Shown here piece by piece: positions 1 to 64,000 of a DNA stretch of 64,000 bases. Position 1 is the stretch's first letter, and each line of letters starts with the position of its first letter. The notes beneath the pieces are model-generated. The model ran no database searches. It was not told the origin of the DNA and was given only the letters and a program-made list of their open reading frames with translations. The translations under genes and the position numbers were made by a program. Source of the stretch: Escallonia rubra (taxonomy: Eukaryota > Streptophyta > Magnoliopsida > Escalloniales > Escalloniaceae); assembly GCA_033065855.1 (NCBI GenBank), contig JAVXUO010002979.1:89689-153688 (forward strand), given 5' to 3'.

Positions 1-602
1 CTAGTACATATTCTCCATCAAATTTAATTCAAGAAAATAACTTGCATATAACACATTGGAGTAATGAGCTTTATGTGCGTGTATATAGGTTTTAGTACAA
101 ACATATTATTATATTGAAGCAATCGAGAAAGTGAGGTTTATTTTTTTAAGTTTTGAATACAGACATGTTGGTGTAAGGAAGCTATCGTAAAACTGGAGTT
201 TTTTAGGTTTCTTTAAATGCATATATGATCATGACTTTTAAGAATTGCTAGATCGAACAATTTTGCTCCTAATTATAATTTGGATTCATTGCAAATAAAT
301 AATCCTAAATCCGTACCGGAGTTGTTGGAATAACCTTATTTGCACAATATAATTTCCGTTCACATGATTATTGTCTTTGTATTTATAACCCAAAATACTA
401 CTGTATATATTTGCATGATAACATGTTCTTTATATGATTATTGTCTTTGTATATTCCACTCTCATGGGTGATAGCTAAAACTCAATTGATAAAGACTCCA
501 ATTTAGTTGAGCTCGTACGATTAATGACTTTTTTCCTGTTTAACTGCTCTCAAGTTTATATACACGCAAGGGTTAAACAACTTTTGTTTCTTAAGCGTGT
601 TT
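1..602. other. AT-rich spacer, no gene seen
   Basis: This stretch is AT-rich and has no ORF or splice-framed coding stretch that I can support. A short phrase (about 20 bp, cacatgattattgtctttgt type) occurs twice, near 361 and 433. Nothing else stands out. Confidence 0.6.
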
Positions 603-1262
603 TCGAATTTAAGAGAGTGAGGCAAAATTAAAACATTTTTGGCTAAACTTTAATTATTTTGTTACTAAAGAGGTTAAAAGTTCACTACGACATCTTTTAG
701 TATCAAAAGAATATGAATTTATCCAATTATAGGGATCCAGCCCTATCATATAAAGATGATCTCAACATAATGGCTAAATTTGTTTCCCTTAATTATACAT
801 TTTATTAATTTAAAAGTTTTATAAAAATTTAAGGTTGCATTTAACTTTTAAAAGGGTGAGACCAGATTATAATATTTTTGGCTAAACCAAACATTTCGTC
901 GCTAAAGAGGTTAAAAATTCACTAACATATCTTTTAGTGAGAAAAAAGTATGAGTCTAATTAAAAAGGGTGTGTATCCAGCCCTACTATATAAAAATAAT
1001 CCGAAAGGGTTAAATGGCTAAATATTTTTCCTTAAAAAGACCCTTTTTAATTAAAAATTTACAAAAATTCATGGTGATTTTGACTTTTGAGAGAATGAGG
1101 CAAAATTACAACATTTGTGGCTAATTTGAACATTTTGTCGCTAAAGAGGTTAAAAGTTCACTATTGCATCTTTTAGTGATGAAAGAGTATGAGTTTAACC
1201 AAAATGGGTGCCGATCCAAATATGATCCCCAAGGTTTATATGGCTAAACATTTTTCCTTGAA
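603..1262. repeat. Degenerate tandem repeat, unit about 238 bp, three copies
   Basis: Three successive units share the same string of landmarks in the same order: a 'gagagtgaggcaaaatta'-like start, 'tttttggctaaa', 'gctaaagaggttaaaag', 'catcttttagtg', 'gagtatgagttt', 'gatccagccctat' and 'atggctaaattttttcctt'. The 'ctaaagaggtta' landmark lies at 661, 898 and 1137, giving spacings of 237 and 239 bp. The copies are clearly diverged, and no ORF crosses a unit. The array could be an old satellite-like amplification or the inside of an unrecognised element. Confidence 0.8.
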
Positions 1263-1308
1263 AATACGATGTTTATACTTTTATTTCTTAAAATGTCCCT
1301 TTATATAG

Positions 1309-1405
1309 GTTAGAGTTTGCTTTAAATTAAGCAGGTTTTTTACTTTCAGCATAGCATATGTTAGAGTTCGTTTAAAATAAAGGGTACTTTTTACTTTCAG
1401 CATAG
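1309..1405. repeat. Two tandem copies of a roughly 47-bp unit
   Basis: The phrase running from 'ggttagagtttgc' to 'tactttcagcatag' occurs at 1309-1354 and again, slightly changed, at 1359-1405. A weaker third echo starts near 1507. It directly follows the 238-bp array. Confidence 0.6.
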
Positions 1406-3599
1406 TTTTAAGCGTGTTTCTCTAAAATACCCTTTTTGAGTTAAAGAGCTTTATATAATTAAAAATATTTTGTGACTTTCTTTCATTAGAATCCTATATT
1501 TGAAATTTAGAGTTTCTTATAATCAAGGGCACTTTTTGAAAATAGTAAAAAATATTTATGAAATATTATTTAACTTATATCCATATTAAGAAGTTTCAAC
1601 CTTTTTTGGACAAAGATTTTTTACAAACAAAATAAGCTTGCAGACAACCGAGTTACACAAATTTTACACACAAATAGCTTACACTGAATCAAGTTACCTT
1701 GAGCTTGGGAATGTATATTAGTTCTATTTTCGTCTTATTAACAAATATCTTCAAGAATTTTTCTTTTAATAGTTCAATACTTAGTAAGCTGGACTTGATA
1801 AAATAATATAACTATGAAAGTGCTATAACTCACTCAACAATTTAAGGACATACTACCACACATCCACACCTTCGTAATAAACAAACATTAGAACTACGCC
1901 ATTCACAAGCTAAGTTCACATAGAGTGATGCTTATGTAATCGTCGAGACCATATTATTGAGATTTCTTTTTTCACTAATCTAAGTCTAATCAATTTGCTA
2001 ATCAATTACAATATTTTTTGGATAAGTTTATACATTTTGTCACTAAAAGCATTAAAAGTTCACTAATGCATGTGTTTAGTGATAAAAGAATATGAATTTA
2101 ACCAAAACGGGTATGAATCAAGCCCTCGTCGTATAAGTCTCTGCTCACTTCTAAAAAAATCATGTCAAAACTTAACCTTAACACTTGCTTAAATTAAAAT
2201 CGAAGTTTACCAAGTTCTTTTTTATCTTTGTTTCTAAGGTGGACCACTTTGCATGTGGCTGCAAACTTAAATTTATCGATTTAGGACTATATTGGCATTT
2301 TAGAAGAGTAGGTGTATGACAAAACAAATGATATGTGCTATGATAAAAATCTTGTAACAAATATATGTTGAATTACTTATACAACTAAATTAATAGCCTA
2401 ATATATACTAATAAAATTACTAAAGTCATGCTAGGTTAGAATAAGCTTTAGAGTAAACTATCGAAAGACCTATAGAGTACATTATAGATTGTTTAAACGA
2501 AAAAAGGAAGAAAAAAGATAACATTAAAATTAAGCATAGCTTTGGACAAAACTGTACTTGAAATTTGGAATTTTAATTGGAAAATTTTGAAAAAAGACTT
2601 TTCCCGTACTTTAATTTTCGAATGAGAGATTCATAAATTTTTTAATTAAACTAGATCATTACAAAAAGAAATTAAACTGCAGGGGCTACTTTGAACCCCA
2701 ACAATCATTGCTACAAGAAATGTCATCACTCTAGAGAAAGAAACAATATGGATAATAGATAATACTGAAAGTCCTAAATGATGATATTTTGAACTTTAAT
2801 AAATCTGCTTAAAAATGACCAAAAACTTCAAAAGTGAACGATAAAAAACTTTAGAAGTTCTTGAAAGCTACATTACTATACTTGTTGTCTAAGCAATTAA
2901 GATTTTACGTGTCTGCTAGGTCTCTTGAGTTCATTTGATTCTTGATTTTAAAAATATAACATTTAAACTCCTAAGTCCTTTTGTTGTACAGAATTTGTTA
3001 CACATATATTATCCATAGCTCCTTTTCATCAGACATTTTACTTTTTACGATTATTTTAGGTTAAAAAGTTTGACTGTTTATTAATATCACTTATTAAATT
3101 CAAACTTGTTCTCAGTTTCTAACTTTTATCTCGCACTTTCTAGACTTATATATGCCATAAATTTATATTATAAGATATTGGACAACTCAAATATATACAC
3201 TTCACATTTTTAACCGTAAAGCAAAGCTTGCAGTGATTGATGAGAATTAAACATTTATGAAAGATTTTGAAGCTGATTAAAATGTCAACCTTGGATAACG
3301 AAATGTAATATGGAATAGTTAAGATTCTATATAATGACACTTGATGTGACAAAAGAAACAAGTACACTAAATAAAAAAAATGTTGGTAATTGGCATTAAT
3401 AATTTGAATTTGAAAGTAAAACCGTGTTTTCTGTAATGAACTTTTCATAGTTCGAGTCTTTCATCAACATTTCCCAATTGATTTACTTATCATAGTTAGC
3501 TAAAATAATTTTGTACTAATTAAGTTTAGTAGCGTTTTTAACTAAGACCTAATTTATTTTAAATCCTTATTAAACGTGTAAAGCTCATGATCGTTACTA
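1406..3599. other. AT-rich spacer with one stray copy of the 238-bp repeat
   Basis: No gene can be supported here. A partial fourth copy of the 603-1262 repeat lies at about 2005-2135, with its 'cactaaaagcattaaaagttcac' landmark near 2041. The short ORFs on both strands are low-complexity and look like chance. Confidence 0.55.
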
Positions 3600-4640
3600 G
3601 GTTTATAAAATGGTTAGATGGGCATAATTGTCAACATATATTGTGATCTTGAGAGAATTTCCATTTAGACATGTAGCTGAGGCCGAAAGGAAAATGGTTC
3701 TTACACCGACTGAGCTGTATTTAATTTATTGTTTGTCTTTGTCTTTGACTATCTTTTGTTACGTTTGTTGGAAACTACTCAGTGAATGGTTCTTTAATTG
3801 GTCTTGTATTTCCTAACTTCTAGATTTACATAACAGTTAACTTTGATTTAATTTTTCTTAAAAGTATTACAACAAGGATTGTCCTTTATTTCAATGCTTG
3901 GTAGCGCTTGCTTGAAATTTCAAAAGGAGGGTTTCCTCTTGGCTTCCTATCAGCAAAAAAAAGAAGACTGACTAATGCTACTGACTCCTCTGAAAAGTCA
4001 ATGCATGACCATTTTACATTGATTTATTTTTTCTTAAAAGTATTACAACAAGGATTGTCCTTTATTTCAATGCTTGGTAGCGCTTGCTTGAAATTTCAAA
4101 AGGAGGGTTTCCTCTTGGCTTCCTGTCTTATAGATTAGCAGAAGACTGACTAATGCTATTGACTCCTCTGAAAAGTCAATGCATGACCATTTTAAATGGT
4201 TGAGGTGGGTCTCTGATAACTGCTAATGGTCGACTGCCACGTTGGCTCAGGGTAATTCGTTGTTTCCTTTCCTTCTCACCAATGAATTGAATGATTTGTT
4301 TTCATTGGTGTAATACGGAGTCCAAGTTCAAACTTCTCATGACTTCATACTCAAAACTCGTCTTTCTTCTTGTCTTTTCTAACATCATCTCTTCCAAAAA
4401 TGTTTGGAGGTTATGTAATTTAACGCACTAGTTGACCTCAAATGTTTGTTGAGGAAGAATGGTAGAAGCCGGGTAAAGTAAGAGCCAAATAGAGGCCTTG
4501 CGGTTCATAATCTCAGAGTGATCTTATTTGGAAGGGTCAGTCTAAAATACTAAATGAATCATTCTCAGAATGAAACCAGTATTCAATCCTCCGCAATATT
4601 TAATATGGACATTTTGGTGGGATAAGTTTTGTTGGAAGTA
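3600..4640. repeat. Receptor-kinase 3'-flank paralogous block, copy 1
   Basis: This block is recognisably the same as 40395-41425 and 23640-23970, which lie downstream of the two receptor-kinase exons. Shared landmarks include 'tttcaaaaggagg', 'gcagaagactgactaatgc', 'aatgtttggaggt', 'agttgacctc', 'aagtaagagccaaatagagg' and 'ggttcata'. It is non-coding and marks an older copy of the kinase-gene neighbourhood. Part of it is duplicated in tandem (see 3843-4198). Confidence 0.75.
3843..4198. repeat. 176-bp tandem duplication
   Basis: The stretch beginning 'ttgattta' at 3843 and ending 'gcatgaccatttta' is repeated from 4019 with only a few changes, a spacing of 176 bp. The paralogous block at 40.5-41.0 kb has a single copy, so the duplication happened in this copy alone and is fairly recent. 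Confidence 0.85.
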
Positions 4641-4748
4641 ATATTTAACAATCAATTGCAATATTTTAGTGATCTTACAAAGGAAATGAAATGTAAAAAA
4701 TATGCTAGCACGTACCTTCATTAGTTGTGAGCATGAAAAACAAATTAC

Positions 4749-4812
4749 CTCAATGCTCTTCAAGAACTCATCATTGTTCTTACCAAATGAGGTTTGCTGA
4801 AGATTCAAAGAA
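4749..4812 (-). pseudogene. Exon fragment of an unrecognised gene, left of the Mutator-like insertion
   Basis: On the minus strand, 4812-4749 reads as a short coding-like stretch (frame ...LNLQQTSFGKNNDEFLKSIE) that ends at a good donor, GAG|GTAATTTG. The Mutator-like element entered here: the TSD ttcaaagaa at 4804-4812 is repeated at 9894-9902. The continuation of the host sequence is at 9903-9915, bounded by a possible acceptor (tttctaag|G). I do not recognise the protein. Two short flanking frames at 9.9-10.6 kb may belong to the same gene. It could also be chance coding beside a splice-like GT. Confidence 0.4.
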
Positions 4813-4979
4813 GGGTTAATTTTATCCAGCACCCTGTACTTAGGGGTCAGTTGCACCCATCACCCTAGGGTTTTAAAATTGGCACCCAACACCAAATGAC
4901 GGTCAAACTGCCTGTTGACTAAACGGCTGTTAGTTTTTCAGGGGCAAAATGGGATTATTGACCATAAAGCTTACATGTC
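4813..4979 (+). repeat. Left terminal inverted repeat of the Mutator-like element
   Basis: It is the inverted counterpart of 9695-9893. Shared landmarks are 'taggggtcagttgcaccca', 'ggcaccca', 'atgacggtcaa', 'ctgttagtttttcaggggc' and 'acatgtcat'. The right copy carries about 30 bp more inside. The hAT TSD overlaps its inner edge. Confidence 0.9.
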
Positions 4980-4995
4980 ATCTAGAGTTGTCAAA

Positions 4996-5275
4996 CGGGC
5001 CGGGCGGCCCGCGGGCTGGCCCGACCTGGCCCGGTTTTGGCCCGGGCTGGCCCGGCCCCGTGGATGAACAGTAGAGGCCAGCACACATAGGGCCTGGGGC
5101 CTGGGCCTGGACCAGGCCTGAAGAATCTGGGAAAAAGGCCCGGCCCGGTTTGGGCCCGGTTACGGCCCGGCCCGGTTTTGGCCCGGCCCAGTTTCGGCCC
5201 GGTTTCGGCCCGGGCTTGGCCCGGTTACCTGGCCCGGTCTGCGGCCCGGATTTTGGCCCGGTTTTGGCCCCACTT
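4996..5275. repeat. Left subterminal GGCCCGG-rich array of the hAT element
   Basis: There are dozens of overlapping GGCCCGG / CCCGGTTT / GGGCC words in about 280 bp, far richer in GC than the surroundings. hAT transposases bind short subterminal repeats beside the TIRs, so these are the likely binding sites. Long open frames here on both strands (Gly/Pro/Ala-rich) are artefacts of the repeats. Confidence 0.8.
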
Positions 5276-5579
5276 TTTTTGAATCTTTTGCCTTCCCCCC
5301 CTTTCTTCTCCCCCTTTTCCAAACTTCCACTTTTACCCCCCCAACAGCTATATAACGGCTAGTTTGGGGGGTATTTTAGTCTAACCTATATTTTTCAACT
5401 CCTTTACACTCTTACCCTCCCCAACAACTATAAACGGATAGTTTGTAGGGGTATTTTGGTCTTTTGTGAAGTTTCTAAAATCTATAAATTCACACCATTT
5501 CTCTCTAATTTTTCACACCAATCTTCTTACTCTCTTCTTACTCTCACAACAAGCTTTGCTACTAGTTTCCTCTCCAATT

Positions 5580-5800
5580 ACTACTCTTGCTAATTACTAC
5601 TAGTATTTACTAATTAGTAAGCTTGTTTATTAATTACTAGTCTTGCTAACTGCTGATTCATTACTCATACTCTCTACGATTTGTTACTCGTTCATTCTTT
5701 TAATTACTACTAGTATTTACTAATTAGTACTCTTGTTTATTAATTACTAGTCTTACTAAATTCTTTTTAATTACTAACTCTCTAATATTTGTTACTCGTT
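5580..5800. repeat. Tandem duplication in the hAT 5' leader
   Basis: An approximately 115-bp phrase ('actactagtatttactaattagta' ... 'ttgttactcgttcattctttta', given here as its two ends) occurs at about 5590-5704 and again to about 5810, between the left array and the transposase start. It probably lies in the promoter or 5' UTR of the transposase gene. Confidence 0.6.
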
Positions 5801-5878
5801 CATTCTTTTAATTGTTATTTCTTATTACTACTCTTATAATTGTGTATTTAGTTACTCTTACAAAGTTTAGCGTGAAAT

Positions 5879-8155
5879 ATGTCTGGATTATTGAACAAAA
5901 TGAGGCGTGCAACGTCATCACGAAAGAAATCATCATCATCGCAAGCACCACCACCAGCACAAGCGCCAGCGCCACGGCCATCAGAAACACCAATCCAAGC
6001 ACCAACACAACCATTCGTTCGTGGACGAATGAGCACAGGCTCTATGATAGATACCCAAGCCAATTGGGAGTTCAATCAAAACATTCCAGATTTTGAATAC
6101 ACGCCTGATGAAGACCCCCCGCATTATAGTCAAGGACGCAACTCGGTTGGCGAAGCTACTACTCAGTGGCATAATCTCAACCCTATGCCTGGTCATGATG
6201 AAGAAGGGCCGAGCAATGCCTCCGATAACGTGCCAGAAGTCCAAAGGGGGAAAAAGAAGAAAGCCGAGTGTTGGAATCATTTCGACTTAATTACAGTGGA
6301 CGACATCCGAAAAGCTCAATGTAAGTACTGTCTTAAATTATTTTCGACTGGTAGTGGTAATGGACATCTTAACAGGCATTACCCTCAGTGTGCACCTCGA
6401 CAAGGCCACGTCGAACCTACCCAAACGCAATTATCTTTTGACGGTAAGTTATTTGTTTATAATCAGCGAGAGCAAAGAGACGGTCTCGCTGAATTTGTTA
6501 TTCACGATGAACAAGCCTTTTCTTTTGCCGATAATCCTAAGCACTCTAGATATATGAACACCTACGTTCAACCTTTGTACAAAAAGGTTCATAGAAACAC
6601 AACGAGGTCCGATGCACTCCGACAGTACAAGGCTGCCAAAGCACGCCTTATCGATTATTTCGATAAATTTGACGGTAAAGTTAGTCTTACTTCTGATATT
6701 TGGCAATCTCCTTATACTTTTGTTAGTTATTCTTGTGTGACCGCTCATTGGATTGATGCAGATTGGGTTATGCACAAGAGAATCATCGCTTTCGAGCACT
6801 TCCCTTATCCGCACGATGGAATGAACATTGCTACTCTTATATTAAAAGCATGCAACACATTTAAAATTAAGGATAAGATTATGAGTGTTAGTTTTGATAA
6901 TGCTTCTAATAATAAAGCTGCTGTTGCAGCTTTAAAGGAGACGCTTCAACCTGTACTTGATGGTGAATTATTTCATGTTCGTTGTGTTTGTCACATTATT
7001 AACTTAATTGTTCAAGATGGTTTAGCTGCTGCAGGAGATATTCTGCTCAAAATGAGGGGTATGACAGCGTATGTTAATGGCTCGAGTTTGAGAACACAAC
7101 AATTTAAAACGTTGTGTGTTCAATATAATATGCCTCGCAGGAGAGCAGTTACAGATGTGGTCCACAGGTGGAACTCTACATACCACATGCTTTTACACAT
7201 TCTGGCATACCGAGAAGTCTACACGCATTTTCTACTAACCCAGTTCCCAGCCGGCTTGCCAACTCAAGAGGAATGGCAGATGGCCACATACCTAGCTGAA
7301 TTTTTGGAGGTATTCTACACGTCTACCAATTTATTGTCTGGTACGTACTATCCCACCTCTCCTCTCGCTGTAATAAAAATTCTGAAGATGGCTACAATGT
7401 TAACAAAATGGAGATATATAGGACCCTTTAGGGAAATAGTACAAGTGATGGATCAAAAATTTAATAAATATTGGAGGAAACTGCCTGCTATTTTTACTGT
7501 GGCTACTTGTTTAGATCCTAGGTTAAAGTTGCATGGCGTGAACGCCTCGATACAAGAGATATCGAAATTAATGCGCTACACAGCAGATGACACAACCTTG
7601 CTCACAGCAAAAGTGAGCAAGAGGTTTGAGGACTTGTTCAACCTCTATCGTAATTCTGCTGACGTGCGCGGGCGAGCTACATCATCATCCACTGCTGAGA
7701 GGTATTATGCGCCATACCTTCAAGGCTTTGAACATCTAGTAGCAAGACAACTACCAGGTGAAGGTACTTCTAATTCGGGAGGTTCGTATAATTTTTCCTC
7801 TTTTAATGAGATTGGTGTATATGCAAATACTGATCATTATTCTGATTTATCAAGGCAAGAACAGATTAATTTTAATTTGTTAAATTTTTGGAAACAAAAT
7901 CAAAACATGTATAAAACTTTATCCCAAATTGCACGGGATGTACTGCCAGTGCAAGCCTCCACGGTTGCTTCAGAGTCGGCATTTTCAGCAAGCGGGAGGG
8001 TTTTGGATGACAGGAGGAGTCGTCTTAACCCCGAGTCGCTCGAGCTATGTGTATGTTGGAAGGATTATCTTGATGCGAAATACCGCGAGCAAGATAAACC
8101 GATTGATGATAGGAAGAGCAGTGACTCGGATATTGAAGTACTTCCGGATGATTAG
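5879..8155 (+). CDS. hAT transposase (BED zinc finger, RNase H-like, hAT dimerisation domain)
   Basis: This is a 758-aa transposase that would bind the ends of the element and carry out cut-and-paste transposition in the nucleus. After a Ser/Pro/Gln-rich N-terminus, a BED-type zinc finger lies near residues 128-176 (motif C-x2-C ... GHLNRHYPQC). The catalytic RNase H-like region follows, with aspartates in TSDIW (about 273) and SFDNASNN (about 340), then the conserved CHIINL and HRWNSTYHML blocks. The C-terminal hAT dimerisation domain (about 650-735) contains the SESAFSASGRVLDDRRSRL block. Length and domain order fit full-length Ac/RICESLEEPER-like plant proteins. The ATG at 5879 is the first in a long frame with no upstream in-frame competitor. 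I see no stop or frameshift. The host-domesticated SLEEPER branch is less likely, because the TIRs and TSD are intact. Confidence 0.93.
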   Translation: MSGLLNKMRRATSSRKKSSSSQAPPPAQAPAPRPSETPIQAPTQPFVRGRMSTGSMIDTQANWEFNQNIPDFEYTPDEDPPHYSQGRNSVGEATTQWHNLNPMPGHDEEGPSNASDNVPEVQRGKKKKAECWNHFDLITVDDIRKAQCKYCLKLFSTGSGNGHLNRHYPQCAPRQGHVEPTQTQLSFDGKLFVYNQREQRDGLAEFVIHDEQAFSFADNPKHSRYMNTYVQPLYKKVHRNTTRSDALRQYKAAKARLIDYFDKFDGKVSLTSDIWQSPYTFVSYSCVTAHWIDADWVMHKRIIAFEHFPYPHDGMNIATLILKACNTFKIKDKIMSVSFDNASNNKAAVAALKETLQPVLDGELFHVRCVCHIINLIVQDGLAAAGDILLKMRGMTAYVNGSSLRTQQFKTLCVQYNMPRRRAVTDVVHRWNSTYHMLLHILAYREVYTHFLLTQFPAGLPTQEEWQMATYLAEFLEVFYTSTNLLSGTYYPTSPLAVIKILKMATMLTKWRYIGPFREIVQVMDQKFNKYWRKLPAIFTVATCLDPRLKLHGVNASIQEISKLMRYTADDTTLLTAKVSKRFEDLFNLYRNSADVRGRATSSSTAERYYAPYLQGFEHLVARQLPGEGTSNSGGSYNFSSFNEIGVYANTDHYSDLSRQEQINFNLLNFWKQNQNMYKTLSQIARDVLPVQASTVASESAFSASGRVLDDRRSRLNPESLELCVCWKDYLDAKYREQDKPIDDRKSSDSDIEVLPDD

Positions 8156-8577
8156 GTAATTTGTTTTTATTTTCCTCTTTTGATCCTTTTGGTTGACGTT
8201 GCAGATTTCTTGATCTTTGATTGCTGATATTTTGGATAGACATGCATTATTATTTTGATTGTTAGAGTTTTAAGAATAAATTTTTTCACAAAATATACTT
8301 TTTTCCACATAAATAAAAAAATGTTATACACGCAAGATATATATTTTTTAAAAAAAAAAAAAAAATAGGTAACTTCGCCTGTTTGTTTACAAGCAGCCGG
8401 TCCCAAGCCCGGATAAAAGGAGGAGGGCCTATGAACACATTTATTATTTTTCTATATAAATTGTTATGTGTTAAGATTTTATTAATAAAGCTCACCAAGA
8501 AGAGTATGAAAATGTTTAACATATTAATAAAGCTCACCAAGATTAGGTTCGTTAAATTGTGAATATTGCCTAGAGGC

Positions 8578-8727
8578 TAGGCCCTAGATATTGGGCCTAG
8601 GGCCAGGGCCTGGACTGGGCCTAGGTTTGCCTTCGGCCGGCCCGGTTGGCAGCCCCACTGGCCCGGCCCTGGCCCGGCCCCACTGCAGGCTCGATGGGCT
8701 TGGGCTGGGCCGGCCCAAGCCCGGCCC
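8578..8727. repeat. Right subterminal GGCCCGG-rich array of the hAT element
   Basis: This is the counterpart of 4996-5275 in inverted arrangement, ending directly at the right TIR. It includes GGCCCAAGCCCGG and GGCCCGGCCC words. Confidence 0.8.
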
Positions 8728-8748
8728 TTTGACAACTCTAATGTCATC

Positions 8749-9066
8749 CCAGGTAGTGACACATGGCCAATTGGTTGTCCACGTCATTTCCCTCCAACAT
8801 CCCTTATTCTCTCTCCTTCCACATTTCCCTCCAACAGCCCCTCTCTATCGTTCTGGGGAGTTCGCCGGAGTACGACCGTTTTCTCGGGATCTTCGCGGGA
8901 GACTTACGGACCCTTTGGGTCACTTCCTTGCTGGCCTATAAATACAGTTTTCCTCTGTTTCCTGCAATTTGAACCAAAATAAACGCAAAAAGCCCTTTAC
9001 TCGTGACTAATTAGAAATTGCTCATCTCTGCCATCTTCCCAACAAACTTGCAAGCAAGCTCAAAGT
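8749..9066 (+). promoter_or_regulatory. Captured HSPRO promoter and 5' UTR inside the Mutator-like element
   Basis: This segment lies directly upstream of the captured HSPRO coding start. It contains a plausible TATA box (CTATAAATAC near 8937-8946), followed by an A-rich leader of about 120 bp to the ATG at 9067. It continues in frame order with the HSPRO coding part, so the promoter was probably captured together with the gene. Whether it still drives transcription is unknown. Confidence 0.55.
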
Positions 9067-9694
9067 ATGGTCGGGCTCAACTGCAAAGCAAACATGGTGT
9101 CTCCCGATATACGAACCAAATCGCCGAGGCCGTCGAACAAGCTGAGCATACCGGTGCTGCCGCCGGTTCGCGTCGCGGATCTGGCGCCGGCGTCTGATTC
9201 GGCTTGCTCGGCCTACGAGCACTACCTGCGTCTGCCGGAGCTGAAGAAGATCTGGGACGCCGAGGCCGTCGAACAAGCTGAGCATACTGGTGCTGCCGCC
9301 GGTTCGCGTCGCGGATGTGGCGCCGGTGTCTGATTCGGCTTGCTCGGCCTACAAGCACTACCTGCGTCTGCCGGAGCTGAAGAAGATCTGGGACGCCAAG
9401 GAGTTTCCGGATTGGAAAAACGAGTCGGTTCTGAAACCGGCTTTACAAGCGTTGGAGATCACTTTCCGGTTCGTGTCCACCGTGCTGTCGGATCCGAGGC
9501 CGTATACGAACCGGAGGGAGTGGAGGCGGCGGCTCGAGTCGCTCGCGACGAGTCAGATTGAACTTATTGATGTGCTGTGTGAGGACGAGGAAGAGGAGAG
9601 CGAGACGCGGGGGACGGCGCCGATCGTTGATTTGAGCACGTCGGGATGCGTGTTGGCTCGAGAAGGGAGCTCGGCGGAGGTGTGGAAGCTGCAT
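9067..9694 (+). pseudogene. HSPRO-like: Captured 5' part of an HSPRO (Hs1pro-1-like) gene
   Basis: The reading begins MVGLNCKANMVSPD and carries the family block SDSACSAYEHYLRLPELKKIW. After it come EFPDWKNESVLKPALQALEITFRFVSTVLSDPRPYTNRREWRRRLESLA, ATSQIELIDVLCEDEEEESETRGTAPIVDLS and SSAEVWKL (described in parts). This matches the N-terminal third of HSPRO1/HSPRO2 proteins (about 460 aa), which act in basal defence and bind SnRK1. A 136-bp segment is duplicated in tandem (9123-9258 and 9259-9394). Because 136 is not a multiple of three, the two copies lie in different frames and the fragment cannot encode a continuous protein from its ATG. It stops at the inner edge of the right TIR, as expected for a captured fragment. 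Confidence 0.88.
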
Positions 9695-9893
9695 GACATG
9701 TATGCTTTAAGGGGCAATAAGACTATTTTGCCCCTGAAAAACTAACAGACGTGTGGTCAAAGTGCCTCTTGACCGTCATCTGGTGCTGGGTGCCAAGATT
9801 TTTCAAAATTTTGGTGCGGGGTGCCAAAATTAGAACCATAAGGTGCTGGGTGCAACTGACCCCTAAGTACGGGGTGTAGCGTAAAATTAACCC
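9695..9893 (-). repeat. Right terminal inverted repeat of the Mutator-like element
   Basis: It is the inverted counterpart of 4813-4979. It ends TGTAGCGTAAAATTAACCC and is followed directly by the TSD ttcaaagaa (9894-9902). Confidence 0.9.
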
Positions 9894-9902
9894 TTCAAAG
9901 AA

Positions 9903-10580
9903 TTATCTCGAACACCTTAGAAACAAGTTATGTTGACATTGGGTTGAGGCGTGGACTACTCTTTAAGACAGTTCGCGCCCCTACAGAATGGTCTGATGGA
10001 ACAAGTTGTAGCAGACCGCCTCCAGGATACAACAACCCATCGATTTTGATGTAACTTCTCTTAGCTTGCACTACTAGAGAAGCAGAAGCTCTACACAACA
10101 CCCTTCTTTGCCCAAAAATATGCATTACATAGATAATAGATTAAAACTAAATATTTCTAACCAGCAGTGTCAACCGAGAAAAGTTTTGGCCCTCGGCAAA
10201 ACTAAGCTAGTGCTTCTTCAACACTTCCTTGGTCACTTCCGGGTTGGAAATTACTCTGTGAGAAAACTTTGCCCAAGCTTAAGGTGCGAGATGGGTCCAC
10301 GTTTTTGGACCGGTCTCATATGGCACCGAGCTGTAATCCCCTCTGTGGCCAGCTTTGTCATTGCAATTTGCATGCAAACAGTAGTTGAAGCATGGATGGA
10401 GCTCTTTCTCACTGGATTTGTTTGTGTACAAGGTCTCAAAAATAGACTTGTAGACAAGGTTCCATGCCCCCAGAGGTGATTGCATTTTACAATCAGCATG
10501 TAAAACAACCATTGGAGCATAGACCAGGTAGACACTTGGCATTTTTTTCTTTCTGCTGTTAGTCTAAGAAGAGATGCCAT
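9903..10580 (-). pseudogene. Unrecognised broken gene remnant
   Basis: Several short minus-strand frames look like degraded coding sequence. About 10108-9930 contains QRRVLCRASASLVVQAKRS and LLYPGGGLLQLVPSDHSVG. About 10542-10180 contains LHADCKMQSPLGAWNLVYKS and PCFNYCLHANCNDKAGHRG. Frames change between them, and I cannot assign a family. They flank the Mutator-like insertion, whose left side (4749-4812) has another coding-like piece. Composition is closer to coding than the AT-rich spacers nearby. It could be an old host gene or part of an unrecognised transposon. Confidence 0.35.
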
Positions 10581-10829
10581 CTACTAAACTGCTTACCTTT
10601 TATGTACGCAAAGGCAAGCTAAAGACCCTAGAACAACCTCTTTAACCTCTTTGGTCTTTGACTTAACCGTTGGCTACCACCCACAATTTCTAACGGCTAT
10701 TTTAGTTTATGAGAGAATGATTATTCTCTTAATGTTAGTTTATGATCGAGGGAAATAAATTATTGTAACACCCACAATTATTCTTAATGAATATTTTTAT
10801 TAAAATATTCCAACAAGTTTTAATCCACA
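10581..10829. other. Spacer, nothing recognised
   Basis: AT-rich sequence between the unrecognised remnant and the kinase 3' relic. I see no gene, TIR or LTR end. Confidence 0.5.
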
Positions 10830-11140
10830 AGTTGTCCATAAGTTGTTGACTTTCAAACTCAGATAAAGATTGTGAAACTGAGACTTCAACTTTAATTTAC
10901 ACCGGCAAGAATGAGTGGAATTTTATGCAATTTTTAAGTCTGTTGCTCTTCAGCAACAACATAATTGCTTTTGTAAACACCCTTATAAACAACTTCAGGA
11001 TGCCATATTTGATTTCTCTCTACGGTAGAAGAATCTTCTCGTGATCATGGGGGATAACATAAAACATGCTTTGGGGGTATCTGCAAAGACTGTGAGCTTC
11101 CCTCTAACATCTCCACCACTCTAGTTAATGATTCTATCAA
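10830..11140 (-). pseudogene. Receptor-kinase 3'-end relic (LRK10L-like copy 1)
   Basis: Positions 11000-11140 on the minus strand correspond to the last roughly 40 codons of the kinases at 24133 and 45520: an EMLEG-like block, then SLQIPPK, a proline-containing tail and REDSS. The sequence to the left, to about 10830, matches their 3' UTR ('aaactcagataaa', 'ttgctcttcag', 'gtaaacacccttataa'). The kinase domain proper is absent. This is the third and most decayed copy of the receptor-kinase tandem family. As a host gene it is truncated and has an in-frame stop in the tail, so it is not functional. Confidence 0.8.
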
Positions 11141-11789
11141 TTAGATTTGCATATGCTTTTTCTTAATTGATTGGTGTACCGACGGCTCCTAGTAATGGAT
11201 AAAAGTATGATACTTTATAGTGTAATGAGAGTCACGTATCTATGTTTCCAAATCCTTTAATTTATCACCCAACAAGAGATTCTTTTCATTTTCTATTGTT
11301 GATACAAGAAAGAACAACATCATTCAAGTATATGTGAAAAAGAGATAAGAAAGACCAACATAATTAAATAACCTCATAAAACCAAGCATTCATGCAGTGA
11401 CAATCAATTAATACCCTCACATGTTCCTTTGGCCAGATTTGACCTCATCTTTTTGATTCTCAAACTAAAATGTTTCTAAACAAATTCAAGAGGGAAACAG
11501 AGGGAAATATTGGGGGACGGGGACTAGAACGGACGTGACAATGGTGAGAGGAGTGTCATATCTCGGCAAGTATATTTGCATGCATCATCACCTTTTGCAC
11601 CGACATTGCATTCCCCTTCCATTTATTGCTTGGACCTCTCTCTCTCTCGCATGCGTGTCTGTTTGTGTTCTGGTTTTCCCAACCACCCTAATTAGTTTGT
11701 GATTATCTCAACTTCAGTAATTGGTATTTTGTCCCTCTGATACAGTTGACTCACGTAAGTCGTTATAAACGAAGGTTGAGTTGTCTTGA
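11141..11789. other. Spacer, nothing recognised
   Basis: Mixed AT-rich sequence with a CT-rich run near 11636-11650. I see no coding frame or element ends. Confidence 0.5.
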
Positions 11790-11900
11790 ATTTATTGTCT
11801 GTCTTTGTCTTTATCCATCTGGTGTCACGTTTGTCAGAAGCTATTCAATAAATGGTTCTTTAGATGGTCTTGCAATTTTAAACCCGTAAGTTTACCGTGA
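11790..11900. repeat. Short piece of the receptor-kinase 3'-flank paralogous block
   Basis: The stretch 'cacgtttgt ... ggttctttagatggtcttgca ... aacccgtaagtttaccg' (ends only) is a diverged copy of sequence at 3740-3850 and 40420-40500. It is cut at 11900 by what looks like a Helitron 3' terminus. Confidence 0.6.
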
Positions 11901-12081
11901 CTAGCTAAAAAGCCCGTGCAAAGCATAGCTTAACTTTATATTTTTTGGTATTTGTTTATACCACATTAAGAATGACAGGTTGCTTTTTTTCATAATGTTA
12001 TTCCAATGAAAGGGATAACTCTTCGTAAACAGTACTCCGAGTATTATGCAACTTTCCGTGCGTGATGGAATATATTGTCAT
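11901..12081 (-). mobile_element. Probable Helitron 3' end, minus orientation
   Basis: Read on the minus strand, the sequence ends with an imperfect hairpin (gctatgc ttt gcacgggc), then TTTTTAG, CTAG and a host T (A|CTAG on the plus strand at 11900/11901). The layout matches the 3' end of the well-supported Helitron at 41426-45394 (gcacggg hairpin, ATTAG, CTAG|T). The Tat-Gypsy element inserted 180 bp further in. I could not find the 5' TC end, so the extent is unknown. Confidence 0.5.
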
Positions 12082-12086
12082 GTAGT

Positions 12087-12488
12087 TGATATGGGCAAAA
12101 TTAGCAGAGCCAAGATGACGACACGTGTCGTCATCCGGAAGAACCATAACTTATGCATTGAATCCACTTCTCCATAAATGATGGTAACAGCCCATTAAAA
12201 GGAGATTAACGGATCATTAATCCGGAATAAGTCTCTATTTATTAAGGTAACCCCCTAATAAGGAGACATAACTACCCTCTGATTGGGAACTCTATATAAA
12301 GGAAATGGAGACAAAGAAAGAGGTAAGTTTTCTGGTTCAACAGCAATAGTCAAATTCAGACAGATTGACTGACTTAAGCATCGGAGTGTCTCCGCCGGAA
12401 ACACTTCCGGCGAAGTAACCGGTGTCGTTTTTGCTGCGCAGGCTTACTTATGAATCATCAGAAGCGTGTTCCATATTTCATACACAAC
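12087..12488 (+). repeat. Left (5') LTR of the Tat element
   Basis: It starts TGATATGGGC. A TATA box (TCTATATAAAGG) at about 12291-12302 marks the promoter, with a roughly 185-bp R/U5 region after it. The terminal bases are ACAAC rather than the usual CA. The boundary is set by the TSD and by the copy at 21609. Confidence 0.9.
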
Positions 12489-12530
12489 ATTTTGGCACCA
12501 TCCGTGGGACCCGAAATTCGTGAGTAAATC

Positions 12531-15500
12531 ATGTCGCAGAATCCTAATCCGCAAGCTCAGTTAGGAGAAGCCCCTCCATCAGGGTCATCTTCAGCTCTGA
12601 TACACGACCCAGTTCGGGGGGTCTCCACATCTCAGCCGCCCAACCGCGGCAAAAAGATTATGGGTGCGCCATCCATCACTACTATGGCGCGAACCACTAC
12701 GGTACCTGTAATCCCTGCAGTAATACCAACTGTCGTAACGCCACCGGCCTCTATTGCAGTGATACCACCAGCGGTGACATTCACTCCTCCATTTGTAAAC
12801 ACAGTCTTGCGTCCACTCCAAACTGTTGGCGTATCTGAACCTCCCTTTACCAGTGTCACCACAGTGGGAGTGAACATCGCTCCGTCTATGGATAATCAAA
12901 CCGACCTTATGGCCGTGATCCGAGCAATGCAACAATCTATTGAGAAATTGCAAGCTGCGATAGAACATCCGCATCCACAGTCAGAACCTCTCAGGGCTCC
13001 AGGCACTTCAAAGACCCCGGAGCAAACAAGTCACAACCAGCGCGAGACCCAGGTCACAGATGAAGAATTTGACGACGAAAGGCGGAATCCAAGATCCAGA
13101 AAGCGTCGAGAAAATTATAATGAGGCTCACTCTTACCCCAATGCTGGAGGTAATCGAGCGGAACAATACTCCAACGCTCCAATTATAACTGGACAACCAT
13201 TCTCCGAAGAGATCGATCTCTTCCCAACTCCTCCGCACTTCAAAATGCCTCCGTGCGAATCATATGATGGCAAGGGAGACCCAATGGAACACTTAGCCCG
13301 CTTTACCTCAGGGATGAATCTGCATCTGGTGCCTGATCAAATAATGTGCCGGGCTTTCCCTGTGATGTTAAAAGGAGCCGCACACGTATGGTTCCAGCAC
13401 TTAGCTCCTCGTTCCATTTCTTGCTGGGCCCAGTTGGCCAATTCCTTCCGAAGCAATTTCCTCACAAGTCGCATTCAGAGGAGGAATTCTTCGGCCCTTT
13501 TTCGTATAATTCCGGGATCAAGGGAATCCCTAAAATCATACTACGCTCGCTTTAACACTGAAAAGCTCCTTATCGATCATTTGGATCCAGGAGTAACCTT
13601 TGCAGCGATGGCTAGGGGAGTCAGGCCGGGAACGCCTCTACGTTTCTCTTTGAACAAGCGCCCACCAGAAAATATGTCAGATCTCCTTAACAGAGTGGAG
13701 AAGTATCTTCGGGCAGAGGAGGATTCGACATCGTCACAACAAGAAGAGATTCACTCTGGGCAGAAGAGGCGCGATCGTCCGGAAGGGAGCAATCAGGACG
13801 AACCCAAGCGTCCGCGAGCGCCCCTCTCAAAGTCATTTACTCCTCATAATACTACACGCGGACATATTCTTCACCAAGTCAAGGGCCAAAACATCCTCAA
13901 ATGGCCCAAGCCTATGAGAGGTCCAGCGGAGAGAAGGGATACTCAAGTATACTGCCATTTCCACAAGGACCACGGTCACACGACAGAAGAATGCAAGGTG
14001 CTTCAGCGAGAAATAGAGAATCTCATCGCCAGGGGACACCTTAAGCAATTCGTCAAAAATAACCATCGGCAGCAGACTAGGGGAAGAGGTAACCCTCGAA
14101 GAACAGACGAAGCACCCCCAAAGGATCCGCCTGTTATACATACCATCTCTAGAGGACCCAGCGTCGGCGGCCTATCTAGCTCTTCACGAAAAGCCTATGC
14201 TAGACAGGTAAATCTTGCACAAGGACCGGCAAAGCGAGCAAAAGAACTCACCTCGCTAGAATTTGACGACGCAGATCTTGAGGGAGTGAGCCTTCCACAT
14301 GATGATGCCATCGTCATCACTTTGACGATAGATGCTTTCCAGGTCAAACGCATCTTGGTCGATACAGGCAGCTCGGCGGACATCATTTTCGACAATGCAT
14401 TCAATCAAATGGGGATCTCTGAGGATAGGGTAAAGCCAATATCTTCTCCTTTGTACGGCTTCACAGGTGCTTCTGCACCGGTAAAAGGGATTGCCTCCCT
14501 TACGGTCGTCGCAGGAGAAACGCCTCGTCAGGCGGTGCATACACTCGATTTCCTTATTGTCAAAGTTAAATCGTCGTACAATGGGATTTTGGGACGAACA
14601 GGCCTCAACAAACTGCAGGCAGTGGCATCAACCTACCATCTCATCATGAAGTTCCCTACGCCAACGGGAGTTGGTTATGTGAAAGGAGATCAGATTCTAG
14701 CCCGAAGGTGTTACATGGCATCGTGCAAGGCTGAAGAGACTCTCTCTATTGACGACCAGCGAGACGAAAAGACTTTGAGACGCGCGGAGCCTGTAGAAGC
14801 TCTTGTTTCTGTCCCAATCAGAGAGGGGGATGAAGAGCGACAAGTGAGGATTGGTTCAATACTGGAGCCAAGAGTTAGAGATCAGCTAGTCTCCTTCCTT
14901 CGATCCAATATGGACGTCTTCGCGTGGAGTGCTGCGGACATGCCGGGCATTGATCCGTCAGTAATCACTCACCAGCTTTCAGTCGATCCCACGTTCAAAC
15001 CCGTCAAGCAAAAGAAGCGACCTTTCGCATCAGAAAGACATGCGATAATCAAAATGGAAATCGATAAGCTCCTGGCTGCTGATTTCATCAAAGAAATTGA
15101 CTATCCCGAGTGGATAGCCAATGTTGTTATGGTACCGAAGGCGGGAACAAACAAGTGGAGAATCTGCATTGATTACACGGATCTGAACAGGGCATGTCCC
15201 AAGGATAGTTACCCACTACCTCGCATCGATACGTTAATTGACGCTACGTCGAGTCACCAACTGCTTAGCTTCATGGATGCATTTTCCAGATATAACCAGA
15301 TCCGCATGGAGACAGACGACGTAGCTAAGACGGCCTTCATCACTGATCAAGGCTTATTTTGCTATAACGTCATGCCCTTCGGGTTAAAAAATACTGGTGC
15401 CACATACCAACGGTTAGTCGATAAAATATTCAAACCCCTCATTGGAAAGGGCATAGAGGTCTATGTCGACGACATGCTTGTCAAAAGCCTTCAGGCGGAG

Positions 15501-18016
15501 GACCACATTGCTGATCTACGACAGTGTTTCGCACTCCTCCGCGAGTATCGCATGCGCCTCAACCCTACTAAGTGTGCTTTTGGTGTATCGTCCGGAAAAT
15601 TCCTTGGGTTTATGATCTCCGAAAGGGGGATTGAAGCTAACCCCGAAAAGATCCAAGCAATTCAAGAAATGATTGCTCCAAGACGAGTCAAGGAAATACA
15701 AGTCCTGACGGGAAGAATAGCTGCCCTCAGCAGGTTTCTCTCTAAGTCAGCTGAGCGTTGCTTGCCGTTCTTTAAGGCGTTAAAGAACATCAAAAATTTC
15801 GAGTGGACGGACGAGTGTCAAACTTCCTTCGACAAACTGAATGAGTATCTTACGTCACCGCCTCTGCTCTCTAAGCCCCTCCCTGGAGAAGATCTTTTCC
15901 TTTATTTGGCCGTTTCAGAATCCGCCGTCAGTGCGGTTTTAATTCGAGAGCAAGATGGTCGACAACTCCCCATCTATTATGTGAGCAAGATTCTTCAGGG
16001 AACTGAACAGAGATATCCGAATGCGGAAAAGTTGGCGTTTGCTTTTTGATCGCCGCAAGGAAGCTTCGTCCGTACTTTCAATCTCACACAATGGTCGTGC
16101 TCACCGACAAACCTCTTAGGCGAATATTGCACAAGCTTGATCTCTCGGGTCGTCTCGTTCCGTGGTTGATAGAATTGGGTGAGTTTGACATTCATTATCG
16201 ACCACGGCCTTCAGTTAAGGGACCAGCCCTGGCTGACTTCCTTGTTGAGTGTACTTTCCCCATTGAAGACGAAGAACCGCTCCTCGTTCAACGCGAATTG
16301 TTCGCTTGGACACTCTTCGTGGATGGATCCTCAAACACACATGGGAGTGGTGCGGGATTAATTATTAACGGACCAGAGGGCCTGATCATTGAGTACGCTC
16401 TTCGTTTTGATTTCCAAGCTTCGAACAATGAAGCTGAGTATGAAGCTTTGATAGCAGGGATGCACCTCGCTCACGCCATGCGGGCAGCATCCCTTCATGC
16501 TTTCAGCGATTCAGCGCTCGTTTTTAAACAGATGTCAGGAGAGTACGAAGCAAAGGATCCTAAGATGGCCACTTACATGTCTAAAGCCAAAGAGGCAACT
16601 CGCATATTTACTCTCGTCAAAATCCCACAAATCCGCCGCGAGGATAACACTTCCGCAGATGCAATTTCAAGGTTAGCCTCTCAGGATCCATCCAGTTTTG
16701 GACGCACCATTCATCTCAAACTTCTGCATGAGCCGAGTATTACAACGAGTGAAGTCATGTAAACCAAGCATGAACCGTCGTGGATTGATCCCATCAAGGC
16801 CTTTCTTCAGGACGACACGTTACCTGTCGACCGGAAGCAAGCCAGGAGCATCATTCTTCGCTCGGCGCGGTATGCTGTTGTGGACGATGTATTATATAGG
16901 CGTTCCTTCTCACTTGCTTATCTCCGTTGAATCACATCGACAGAATCGAATTATGCTCTGCGGGAAGTTCATGAAGGCATTTATGGACAACACTTGGGAG
17001 GACCCGCCTTCGTGCACAAAGTTCTTTGACATGGGTACTATGGGCCGACAATGCATGGTGAGGCTTTGGACTTCACTAAAAAATATGATGCTTGCCAACG
17101 TTTTTCTTCGATCCCCAGGCAATCACCAAGCCCCTTGTCATCGTTGAGTTGTTGCATACCTTTTGCTATGTGGGGAATGGACATCATGGGTCCTTTCCCT
17201 GCAGCAATGGCTCAGCGTCGATTCATAATCATGGCAATTGATTATTTCACTAAGATGGCAGAAGCAGAAGCCCTGGCAACGATTACTGAAAAGAAATGTG
17301 AAGACTTTTTCTGGCGCGCCATTGTTTGCCGTTTTGGAATTCCACGGGTGCTCGTCACAGATAATGGCAAACAATTTGACAACTCAACTTTTCAGAGTTT
17401 TTGCACTAATCTATCGATCGAGCAACGCTTCACTTCCGTGGCACACCCACAGATGAATGGACAAACTGAAGTTACGAACCGCACACTTCTTCAAGGGATA
17501 AAGAAGAGGCTGGATGGAGCGAAAGGTTTGTGGGTCGAGGAGTTACCCAAAATTCTTTGGGCCTACAATACCACCACCAGAACTCCTACTGGCGAAACCC
17601 CCTTCAGTCTGTCTTTCGGAACGGAAGCTCTCATACCTGTGGAAGTAGGGTTACCTTCTCTTCGGCTCACATCGTATGACCCGATACAAAATGAGGAGGC
17701 TCTCCGGGCTAATCTCGACCTCCTTGATGAACGCCGTGAGCAAGCGGCCATGCGCCTCGCAGCTTACCAGCATCGTGTATCTAGGTTTTATGACCAGAGA
17801 GTTCGTCCACGGGCTTTCCGAGTGGGCGACTTAGTCCTACGCCGCATAGAAGCTTCAGCCCCGCGCGAAGCCATTGGCAAGTTAGCACCCAACTGGGAGG
17901 GCCCTTACAGGGTTGTGAGATTAGAAGGCCCAGGGGCCTATCACTTGGAACAATTGGATGGCAAGGCAATTCCTCGAACATGGAATGCAATACATTTAAG
18001 GCGATATTATCCATAA
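12531..18016 (+). pseudogene. gag-pol region of the Tat element (broken)
   Basis: The region starts with an ATG at 12531. Domains in order: GAG capsid-like (about 13230-13720, with HVWFQHL), a zinc-knuckle-like CHFHKDHGHTTEEC (about 13960), an aspartic protease (ILVDTGSSADIIFDN, about 14350), reverse transcriptase (about 15050-15500, with FCYNVMPFGLKN and YVDDM), RNase H (about 15800-16200), a second RNase H of archaeal type (FVDGSSNTHGSGAGLII, about 16320-16690), and integrase (about 17150-17600, with MDIMGPFP and DNGKQFDN) with a C-terminal chromodomain-less tail to 18016. This is a fossil copy, broken in about two or three places. Confidence 0.9.
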
Positions 18017-18290
18017 ACAGACCGAGGGGGGGCAATCCCTTCTCAGTCTCAGTCTGTTTATGTTTTAAGCTGATCTCTCAGCCTCAGTCTGTTTATGTTT
18101 TAAGTTGATCGCCTTAATTTTTAGTTGACTCCAGAAGCATATTTTGATATGAATAACAATCAACATACATTCAATTTGATTGCGTCAATAAACACCTGAT
18201 TGCATTAAAAGCCAAAAGCTACGAGGATCCTAGGCAGTACAACAGGAAATCTTAAAATCTAGCCTACTCTACTAGACAAAGAAATCATAT

Positions 18291-20260
18291 CTACTCATCC
18301 TGATCAGCAGCATCTCCCGGCACCACCAGCTCATGAGAAGAGCCCTCGGGCATATGTACCGATTGCCTTGGAATTGTTCCTGATCTTGACCCCGAAGCAC
18401 CCGGACTGCGACTAACTGAGGAACTAGGCACCCGCAGACCAGCAGCTCTACGTTCGGCTTCTTCAGCCCGAAGAGCATCCTCTGCAGCAGCTTCACGAGC
18501 AAATTTATGCTCGTAGATACTCAAATCGTACTCAGGATGATCTTTCAAAATGTCCGCCTTGCACTCCTTATAACCATGAACAAGTGCCTTTTTTGAGTCG
18601 CGGTAACGCAGGTCTATGAAAAACTGAGGCTTCTTGAACTGCTGTACGGCTTGAGCGGCAATTGATGACTTCTCAGCATCGAGGCGATTGACACGAGGCG
18701 TTAGCTGCGTCACCTTCCTTCCCCAATCCTCGACCTTCTTCTCTGCGTCTCGACAAAAGTTGTTCTCTATCATAACATTTTTCTTCTCCTCGTCCAATAC
18801 TTTGTCAGCGGCAATAAGCTTCTCAGCCCCGATTTGCACCTGTGCCATGGCCTGAGACATCAGCTGGACCATGCCATTGGCCTTCTCATTGACGCCGTAG
18901 CCCCACACTCTCTTGCGGTCCATGGGAATGATTGCATGACTAGACCAGTCCCATGTCGTACGAGGAGATTTGAAGACAGACTCATCAACCGATACTCCCC
19001 AGGCCGGACGATGCGGAGTGTCAGGACGAACAGAAGAGGAAGTAGCTCTGCTCCCACCTCTACCAGAGATTCTTCGTTTCTTGGTACCTTCTTGTGACTT
19101 GTCTACCCTAGACAAAGCCAAAACAAAGTCTTCGGATTGTGCCACCTTCGGCTGTGACCCAGAAACCAAAGCTCCAAAATCCAGGTCCTGCACATCCTCC
19201 TCAATACCGTGAGCGGTAGCCAGCTCGTTAGGAATGATCTCCCCCAAAACGCCTTGGGCATTAAACAATGGAGGATCCCCTTGTGCGCGCGACGACATGT
19301 TTTCTGCACACGAAACAGAGTTAAGTACACCATACAATATTAGGTAAATAACAGCTTTGATAAGAGCTTTACCAGTATCATTCTCGCACTCCTCTTCCTC
19401 CTCATCAAAATCTTGAGGCTCAAGGGGAAGAATGATGCCGCACTCACGGAGCTGGGCATTGCTCAAGGGATATCTGGATTCTAAAGGCTCAACATCCTTA
19501 AGCTTCGCAATATGCTCAAGGTCAGTTTCCGACAAGTCCTTTTCTTTCAGTCTATTACAAGCCCTCGTCTCACATTCTGGGAGCCATACATTACAGACCT
19601 CGCCCCTTTGGGACTTGGGCAGCTTAACAAACAAAAACCTCTCCTTCCAATTATGGTTGGATGATGGGGGGTGTGGAAACAAGTTGGCTTCGGCCTTTGG
19701 ACGACGACTTAAAAAATACCAACCTACTTGTTTAGTGATTGCACAGATGGTAAAGAACCATCTGAATACCCTAACTCTAGGGTTTAATCCTAGCTTATGG
19801 CATCGGTAGATGAAGAAACTCATAAAATGCCACGCGTGAGGGGAAAGTTGGCCGGGTGCAAGCCCATAAGTATTTAGAAGCCTAACAAAGAAAGGGTGGA
19901 GGGGAATTCTAAAACCATTGATAAACATGTCCCAATAAACACCTATTTCATCAATTGTAGTCATGTTTGCCGCTTTATCCTCGTCTGGAAGCCTTAATTT
20001 TACAATCGACAGAATTTCACAACGATCGCGTAGAAGCTTCAGATCATAACTACTTAGCTTGCTCCTTAGCGTGTGCGCGTCGAATGGCTTGGGAGATTGG
20101 GCGTTCTCCCCGTTAAAACTTCCTTAGCAGGCACACCCCTCGATTCTTGAAAAGGAACCAAGGGAACCCCAATTTCTAAGAATAAGGGATCAAAGGTAGG
20201 CTCTATCCTAAAACCTAGTAGGTCAGGTTCAGAAACATGTTCCTCACCTTCATTAGACAT
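18291..20260 (-). CDS. Antisense ORF of the Tat element (Transposase_28 / 'putative gypsy type transposon' type)
   Basis: The strand is opposite to gag-pol. The main open stretch (18291-19964) begins with a block (GFRIPLHPFFVRLL, GLAPGQLSPHAW, CHKLGLNPRVRVFRWFF) typical of the plant domain called 'putative gypsy type transposon', and continues into a Lys/Glu/Ala-rich, probably coiled-coil C-terminal half. A further frame starting MSNEGEEHVSEPDLLGF lies at 20066-20260. Antisense ORFs of this kind are known from Tat elements, and spliced forms have been reported for some. Their function is unknown. A TATA box lies upstream at about 20434. I cannot tell whether this copy is expressed. Confidence 0.75.
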
Positions 20261-20433
20261 AATTTCAGATCAAAACAGAAGATTTCAAAAGAAAAAGTTT
20301 GAAACTTACTTGAAAAAAAAAGAGTAGATCTTCAAACTCAAAACTTAAAAATCTTCAAAAGCCCCAAGACGATCTCTCTCCCTCACTCTCTGAGAAAATG
20401 AAGCAAGTAGTGAAGTGGGTAAAAGATTTCACT

Positions 20434-20445
20434 CCTTATATAGAA
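20434..20445 (-). promoter_or_regulatory. Antisense TATA box upstream of the Tat antisense ORF
   Basis: On the minus strand the sequence reads CTATATAAGG, about 175-185 bp upstream of the first ATG of the antisense ORF (20260). Position and orientation suit an antisense promoter separate from the LTR. Confidence 0.5.
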
Positions 20446-20601
20446 AACAACAGACCCATCCAATGGATGAGATCTCATGACCTATCAAGTCACTTGACAC
20501 GTGGCATACATCTAAAGAATTTAACAGGAGCAAAATTACCTATTTACCCCATGACGGTAACTACAATAGAGCCGAGTAGACAAACTACTTTGGTCCTAGA
20601 C

Positions 20602-20976
20602 GAGCGCAATGGACCACACGACGCTCCTCTGGACGAGTAGACGAGCTACTTTGGTTCTAGCCTCTGCCGAGCAGGCGAGCGCAATGGACCACACGCCTCT
20701 ACTCTTGACGAGTAGACGAGCTACTTTGGTCCTAGCCTCTGCCGAGCAGACGAGCGCAATGGACCACACGCCTCTGCTCTTGACGAGTAGACGAGCTACT
20801 TTGGTCCTAGCCTCTGCCGAGCAGACGAGCGCAATGGACCACACGCCTCTGCTCTTGACGAGTAGACGAGCTACTTTGGTCCTAGCCTCTGCCGAGCAGA
20901 CGAGCGCAATGGACCACACGCCTCTGCTCTTGACGAGTAGACGAGCGTAATGGACCACACCTCAAACAAGGGCAAT
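20602..20976. repeat. 75-bp tandem array in the Tat 3' region (five units)
   Basis: Units begin GAGCGCAATGGACCACAC at 20602, 20677, 20752, 20827 and 20902, exactly 75 bp apart; a shortened sixth starts near 20943. Units are almost identical. Because 75 is divisible by three, frames stay open through the array on both strands (113-120 codons). These are repeat artefacts rather than supported proteins. Confidence 0.92.
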
Positions 20977-20984
20977 AGGCCACA

Positions 20985-21490
20985 CCTCTCCTCAACCAAG
21001 CCGAGTAGAAGTCCCTAAGTCTCTGCTCAGCCAGGCCGAGTAGACGACAACCAAAGATATCTCTGCTCGGCCGAGCCGAGTAGAATTCCCTAAGTCACTG
21101 CTCGGCCAAGCCGAGTAGACGACTTCCAAAGGAATCTCTGCTCGACCAAGCCGAGTAGAAGTCCCCAAGTCACTGCTCGGGCAAGCCGAGTAGAAGAGCC
21201 CCTAAGTCCCTCCTCCGCCAAGCCGAGTAGACGACTTCCAAGGGTACCTCTGCTCGGCCAGGCCGAGTAAAGGATCCCGAGTATCTGCTCGGCCAAGCCG
21301 AGTAGACGACTTCCAAGGGCACCTCTGCTCGGCCAGGCCGAGTAAAAGATCCCCAGAGTGTCTGCTCAGCCAAGCCGAGTAGACGACTTCCAAGGGCACC
21401 TCTGCTCGGCCAGGCCGAGTAGACAAAATTCCTATAGCATCTCTACTCAGCCAAGCCGAGTAGACGAGTCCCCAGTCTGATCTGTTCGGC
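20985..21490. repeat. Hairpin array: about 12 tandem units of about 39 bp
   Basis: Each unit has an inverted repeat of the form CTCGGCC-A(A/G)-GCCGAG followed by TAGACGACTTCCAAGGG or a TAGAAGTCCC / TAAAAGATCCC variant. Two unit versions alternate, giving a higher-order period near 78 bp. It lies between the 75-bp array and the polypurine tract. The array could fold into a row of short hairpins in RNA or single-stranded DNA. Confidence 0.85.
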
Positions 21491-21608
21491 CCCTACAATA
21501 TTTCTCTTCAGCTCATATTGGCCGAATGATTTTTAATCAGACAGAAGGGAAAGCATTCCAACATTCCATAATCCTCTTCAGAGAAGGGAACATGGAATGG
21601 GGGGCAAA

Positions 21609-22010
21609 TGATATGGGCAAAATTATCAGAGCCAAGATGACGACACGTGTCGTCATCCGGAAGAACCATAACTTATGCATTGAATCCACTTCTCCATAAA
21701 TGATGGTAACAGCCCATTAAAAGGAGATTAACGGATCATTAATCCGGAATAAGTCTCTATTTATTAAGGTAACCCCCTAATAAGGAGACATAACTACCCT
21801 CTGATTGGGAACTCTATATAAAGGAAATGGAGACAAAGAAAGAGGTAAGTTTTCTGGTTCAACAGCAATAGTCAAATTCAGACAGATTGACTGACTTAAG
21901 CATCGGAGTGTCTCCGCCGGAAACACTTCCGGCGAAGTAACCGGTGTTGTTTTTGTTGCGCAGGCTCACTTACGAATCATAGGAAGCGTGTTCCAGATTT
22001 CATCCACAAC
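21609..22010 (+). repeat. Right (3') LTR of the Tat element
   Basis: It is the same length as the left LTR. About eight of nine differences from it fall in the last 65 bp; the first 335 bp differ at one site. It is followed by the TSD gtagt. Confidence 0.9.
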
Positions 22011-22015
22011 GTAGT

Positions 22016-22563
22016 GCTTTGACATCATGGCTAATCACTATAGCACAACATATTAGTTAGATTGAACTCATGTATTAACTGCTCAATGAAAGAGTAACAA
22101 AACAAAATTGGAAGCATTTTTATCAATCTTGGAACCTATCTCCAAGAACTTTGTGAAGCGGCATTGTGGCTTAGAGTCATTATCATTCTTGAGAGTTCAT
22201 GAATCTGATGTGATTAAACTTTGTGTACATACTAACTGTTTCGATAAAGAGTAAAAACCTTTTGGAAGCCCTTGTTATCAATCTTGGAACCTATCTCCAA
22301 GAACTTTGTGAAGCGGCATTGTCACTTTAAAGGGCTTTCCTCAAAGTCATTATCATTCTTGCGATGTCATGAATCTGACATGTACATATATTACGCCAAA
22401 TTTTTGGATCAGTCATATAGTTTCAACATCTCATTATTAAAAAAACTCCGATTTTCTGTTTCTCTTCTCAAGCTTGACCAACAGAATGCATGAAAAGAGA
22501 AGACGAGAGGGTTGAAAAGAAAAAAAAGGAGAAGAAAGAGAGAATGTAAAATAAAATTGCAAT
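22016..22563. other. Spacer with a local duplication
   Basis: The phrase 'tatcaatcttggaacctatc ... gaagcggcattgt' (ends only) occurs at about 22118-22166 and again at 22278-22324, with related sequence after each (gtcattatcattcttg). No gene is recognised, though the phrase could be a fragment of coding sequence. Confidence 0.5.
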
Positions 22564-22576
22564 AATCCTAGAACTA

Positions 22577-22888
22577 ATGGTGGCAACCACAGTTTATGGA
22601 ATTTGGCAAGAGAGGAATTCAAGAATCTTTGAAGGGAAAAGGGCAACTGTCCAAGGATGTCTGTATGTTATTAAGCAATGGATGAAATATAGAACCCAAA
22701 GTTGGAAGAAGGCAAAGAGATCACAGAGGAATGAAGACTTGTGCTGTGCTTGGGATCTTGATCCCAATTTTTTGTTAGAGTAAGGTTTCTGCTGTGTATA
22801 TAGAAAACATTTACACATGTAAATTTGTAAGGAAAGTGGTATATGAGCTTTAAAGAAATACAAAGGACATTTTGATCAAAAAAAAAAA
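22577..22888 (+). mobile_element. 5'-truncated LINE, 3' end only
   Basis: The open stretch 22577-22783 encodes VYGIWQERNSRIFEGK and WMKYRTQSWKKAKRS, the usual C-terminus of plant LINE ORF2 after the reverse transcriptase and zf-RVT region. A 3' UTR and a poly(A) run ending at 22888-22890 follow. It is flanked by a 13-bp TSD, AATCCTAGAACTA (22564-22576 and 22889-22901). The LINE is severely 5'-truncated, as is usual for target-primed reverse transcription. Confidence 0.9.
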
Positions 22889-22901
22889 AATCCTAGAACT
22901 A

Positions 22902-23639
22902 CTAATACCTCAACCAATCTGTTGTGTACACCCTTCATCCAAGAAAACACTTCTACTTCACATACTAATATTCACATGAACTCTAAATTCAGCAAACCAT
23001 CTTACCTCAAACCAAAAAGCGGCTAAGGGAATAAATCCTACCCTTCACAAACTGAAATCAATTGTTGCTTCACCTAGTCAAGTCTATCTCTCTTGTCTTT
23101 AGAAGACATTAAATGTACCCTCCTTAACTCTGGTGTGTAAGGAGCACTGTATAAGCACCTTGTCAGTACCTTGTCATTCCCTTGCCATCGCACTCTAGCA
23201 TTTACAAAGTTCTTCGACACTCCATTTATGAGCTTTCATGGCAGTTGATTGACCTAGACAACGCTGCGGGATTGGTTTGAAATACTAAAGAGGTTTAGTA
23301 TGATTCTTTTCATTGCCCTTTGTTCGGAAGCCTTGAATAAACCTCATCCATTAACCGAATCAGCTTTATCATTTCTAATTCCCAGCGTCGCCAATAGTGA
23401 GCTCCTTGTATATCATTAATTCCTTGGAAATCAAAAGTATCTTTCAGGATTACCTTCCTCTAGTGTTTCAGCATAAGAACTCACAAAAACAAATGCAGAC
23501 AGCGAGAATTGGAACTTATTTTCTCAAGACTTTTAGCACAAAACTAGAGATTGATACGTCTATACTTAATATCGATGCGTAAACTTTGATGTAATTTTTT
23601 TGGCCTGCATGGAATCACTTTTCTGAAAATGATTGGAAC
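22902..23639. other. Spacer, nothing recognised
   Basis: I see no convincing gene or element. One short plus-strand frame (23397-23582) lacks family features. Confidence 0.45.
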
Positions 23640-24132
23640 TAGGATTTCCTTTGCTATGCTTTGTACCAACTGGTGTAATATGGAGTTCAAGCTCAAACTT
23701 TTCATTGGTGTATATACTTTTAGTACTCCACTTCCTTATGGCCTTTTCTTGCATCATCTCTTCAGAAAATGTTTGGAGGTAATGTGATTTAACGCGCTAG
23801 TTGACCTCGAATGTTTGTTGAGGAGGACAGTACAAACCGACTAAGTAAGAGCCATATAGAGTCCCCCTGCGGTTAATGTGTTCTTGTTTGGAATGTTCAG
23901 TCAAAGACTCTAAATGATATAATTCCCAAAATGAAGCCATTTTGCAATCATCTTTAATCTGGACACGTTAATAGGTTAAGGTTTAACTCATGGTTGTCCC
24001 TAAAAGGTTGAACTTTCAAACTCAGATAAAACTTAACACTTCAAGAATGGATCAAGTTTTGTGCAACTTTTAAGCCTATTGCTCTTCAGAATGACAATGA
24101 CGACAGACAGACGTAAACACCCTTATAAAAGA
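23640..24132. repeat. Receptor-kinase 3'-flank paralogous block, copy 2
   Basis: This is the 3' UTR and downstream sequence of the kinase at 24133. It matches copy 1 (about 4300-4640) and copy 3 (41160-41425 continued at 45395-45519), with 'aatgtttggaggtaatgtga', 'agttgacctcgaatg', 'aagtaagagcc' and 'gatataattcccaaaatga'. The last phrase is the empty site of the Helitron in copy 3. Confidence 0.8.
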
Positions 24133-25247
24133 CTAGAAGATACCCATACTGGAACTCTCTATGGCGGAAGAATCTTCTCTTGATCGTGGTGGAGAAGATA
24201 AAACAGGCTTTGGGGGGATCTGCAGAGACTGTATGCTCCCTTCTAACATCTCCACCACCCTAGTCATTGATGGGCGATTTGAGGGGACAGTTTGTATGCA
24301 ACATAAGCTCACTATCACCATCTTCCTTGCCATTTCATTTTCCGCCTCACTCGTTATACCATTGTGCGCACCGAGTTCATCTAATTCAAGCTGATTGTAT
24401 ATCCAATCAGGAAAGTAGATTTCAGTTGAACCATCAACTTTGGGCTTGATTTTGTTCCTCCCTCCAACCATTTCTAGAACCATCATCCCATAGCTGTACA
24501 CGTCTGACTTGTGAGAGACCCCTCCAAAGTGCCTACAAAATACTTCTGGAGCAATATACCCAACAGTACCTCTAGCATTCAACATTGACACAAGACTCTC
24601 TTTTCGGAGACATAGTTTTGCAAGGCCAAAGTCAGAGATCTTTGGGCAGAAGTCCTCGTCTAGAAGGATGTTATGAGGCTTTATGTCCAGATGCAAGATT
24701 CTCGTGTTACAGCCACGGTGCAAGTACTCTAGTCCTCGAGCAATGCCTATTGCAATCTGAGACAGTCTTTCCCACCCCAATTGGTGATCCGCCAAGGAGC
24801 TTTCCTTATATATGAATTTCTCAAGCGACCCATGTGGCATGAACTCATAGATGAGAGCTTTCTTGTGACCCTCGAAACAAAACCCAAGAAGGGTTACAAC
24901 GTTTACATGGGAAGTCCGACTGATACTTGCAACCTCATTAATTAATTCTTCACCACCTTTTGATTCATTTAAAACCTTCACTGCCACAAGACTACCATTC
25001 GGTAGCTTTCCTTTATATACACAACCATAACCTCCTTGGCCTAATTTAACTAGAAAGGAATTGGTTATCTTCTTAAGATCAGAATAAGAATACCTTTTCG
25101 GTGCAAGGGTCCCATAACTGCTGAGAAAATTCTCTACGTTGTGATAGTTTTCTTTCTTCCTCCATACCATTAATTTACCTAGTGCAGATCTCCATATGAA
25201 GCCAGCGACTACAATTACGAAAATTGCAAATCCCGCAACCGAAAATG
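24133..25247 (-). CDS. Transmembrane-kinase exon of an LRK10L/Lr10-like receptor kinase, copy 2
   Basis: This is the last exon, open from a splice acceptor (TTTGCAG|CATTTTCGG at 25247) to its stop. It starts with a membrane helix (AFSVAGFAIFVIVVAGFIW) and a juxtamembrane stretch. A full Ser/Thr kinase follows: [11 protein letters not shown] loop, AVKVL lysine, [12 protein letters not shown] catalytic loop, [16 protein letters not shown] and [10 protein letters not shown]. The loop has HLD in place of HRD, as in the LRK10L2/PR5K group. No ATG belongs at the exon start, because the ectodomain exons should lie upstream. Upstream, a 6.2-kb Copia element begins 7 bp from the exon, and beyond the remaining intron lies a PP2C exon. 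The ectodomain is therefore missing, and the exon is probably an orphan despite its intact frame. Confidence 0.9.
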
Positions 25248-25254
25248 CTGCAAA

Positions 25255-26207
25255 TGTTGGGGTATACGGTATGATGGCTTTGTGACTGAAAGAATGATCG
25301 GCTTCGAGGCACGTTGTAAAACGCTCTCCTTAAGTTTATATTTGCCCCCACCAAAGAAAACGGTGTGCAGCGGGTTACCGGCAAATATCCTCCAAGATAC
25401 AACGAAGCGCTTTAGTGAATAGCGTTTGCACACACGATATTCACCCCACAGATATGTGTATGGAATTCTGGATAATGGGATTTACAAGTAAGAAATTCTG
25501 CAGAAATTTCTTGTTGTAAAAGATCTGCCGAAAGGAAAAATGAAGAGAGTAGAGGCTTATTACTAGGTCCGAAAATCTGACCATTGTGCTCTATTTATAA
25601 AGCACTAGTGGTTGCTAATCAAGTGTCACACCTTTTCATCATCACCGAAAGCAATCTGGACCGTTGGATCAGAAACCGTTAAGATTAACTGTTCAGATCC
25701 GGACTGGTAACTAACCAGCTCCCAACAGTTGGGTCTGTCCAACTTGGAACTACCCAGCTGCAACTATCCGGACTGGTAACTAACCAGACCCGAGTGTAAC
25801 CACCCAGCTGCCAAGGGTCGGATCCGACCCGGTTCCGTTGAACCGGCGGTCTAGTTTTCGTCACGAAAACTTAAAGGCGTCTAATCGCGTCTCGCGACGA
25901 TGCGCACGTGCGAAGTGCAAAGTGCGCCATCAAAGCGCCACATTGCGCCTCACAGCCCACTGCCACGCTCGCGCGCGCGTGCGATTGTTCCTCGTATGGT
26001 GCTTCGCACCATACTCGGTGCACATGCACACACCTTAGCATACCACATAAGTAATAAAGTAAGTGGAGTACTTTATTATATACCCACTTACCTTTTCAAA
26101 TCCCTTCTATGTGGGATTCCTTCATTTTTACCTCTTCACATTCCTTTCATCATTTTGACAAAGAAAATGAACCAAACTTGACACTATATTTTGGAAAACA
26201 CTAACAA
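25255..26207 (-). repeat. 3' LTR of the whole-looking Copia element
   Basis: The minus-strand element ends here. The LTR holds a CG/GC-dinucleotide-rich stretch near 25895-25985, and a polypurine tract lies just beyond 26207. Confidence 0.9.
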
Positions 26208-26853
26208 TCCCCACCATTTTACAAAATATAAAATAAAAAACAAAACAAAAAACTAGATCTTATTATCCAGTGAAGTACATGCATAAATGAAGATGTCTTA
26301 CGACTTGAATCTTCACTTAGTGATTACATAACAAGACTAATCTGAAAAAGTGTGGTAGATAAACTTTGAACCACCTATCCTTGTTGACTAGCCGGTCACA
26401 TATCACACATGAAACTCCTATCCATACACAAATCCAGAAAACTGCTTATACAATAAATGGCCATGTAATTTGTATCTTGTTTTTCATGAGTGCTCTAGAG
26501 TTAAGCCCTTAAACTCAACAGAAGCGGACCCCCTTCACCCTCACTAGCAGGGCTATCAAAAGTGTAACGTAACTAACACTCCAAAGAATAATTCTTTTAT
26601 AGACCTATTAAGAGTATAATACTCACCCTATTCCTTCATTACGGTTACCAAGCACATGACCTTGGGATGACTAAAATTTGTGCTTGCAACCACCATCATA
26701 ATGTACTTTTGACTCGTTGAACTCAAGACTTGGTGTTAGCAAGCGTTGAGTCGAGATTTCCATCATTGGTGATCCTTGACATGGGCTTGAGACCCATCCC
26801 TCGTGAGGTTCTAATAATCATTTCCCTTGGAAGCCCTTTAGTTAACGGATCTG
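26208..26853 (-). other. Copia 3' region between gag-pol and 3' LTR
   Basis: This 0.65-kb region has no long ORF. It leads from the end of the long frame to the polypurine tract. No additional gene (such as an envelope-like ORF) is visible. Confidence 0.6.
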
Positions 26854-29800
26854 CTAAATTTTCCAATGACCACCTTCGGTAATCAACTGCCTCACGTAGC
26901 TATGTCTAAGACCAATATGTCTAGACTTTCCATTATACACTTCGCTACATGCCCGTGATAGAGTTGATTGACTATCACACCTTATCGATATGGGAGCCAT
27001 AGGCTTAGGCCATAAAGGAACCTCTAAAAGCAAATTCCTTAGCCATTCTGCCTCCTTGCCCCCTGCAGCTAAAGCAATAAACTCTGCTGCCATGGTAGAA
27101 TCAGTAATGCAAGTCTGTTTCTTCGAACCCCAGGATATTGCACCCCCACCAATTGTGAAAATCCATCCACTTGTGGAAGCATAATCCTCCCGATTCGTAA
27201 GCCAACTGGCATCTGTGTATCCTTCCAAAACAGAAGGATACCCATTATAACATATGCCGAAATCCATAGTTCTTTTAAGGTACTTAAAGACCCTATATAT
27301 TGCATTCCAATGCATATTACTAGGACAACTAGTATATCTACTAAGTTTTCCTACTGCATAAGCAATATCCGGTCTAGTACAAGTCATGGCATACATTAAA
27401 GAGCCTATTGCACTCGCATATTCTAGTTGTCTCACAGCTCTACCATCATTAGGAGACAACTTAATACTCTCATCAAACGGAGTACTAACTGATGTGCTGT
27501 CTAAATGGTCAAACTTTTTTAAGACCTTCTCAATATAATGAGATTGTGACAATGTTATGCAACCATTATTCCTTATGATTTTAATTCCTAAAATCACGTC
27601 AGCAACACCCATGTCCTTCATTTCAAAATTATCGGATAAGAATTTCTTAGTCTTTACAACTTGTTCCAAGTCAGTACCAAAAATGAGCATATCATCTACG
27701 TATAAGCAAATGATAACTCCCTTACCGCCATCGAACTTGCTATACACACACTTATCCGATTCATGTATCTTGAAACCATTAGACATTACAATTTGATCAA
27801 ACTTTTGATGCCACTGCTTAGGGGCTTGCTTAAGTCCATACAATGACTTAATCAACTTACAGACTTTATTTTCTTGCCCACGTACAACAAACCCTTCTGG
27901 TTGTTGCATGTATACTTCCTCATCTAATTCACCATTTAAGAATGCCGTTTTAACATCCATTTGATGAATTACTAGCTTATGGATGGAAGCTAGTGCTATA
28001 AGCACCCTAATAGTGGCTATCCTTGCAACTGGTGCATAAGTGTCAAAGTAATCGACACCTTCCTTTTGGGAAAATCCCTTAGCCACTAACCTTGCCTTAA
28101 ATTTTTCAATCGATCCATCAACCCTTAACTTTTTCTTGAAGATCCATTTACAACCAATGGGTTTAGAACCAGGTGGTAAATCCACCAATTTCCATGTTCC
28201 ATTTCCCATAATTGAATCAATCTCTTCATTTATTGCTTCCTTCCAAAAGGAAGAATCTTGAGACCTCATGGCCTCCTCATAAGTCCTAAGGTCGGATTCC
28301 ACATTTAAAACAATCGGTATGGAGTTTTGTATTGTCGTCCTAGTTCCTTCTACCAAATACATGTAGAAATCGGGTCCATAGGTTTTAGCAATTCTCATTC
28401 GTTTGCTCCTCCTAGGTTCCACTTCATTTTCATGGTTTTCCTCAACTTCACGTTGACCTTCCTTTTGCTCAACTTGCTTAGGAAGTGATTGGAACCTACT
28501 TTCGTCAAAGATGGCATCTCTAGATTCAATGATAGTGTTTTTAGAATAATAATCATTCTGTTCCACTACCATGAACCTATATGTTTTACTGTGTAAAGCA
28601 TAACCAATGAAAATACATTCAATGCCTCTTTCACCCAATTTCTTTCTTTTTGGTTCCGGAACTCTTACAACAGCCCTACAACCCCATACTTTAAAATAAT
28701 TCAGATTAGGCTTCCTTTTCTTCCATAACTCATAAGGAGTAACGTTATTTCCTTTAGTTGGAACTCTATTTAATATGTAGCAAGCTGTTAATAAAGCTTC
28801 CCCCCAAAATCCTTTTCCTAGACCCGAGTTGGAGAGCATGGCATTAACCATTTCGACTAATGTCCGATTCTTTCTTTCCGCTACACCGTTCTGTTGTGGT
28901 GTATATGGTGCAGAAAGTTCATGTACTATGCCATTTTCTTCAAAAAATGGTGGCTCATAGTACTCTCCTCCCCTATCGGTTCTAAGTACTTTTATTTTGG
29001 CATCACAAAAATTTTCTACTTCATTTTTATATGTGACAAAACTAGGCATGGCATCATTTTTATTATGCAACAAATAAACATAGCAATACCTAGAATAGTT
29101 ATCAATAAAAGTCACATAATATGAGTTTCCTCCTAACGAAGGAGAGGAGTGAATATCTCCTAAATCACTGTGTATTAAATCTAAAATCTTAGACACTCTT
29201 TGTCCATTTTGAAAAGGAGCTCTAGTGATTTTAGTAAGCATACACGTCTTGCAAAATCCTTTATCTACATGCATACTAGGCAAAAGATTCAATTTAACCA
29301 TGTCATTAATTTTCCTAGTATTAACATGTCCTAAACGATTATGCCAAAGAAAAGATTGTGACTCAATAATATAAGCAGAAATAATATTCTTATTATTAAT
29401 ATTGAGCTTGAACAATCCATCACAAAAATATCCCTTGCCCACAAAAACCCCTCCCTTAGAGAGTACAAATTTATCAGCTTCAAAAACAAGTTTGAAACCA
29501 AACTTGTTAAGCATACAACCCGAGACTAAATTTTTCCTAATTTCGGGCACATGACAGACATTAGTAAGAGTGACAACTTTTCCGGATGTAAACTCGAGCT
29601 CGACATTTCCTTTGCCCGCAATTTGCACAATTGACGAATTTCCCATGTAAAGAATGCTTCCATCCTTCACCGGTTCATAGGTTGTAAAAAACCTCTTGTC
29701 TTTGCACACATGGCTTGTCGCACCCGAATCAATCCACCATGCATCGTCATCTTCAAGGACATTTACCTCACTGATTACCGCGACTAAATTATTTTCGGTC

Positions 29801-30636
29801 GCCTTTTTCTGTTTCTTCAAGGCACGGCAATCACGCTTATAGTGCCCTGGTTTGCCACAGTGAAAACACTTTCCTTTGTGTTTTTTCTTCTTGTCCTTGT
29901 CCTTGTCGTCGTCATCATTTCCTTGAAGTTTCCTTCTCTTGTTCTCACGGGAGTTCTTCTTGGATGATTCTCCTTCTTCCACGGCCAAGATTTTAGAAAC
30001 GCCCTCGCTTTTAGACTTTTCTTCCTTGCGCAAGTCTTCCTCAATCCGAAGATGAGTACCCAACTCGTCAAGGTTGATGTCTTCCTTGCGATGCTTAAGG
30101 CTGTTTCTAAAATTCTTCCAAGAAGGAGGCAATTTATCAATGATAGATGTAACCACGATAAACTCATCCAAGGCTAACTTGTGTTGGGAATAACGATCAA
30201 GAATACTTTTAATCTCATTAAACTGTTCCATAACCGATCTACCATCAACCATTTTGTAATAAAAAAATTTAGAAACGATGAACCTTTTACTGGTGGCATC
30301 CTCGGTGATGTAGCGACGCTCCAATTGGTTCCAAAGTTCCTTAGCGGTCTTGACAGTATGATAGGCATCGAACAGCGTGTTGGACATGCCATTAAGAATA
30401 TGTCCTCGACATATCTCATCATCTTGATCCCACCTCAATCTTTCACGTGTCTTCGCAACACTTTCCTCCTCATTTTCACCGGGTTCCGGAGGTCTTGGAT
30501 TCACGATCACATAGTACACTTTCACTGTTACTAGTAGAAAATGCATCTTCCTTTGCCAACGAACGAAGTCCCCACCATCAAAACGCTCCAAGCGGTGGAA
30601 ATCCGAGCCCATGTCTTTCAATGTCACGAACGCCAT
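26854..30636 (-). CDS. Copia gag-pol polyprotein (1260 aa)
   Basis: A single frame from an ATG at 30636, about 25 bp inside the 5' LTR. Domains in order: GAG (about residues 1-240, with FDGGDFVRWQRKMHFLL), a Lys/Asp-rich linker, CCHC zinc knuckle CFHCGKPGHYKRDC (about 260-275), protease DSGATSH (about 305), GAG-pre-integrase (HNRLGHVNTRKIND), integrase core (about 490-650, with PYTPQQNGVAERKNR), reverse transcriptase (about 800-1050, with QMDVKTAFLNG and CLYVDDM), and RNase H (about 1120-1250, with YTDASW). The length matches intact plant Copia polyproteins. The lineage within Copia is not assigned. Confidence 0.94.
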   Translation of the reverse strand: MAFVTLKDMGSDFHRLERFDGGDFVRWQRKMHFLLVTVKVYYVIVNPRPPEPGENEEESVAKTRERLRWDQDDEICRGHILNGMSNTLFDAYHTVKTAKELWNQLERRYITEDATSKRFIVSKFFYYKMVDGRSVMEQFNEIKSILDRYSQHKLALDEFIVVTSIIDKLPPSWKNFRNSLKHRKEDINLDELGTHLRIEEDLRKEEKSKSEGVSKILAVEEGESSKKNSRENKRRKLQGNDDDDKDKDKKKKHKGKCFHCGKPGHYKRDCRALKKQKKATENNLVAVISEVNVLEDDDAWWIDSGATSHVCKDKRFFTTYEPVKDGSILYMGNSSIVQIAGKGNVELEFTSGKVVTLTNVCHVPEIRKNLVSGCMLNKFGFKLVFEADKFVLSKGGVFVGKGYFCDGLFKLNINNKNIISAYIIESQSFLWHNRLGHVNTRKINDMVKLNLLPSMHVDKGFCKTCMLTKITRAPFQNGQRVSKILDLIHSDLGDIHSSPSLGGNSYYVTFIDNYSRYCYVYLLHNKNDAMPSFVTYKNEVENFCDAKIKVLRTDRGGEYYEPPFFEENGIVHELSAPYTPQQNGVAERKNRTLVEMVNAMLSNSGLGKGFWGEALLTACYILNRVPTKGNNVTPYELWKKRKPNLNYFKVWGCRAVVRVPEPKRKKLGERGIECIFIGYALHSKTYRFMVVEQNDYYSKNTIIESRDAIFDESRFQSLPKQVEQKEGQREVEENHENEVEPRRSKRMRIAKTYGPDFYMYLVEGTRTTIQNSIPIVLNVESDLRTYEEAMRSQDSSFWKEAINEEIDSIMGNGTWKLVDLPPGSKPIGCKWIFKKKLRVDGSIEKFKARLVAKGFSQKEGVDYFDTYAPVARIATIRVLIALASIHKLVIHQMDVKTAFLNGELDEEVYMQQPEGFVVRGQENKVCKLIKSLYGLKQAPKQWHQKFDQIVMSNGFKIHESDKCVYSKFDGGKGVIICLYVDDMLIFGTDLEQVVKTKKFLSDNFEMKDMGVADVILGIKIIRNNGCITLSQSHYIEKVLKKFDHLDSTSVSTPFDESIKLSPNDGRAVRQLEYASAIGSLMYAMTCTRPDIAYAVGKLSRYTSCPSNMHWNAIYRVFKYLKRTMDFGICYNGYPSVLEGYTDASWLTNREDYASTSGWIFTIGGGAISWGSKKQTCITDSTMAAEFIALAAGGKEAEWLRNLLLEVPLWPKPMAPISIRCDSQSTLSRACSEVYNGKSRHIGLRHSYVRQLITEGGHWKI

Positions 30637-30660
30637 TGTTGCAAAATATAAACTTAAGAT

Positions 30661-31440
30661 TGTTGGGGTATACGGTATGATGGCTTTGTGACTGAAAGAA
30701 TGATCGGCTTCGAGGCACGTTGTAAAACGCTCTCCTTAAGTTTATATTTGCCCCCACCAAAGAAAACGGTGTGCAGCGGGTTACCGGCAAATATCCTCCA
30801 AGATACAACGAAGCGCTTTAGTGAATAGCGTTTGCACACACGATATTCACCCCACAGATATGTGTATGGAATTCTGGATAATGGGATTTACAAGTAAGAA
30901 ATTCTGCAGAAATTTCTTGTTGTAAAAGATCTGCCGAAAGGAAAAATGAAGAGAGTAGAGGCTTATTACTAGGTCCGAAAATCTGACCATTGTGCTCTAT
31001 TTATAAAGCACTAGTGGTTGCTAATCAAAAGTCACACCTTTTCATCATCACCGAAGCAATCTGGACCGTTGGATCAGAAACCGTTAAGATTAACGGTTCA
31101 GATCCGGACTGGTAACTAACCAGCTCCCAACAGTGCAAAGTGCGCCATCAAAGCGCCACATTGCGCCTCACAGCCCACTGCCACGCTCGCGCGCGCGCGC
31201 GCGCGTGCGTGCGTGCGATTGTTCCTCGTATGGTGCTTCGCACCATACTCGGTGCACATGCACACACCTTAGCATACCACATAAGTAATAAAGTAAGTGG
31301 AGTACTTTATTATATACCCACTTACCTTTTCAAATCCCTTCTATGTGGGATTCCTTCATTTTTACCTCTTCACATTCCTTTCATCATTTTGACAAAGAAA
31401 ATGAACCAAACTTGACACTATATTTTGGAAAACACTAACA
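30661..31440 (-). repeat. 5' LTR of the whole-looking Copia element
   Basis: This is the same sequence as 25255-26207 but shorter overall, with a longer alternating (GC)n/(GT)n stretch near 31190-31215. It is followed by the TSD gcaaa. Confidence 0.9.
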
Positions 31441-31445
31441 GCAAA

Positions 31446-32355
31446 CAGTCAAGGTATAAACCAAGTTATGAAACACGTACAAGAACCACTGCAATGCCGA
31501 AGTTTCAATGCAAACAAACAAATTTGAGGAGCCTTTACCCCTGCCGCCCCGCCCCACCACAAACCAACAAATAGGGGATAATATATACATTAACTATTGC
31601 ATTTGCAGTCGTCCACGTTTCGTGCGACACGACCAACGCCTAAGGAAGTAAAAAGCTAGCAATCCCACCCCAAAACTAAACTACGCCACTTCAATCCTGG
31701 AGCAATATACTCAGATTTGTAATCCCTGTCTTAAAGTAGAACTATACTCTTATTTTTGGGTACTTAAGTGGAAATTCCTTGAATTATTTAACAGTTTATT
31801 ACAAAATGTTTCTACATGGGTTTACAGAAGTGGATAGACCTAGAGAGATCTGTATCATAATCTGGAAAGGATTCAACCGATTATCTTACAGTTTATTACA
31901 AAATGCCTTAGTTAGCTGCAAGAGATACAGCAGACACAGACAAAATGCCTTAGCTAGCTGAAAGATATACAGCAGGCATTATTACAAAATGCCTTAGCTT
32001 TCCAGAGAAATAAGCAGTACACTTGACAGGATTGTATTCTCCCGAAGACTTCATGCCAAACTAAACAGATGAAATCCTTTCAGAGGGGCGGTATGTTAAA
32101 GATATAGATACAGAATAAAATGAACTACACCGCTGAAAAAAATGGGCAGCTTACTCTAATGAAACGAGATCTTTGCCTGCTCCTAAAGATTCGCATCAGC
32201 TCTTAACATAAAAAAGAGACTCGGTATAGGTGCCTACACTAGACATACACTAGAAATCATCTATCTCATTATTTGCAAATACTACAATTGCCCAGCCGAG
32301 AAAAATTGTGATTGGTGAAAAAAATGAGGTCAACATGTTGGGACAAAAAGATGAG
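31446..32355 (-). other. Intron/flank of receptor-kinase copy 2
   Basis: The sequence to about 32165 is paralogous to the intron of copy 3 (46638-47251), sharing 'cagtcaagg', 'gaaccactgcaatgc' and 'atgggcagcttactct'. The match stops where copy 3 has its ectodomain-exon donor, so the duplicated segment of copy 2 ended near that exon. Small repeats of 'acaaaatgccttag' lie at 31860-31995. No exon of copy 2 is seen here. Confidence 0.65.
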
Positions 32356-32606
32356 TTAGACTACTTTAACTCCACTAGGCCGTCTTCCTTCCATGGCATC
32401 CTTTTTATTGCGGCAATCAGCACATAAAAATGGACCTTGCCAAAGCTTTGAGCTCGTAGAGAAGATGGAACCCGCATGAACCGATATACCCTCACTTGCA
32501 GCAAGGTCAACATGGCAAACAGCACACATGAAAAGACCAGGTGTTGTTTGACCGCTGGGCTCATTATTTCCCAATCTGCATGGTGCGCAAACAATAGCCT
32601 TGTAAC

Positions 32607-32992
32607 TGTTGATATATGTCTTGTATTTATGTCCCACATCGGTTACTCAAAGAAGGTTGCAACTTGGCCCTTAGTATATAAGACATCTTGTCCCACATTG
32701 CTTGGAGAGAGAAGATCACTGCTTTCTCCAAGTATAAGTAAGATGTCTTGTGTTGTGTTTAAGGGCAAGAGAGAAGAGTCCTTCTCTGAGTAGGAAAGAG
32801 AGGATAGTCTTTCTTTGGGTAGGCAAAGAAAGAAGAGTCCTTCTTTGAGTAGGAAAACAGTTGAGAGATACACGTGAGGGAGTGTTGTAAATCTGACTTG
32901 TGCAAAGTGGATTTGAGTTCTCTCATATTTCTTGTGTTTTCATATTTGGTTATCGTGTTTTATACATATTTATCTAGAGCGATTTCGTAACA
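32607..32992 (+). repeat. Left LTR of the TR-GAG element
   Basis: It is 386 bp and almost identical to 35430-35815. A possible TATA (AGTATATAAGA) lies near 32672-32682, early in the LTR. Confidence 0.9.
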
Positions 32993-33175
32993 AGTGGTAT
33001 CAAGAGCTTCCAGGTTTATTTTTTTGGCAAAATTGAAATCGATTTGAGAGGATAAATATGTAGACAACACGACCATGAAGTATGCCTGTGACAATTCGAT
33101 GGAAAGACGAATTTTGGCATATGGCAGAGCACGGTAAAGGATTTGAGCAGTGCGACAGGGGATGCCAAAGCATGC

Positions 33176-35308
33176 ATGAGGAGCGAGCTCGAGGCACTTG
33201 GAGAGCGCTTGCAGCCAACTGTCACAAGTCAGGTGGAGCTAATCTTCAATAGATTAGATGACTTGGAGGTAGACAGTCGATTAACTATGCTAGAGAGGAA
33301 AGTCGATGTGTTCGCGGAGGAGATAGATGACTTGATCGAGGAAAGGGTCGCCCATGTCACCAAGCGGGAGGTGCAACGGTGCAAGGACCTCAAGGAACAA
33401 GTCATGGAGCTCCAAGAAGAACTAGCTGCTTGTAAGAAGGAGCTTACAAGAGCTACGAGGCAGGGGTGTATCGCAGTGCAGCCAAGACAAAAGAAAATAC
33501 CGGAGCCGAGATCGTACGATAGAACGAGAGAGGCGTGGCAGGTGGATAACTTCTTTTGGCACTTGGAGCGGTACTCTGAAGCCCTCGACATTGACGAGGA
33601 GAAGGTGCAGCGGACTATCGCAAGTCAGGTGGAGCTAATCTTTAATAGATTAGATGACTTGGAGGTAGACAGCCGATTAACTGTGCTGGAACGGGAAGTC
33701 GATGTGTTCGTAGAGGAGCTAGATGACTTGATCGAGGAGAGGGTCGCCCATGTCACCAAGCAGGAGGTGCAACAGCGCAAGGACCTCAAGGGACAAGTCA
33801 TGGAGCTCCAAGAAGAACTAGCTGCTTGTAAGAAGGAGCTTACAAGAGCTACGAGGCAGGGGCGTATCGCGGTGCAGCCAAGGAGAAAGAAAATGCCGAA
33901 GCCGAGATCGTACTATAGAGCGAGAGAGGTGAGGCAGGTGGATTACTTCTTTTGGCACTTGGAGCGGTACTTTGAAGCCCTCGACATCGACGAGGAGAAG
34001 AAGGTGCAGACAACAGTCATGTACCTTACGGATACGATTGCCTTATGGTGGAGGCGTCGCTATACGGATGGGTGCGACGTCAAAACATGGGAGAAGTTCA
34101 AGCGTGAACTACAAAGGCAGTTCTATCCCGATAGCGTCGATGATAAACCTTCGACGGCTGAGGCAGAAGGGAGCATCTGTGAGTATGTGAAGGAGTACTC
34201 GGCTTTGATGCTCGAAATACCAGAGATGTCCGAGAGGCAGCGACTATGCTTCTTCATTGATGGGTTGCAGCAATGGGTTACCACAGAGTTGCGGCGAAGG
34301 GAACCTCACGACTTGGCTTCCGCCATGGTGATTGTCGAGAGGTTAGGAGACTTCAAGCAACGTGAGAGGCCGAGATCTCCAAGGCACGAGCGTGCCAAAG
34401 ATGGGGGAGACGATAGGTCGAAGAGTGGTTCGCCCAAGGCAACCGATGATGAGCGGAATGGGGACGAGGGACGTCATCGCCATCACAAAGGGGAGAAGAA
34501 GCATGGAGAAAGTCGCAAACAGGGTGATTCTCGTGACCACAAGGCTTATGGAGGGCTTAGAAGAGAATGCTTCTACTGTGCATGTCCGCATTACGGGAAG
34601 GATTGCCCGCACAAGGGCAAGATGATTGCGTTCCTCGAGAAGCACAAAAGCAGCAAGGGAGATTCTTCCAGAAGCGACGGGGAGGCACGCATAGGGGCAT
34701 TGCAGATGGTCAATGCGTTCGTGCAGAAGTCAAAGGAAGAAGCTGCCAAGGGGAAGAAGAGCAAGAAGAGACGGGGCTTGCTCTACGTAACGGTGGCCAT
34801 TTCCGGGAAGAATCAAGAAGCGATTGTGGATACCGGGGCCACCCACAACTTCATGAGTCTGAGGGTTACCGAGTGGCTTGGGCTAAAACCAACTAAGGAT
34901 GGAAGTTGGTTCACGGCCGTGAATGCCGAGGAGCGACCGACGAAGGGGGTCGTCAAGAACGTCGATTTGAGGATCGACAGATGGACAGGAAAGGCCGTCA
35001 AGAACGTCATCGACATGGATGAGCTTGGGGTGGTGCTTGGGATGGACTTCATGGAGAAGTCGAGCGCTACGCTTAATCCATATTGCGGGGTGATGATGAT
35101 GGCGGAGTGGATGTTCCCGTTGGTGTCCAAGGATGGGGCTGACGCACGTAAGGAGATTACAGTGTTACAGCTGGACAAGGGATCAACGCTATGCTATGGT
35201 GAGAGGCAGATAGGGCCGAGGACCTACGCAGTTGATATGGGCACAAAGATAGTCACGACAGAGAAGTTCAAGCATTGCTTGAGCTTGATTCATCTTCTTT
35301 CTTGCTGA
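33176..35308 (+). CDS. GAG-protease protein of the TR-GAG element
   Basis: I take the ATG at 33176 (MRSELEALGERL) as start, giving about 710 aa. A roughly 130-residue module (coiled-coil-like QVELIFNRLDDLEVDSRL, then LKEQVMELQEELAACKKEL, then FFWHLERYSEALDID) occurs twice in tandem (about 33223-33610 and 33616-34010). A Gypsy-type GAG core follows (ALWWRRRYTDG, WEKFKRELQRQFYP), then a basic linker, a single zinc knuckle-like CFYCACPHYGKDCP (about 34570), and a retropepsin with DTGATHNFMS (about 34830). Related GAG-protease proteins are annotated in plants as retrotransposon gag / RVP_2 proteins. The role is presumably particle formation for the element's own RNA. Confidence 0.88.
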   Translation: MRSELEALGERLQPTVTSQVELIFNRLDDLEVDSRLTMLERKVDVFAEEIDDLIEERVAHVTKREVQRCKDLKEQVMELQEELAACKKELTRATRQGCIAVQPRQKKIPEPRSYDRTREAWQVDNFFWHLERYSEALDIDEEKVQRTIASQVELIFNRLDDLEVDSRLTVLEREVDVFVEELDDLIEERVAHVTKQEVQQRKDLKGQVMELQEELAACKKELTRATRQGRIAVQPRRKKMPKPRSYYRAREVRQVDYFFWHLERYFEALDIDEEKKVQTTVMYLTDTIALWWRRRYTDGCDVKTWEKFKRELQRQFYPDSVDDKPSTAEAEGSICEYVKEYSALMLEIPEMSERQRLCFFIDGLQQWVTTELRRREPHDLASAMVIVERLGDFKQRERPRSPRHERAKDGGDDRSKSGSPKATDDERNGDEGRHRHHKGEKKHGESRKQGDSRDHKAYGGLRRECFYCACPHYGKDCPHKGKMIAFLEKHKSSKGDSSRSDGEARIGALQMVNAFVQKSKEEAAKGKKSKKRRGLLYVTVAISGKNQEAIVDTGATHNFMSLRVTEWLGLKPTKDGSWFTAVNAEERPTKGVVKNVDLRIDRWTGKAVKNVIDMDELGVVLGMDFMEKSSATLNPYCGVMMMAEWMFPLVSKDGADARKEITVLQLDKGSTLCYGERQIGPRTYAVDMGTKIVTTEKFKHCLSLIHLLSC
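33223..34010 (+). repeat. In-frame tandem duplication of the GAG N-terminal module
   Basis: Two copies of about 390 bp (33223-33610, 33616-34010) are highly similar at the DNA level and keep the frame. The doubling lengthens the predicted coiled-coil part of the GAG protein. Confidence 0.9.
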
Positions 35309-35429
35309 GCTCAAGGAAGTGCATCCCTACCTTTAAAGGGGATGCAAGGTGGAGTACATGAAAAAGGTACTGAAGGCATATTACACTTTCTTCAAGGAGT
35401 GGTTTGTTAATACAAGCCAAGGTGGAGAT

Positions 35430-35815
35430 TGTTGATATATGTCTTGTATTTATGTCCCACATCGGTTACTCAAAGAAGGTTGCAACTTGGCCCTTAGTAT
35501 ATAAGACATCTTGTCCCACATTGCTTGGAGAGAGAAGATCACTGCTTTCTCCAAGTATAAGTAAGATGTCTTGTGTTGTGTTTAAGAAAAAGAGAGAAGA
35601 GTCCTTCTCTGAGTAGGAAAGAGAGGATAGTCTTTCTTTGGGTAGGCAAAGAAAGAAGAGTCCTTCTTTGAGTAGGAAAACAATTGAGAGATACACGTGA
35701 GGGAGTGTTGTAAATCTGACTTGTGCAAAGTGGATTTGAGTTCTCTCATATTTCTTGTGTTTTCATATTTGGTTATCGTGTTTTATACATATTTATCTAG
35801 AGCGATTTCGTAACA
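35430..35815 (+). repeat. Right LTR of the TR-GAG element
   Basis: It is 386 bp, ends GTAACA, and is followed by the TSD gtaac at 35816. Confidence 0.9.
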
Positions 35816-35820
35816 GTAAC

Positions 35821-36560
35821 AAAGCACACCTAACACATGATATAGAAACTCAAGAACCCACAGCAACCCAGAAGACCAAATGCATGACAATTCCAAGACA
35901 ATACAAAGGCATAGACCAAGTTATGTAATTCCAGCAGGGAAAACAAATCGAGTACAGACTCCTGATCAATAACAGATTCCACAATATCTTACAAACGTGA
36001 CTCCCTTTTAATCTTGATCAAAATCAACTTCTATTAACTTGAATTTGACTGGGTCTTTTAGAAAATTTTACATCCCAATGTTGCCAAGGGGATGGATTAG
36101 CATTAACACGTAAACAAGTTGAACATGCCAAAACCACAAATCTTTCTAGACAATGCATATCAATCAAAACTTCCCCCTTGGTCTTCGCAATGTCTACAAA
36201 TTAGGATGTCATAAAGACGGGTTAGTAATTAGACCCATCTCATTTTAGACAGGGTCTCAAACCACAGTACCCAAATGTCTGACAAATAAACCCAACTTAT
36301 TCTTCAAGGACACTGTTCAGTGTTTTCTATGGGCTCATCAGCCTCTCAAAACGCCATGAAGCACACAATTCATATCCAGAACCCCTCTATTTACATTCAA
36401 TTTTCTTACACAAGCGCCCCTACCCTAGGTATTCCGCAATCCAGAATATCCAACATCTGCATAACATGTTAGGCCTCAGCTTTTGGCATCTAAGCATGCA
36501 GCAATTGACACAAATTCGCCCTTCAAGCTTTCTGATGTGAATACTAATCGAAAAAAATCC
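35821..36560. repeat. Intronic direct repeat A (pairs with 38890-40390)
   Basis: Together with the stub 32585-32606 left of the TR-GAG element, this segment matches 38905-39090 plus 39826-40390. Shared landmarks are 'aaagcacacctaacac', 'caagaacccacagcaaccc', 'aattccagcagggaaaa', 'acaaacgtgactccctttta' and 'acatttacattcaattttc'. It lies in the last PP2C intron, while its partner lies upstream of the first recognised exon. Confidence 0.8.
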
Positions 36561-37170
36561 GTCCATTAAAGGAACCAGAATTTAGAAGGAAGGACAATAA
36601 AATAAAACTATTTACTAGTCAGTAATCACTATTTATCTGCCCGAAGGGTATCCTGAGCATAAAACAAGGTCGCATATGATGTGAGTTAAAAGTTTCAGCA
36701 GCCTTTTCGGACCCCGGATCTTACATTCTCCAATATGGCACTTTTATGCAGTTGGCCCCAAGTATATAACTTTTCCTGACAGATCAATTTCTTCCACAAA
36801 ACAAACTTGCAGGCCCACGATTCCTTTTTTCCTTTTTTTTTTTTTTTTTTTAGGACTTTGGGAGTGGCACATTCTATATGAAAGTTTGGCAGCGGTAACA
36901 ACCATTCTGCCATATTTCCATGTCTCGAGTGTGCAACTAGTAGTCCACCAATTCAACCAGTTCAAGGTTTGCAACCCTCTAATAGCACGAGATCCACCGA
37001 CCACACCCTAACTAACCACCACCCTACTCGACAAAGCCCTTTCCTCCACCACGTACCGCCACATTATACTGAAGTCAGTAGATTAAATGTCTTTATTCCT
37101 GATCCCATCTAATATATTGCGGTTATGAGCAGACTTTACATTAGCATTGCAACAATTAGACTAAAAGGCA
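36561..37170. other. PP2C intron, nothing recognised
   Basis: AT-rich intron sequence with a T-run at 36834-36852. I see no exon or transposon ends. Confidence 0.5.
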
Positions 37171-37178
37171 CTTTGAAC

Positions 37179-37520
37179 CTATGTTACATGGACTCTTTAG
37201 AATACATGAAGTACCCGTGTCGGACACTCGACACTTGGACATGGGTATGAGATATGTGTCCGACACATCTCATAGGATATGCTAATATAAATTATCTTAT
37301 AGTGTTTCTTTTAATTTATTTGGCTTTGAGATGAGACGACTTATCAATTAAGACCATGTGCGTCACATAAAACACCATTTAACCTTAGAAACAACTAACA
37401 ATTAATAATAGATATCACTATCTTGCCGTGTCCCAGTGTCTTGTATTTTCAAACTTAGACGAATGTGTCACTTGGACACGTATATGACCCAGACACTTGG
37501 ACCTAGTCCACGTAACATAG
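37179..37520. mobile_element. hAT-type MITE
   Basis: This is a 342-bp non-coding element with 16-bp inverted ends CTATGTTACATGGACT and AGTCCACGTAACATAG (one mismatch). The 8-bp flanks, CTTTGAAC and CTTGCAAC, match at six positions. The inside has the 'acccgtgtcggacac' phrase seen in common plant MITEs with a CTNTGTTNCNCGGACTC-like start. The size and flank length suit a hAT-derived MITE. Confidence 0.7.
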
Positions 37521-38248
37521 CTTGCAACTCTATTTATAAAAACCATTCAGCTTAAAGTCCTCTTATTATGCAAATGCCCCGTAGACATTTCATCTTGCAC
37601 ATGTTAAATTCTAATCTGACCAATAAAAAGAATGTCCACGCAAGCTCTAAAGAATCACAAACCACATTGATGACCTATAAAAAGGAGCATAAGAAAACAA
37701 GAAAGTACCAACCTTTCAGCAAGCATTGCTGAACCTTCTTCAAATAATTGTTCTACGATACCAACAGCTGATAGCTTTTTTGACAGTTTACTAGCAGAAT
37801 CGCGGGACTTCTTTCGGAAAAGTAAAGCTCTGAACTTGTTCTGCTTTTTGGGAGGAGGTAAAGGCTGCACAGAGTTATCAGGAGGAATATTGTCCACAAC
37901 TATGCAGGTTGTATCATCTTTTAGCCCCCTTGTCCTCAATGCTTCCTACAGACTTGTGCATAATTGAAGTGTTGTAGAAGTCACTTACCGTAAAGTTGAT
38001 CCAAAAGTTGGACATTTTGAGCCCATATTTGGTTATACACATATTTGGTGTGATTGTTATATGTTGGAAGCTCATGCATATGCGCAATAAACTAGGGAAA
38101 TGAAAGAGCACAACGAAGAGATTAATTTACCTTCACCACCTGTATTGCAGCAAGTTCAGCAGGCAAGCCGAGGCATGATTTTGCGGCCTTCTCTGGTGAT
38201 AATGCATCCCAGATACCATCAGAAGCAATTATAAGCCTTCCTCTTACA

Positions 38249-38317
38249 TTTGACAGTTAAGCAATCGATAAAGTTAGAGCTCAGGCCATTTGACAGTTAA
38301 GCAATCGATAAAGTTAC
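38249..38317. repeat. 39-40-bp tandem duplication at a PP2C splice junction
   Basis: The phrase 'tttgacagttaagcaatcgataaagtta' (28 bp, two parts: tttgacagttaagc and aatcgataaagtta) occurs from about 38250 and again from about 38289. It spans the expected acceptor of the fourth recognised PP2C exon, where AA stands in place of AG. Confidence 0.8.
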
Positions 38318-38889
38318 CTTCACTTGTTTAACATATGGAATTGGAACGATGAATTCTCCAACATCCACGTCTCCAATAGACCTCGAAAGGCATAAACCGC
38401 CTGGCCAACAACGGAGGGGGCCAATCTGTAAAGATCAGCAAAATACATAAATCTTAGGACACCACGCCGGACATGATTTTCTTACACTCAATCCCAAATA
38501 TGGGCCTCTGTATGTCTCACTTGAAAGATTTCATAACTAACGAAAACTTCACCTCAACACCACCAACAATGCTAAGCCTCCCAACTTCACCTACACTTGC
38601 TGTCACGCGTTCCCTTCTGATATTAATGCAATATTTATTAACATTTTCTCATCCCATGGGAAAAAAAAAAAAAATAAGGCTCAAATATAGGTGCTCACTC
38701 CGCTATATTTTCTTCTAGTCTATGATCAACAGTCAAATCAGTGACAGCACCCCCCAGAGTATCTAAAATGCAGCGAGAATCGCCAACTGATGCAACTGTC
38801 ACAGTCCATCTATCAACTATTACAAATGTAACTGTGGTTCCAGAAGTTTGTCCTGGAGGTTAGGACATGAGAAAGGAAAGAATTAGTTA

Positions 38890-40390
38890 TGTTAAACCTT
38901 AGAGCACACCAATAGCCTTGTAACAAAGCACACCTAACACATGATATAGTAACTCAAGAACCCACAGCAACCCGAAAAGACCAAATGCATGACAATTCCA
39001 AGATAATACAAAGGAACAGGCCAAATGCATGACAATTCCAAGATAATACAAAGGAAACAGGCCAAGCTATGTAATTCCAGCAGGGAAAAGACTTTAAAAC
39101 ATTTACTGGTACAAATTGTAATACCCCGAAAATGCCTTAAATTAATCTAACCCCAAATTAGATTAACTAAGGGTGTTATTTTTTTATTGGCAGCACTATT
39201 TTGTTCGATAATCGATTAGAAATTTAAATGAGGGGTTAGTTTGACTTTGGAGCCAAAATGTAATTTTAAGAAAGTTATGGGGTCAGTGTAAATATGGGAA
39301 AGTTGAGGGGCTAAGTTATAAATTTTAAAAGTAAGGATTAGTAACATAGTCTTGTAACCTTCAATTAAAAAAAGTAAAGGAATTAAGGAGGGAAGGGGTG
39401 GAGTCAGTTGGAGGAAAAAAAGAAAAAAAATATGCGTGACTTACATAAAAAGTATTGAGGTTTTTTTTTTTTTTTTTTTTTTTTGTATTTTCATCACATA
39501 AGCTTAAGCAAGGAGGAGGTAGTGACCATTTCGGTGAAAGAAAAAAAGAAAGAAGAGAAGCTGAGTTCGAGCTAGGGAAGAAAGGAGAAGAAAAAGAGGG
39601 AAAAAGAAAAAAGAAAGCAAGAGGAAGAGGAAGAGAAAAGAAAACCAAGCCCTAAGGTAATCCCCATCTCTTCTCTCTCTTCATGCTAACTAGGGTTTTA
39701 TGAATTCAAGCCTTGTAGTATGTTAGGATTTAAGATGGAATTTTCTTGCTTACTTTTGATGAGCCATATGACTTAAAATTCATGTGAGTTTAATATGTAT
39801 GTGTGTGGAATCAAGAGGTAATGGAGTATAGACTCCTGAGCCTATTCATGATCAATAACAGATTCCACAATAACTTACAAACGTGACTCCCTTTTAACCT
39901 TGATCAAAGTCAACTTATATTGACTTGAATTTGACTGGGTTTGTTAGAAAATTCTACATCCCAATGTTGCCAAGGTGATGGATTAACATTAACCTGTAAA
40001 TAAGTTCAACATGCCACCACCACAAATCTTTCTAGACGATGCATATCAATCACAACTAACTTCCCCTTTGCTCTACGCAATCTCTACAGATTAGGATGTC
40101 ATTAAGATTGGTTAGTTTCTAGACCATCACAAAATTAAATCCAATCGTATTCTTCGATGACATTGTTCAGTGTTTTCTATGCCTCATCAGCCTCAAAACG
40201 CCATTTAGCCTACAATTCATCTCCAGAACCCCTCTATTTACATTCAATTTTCTTATACAAGCGCCCTACCCTACATCCAGAATATCCAGCATCTGCATAA
40301 ACATTTAACGCCTTAACTTCTGGCATCCAAGCATGCCGCAATTGCAACAGATTCGCTCTTCAAGTTTTCTGTGCAAAAACTAATTGTCAA
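38890..40390. repeat. Direct repeat B (partner of 35821-36560), split by an LTR-like insertion
   Basis: The stretches 38905-39090 and 39826-40390 match repeat A; the part between is an insertion. A small extra duplication of 'ccaaatgcatgacaattcc' lies at 38985-39040. No upstream PP2C exon is visible in it. Confidence 0.75.
39119..39826 (+). mobile_element. LTR-like insertion, probably a partial LTR
   Basis: Comparison with repeat A shows extra sequence here starting TGTAATACCCCGAAAATG, a start common among plant Gypsy LTRs. It has a T-run of about 24 (39461-39484), a purine-rich stretch to about 39655 and a 'ctaagg|taatcc' leader-like junction. I cannot find a clean end or TSD on the right, so the boundaries are approximate. 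Confidence 0.4.
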
Positions 40391-40394
40391 TAAC

Positions 40395-41425
40395 CCGTCT
40401 TTTTTTATCTACCTTATGTCAGGTTTGTTGGAGACTACTTGGTAAATTGTTACATTAGTTAATCTTGCATTTCTTAACCCGTAGGTTGACCGAACGGTTA
40501 ACTGTAATTTAACTTTTCTTGCGTGCTTGGAACCACTTTTCTTGATTTAATTAGAACTAGGATTGTCCTTCTTTGATGCTTGGTAGCACTTGGCTGAAAT
40601 TTCAAAAGGAGGAGTTCCTTTCAGCTTCCTAGCTTATAGAGCATGTTGGCTAGTTCTAGAGCTGAAATAGGTTTAATATCACTCAAATAAGTAGTTTTAG
40701 GGATGCTAAAGAGATCTGCACTTCAGCAGATTACAAGAGGAGACAACAGCAGAGAAATATAACAGAAACAGGGGAAAATGGACTGGTTTTTCACTGATTC
40801 ATCCTTCAGTTTTTACACACTAATTTCAGCACTACTCACATGCTTGAACCTCCTTTTATAGCACTAATAACAAGCTAACAAGTGGCCTACATGCAATACA
40901 CAAGTTAACTAAACCCAATAATCTCACAAAAGACACAACCAAGGTTAACAGAGCTAACTAGGTAACACTAACAAGCTAGGACCGCACATTACATTTCAAC
41001 AGAGCAGAAGAATGGCTGATGCTATTGACTCCTTCATGTAAAGGCAAGGCTATACCAAATGAATTTTAGGTGTATGATGATAACTGCTGATGGCCAACTG
41101 CCACTTTCGCTTACGGTGATTCTTTGCTTCTTATCACTCGCAGCAGTGAACTGATTGATTTGCATTCAATTGTTTATTGTGGAGTTTAAGTTCAAGCTTC
41201 TCATGACTACAAACTTAGTACTCGATTTTCTTATTGCCTCTTCTTACATTGTTTCTTCCCAATATGTTTGGGTATAATTTAATTTAACGTGCCAGTTGAC
41301 CTCGATTATGCACGTGTTGAGGAAGACTGGTAGAAACCAAGTGAAGCAAGAGCCAAATAGAGGCCTTGTGGTTCATATCATAGAGTGATCTTGTTTGAAA
41401 CGGGACACTCAAAGACCCTACATAA
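40395..41425. repeat. Receptor-kinase 3'-flank paralogous block, copy 3
   Basis: It matches copy 1 (3740-4560) through 'tttgttggagactact', 'tgcttggtagcacttg', 'atttcaaaaggagg', 'gaagaatggctgatgctatt', 'agttgacctcgatta' and 'agagccaaatagaggcc'. It continues at 45395-45519 after the Helitron. A solo LTR interrupts it at 40644-41001. Confidence 0.85.
40644..41001 (-). mobile_element. Solo LTR (358 bp)
   Basis: The element starts TGTTGGCTAG and ends TTTCAACA, with a 5-bp TSD GAGCA (40639-40643, 41002-41006). Paralogous copy 1 has the uninterrupted site ('cttatagattagcagaag'). A minus-strand TATAAAAGG near 40853-40861 indicates minus orientation. No internal region or second LTR is present. Confidence 0.88.
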
Positions 41426-43733
41426 TCTATATCTATATATATATAAAAAGCTGAAGACGTCTCTCAAAATTTTGACACATAAGCTTTTAGGCCTCTCATA
41501 TTTACGACACATCAGCTTTTTTTTTTCTTCTCCTTGTGCTAAATCAGTTACAACTTTCATTCTGAGAGTCCCCCAGTGTGCTAGGACTCTTCTTTTAACA
41601 AACAGTTTTATGCGTAATTTTAATTTAATGTCCTAATCAATGACAAAAACCTCATGAGTCAATCTAATCTTATCAACTACGAAACTATGGTCTATCCTTT
41701 CTTTTTCTTGGTTTCTCTCCATCTTCACGAATGAGTTGTCACACTCGGCAGACCACCATGACGGTAAACTCAATCTCTTTCTCTTTCTTTTTCTTTAATT
41801 CCTACATTGGTGCTTAAAGCATTGCACATCTCAGGGTGAAAAAATATATGTAGAGGGAGACAAATGTCGGCAAATAGGTATGATTGTGGCACGTAATTCA
41901 CTGACAGAACCATTCAGGTAAGCAAACCCCATCAGTTTGGGTGTCAAGAGCCTTCTACTTCCAATTCTACAGTATTGCTCTCCTTTGATTATTTTCCCTT
42001 TTATCCCGCAGGAAGTGCCTTCTTCACTTGGGCCTCCATCAAAGTGTTTCCCTGCATATGTAATGTTCGTAAGTCATTTACCCCTAATTATTCTTATTCT
42101 TGCCGTAGTTCATACAACCTTCTTATGATTGCATACGAATATGTGATTAATATTACCCAGATTTTTGCTACCCGCCAATTACGTACCGAATAGCAGTTGA
42201 GATGGGATTATAAAATAGGAAGTTAGCCTTCACGTTTTCAAAAAAGAATCGTCAATGGGTCTGAAAGTTAGCTAATGTGTTTTTATAATTGATTTGCAGT
42301 TATTTGTATCATTACTGTATAATAAAAAAGTAAAACTTACCAACAAATACCTATGAATAGGAGAACTAATGTCATCTTGCTCAAAGGATATCTCATTGTC
42401 AACGTGACTTACTAAAATTTGACGTGTACATTTAAAATATTATGAGGTTATAATTCGCAATATACATCATTCTAGGTATTTATCACTAAAATGTGTATGT
42501 TAAGAATTTTAGATTTGGCGACAATTTTTTTTTGAAAGATTTGCAAAAACAAAAGAGTGTCCTATCCAAAAAGACGTGCTCAAGTGTAAACCACCTTTCG
42601 ACCATAATAGTACATCTATAAAGTTCTACCTCTAAATGGATGCTATAAAAAGCATGAGATGCTGTGAAAAACGGGATAAATGACACAATGAAGTTCATTA
42701 ATATTGCAATAGAATTTACGGTTGTTATTATGACTCCCAAATGAGTCTGTAATTATGTAAGCATTTTCTTTTGTACCCCTTTACGCGTGAAAAAAGAAAT
42801 ATACCACAAGGATCCCTTACGATAAAATTATAAAATAGCATCGATTAAAGAGTATTTTATGGGACATTAGGACTTGAAAAAAATCAACAATATGGTTTTA
42901 ATAATACATTCGAAAAATGGTATTAGTGATTCAGGTCAATTATTATGTAAATTATATGTTTAACTTTTTGTTGTTGGCTTCTTGGCCTTTCTTTATTGTA
43001 CTTTCAGATTTTAGTTCAATTCAATACTCTATAACTGTTTATTGTAAAACTTTCTATTAGGCTTAAAAGTAGTATTGGAATATTCTAGACATAGATATAT
43101 GAATACAGCTGAATATGCGTTCGGATCTACTTTGACTATTATTTATACTATTTGCAACCTAAGCATGAGGTTTTCTATGTAAGTACTCCTACCTATGCTA
43201 TCGCGAATATTTATTTATATGAAATCTTTAGCAGGAAGCAAAAAAATAACAAGAAAAACGTTTGAAATAGTCATGCCTTGATGTATGCATACTATCAGTT
43301 AGGCAATAAAAGATTGAACCAAACCTAACATTTGTGTTCATGAGAACCCAAACCAATGTAGGAAACATCAACAGCTAATAATTAAGAGCCTAAAGTTTTA
43401 CAAGTTTGGTAACATGTTAATATGTATGAGTAGATTTTAGATATCGTCAAAGGCACGTAATATGCTTTTCATGGGTTTTATTGTTGTTAAGGCAACCTGA
43501 GGAGAATATAATATCAAATTCCTTATAAACATTTAGGCGGTAAAAGGTAAGGTGCAATTGTCAATTCTCTCGATTCAAAAATAAAGTAGATGGCAATAAA
43601 AAAATATTGAGTCTAACCTTCAGCCACCTATTATCAGATTTAAATATATATTGTTGGGTTGACAAAAGACATAACCAGTTATTAGAAAGAGATAGGGTAA
43701 TAAAATCTATTTGTTAAAATTATATGCTTGCTC

Positions 43734-43757
43734 CGTGTGTGTGTGTGTGTGTGTGTG
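43734..43757. repeat. (GT)n microsatellite
   Basis: About 12 GT units (ccgtgtgt...gtgcgg) inside the Helitron. Probably polymorphic in length. Confidence 0.9.
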
Positions 43758-45304
43758 CGGTTGTATTGGTAAAATTGAATGCTTTAGAGCCTCTTATATT
43801 TTGCTTCTCCGGTCTTCGTTTGTTGCTCTAAAACCCCCACACCACTGTTGCTAAAAGTTACGAAAGAATAGTAATAGAGTGATTGTAAAGACTCTTCTAA
43901 AATATTTGTAATTTATATATTCAAAATGTTTAGTACTTATAATTTTTTTTTACTGCCTGCTGTCATGGATTAAATTTAGTGGCCGGGTTAAGAAAGATGT
44001 TGGATTCACAACACACTAATCTGGATTGCTTAAAGAAAAGAGAATAATAAAATCCGTTGATTAAAAGAATTGAGAAGGTAGACTGAGGGCTTGAGTGATT
44101 GTATCAAATGATCGAGTCATTTGAAGTGTTAGCATATTGAGACCTTGACCAAATATGTCAATTATGTTCTAGCTATTTTGAAGAACATAATGTAAACTAT
44201 GCTCCGAACGCAATTAAGTTTTTTGAATATTTCGAGACTATTTATCTGTTGTACTTGGTAAGTCATCCTGTCATTAACTATTGGCTTATTGCTATTTATT
44301 TACTTGTAATGTATGTCGTATATTTCATTCTAAAATAATGAAATTAGATAAGGCTTAGAAACTCCTACCGACTTAAAATAGTGTAGCATTTGCTCTATTG
44401 AGATTGCTAAAAGTAACTTTTGAATAAATCTTATGTTTTTGTAAGTTTTTTCGTAAGTTTGTAGTCTCATGCACTAATCTTTATGTCTAACATGTTACAC
44501 TTGATTTAGAACCAATTCTTTTTAAAATTAATTTACAAGAGATAATTGAATTTGTTCGTGTGCGCGCTTGTGTCTATACATAAAATATATTGGGATAAAT
44601 AGTTTCAATCAGAATAAGTTTGAAAAATAAAAGAAAATGTAAAGTAAATGCGATTTAAGACAATTTTTAACTCAATTATGAAATTACGACTTTTAATGCT
44701 AGCAAAAAATGTAGGTAGACGTGGCACCGGCAGTAAAGGTGCAATTCATGTTGCACATGGTACGAACTGATCTAAAAAGTACATATAATATTTTACTTCT
44801 CTTAAAAGAATATATAAGGTGTAACTAAAGGATATGTTTTGATTTGCCAATATTTTACACAAAAAGAAAGAAAGAGAAAAAAGTGAAACTAAAGCTACAC
44901 CATTTTTCGTTAAGTCCATACCCTTTAGTCACTAAAAGAGGTAATTAGGCCTGTCATTATATAAAATCTGTAAATACTCTTTACTGGATTCTGGTATAAA
45001 CAATTAATGACTATAAAAGAAATAAAAAAACAATATGTTGATGAAATTTGTCATATATCTTTTTTTCCTTGGTAGTAATTTTTGATGATAAAATTGTCAA
45101 TAACCAAAGTTTGAGCTTAAAGGTTCTATTTGTTTTCCTACGATACTTATATACGAGGGAGTGGATTAATTTATTGGAGAAACGTACATGCTTGAATAAT
45201 GTTAACTATTATGTCTAAGATATATAAATGAATTTACTCATTTTGCCTTTGAAATTAACTATCTTTCTGTCTTTTGGAATAACTGAATAGGCTATATCAA
45301 AATA

Positions 45305-45364
45305 TATAATAAGCATTAAAATTGAATTGTATCGCTTAAGCATTAAAATTGAATTGTATCGCGT
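45305..45364. repeat. Short tandem duplication near the Helitron 3' end
   Basis: The phrase 'aagcattaaaattgaattgtatcgc' (ends: aagcattaaaa, ttgtatcgc) occurs twice in direct succession just before the terminal hairpin. Confidence 0.8.
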
Positions 45365-45519
45365 CCCGTGCATTTGCACGGGCATATTAGCTAGTATAAT
45401 TACCAAAATGAAAGACTTTATTTAAACATCAAGCATGGGCTACATTTTACAGTAACTATTAAGCCTACTGCTCTTCAGCGCCACAACAACAATAGAGACG
45501 TAAATACCCTTGTTAACAA

Positions 45520-46637
45520 CTAAAGGATCGCCATATTGGATATCTCTATCGTAGAAGAATCTTCTCTTGATTGCGGTGGAGAAGATAAAACAGGCTTTGG
45601 AGGGATCTGCAAAGACTGTAAGCTCCCTTCTAACATCTCCACCACCCTAGTAATTGATGGACGACTTGACGGGACGATTTGTATGCACCATAAGCTCACT
45701 ATCACCATCTTCCTTGCCGTTTCGTTTTCCGCCTCACTTGTTATACCATTATGCACACCAAGTTCACCTGATTCAAGGTGGTTGTATATCCAGTCAGGAA
45801 AGTACATTTCACTTGTATGGTCAACTTCAGGCTTGATCTTGTTCCTCCCTCCAACCATTTCTAGAACCATCATTCCGTAGCTGTATACATCTGACTTGTG
45901 AGAGACCCCTCCAAAGTTCCTACAAAATACTTCCGGAGCAATATACCCGACAGTACCTCTTGCATTCAACATTGATACGACACTCTCTTTTCGGGGACAT
46001 AGTTTTGCAAGGCCAAAGTCGGAAATCTTTGGGCAGAAGTCCTCATCTAGAAGGATGTTGTGAGGCTTTATGTCCAAATGCAAAATTCTCGTGTTACAAC
46101 CACGGTGCAAGTACTCTAATCCTCGAGCAATGCCTATTGCAATTTGGGACAATTTTTCCCACCCCAGTTGGCAGTCTTTTAAGGAACTGCCTTCATATAC
46201 AAATTTCTCAAGGGATCCGTTCGGCATGAATTCGTAAATAAGAGCTCTCTTGTGACCCTCAAATACGAAACCTAAAAGAGTTACAACGTTAACATGGGAA
46301 GTTCGACTAATACTTGCAACCTCGTTTATAAACTCTTCTCCCTTACCTTCTGATTTATTTAAAACCTTCACCGCCACAGGATTGCCATCACGTAACTTTC
46401 CTCTGTATACACAACCATAACCTCCTTGGCCTAATTTAACTTTGAAGGAGTTGGTTATCGTCTTCACATCTGAATAATGGTACCTTTTCGGTGCAAGGGA
46501 CCCATAGCTCTTGAGAAAGGCTTCCACGTCGTGATAGTTTCCTGTCTTGCTCCATACCATTAATTTACCAGGTGCAGATCTCCATTTGAAGGCACTGACT
46601 ATAATTATGAAAATGGCAATTACCGCAACCAAAATTG
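45520..46637 (-). CDS. Transmembrane-kinase exon of an LRK10L/Lr10-like receptor kinase, copy 3
   Basis: The exon is open from the acceptor CTGTCTGCAG|CAATTTTGG (46637) to the stop at 45520. The order is the same as the copy at 24133: membrane helix ([15 protein letters not shown]), [11 protein letters not shown] loop, [38 protein letters not shown] and [10 protein letters not shown]. The protein is roughly 85% identical to copy 2 by eye. There is no start codon of its own; the natural upstream exons are the ectodomain pieces at 48.5, 53.7 and perhaps 62.7-63.6 kb, now broken. The helix, kinase core and catalytic residues are complete, so the exon could still be used if a new 5' exon were recruited. 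Confidence 0.9.
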
Positions 46638-47242
46638 CTGCAGACAGTCAAGGCAAAAACTGAGTTTTGAAACACGAGAACCACTGCAATGCAAACAAAC
46701 AAAATTGTGGAGCCCCGCCAGCCACAAACCACAAATAGAGAATGGGATATAAGTTACCTACCTATAGTGTATAGCAGTCGTTTCTTATTAGAACAACTTA
46801 TGAGTAAGGAAACAGCTAAAGCAATCCCACGCCAAAACTAAACTACACATCTTCAGATTCTAGGGAGCAATATACTATAAGTTTTGTAGTCTGTCTTGTC
46901 GGGTATTAAGTGAAAATTCCTCAAATTCTTTTACACTATATTAAAAAATAATTATACATGGGACTTACAGAATAATTGATTAACCTAGAGAGAGATGCAT
47001 TGTAACTTGGAAAGGATTCAACCGATTATTTGACCTTAGCTAGCTGAAAGAGATATACAGCACATAGGTTTTCAAGAGAAATAAGTAGTTTACTTGATAG
47101 GACTCTATTCTCTTGAAGACTTCGACTAAAGCAAAGTCATCCCAAACTCAACAGATGAAATCCTTTCAGAGGGGCATATGTCAAAGATCTAGATACATAA
47201 TATGTTACCTACACCTTAGGAAAAAAATGGGCAGCTTACTCT
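46638..47242 (-). other. Intron upstream of kinase copy 3
   Basis: It matches 31446-32165 beside copy 2. It is AT-rich with no exon. A Mutator-like element interrupts it at 47252. Confidence 0.7.
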
Positions 47243-47251
47243 AGTGAAACA

Positions 47252-48496
47252 GGGTTAGTTTTACACTACACCCTATACTTAGGGGTCAGTTGCACCCAGC
47301 ACCCCGTAGTTCTAATTTTGGCACCCAGCACCAAAATCTTTAAAATCTTGGTATTCAGCACCAAATGACGGTCAAACTGGCCTTTGACCATACGTCTGTT
47401 ACTTTTTAAGGGGCAAAATGGTCTTTTTACTTGTTATATCCACATTTCGTCCACGTCAGCTCCAAATGACCACAATAATTAACATCAGACCCTCCACGTC
47501 ATTTCCTCACCCTTTTTCTCTCCCAAACTATTCATCTTCCCAACCAATATCGAAACGCGCGGCCAACTCCTCCGACCGAAACAACTGCCTGACGAGCCAT
47601 CGCCTCTGACCGAAGCCACTGCCCGGTGTGCCACCATCCCCGCCACCACTCTCCCCATCATCACGACCCACCACAGTCGGCCACCCACGACCAGCCATAA
47701 CTACCCACAACCACCAATCCCGAAACCCACGGCACCCTCTCCGATTGAATCGCGATCACCAATGCCTATTGTTGATGACCGCCACCTCTACCACAAATCC
47801 TTCACCCACGACCACCCACAACCACCAATCCCTCCCTCACCCACGGTCACCACCTCAAACCGAATGACGACCACCAATAACCGACGTTCGACCAACAGTG
47901 ACCATTCAATGAGCCATTATCGCCTCCAATCGAATGACCATCAGACACTCCCCCTGCCTACCGCCGTAATCATGACATACCCAATCACCCCATCACCTGA
48001 TCTACCCATCGATCTCAGCGAGCCCAATCAGCCACTGCACAACATCATCACCATATAATCTGTGGTCCCAATCGCGGGTGAGAGTGACAAGTCAGGCTAG
48101 GTGCAGAACGCGTGGGGCCACGCTGGATGCCAAAGATCGCGGCGACGCTAGAGGCGGGTTCTTGGTGCACGGTGGTTGGGGGCACCGAGAGAAATAGAAG
48201 AGAGAGAGAGAGAGAGAAAGAAAAAGAGAGAGAGAGAGAGAGAGGAAAGAGAGAGAAAATAGGGAAGAGAGAAACGACGTTGGGCTTAGGGGGTTGGAGC
48301 TGACTAGGATTTCATGGATGAAAATACCATTTTGCCCATAAAATTTTAACAGACGTCTGGTCAAAGGCCATTTTGACCGTCAATTGGTGTTAGATACCAA
48401 GTTTTTTAAATTGTTGGTGCCGGGTGCCAATTTTAAAACTACGGGGTGCTAGGTGCAACTGACCCCTAAGTATAGGGTGTAGCGTAAAATTAACCC
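47252..48496. mobile_element. Second Mutator-like element of the GGGTTAATTTT family
   Basis: The element is 1245 bp with inverted ends of about 170 bp (GGGTTAGTTTTACACTACACC ... GTAAAATTAACCC, ends only). The TSD is a perfect 9 bp, AGTGAAACA (47243-47251, 48497-48505). The ends match those of the 4813-9893 element. The inside (about 47430-48325) is GC-richer and Pro/Thr/His-codon-rich on the plus strand, but I cannot match it to a gene. It may be captured sequence. A (GA)n run lies at 48193-48245. It sits 12 bp inside the intron, next to the donor of the ectodomain exon. Confidence 0.92.
48193..48245. repeat. (GA)n microsatellite
   Basis: An imperfect GAGA run with an AAAGAAAAAG interruption, inside the Mutator-like element. 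Confidence 0.9.
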
Positions 48497-48782
48497 AGTG
48501 AAACATACGGGCTAGACAGCATGTAGCATGAGGCCTTTCAGGACAAAAACACTTGCATGAACTCCAATCAAACCCACAATGGCCACCACTTGCCTCACAC
48601 ACACTGCAATCCCTAGTCTTTCAGTTCAACACGAACCCCTTTGTCAACAACCCTTCGTACTCATCACCACCAACATCACCCTCCACTAGATCCACCAGCT
48701 CCACCGTGTTAGTATGACACACTCCCAATGCATCACTAAGGTTGGTATCACTCGCCAACATAGCCAAATCCCAACCACCACC

Positions 48783-49201
48783 TGTTGAGAGTTAATCTTG
48801 ATGCAATGAATTGGGACACAATGTGGAAAAATCAAGACATGCATAAACAAAGAGAGGCTGAAAAGTGAAAGGTTAGGGGATACTTATTACCTATGAGTGA
48901 TTAAATAAGGTGATGAAAAGTAACAGGTTAGAGGAGTTATCATGATATGAATGAGTCTTTAAATGTCTTTCGATGTAATAATATAAATAGGTTCATGACC
49001 TAGTCATTTGGTAGAGTAATGTAATTGAAAAAGATAAATGTAAGGACATCAATCTAAAAGAGAGTGAGTGAGCTTATGAATGGAAGTGTTGATTGAGTAG
49101 AGAAAAATATTAAAAAGTGTTTATCCTCTCTACTTCCTCCTCCTCTTCCATAATATAGTATTTCTGTTGCATCTCTTTTATATTGTGCCCATCACGCAAC
49201 A
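48783..49201 (+). repeat. Left LTR of the old Copia element
   Basis: It is 419 bp and is followed by the primer-binding site at 49202. Confidence 0.88.
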
Positions 49202-49226
49202 AAGTGGTATCAGAGTAGAGGTTCTA

Positions 49227-52200
49227 ATGGCGGCAACAACTGGAGCATTTCCTTTTCCAAAGCTCGTGAAAGACAACTATGAAAGGTGGAGCATCCAAAT
49301 GAAAACATGTCTTGGTGGTCAAGACGTTTCGGAGGCAGTAGAAGAAGAATATGAGGAACCGAAAAACTTGGTCAGTTCTAGCCAAGCTGTGAAGAAGGCT
49401 ACCAAAGAAGCCCGGGTGAAAGATCAAAAGGCTTTTTCACTCATCCAACTTGACGTCGATGACAATATTTTTGAGAAGATTTAGCAGGCTACCACCGCAA
49501 AGAAAGCATGAGATATTTTGGAGAATGCTTTCAAGGGCATCGACAAGGTTCAAGGGCATCGACAAGGTGAAAATTGTGTAGCTCTAAAACCTTCAAGGTG
49601 AATTTGAGTCTTTACATATGAAAGACTCCTAGATGATTTTTTACTACATTTTGAGACTTTTCTCAGTAGTGAACCAACTTGAGAGAAATGGTGAAGAAAT
49701 TGAAGATAGTCGGGTGGTCGAGAAGATCTTTCGATCTCTCGATCCAAATTTCGATCATGTCGTTGTTGTCATCGAGGAGTCCAACGACATCGACACTATG
49801 ACAGTCGATGAGCTCTTAGGAAAATTTTAAGTCCACGAGGACAAGATCAAAAGGAGGAACAAAGAGCCTATCGAGCAAGCTCTTCAGGCCGAGGTGAATT
49901 TTAACAAGTGAAAAGATGACGCCGATAAGAATCAAGGTGGTTGAGGCAGAGGCTGTGGATGAGGTCGTGGTCGAGGTCATGGCAGAGGTCGTGGTGGACA
50001 AACTTAGAACAACAATAATAAATCAAGTTCGAAATTTCGTCCATCGAGCGAACAAGGTCGAGGAAGAGGTGGCTATTACCAATGCAAAACAAGAAATTAA
50101 GATGTTAAATGTTTCACATGTCATCAGTACGAACACTTTTGGGAGCGTCGAGACGTTCCAAAGGAAGAAAATGTGAATGCCCACTATGCAGAAGAAAATA
50201 AGGTGGGTAATGACACGGTCATGTTGGCCCACGAGGATCAAAATAAGAAAAAGAGAGTTCTTAGTATGTCGATACCGACGCCAGCAATCACATGCGTGGC
50301 TAAAAACACATGTTCATCGAGATGGATGAATCAGTGATAGGAGACATCATTTTTGGAGACATGTCCAAAATTTCTGTCAAAGGTAAAGGCAAAATTTTGA
50401 TCAAATTGAAGAATGAAGGCCATCTGTTCATCTCAAATGTCTACTATGCTCCGGAGATGAAGGCAAACATTTTAAGCATGGGCCAACTGTTGGAGAAAGG
50501 TTACGACATCGATATGAAAGACAAAAATCTTTATTTGAGAGATGACAAAGGGAGCTAGATAACTCGTGTTCTGATGTCGAGAAATATGATGTTCTTGATG
50601 AATATCCATCATGATGTACCGAGTTTGAAGGCATGTTTTGATAACCAATCTTGGTTATGGCATTTGAGACTTGGACATCTCAATGTTAAAGGTCTAAAAT
50701 TGCTATCGACGAAGAACATGGTGAAGGGATTGCCATCGATAGACCAGCCATACCAACTCTGCAAGGGTTTTCTTGTCGGGAAGCAACATCGATAGAGTTT
50801 CCCAAATAAATCGATATCAAGAGCAAAGCCCCCATTAGAGCTGATATACACTGACGTGTGTGGTCCAATCGATCTAGCATCTCTTGGTAAGAACAGATAC
50901 TTTCTACTATTCATCGATGACTTTAGTAAGAAGACTTGGGTTTATTTTCTCAAGCAGAAGCCAAAGGTATAAGATCGAGAAAATGAGATCTGATCAAGGA
51001 GGAGAGTTCACATCTAAAGAGTTCAAGGCATTCTCTGAAGAGAATGGCATCTGTCGACCGCTTACCATTCCATATTCACCCCAACAGAACAGAGTACATG
51101 GTGGAAAGGAAGAACCAATTGATAGTGAATATGACTTGAAGCATGTTGAAGAGTAAGAATTTGCCCGAGGAATTTTTTGGCTGAAGCAGTGGATTGTGTT
51201 ATCTATCTATCCAATCGATGTCCAATGAACAGTGTGTAGAATCAAACACCACAAGAAGCTTGGGGTGGGTTCAAGCCAAGTGTGTCCCACTTGAAAGTGT
51301 TTGGAAGCATCGCATATATGCATGTTCCTGATCAGCAAAAGAAGAAGCTCGATGACAAAAGTGAGAAGTTCATCTTCATCGGTTACAGTTAACAGTCAAA
51401 AGGGTACAAATTATACAACCCTGTTGAAAATAAGATGAAACTCAGTCGAGACGTGACTTTCGATGAGAAGAGCTCGTGGGGCTGGACTGATCGAGACAAG
51501 GAGTTTTTTTTTATCCAATTGGTACGGACAGAAAAGAAGTAGAAGAAGAGCCGATGGAACCTAACTCCCTTGAGTCCCGTGTCTCCGACACAATCAAGTC
51601 CAACATCATCATCAGTCGATAGTTCTGTCAAGACAGGACCACAACGCAAGAGATCTCTGGAAGAGAGTTATGACTTAAATCATAACCAAAATATGTTATG
51701 TCTCTTTGCTGATACTGAGCCAATCGATTTTGATGAGGCATCGAGAAGTAAAAAATGGAGGAAGGCCATGAATGAAGAGACCGACGCCACTAAAAAGAAT
51801 GATACTTGGGAGCTGACCACTCTTAAACCGGGAAACAAGTCCATCAGTGTAAAATGGTTTTATAAGGTGAAGAAAATTCCAAAGGCGAGGTTGAGAGATA
51901 CAAAGCAAGCTTGTTGTCAAAAGATACAAGTAAAAAGGGCTGGAATCGACTATGATGAAGTCTTCACCCCAGTCGCTCGATTAGAAATGATACAATTGTT
52001 GATATCTCTAGCAGCTCTAAACAAGTGGAAGATCCATCAAATGGACGTGAAATCAGCCTTCCTTAATGGTTTTCTTGATGAAAAAGTCTATATCGAACAA
52101 CCCGAAGGATATGTTATCCGAGGCCATGAAGATGAAGTGTTAAGGTTGAAGAAGGCCTTGTATGGGTTGAAGCAAGCGCCAAGGGCATCGAACAGTTGCA

Positions 52201-53240
52201 TCGACAAGTACTTTCAAGAGAGAGGCTTTAAAAAGTGCCCACATGAGCATGCACTCTACGTCAAAATGAATGGAAAAGGTGGCATCTTGATAGTATGTTT
52301 ATATGTCGATGACCTAATTTTTAAAGGCAACGATGCAAAGATGTTTGATCATTTCAAGAAGGAAATGGGCAAGGAGTTTGAAATGACTGACATCGGCTTG
52401 ATGTAATACTATCTTGGGATCAAATTAAAGCAAAGAGATGATGGAACTTTCATCTCACAAGAGGCATATGCGAAATAAGTATTGAAGAGGTTCAATATGA
52501 AAAATTGCAACCCAATCAGTATCCTCATTGAGATGGAAAATAAGTTGTTGAGATACATCAAAGGAGGTCCAGTCGATATAACCTTGTTCAAAATCTTGGT
52601 TCGAAGTTTGAGGTACTTGACGTGTACTAGGCTTGACATTCTATATGCAGTCGGTCTTGTTAGTCGATATATGGAGAATCCGACAACTTATCACTTCAAA
52701 GTGGAGAAAATGATACTTCGCTACCTTAAAAGTACTATTGATCTTGGCATATTTTATCATGCATCATGTGATATGAAATTAGTAGGATATAGTGACAGTA
52801 ATTGGGCTAGAGACGTGGATGATCGAAAAAGTACAAGTGGATTCATTTTCTATTTTGGTAGAGCAGCATTCACACGGACATCAAAGAAGCAATCGATTGT
52901 GACTCTATCGACATATGAAGCCGAATATGTGGCTGCAACATCGATTGTTTGCCATGCAATATGGCTAAAAAAATTTCTTAAGGAGCTCAGTTTTAATCAA
53001 GATGAATCGATACAAACTTATGCCGATAACAAGTCAGCCATAGCTCTTGCTAAGAATCCAGTCTTTCATGATCGAAGCAAGCACATCGATACACAGTATC
53101 ATTTCATCCCTGAGAGATTGCTAAGAAAGAAGTTCAAGTCAAGTTTGTGAAGTCTGAAGATCAAGTTACAGATATCTTCACAAAGCCCCTAAAGAGAGAA
53201 GCCTTCGAGAAGATAAGGAATCGACTTGGAATGAGAGAAT
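49227..53240 (+). pseudogene. gag-pol region of the old Copia element (broken)
   Basis: Recognisable parts in order: GAG (about 49227-49830, with FPFPKLVKDNYERWSIQMKT), the region of protease and GAG-pre-integrase (about 50280-50790, with YYAPEMKANILSMGQL and WLWHLRLGHLN), integrase core (about 50830-51160, with RSDQGGEFTSKEF), reverse transcriptase (about 51740-52400, with IHQMDVKSAFLNG and CLYVDDL), and RNase H (about 52760-53200, with YSDSNWARDVDDRKSTSG and ADNKSAIALAKNP). The order is the Copia order, integrase before reverse transcriptase. It is a fossil, broken in about ten places. Confidence 0.9.
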
Positions 53241-53256
53241 CAAGCTTAAGGGGGCG

Positions 53257-53675
53257 TGTTAAGATTTAATCCTAATCCAATGAATTGGAACACTTGATGT
53301 GGAAGAATCAACACATGCATAAATAAAGAGAAGCTCAAAAGTGAAAGGTTATGAGAGTTCTTATAACCTATGAGTGATTAAATAAGGAGATAAAAAGTGA
53401 AAGGTTAGGGGAGTTATCTTTAGGACATGAATGAGTCTTTTTATGTAATAATATAAATCGATGCATCACATAGTAATTTGGTAAAGTAATGTAATTGAAA
53501 AGTGTAATGCAAAAAGATCAATCTGAGAGAGAGTGAGTGAGTTTATGAATATAAGTGTTGATTGAGTAGAGACCAAATATTAAAGAGTGTTTATCCTCTC
53601 CACTTTATCCTCCTCTTCCATAATACTCTAAGTATTCCAGTTGCGTCTCCTTTATATTGTGCCCATCACGCAACA
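53257..53675 (+). repeat. Right LTR of the old Copia element
   Basis: It is the same length as the left LTR and diverged. It is followed by the TSD ccacc. Confidence 0.88.
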
Positions 53676-53965
53676 CCACCATCACAGTCAGTCTAATACT
53701 TCAGCAGCTCCTCAGGCAACAGCGTGGAACAGTCGGACAATAGAGTAAGGTTTAAAAAATGGCCAAGGACAAACTTATCAGACTCAACTGATATATTCCA
53801 AACTTGTCAGAAGCAGCCAGATTGAGTGGGCTCAACAGTGGGATTGCATACTCGAAGGGAGCATCGGATAATATGATTATTTTCGGGTATGTGATGTCAG
53901 GTATGTATAGTTGGGGCAAGTAACTGAAATCCAAGATACCCATAAAAAGGGTTCTTGAAGGCATT

Positions 53966-54560
53966 GGATGTAGAATAGGTAAGTTATTTCATGTGTGCAC
54001 TTGTATTTGGGCATGCATGCTTCAAACAATGGATCCACACAGAAACCTTTTTCTGATCACCAAAAGAAGTTAATATATAAATGTTCAAGTATGCGATAAT
54101 GGTGAGAAACCTATTTTTATTCTTATGGAGATGCTGAAATGTTGAAAGGGCTAGCCTAGCACATAAGACTGCACATTGGTAGATCTAGAAGGATTGACTA
54201 CACTCGCCTTCTATTGCATTATGTTGAAGTTGCAGATAATATAGATGACATAGTGCAGAAGGACCAAGAAAAGCCAGAAATGAGAGGAGAGGGAGGGACT
54301 ACTGCTAGTCGTGACTTGTGACTAAACATGGATTGACTTGACTTGAAGCACTCTGATGGGATTATTTCCAACATTCACAGAGCAATGAAATTTGTTAAAC
54401 CAGTCATACAAATTTTACCATGTTATTTATTTTTATATAAGAAAATTGTTTAGCAAATGAATACATAGATATAGATCAATTAGACAGGCAATCTTTTCTT
54501 CAACCAATTCATTTATTTATTATACCAGTTCAACTTAAACGTACAAATAAGTACATAGAT
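53966..54560. other. Spacer or intron with a possible coding relic
   Basis: A plus-strand stretch at about 54150-54320 reads LHIGRSRRIDYTRLLLHYVE then VADNIDDIVQKDQEKPEMRG. It looks coding-like but has no start and no recognisable family. The rest is AT-rich. Confidence 0.35.
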
Positions 54561-54565
54561 GTATC

Positions 54566-55045
54566 TGTTAGAAACAACAAACCCTCCTAAATTGCTATTG
54601 GTTGAATTGGTGACTATCTTAATTGGTAAGAAAAGTCACGGTGCACATCTAGCTAGGGAGAAAATGGATGACAAAGCTCCACATGTTGCATAATGAAACA
54701 TAGATAAGCGTCAACCGTTTGTGGTTGGTAAATGAAAGCTTCAGCATGAAGCTTTGACATCTCATAGTTATCAAAGGACATGGGATACAGGTAGCTAACA
54801 AAGTAAGGCAGTTACCACTATTATAAATGGTATCTAAGTACGATGTATTCTAATGACTGAGAGGGTAAGGAAAAGCAGCAGCTTATTTTTATTATGTTAC
54901 TAGCTGAAGCTAGTAATGATAAAGAAAATATTTTTATGAGTGCTTTTGTATTATAACTTTGTGTGAGAATTTCTTTCAGACAAACTTTATTATCAATATA
55001 TATTGTTATTTGAGTTATATTTGTGAGCCCATTACGCTTCCAACA
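54566..55045 (+). repeat. Left LTR of the nested-host Copia element
   Basis: It is 480 bp, ends CTTCCAACA, and is followed by the primer-binding site. Confidence 0.88.
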
Positions 55046-56229
55046 AGTGGTATCAGAGCCAAAGGTTCGTGCCTACATTTCAAGAAAGTGAAGAGATTGC
55101 CAACATAATTCAGCCTCAATCCCAAATTAACAAAGACTAATTATGGGAACTAGAGCATGCAAATGAAGGTCTACGAGGCTCAAAAGATTTATGATAGATT
55201 GTTAAAGACATGTACACTGAGGCCGCAGATGTGACAGTCAAAGTAACTTTATCAAATACCCAGAAGATGACGCTAAAAGAATCACACAAGAAGATCAGAA
55301 GGCCTTGTTCTTAATGTTCAAGGAGTTGACGAATCAACCTTTGAAAAGATTTCAGACACAAAGACATCAAAGCATGCGTGGGAGATTCTGCAGAAATCTC
55401 TACAAGGAGATGAAAATGCTAAAAAGGTATGGCCAATCACTAAGAGCTGAATTTGAGACGTTAAAAATGAAAATTTTAGAAAATATTAATGATTGATACC
55501 AAGGAAGTGGTTTGCAGTCGACGTGGAGGTGCCACAAGAAATGCAGTCTGAGTCAGATGCCAAGGATGCTGATATGTGACACGACAAGGATGGAACAAGG
55601 CAGAGACCAAGGGCTTTCCAGACAGACCCTGAGGATGGCAGTGCTACAAGGGTGATGGCTTGGGGTGAAGACACAACGACAGTCACAGTTCAATGTTTAA
55701 GTCCATAGTCAAGGTCCAGAGTTAGAGTTCTGTGTGTTTCTCTCTCCATAATTCTAGAAAGTGAAAGTGAGAATGAGTTATGTACTTCTGAAAGTCTGAA
55801 GTCCTCTGAATGAATTCTCAAGCCCCTTAATTATAGGGGTTGAGATGATGATGTCATCAATCGACAAGTGACGTTCCCTAGGAGTGACACGTCACCGATG
55901 GTCATTCTGTCTGCCGGATCCCATATTCACTCAGCCTGCTCCTTACAGTGTCGTTCTGTCTGTCTGGAAAGATTGTCTCACACAGCGCCGATGTGACCAG
56001 AGATCCCCCTTGATCTTACCACCAGTCCAAAGCCCTTGTAGAGGGGGCGTCGAGAGATGCCGAGGATCTAGCCGCGATGGGGAAGGCCTGACGCCCAACT
56101 GCCAGGTAGACTATGCGTGATATGCTCCGGAGACTTGCTCTCGTTTCAGAGTGACCTGGTGGTCATAGTCCCTAGAGGTGACGATGAAAATCCCCTAGTG
56201 TCGGAGCACATAAACTATTCACGTAAAGT

Positions 56230-56790
56230 CACCCTAGCAAAGATAGTGTCTTAGAGATCGAGCATGTCCCGTGGGTGATTCCTCAAGCCGAAGCACTCGA
56301 AGCCTGCCAAGGTAGCGTCCCCGAGGAGTTACCTACCTGACAGGCCGAGGTAGTGTGTGGAAGGAGTCACTTGCCCAACACACCGAGGTAGTGTCCCGGA
56401 GGAGTCTCCAACCTGACGGGCCGAGGCAATGCCTCAAAGGAGTCGCCTACCTAGCAAAAGGGGAGTTAGAGCTCCCTGGCATATATAGTGTCTTAGAGAA
56501 CAAGCCTGTCCCATGGGCGAGTCTTTATGCCCAAACACTCGGAGCACACCAAGGTAGTGACTTGGAGGAGTCGCCTACCCGATGGGCCGAGGTAGCATCC
56601 CAGAGGAGTTGTCTACCTGGTAAAAAAAGATTTGGAGCTTCCTAGTGGAGATAGTGTCTTAGAGAGGGAGCCTATCCCGTGACTGAGTCCTTGTGCTGAA
56701 GCACTCGGAGCACACCAAGGTAGTGTCCCGCAGGAGGTGTCTACCCGACGGGTCGAGGTAGCATCCCAGAGGAGTTGTCTTCCTGGAAAA
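56230..56790. repeat. Long tandem repeats in the LTR-like insertion, set 1
   Basis: Units recur containing 'tagtgtcttagaga', 'cactcggagcacacc', 'aaggtagtg' and 'gaggtagcatcccagagg'. The first landmark occurs near 56239, 56485 and 56650. Confidence 0.75.
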
Positions 56791-57109
56791 TGGGAGTCTT
56801 CATGCCAAAGCACTTGGAGCTCCCTAGCGGAGATGGTGTCACGAAGAATTCGCCTATCCTCGTAGGGTACTGCAACATCAGGGAGTAGGTCGAAGCTTGT
56901 TCCATGACCAAGGAAAGGTGAGCATGGTGTAGTGAAAGGATAGACCATCCCAGGGGCATGGTAGTGTGATCGAGAGCCAGGGGCATGACTGTATAAGCAG
57001 TGCAAGACATGGGCGTGACAGACTGTGTGTGGTATCGGTGGAATGGTATTGCAACAGAGAGCCTGTAGGCCCGACTGTATAAGTAACAAGGCGCATGTGT
57101 ACAACGGAT

Positions 57110-57350
57110 GTGTACGGTGCCAGGGGCACGTGACATGGAAATGGCACACGGGTGCGGCGACGGGTGTTGTGGAGTCAGGCGTTGTGCTGGGGACACATGA
57201 CGCGGAGATGGCTCTCAGTGCAGCCAACTGGTGTCGCGGAGTCAGGCATCATGCTAGGGGCATGTGACGCGGAGACGGCACTCGGGTGCGGATGACTGGT
57301 GTCGTGGATTTAGGCATCATACTTGGGGCACGTGACGTGAAAATAATGCT
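57110..57350. repeat. About 67-bp tandem repeats in the LTR-like insertion, set 2
   Basis: Units have the pattern 'gggcacgtgacgcggagatgg' (given as gggcacgtgac and gcggagatgg), then 'gtgtcgtggagtcaggcatc'. The landmark falls near 57130, 57197, 57264 and 57331. Confidence 0.75.
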
Positions 57351-57389
57351 CGAGTGGGGCAACGACTGTCTTAGAGCAAGGAGCCGCCC

Positions 57390-57800
57390 AAGGCATTGAG
57401 GAATTCGACCCCTATGACATTGGGGAAGTCGTCCACCCTAAAAAGTTAGGGAGGCCGACCCCCCTAAGGGGTTGAGGAGGCCAACCCCCATGACATTGGG
57501 GAAGTCGTCCACCCTAAGAAGTTAGAGAGGCCGACCCCCCTAAAGGGCTGAAGAGGCCAACCCCCATGACATTGTGGAGACTGACTCCGTTGAGGAGTCC
57601 AACCGCATAACATTGAGGAGGCTGACCCCCTTGGGTGATTGGGGAGGCTGACCCCAAGAGGTTGGGGAGGCCGACCCTTCTAAGGGGTTAGGGAGGCCAA
57701 CCCCTATGACATTGGGGAGGCCGACCCCCCTAAGGAATTGGGGAGGTCGACCCCATGACATTGGGAAGGTCGACCCATGGACTTGGGGGAGGTCGACCCC
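57390..57800. repeat. GACCCCC / GGGGAGG tandem repeats in the LTR-like insertion, set 3
   Basis: Phrases of 'ggggaggccgaccccc' and 'catgacattgggga' recur every 35-76 bp with variable spacing. One strand is G-rich, with many GGGG and GGGAGG runs. Confidence 0.8.
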
Positions 57801-60800
57801 ATCACTTGAACACTTGGGATAAAAAGAAGAAAAAACATAAAGAAAGAGAACACGCACGTCACTTGAGCATGCGGTTCAAGTTGACCATTTAGAGGCGTTG
57901 AACTTTGACCATTAAAACGTTGTCGTGTCGAGATTATGGGTTGCTTAATGGAGAAGAAAAGTACATTACTTAGCGGAGAAGAGAAAGTATGCTACTTAAG
58001 GGTGCGCTTTGGATTGACCAGGTCAGTAGCGTTGAACTTTGACAGTTGAAAAGTTAACGTGTCATGAGAGAGGGACCCAAAAGCAGTCCAAAAGTACTTA
58101 GCCAAGATGGTATAGTAACAATGATTACGTCACTCGTTTGAAAACTGTGACGAATGAGATGAAAAGAAATAGAGAAACTCTTGATGATGTCAAAGTAATG
58201 GAAAAACTTATATGTTCTCTGACGCGAAAATTTGATTATATTGTTGCTGCAATTGACGAATCAAAAGATTTGTGACAAATTTCTAATGATGATCTTGTGA
58301 GTTCTCTTCAAGCTCATGAGCAAAGAACGAATTAGAATGAAAATACTGGTAATTTGGAGCAAGCTTTGCAAGGATAGTTATATATTGTTGAAAAAACAAG
58401 CTAGCAGTAACTACGGACGAGATAGAAAAATCGTGGTGGCTACAGAGGTGGCAACAGAGATGGACGGGGTGGACATGGACATGGACATGGTAGACAATTT
58501 TTTGAAAGAAGCAAAACAAATGAAGGCTATCAGAATATAGCCGTGGTCTAGGATTTAGAAGCAGAGGTAGAGGCGGATTTTAACAACGAGGTGATAAATC
58601 TCAGTTTTAATGTTGTAATTGCAACAAATATGGCCATTTCAGTTACAAGTGCAGATCAGCTCCTAAGATGCAGGAAGGAAATCATTTAGTAAAAGCTGAA
58701 AAAAAAAATATGGTAATTACTCTTTTTCTCACTTACAGAGGAAGCGAATAGTGTAGAAAAAATGTTCGATATCTTGACACTAGTGCCAACAACCACATGT
58801 GCGGCCGAAAAGAGTTGTTCATAGATTTGGACCAAAAAATCAAAGGAGAAGTAACTTTCGGAGACTCATTAAAGATTCCGGTCAAAGGCAAAGGTAAACT
58901 CATGATTACCTTAAAGAGTGGAGATAGGAAGCATATATCAGATGTTTATTATGTACCAGCCTTAAAAAACAACATTGTTAGCCTTGGTCAACTCTTTGAA
59001 AAGGGGTATTACGTGCCTATGAAAAACTGCTCTCTCGTCCTCAGGAACAGAAATGGAGAATTAATTATGCTAAAGTTGATATGACAAAGATTTGTCTTTT
59101 CACACTTGATGTCCTAACAAAAATGATGAAATGCAAGAAGTATGTCATTAAAGATGATTCACGGTTATGGCATATAAGGTTTGGTCATCTTGGTTTTACC
59201 GGCCTCAAGTTATTATCAAGAAAAAAAAGTGGACTGCTAGAAATTAATGAACCAAACTAGTTGTGTGAAGCTTGCGTTAAAGGAAACAACATAGACAAAG
59301 TTTCGAAGTTGGAAAATCCTGGAGACACAGAAGGTCCCTAGAGATTGTGCACTCAGATATAGCTGGTCCATTCGACATTCTATCACTTAGTAAGAATAGG
59401 TATTATCTTACTTTTATTGATGATTTCAACAGAAACAGTTGGGTGTATATTCTTAAACAAAAATTAGAAGCCCTTGATAAATTCATGGAATTTAAAGCAA
59501 CCGTTGAAAAACAAAATGGACAGTATCTGAAGACACTCAGATCTAACAGAGAAGGCGAATACACCTCGAAGTTGTTAGATGGGTACTGCAAAGAACATGG
59601 AATCATTCCTCAGTTGACAGCCTCGTACACGCCACAACAAAATGGCATATGTAGAAGAAAGGAATCATACGATTCTTAATATGGAGAGGAGCGCAGTGAA
59701 GGGAAAGCACGTACCAAGAACCTTTTCTATATGCTATTTATTTGCCAAATCGATGTCCAACAAAAAGTGTAAAGTTCAAGACACCAAATGAAGCATTGAG
59801 TGGTAGCAAATAGACAATTGAACATCTCAGAATTTTTGGGTGCATTGCATATGCCCATATTCCTGATTAAAAGAGAAAGAAGCTAGAAGTCGAAGGAGAT
59901 AAATGCATCTTCATTGGGTACTTTAGAAAAGGAGTAAGGCGTATAGACTGTATAATCCTCTTACCAAGAAAGTGATCATCTCACGAGATGTTAAATTCGA
60001 TAAAGCATATTACTGGATATGGAGCAAAGAAAAGAAAGGTGAAGAGCTGCTTTTTGAGGATGATAATGAAGACTTTAACGAGCAAGGTAATGTTTAAACT
60101 CCTCCACAAAATCCTATTTCAATAGCTCCTGATACGTTGCCATCGTCGTCTAGAAGCAGCAATAGAAGAGGCAATTCAGGGGGAGCACCTATGAAAATGC
60201 GGAGTCTAAATGACATCTATGCTGCTACAGGACCTGTTTGTTCAGACAACATTTGATTATTCACTATTTTATTTAATGGCGGAGTGTGATCCAGTAACAT
60301 ACGAAAAGGCTACTGAAGATGAGAAGTGGAAGAAAGCCATGAACGAAGAAATTACTGCAATAAAAAGAAATGACACACGGGAGTAACTAATCTCCCGAGA
60401 GGTCATAAGGCAATCGGAGTCAGGTGGGTGTACAAGACAAAAACTAATCAAGAAGGCAAAATAGAGAAGCACAATATAAGTTTAGTCACTAAAGGTTATA
60501 AGCAGAAATATGGAGTTGACTACGACAAGGTATTTGCTTTAGTTTCAAGAATTTATAATATTAGACTTCTCACAGCACTCATAGCACTAAATAGATTGAA
60601 ATTTTTAGATGGACGTGACATTGGCATCCCTAACAGGTACCTTGAAGAAGAAGTCTACATTGAGCAACCACCTGGATATACTAAAAAATGACAAGAAGAT
60701 AAAGTCTACCGACTGAAGAAAGCTTTGAATGGATTAAAGCAAGTTCCGAGAGCTTGGAACACAAGAATAGAAGAGAACTTCCAAGAAAACGATTTTGTGA

Positions 60801-61811
60801 AGAGGTCATACAAACATGCCTTACACATGAAGAGAAATCAAGATGGTAATATCATGATTGTTTGCTTCTATGTGGACGATATGATACTCATGGAAAATAA
60901 TCATGGTATGTTCAATGGCTTCAAGAAATCTATGACTAAAGAATTTAAAATAACATATATTGGTGAAATGTCATACCTTCTTGGAGTTGAAGTAAAACAA
61001 ATGAGATGTGTCACAAAAGAAGTATGCAGAGCAAATTTTGAACAGATTCAGAATGAAGGATGACAAGCCAATAGCCATGCCAGCAGAAGCAGGCATAAAG
61101 TTGAGAATTGACTCGAATGGAGAGTCGTTAAACCCGACATTGTTCAAAAGTATGATCAGAAGTTTGAAGTACTTGACTTTCACACAACCAGATACAATAT
61201 ATGCAGTTGGATTGGCCAGTAAACACATGGAGAAACCAAAAACAAATCACTTCAATGTAGCAAAAAGTATTTTGAGATATGTCAAAGGTACGATAGGTCA
61301 TGGTTTATTTTATACACACTCAAAGTTCAAGGTTGATTAATTATTCAGATAGTTATCTTGGTGGAGACTTGAATGATCGGAAGAGTACCTTGGGATATGC
61401 ATTTCACAATTGATCGGTAATATTTTTCGTGGTCATCGAAGAAGCAACAAATAGTTGCTCTCGCAACATGTGAAGCCGAGTATATAGCCGTGGCAACGTG
61501 CACGTGTCAAGCAATATAGCTGAAGAATATTTTGAGCGAGGTTATATATCACACTAGAAAATTTGACTACGATATACGTCGATAACGAATCTGCTATATC
61601 ACTTGTGAAAAGTCCAGTGTCACGCAGTCGTAGTAAAGATATAGACACGAAGCATCATTTTATTCAGGAGCAAGTGAAGAATAAAATTGTCAAGCTGGTT
61701 CATTGCAAAACTGAAGATCAACTTACAGATATTTTTACGAAGCCTCTGAAGACAGATGTGTTCTACAAACTGAAAGAAATGTTTGGCATGCAAGTCGAGT
61801 TTGAGGGGGAG

Positions 61812-62378
61812 TGTTAGAAATAACAAGCTCTCCTAAATTGCTATTGGCTGAATTGATGACTATCTTAATTGGTAAGAGAAGTCATTGTGGCGGGTACCCA
61901 TCTAGGCTAGGGAAAAAATGGATGACAAAGCTCCACATGTTGCATACATGGAACATATTATAAGAGAAACGATTTATGCCTATGGTACTAAAGCATTGGC
62001 ATAAGTAGAATGTACCATGGGTGCTTCTTCCGAGATGGCATAGACATATGCTTACGGTAGTAGTAGAGACATAAAGCTTCACCATGAAGCTTCGGCTTCA
62101 GCATGAAGCTTTGACATCTCCTAGTTATCAAAGGGCGTGGGTTACACGTAAGGCAGTTACGACTAATATAAATACTATCTAAGTACAATATATTCTAATG
62201 AACTAGAGGATAAGGAAAAGCAGTAGCTTATTTGGATTGTGTGACTAGCGGAAGCTAGTAGTGATAAAGAAAATATTTTCGTGAGTGCTTTTGCATTAGA
62301 ATTTTATGTAAGAATTTCTTTTAAATAAATTTTATTATCAATATATATTGTTGTTTGAGTAATATTACGCTTCTAAAA
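61812..62378 (+). repeat. Right LTR of the nested-host Copia element
   Basis: It is 567 bp and includes a small internal 'accatgaagcttcggcttcagcatgaagctt'-type doubling (parts: accatgaagcttc, agcatgaagctt) near 62080-62110. It is followed by the TSD gtatc. Confidence 0.85.
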
Positions 62379-62383
62379 GTATC

Positions 62384-62697
62384 CTCTTCCAAAAAGTATA
62401 TCGTCTTGGCCTGTACCCAAAATTCTTCCTCCTGCAACTGTCAAGCATCTCACAGTGAACAGCGAAAGTAAAATACCCTTTTGACCACAACTGCGTGACT
62501 AAACAACAAGGTGGAGCCGTGGAGCCATGGAGGAACTAAGAATATGTCAATGTTGCAAACCCCGAAGGTAATAATGCGATCACACCGCGACTCCAAGAGA
62601 TTAAATCACTTAACGCTAATATGCAGTTTTCAAGAGCGGATAGAGATCTAGATATGCATACAGCACACTAAGATGATTATTAATGATGTAGTTGTAC
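62384..62697 (-). other. Remaining intron left of the orphan ectodomain
   Basis: No exon is recognised. It follows the donor of the short exon at 62698-62733 and runs into the Copia LTR. Confidence 0.5.
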
Positions 62698-63586
62698 CTG
62701 TTCCCAGAATTATTGGTCTGAGGTTCCTTTTTCCTGCAGTCACTTTGAAGCAGAAAAATAAGGTCAGTTTTCAGTACTAAAATATGAAACGACAGAGCTA
62801 GCAAAGAAAAATATAGATCAGAGCTGTGCAGTCTGAATTGTTGGCATGAGGGTTGAAATATGTAATAAAAATATCAGCATGTAAGCAACCTCCCTTTGCA
62901 TACAGAGTCGTGGTCTTCATCGAGACCTAGGCCTCCTCTCTTCCGCCATTTGAGGCACTCGTCAGATACTTGCAGTTCAATAGTGAACATTGAAGCCAAC
63001 AGCTGAAACAAGTTAGATGGAGACCTTGGAAGCTCGTTTAGCGGGAAAGAAGGCAGCCGCATCACTGTACAGGAAGGTGGAGAATCGCTCGCCGGAACTG
63101 AAGTTTTGGATGTCTATAGTATAAAGTATGGTACCTGCAGTTTTTGAACCTGTAGCCGAGCTTTTCGAGATTATCTGAACGTTCGGCACATTTGAACACG
63201 GTGAGATTGTGCGGGATTATGAAGGAAAGAGAGGGAGAGCTAGGAAGAGTAAAGTTAATGAGAGAGTCACAGTTTTGCTCTTTTAGCTGAAGACCAAGTA
63301 CTTTGTCAGTAATTACAACTCCCCCCTGCCCCAAAGAGCCCAGAACGTCGTACTCCGTACCACCCTCTACGAGTTGGATTTTTGGAGGACGTAGTGGTTC
63401 ACTGCAATTTAACTTGCACATTCCGCATCGTGGATCAGCACTACTACTGTAGAATGGGAACTCAAAAGGGCCAAGATTTTGGCAGGGGAAAGGCTCTGGA
63501 CAGTTAGGCTTCCCTCCTTCAGCTGAATGAAGAAGAAGAGCTAGACGAGAGAGAAGGAAGACAGCCAAAAAGGTGGTAACAGCCAT
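62698..63586 (-). pseudogene. Ectodomain exons 1-2 of an LRK10L/Lr10-like receptor kinase (orphan 5' part)
   Basis: The ATG at 63586 starts a signal peptide (MAVTTFLAVFLLSRLALLL). A GUB_WAK_bind ectodomain follows (PNCPEPFPCQNLGPFEFPF, DPRCGMCKLNCSEPL, ENLGYRFKNC-like), then a WAK-associated C-terminal part (SPPSCTVMRLPSFPLNELP, LFQLLASMFTIELQVSDEC). Exon 1 runs to 62890 (donor GGGAG|GTTGC). A 36-nt exon 62733-62698 (acceptor ACTGCAG, donor ACAG|GTAC) joins in phase as RKKEPQTNNSGN. The frame shifts near 63115, and the usual second cysteine of the C-x2-C pair is Trp (ECLKW), so the copy is decaying. No transmembrane-kinase exon follows directly. The nearest on this strand is at 46637, beyond two Copia elements. 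Confidence 0.85.
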
Positions 63587-64000
63587 TTTTAGACTCCCAA
63601 CGTAAGAAAATGGAAGCAGATACAAATATTTTTGCTCCATCACAAATATATTTAGATATTATCTCCTCATACACGCCAGTTGACTTGGAAAATTTGTTAG
63701 CGAAGACTTGGAGAAGTAGACTAAGCAAGCCAAGGTGGGGGACCTTTGGAAAGCTGGGAACTAGTTCATTGGCCAGCACCAACCTTAATATCTCGTTGGT
63801 GGGGTAAAGGGCTCAAATGAAGGAGTTTCCTACTGAACTTCCTCGTTGACCGGCAGTACAAAGACTTGACCCTCGACTCTTCAGAGCCCTCTAATTCTGA
63901 CAAATTATCTGACAAGTCTGACGTAGAAATTCACAGACATTGAATCGTCTTGTGAGGGTAAATTCTGGTCTTTGCTATCTGGTCATGGTAAGTTCTAGGC
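63587..64000 (-). promoter_or_regulatory. Upstream region of the orphan receptor-kinase 5' exon
   Basis: Presumed promoter. Several TTGAC cores (W-box type, WRKY-bound in defence genes) occur on the plus strand: gttgacttgg (63679), cgttgaccgg (63845) and cttgaccctcg (63866). GTCAA-type cores were not systematically counted. No clear TATA was fixed. Confidence 0.3.

Follow-up and report, generated by a model that had tools for sequence, protein, structure and literature searches.

Gene capture by Mutator-like elements (MULEs) has been studied most in rice; its mechanism is still under debate, and the filling of gaps has been proposed as one way in which Pack-MULEs acquire their cargo (excerpts of PMC8277862). 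Pack-MULEs are recognised by target-site duplications (TSDs) of 9-11 bp, long terminal inverted repeats (TIRs), a GC-rich gene part, a parent gene elsewhere in the genome that lacks TIRs, and multiplication by transposition (excerpts of PMC8277862 and PMC4858842). Their multicopy members make up 36% of the rice set (481 of 1337), as quoted in PMC8277862, and the TIRs of MULEs are about 100-500 bp long (excerpt of PMC3310237). The tomato Pack-MULE family PM-ZIBP comprises 14 copies with 9-bp TSDs, two of which measure 944 and 1372 bp (excerpt of PMC3310237).

The family described here, which carries a fragment of an HSPRO gene in the genome of Escallonia rubra, shares the listed features of Pack-MULEs, and differs from the described cases in that a carrier with the same left module and no HSPRO was identified in the same genome and that 37 distinct copies were examined. 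With PM-ZIBP it has in common an asterid host genome, a MULE bearing a gene fragment, a similar size and 9-bp TSDs; in PM-ZIBP diversification came about through tandem TIRs (13 of 14 copies, according to the excerpt of PMC3310237), whereas the HSPRO family diversified by duplications within the gene part and by internal deletions. Our search of the open-access literature, outside which most subscription journals lie, returned no paper with both 'Pack-MULE' and 'HSPRO', and none with 'HSPRO' and 'transposon' as whole words. The HSPRO family is presented as a case of the already known Pack-MULE type that is well documented, with parent, carrier and product in one genome. Because dozens of derivatives accompany these three, and because the junctions can be placed at near base resolution, this one event allows different models of capture to be weighed against each other.

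A Pack-MULE with a fragment of HSPRO

The window, meaning the whole 64,000-nucleotide stretch analysed (C1932:89689-153688), belongs to an assembly of 566,129,122 bases in 3,222 contigs. From its letters alone, positions 4813-9893 had been read as a Mutator-like element with a captured host gene. Indeed, TIRs, TSD and HSPRO domain matches were all found, and the coordinates proved exact (Table 1). The element starts with GGGTTAATTTTA and ends with TAAAATTAACCC. Its long inverted ends are TIRs of 170 and 201 bp, lengths usual for MULEs, which are 71% identical to each other when aligned with gaps, and the predicted TSD TTCAAAGAA is present on both sides as a perfect 9-bp repeat, within the 9-11 bp expected of a MULE. 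Between the TIRs lies a gene fragment with two open reading frames, at 9067-9333 (88 aa) and 9290-9745 (151 aa), which match the Pfam family Hs1pro-1_N only (E 2.2e-16 and 2.9e-60, respectively). The sole transposase inside the MULE interval is that of a nested hAT transposon, bounded by the hAT's own TSD; this insertion, absent from the sequence-only reading, fills 3,758 of the 5,081 bp (74%) of the interval, and the MULE without it is 1,315 bp long. That reading also did not include the wider family, the carrier element or the frameshift in the window copy. We regard the window element as very probably one member of a Pack-MULE family that is non-autonomous and has been amplified.

Table 1. 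Features of the HSPRO Pack-MULE and its nested hAT transposon, in window coordinates.
Feature	Position	Strand	Basis or remark
Left target-site duplication TTCAAAGAA (9 bp)	4804..4812	.	TSD reading; joined-flank empty-site search
Left TIR of Pack-MULE, 170 bp; the left hAT TSD forms its final 8 bp	4813..4982	+	
Left TSD of nested hAT, ATGTCATC	4975..4982	.	
3758-bp hAT transposon, nested; termini TAGAGTTGTCAAA...TTTGACAACTCTA; subterminal regions rich in GGCCCGG	4983..8740	+	
hAT transposase ORF, 758 aa, uninterrupted; Dimer_Tnp_hAT, hAT-like_RNase-H	5879..8155	+	
Right TSD of nested hAT, ATGTCATC	8741..8748	.	
Carrier-MULE internal module, not HSPRO-derived; its end ...GGGTCACTTC is the divergence point of L046 from the HSPRO elements	8749..8926	+	
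Seven bases at left capture junction	8927..8933	+	fit neither L046 nor ungapped parent match
HSPRO-derived core-promoter end with 5' leader; corresponds to L023 2132-2261 of the parent	8934..9066	+	parent alignment
HSPRO-derived coding sequence: codons 1-163 of 478 and 2 further bases; last base common with TIR border	9067..9693	+	
136-bp tandem duplication within HSPRO part; 144-bp copies 9122-9265 and 9258-9401, 96.5% identical	9122..9401	+	
Right TIR, 201 bp	9693..9893	-	
Right target-site duplication TTCAAAGAA	9894..9902	.	

The target site could be reconstructed from the genome itself. A 310-base join of the window flanks gave 171 first-look candidates, of which 40 were scored. Thirty-seven of these matches continue without a break through the insertion point, with 71-86% identity. 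Two others are the halves of the window site itself (query 1-173 and 165-310), which overlap by exactly the 9-bp TSD, and one, on C927, covers one side only. Since the joined flanks are continuous at 37 of the 40 scored places, the DNA into which the MULE inserted belonged to a repeat family, and the empty sites, shown base by base for L044, are paralogous copies of that target repeat in the same genome.

A single parent gene and the limits of capture

HSPRO has a role in plant defence. The parental locus that had been called for was found as a single HSPRO gene, L023, and comparison with it resolved both capture breakpoints. In the 566-Mb genome, the Pfam family Hs1pro-1_C (PF07014) matches once (one candidate, one scored), at C2371:97867-98637, within an intact open reading frame of 478 aa (C2371:97261-98697, or L023 2262-3698). 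A second HSPRO gene as the true donor was considered and set aside, Hs1pro-1_C matching once in the assembly. No match to the TIR was found in the 5-kb parent locus, as is expected of a Pack-MULE parent. The best protein match of the gene comes from Escallonia herrerae (94% over 98%), and the name attached to its protein matches is 'nematode resistance protein-like'.

The captured segment corresponds to L023 2132-2752, a total of 621 bp, of which 130 bp precede the ATG and 491 bp are coding. The GC content is 60% in the captured coding sequence, 56% in the remainder and 46% upstream. With 163 of 478 codons, the fragment is the N-terminal third of HSPRO, as first described, and it is confined between the TIRs with no run-on into host DNA, the outcome on which the capture claim had been made to depend. 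Two parts of that description had to be narrowed. The gene was said to have been taken with its promoter, and this stands for the TATA box and the 5' leader (TATAAATA begins at 8937) and fails for the promoter as a whole: homology starts at the TATA box, and the compared 531 bp upstream of the parent have not one 21-mer in common with 39 element sequences. Together these two observations rule out capture of the full promoter and indicate that its core end was taken. Likewise, the HSPRO stretch, given as 8749-9694, holds from 8934 onward, and 8749-8926 is carrier DNA. The rest of the parent's reading frame (946 bp) also shares no 21-mer with the elements examined.

Both junctions can be read in detail. 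On the left, GGGTCACTTC is followed by seven bases (8927-8933) and then by the parent from base 2132, the seven bases being either filler or a very short stretch that matches the parent imperfectly. On the right, GTGGAAGCTGCA of HSPRO passes into the TIR-border sequence TGACATG, and one base belongs to both. The window copy has since been altered by its tandem duplication, which is absent from the parent and from such copies as L018, L020-L022 and L024; in L015 there are four 136-bp units and part of a fifth. Because 136 is not a multiple of three, the duplication breaks the HSPRO frame, and translation of the window copy from the HSPRO ATG gives a product of 88 aa that has left this frame by its end.

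A side observation concerns the parent. The majority sequence of the family differs from L023 at 15 of the 621 bp, and eight of these differences are replacements. The E. herrerae protein can be compared at seven of the eight, and has the MULE state at five (codons 22, 26, 42, 95 and 100) and the L023 state at two (codons 62 and 135). Since E. herrerae agrees with the MULE at the five sites, the MULE appears to have kept an earlier form of the HSPRO N-terminus there.

A carrier element without HSPRO

The origin of the remaining, non-HSPRO interior became apparent from L046, an element without HSPRO. Over 564 left-side positions it is 95% identical to the long HSPRO element L021, up to ...GGGTCACTTC, and its right TIR is 97% identical to that of L021, with other DNA in the place of HSPRO; by this comparison, HSPRO occupies the place of the carrier's 3' interior. 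A genome search with the carrier interior (40 of 237 candidates scored, L046 included) showed this HSPRO-less MULE to be multi-copy, with matches over 696-781 of 781 bp at 93-100% identity. Thirty of these 40 start at one of the first 4 bases and stop within 2 of the end, and the other ten run from base 83-86 to the end; ten extra rows are short inverted second matches (query 733-781) that stand beside this latter group. At several places the right TIR directly follows the carrier interior (for example C2664:358378-359151 and then 359151-359351, with the same arrangement on C2153), and this, with the continuity seen in L046, identifies 8749-8926 as carrier DNA. The right TIR itself gave 1,364 first-look candidates, and at the 40 scored places it is 98-100% identical between carriers and HSPRO copies. 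No donor gene for the carrier's upstream module was found, all 40 scored matches being carrier interior from bases 1-86 to the end.

The HSPRO form is thus a hybrid by composition, having the left side and right TIR of the carrier and, between them, 621 bp of HSPRO from the TATA box to codon 163. We infer the change from carrier to HSPRO form from the continuity of the carrier module and from copy number, not from a dated tree. HSPRO would have been captured once, into a carrier MULE, probably by a switch of template while a break or gap in that carrier was being repaired. Copies of the hybrid would then have been mobilised in trans by a MuDR-type transposase, the HSPRO fragment presumably moving along as neutral cargo; most copies may by now be silenced. 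The window copy later received its hAT insertion.

Amplification and common breakpoints

The hybrid is present at many separate sites, mostly with its own TSD. A search with the HSPRO part and the preceding carrier stretch gave 116 matches (40 of 155 candidates scored), and 38 stretches were fetched: the parent L023, the HSPRO-less L046 and 36 with HSPRO copies, L029 holding two. With the window this amounts to 38 copies, or 37 distinct ones, as L031 and L032 are one duplicated locus (99.5% identical over 5 kb). We judged TSDs in 34 elements other than the window copy, a set that includes the carrier L046 and the pair L031/L032 and leaves out L026, L036, L043 and L045, the last three of which lack an end. 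With shifts of up to 4 bases allowed per end and a few ends extrapolated by hand, 24 elements had a perfect TSD of 9-11 bp, four had one mismatch and six had none acceptable (L015, L017, L028, both L029 copies and L035). Therefore, not all copies are clean transposition products.

These data bear directly on the reading that segmental duplication or an assembly artefact placed host HSPRO DNA between unrelated inverted repeats. Such an origin would suit a draft contig assembly and is illustrated on a small scale by L031/L032. Against it stand distinct TSDs at separate sites, the many empty sites and TIRs drawn from a very large family, and in megablast comparisons among the fetched loci no other pair matches over more than 1,500 bp. 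We consider this origin next to impossible, and for the family as a whole the TSDs, empty sites and TIR family rule it out.

At the 3' side, parent base 2752 is the last captured position in 35 of the 38 copies; the alignment extends past it by 4 bases in L009 and by 7 in L045, and L043 stops short of it. At the 5' side, homology starts at 2132 in 13 copies, at 2129 in one and at 2144-2146 in seven, and the 17 copies without the captured 5' end first show homology at 2270 (14 copies), 2398 (two) or 2327 (one). Derivatives have arisen by internal deletions and 136-bp tandem duplications. The window copy differs by 0.8% from the majority sequence of the family and by 3.2% from the parent. In a tree of the copies, rooted by hand, inner branches are short and weakly supported (down to 0.03 near the centre), as might be expected after a rapid spread, and a full-length tree places L046 among the HSPRO copies with support 0.

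Could several MULEs have captured HSPRO independently, in place of one capture followed by amplification? The internal structure does vary between copies, homology was detected from 12-14 bp past the commonest start in seven of the 38, and the tree leaves the base of the family unresolved, so that it neither proves nor refutes single as opposed to multiple capture. Independent events are nevertheless very unlikely, as 35 of the 38 copies share one parental end base and the copies have a common carrier module that reaches to the same junction. It is these common breakpoints and this common module that lead us to a single capture.

Coding state and possible effects on the parent

The substitutions that accumulated after capture can be compared with neutral expectation. 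In the captured coding sequence of 35 copies (L032, L043, L045 and L046 left out) there are 121 private substitutions, 43 synonymous, 72 replacement and 6 stop, against an expected 39.8 +/- 4.7, 76.3 and 4.9 +/- 2.1, respectively, a pattern that fits neutral drift. The ATG region is kept in 20 copies; 14 of these, the window copy included, read fewer than 150 codons and six read at least 150, four of the six (L021, L024, L025 and L027) largely in the HSPRO frame. Individual copies may thus have some coding use. The strongest form of this idea holds that the captured part is a useful truncated HSPRO protein, a dominant-negative or a decoy, kept by selection. In its favour, L024 encodes 180 aa comprising HSPRO residues 1-163 and a TIR-encoded tail, and L021, L025 and L027 read 168, 173 and 157 aa. 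The match of the substitutions to neutral expectation and the short reading of most ATG-bearing copies (14 of 20) nonetheless make it extremely unlikely, and the L024 product, when compared with the protein collection, gave five listed matches, none of them named Escallonia. For the family as a whole, the neutral substitution pattern, the short reading frames and the protein search lend no support to a coding function.

In maize, Mu killer, an inverted copy of a Mutator element, silences MuDR. The family described here offers a similar arrangement in that L029 contains a head-to-head pair of copies, separated by 1.68 kb and 99.2% identical, a potential source of double-stranded RNA. More generally, the family could be a source of 21-24-nt small RNAs, for example from the L029 pair, that lower expression of the parental HSPRO in trans. 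Perfect matches to 300 of the 601 21-mers of the parent segment occur in the window copy and cover 540 of its 621 bases, and a single HSPRO gene was found as potential target. In addition, C-to-T or G-to-A changes at CpG or CHG sites account for 52 of the 121 private substitutions, a count taken with no control set, which suggests that the copies are methylated. Pack-MULE small RNAs have also been described in rice (excerpts of PMC4858842 and PMC8277862). Matching k-mers, however, are expected from any recent capture, and the inference of methylation is indirect; we therefore hold regulation by small RNAs to be unlikely. The family, and notably the L029 pair, might also yield double-stranded RNA by which the single HSPRO gene found is silenced or tuned, but this appears quite improbable. 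If small RNAs from the copies did reach the parent, nature would here provide an example of a transposon that regulates a gene related to defence, and in the double-stranded RNA version such a gene would be controlled by its own transposed fragments. On present evidence the copies look like decaying neutral passengers, most likely with no function for the plant.

A young hAT transposon nested in the window copy

The insertion inside the window copy has the features common to hAT transposons, namely an 8-bp TSD, short TIRs (TAGAGTTGTCAAA) and a transposase with dimerisation and RNase-H domains. The dimerisation domain is C-terminal (PF05699, E 1.1e-22), PF14372 matches with E 1.9e-12, and zf-BED scored 16.6 bits, under its cut-off of 20.6. 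Because it interrupts the MULE, the hAT is younger than the window MULE copy, and it had no part in the capture of HSPRO.

Its relatives in the genome are numerous and similar. A search with the transposase (59 of 3,295 candidates scored) gave 59 matches over the full 758 residues at 99-100% identity, 54 of them with no internal stop. Perfect 8-bp TSDs also flank L054 and L055 and, as judged by eye from the printed ends, L050, L051, L052 and L057; that of L053 has one mismatch, and L049 (at a contig start) and L056 lack the left end. Among ten loci including the window, pairwise DNA difference is 0.09-1.7% (best-matching piece, gaps left out), and the window hAT belongs to the most divergent pair. 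The nested hAT is young, and its transposase is intact. Among known proteins its best-scoring match reaches 39% identity over 85%, and the names found among the matches include RICESLEEPER-like and putative Ac transposase. The C-terminal part weakly matches the Hermes transposase (E 7.4e-9), and one Escallonia herrerae protein stands among the 120 matches listed, at 74% over 31%.

Related copies of the Pack-MULE and its nested hAT element

The family represented by the hAT transposon nested in the HSPRO Pack-MULE (window 4983-8740) and by the loci L048-L057 is young and of high copy number. A genome search gave 3,295 first-look candidates, and among the best 59, which were scored, the 758-aa transposase frame is open in 54; to our knowledge, such a number of full-length open copies is unusual among DNA transposons. 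Both subterminal regions of the window element are rich in GGCCCGG and may be transposase-binding sites. Upstream of the transposase lies a 110-bp tandem duplication (window 5591-5813), whose units are 88.7% identical.

A single HSPRO gene was found (L023, 2262-3698), and its N-terminal part carries five replacements relative to residues common to the MULE family and the Escallonia herrerae protein. In L029, a stretch holding two copies of the HSPRO-carrying Pack-MULE, the HSPRO copies (1953-3067 and 4750-5864) lie head to head with 99.2% identity, and the TSD test gave neither a TSD of its own. Because the left flank of the first copy, CTGGAAATA, is the reverse complement of that of the second, TATTTCCAG, the arrangement suggests inversion or recombination between the copies, with hairpin RNA as a possible product.

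Other elements in the window

Another MULE of the same TIR family occupies window 47252-48496, with AGTGAAACA present at each flank. Its TIRs are 81-85% identical to the right TIR of the HSPRO Pack-MULE (9693-9893), and the two interiors differ; a Pfam search with its 191-aa open stretch gave no matches.

The direct repeats tabulated below are probably the LTRs of a recent insertion into a kinase gene. A second kinase stretch (45454-46642, within region 45454-46647) has 85% identity to the tabulated kinase ORF.

Features of the kinase and copia region (window 24136-31440)
Feature	Position	Strand	Remarks
Protein-kinase ORF	24136-25329	minus	
Copia-type ORF	26857-30735		neighbours protein-kinase ORF
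475-bp direct repeats	25255-25729 and 30661-31134		99% identical; flank copia-type ORF
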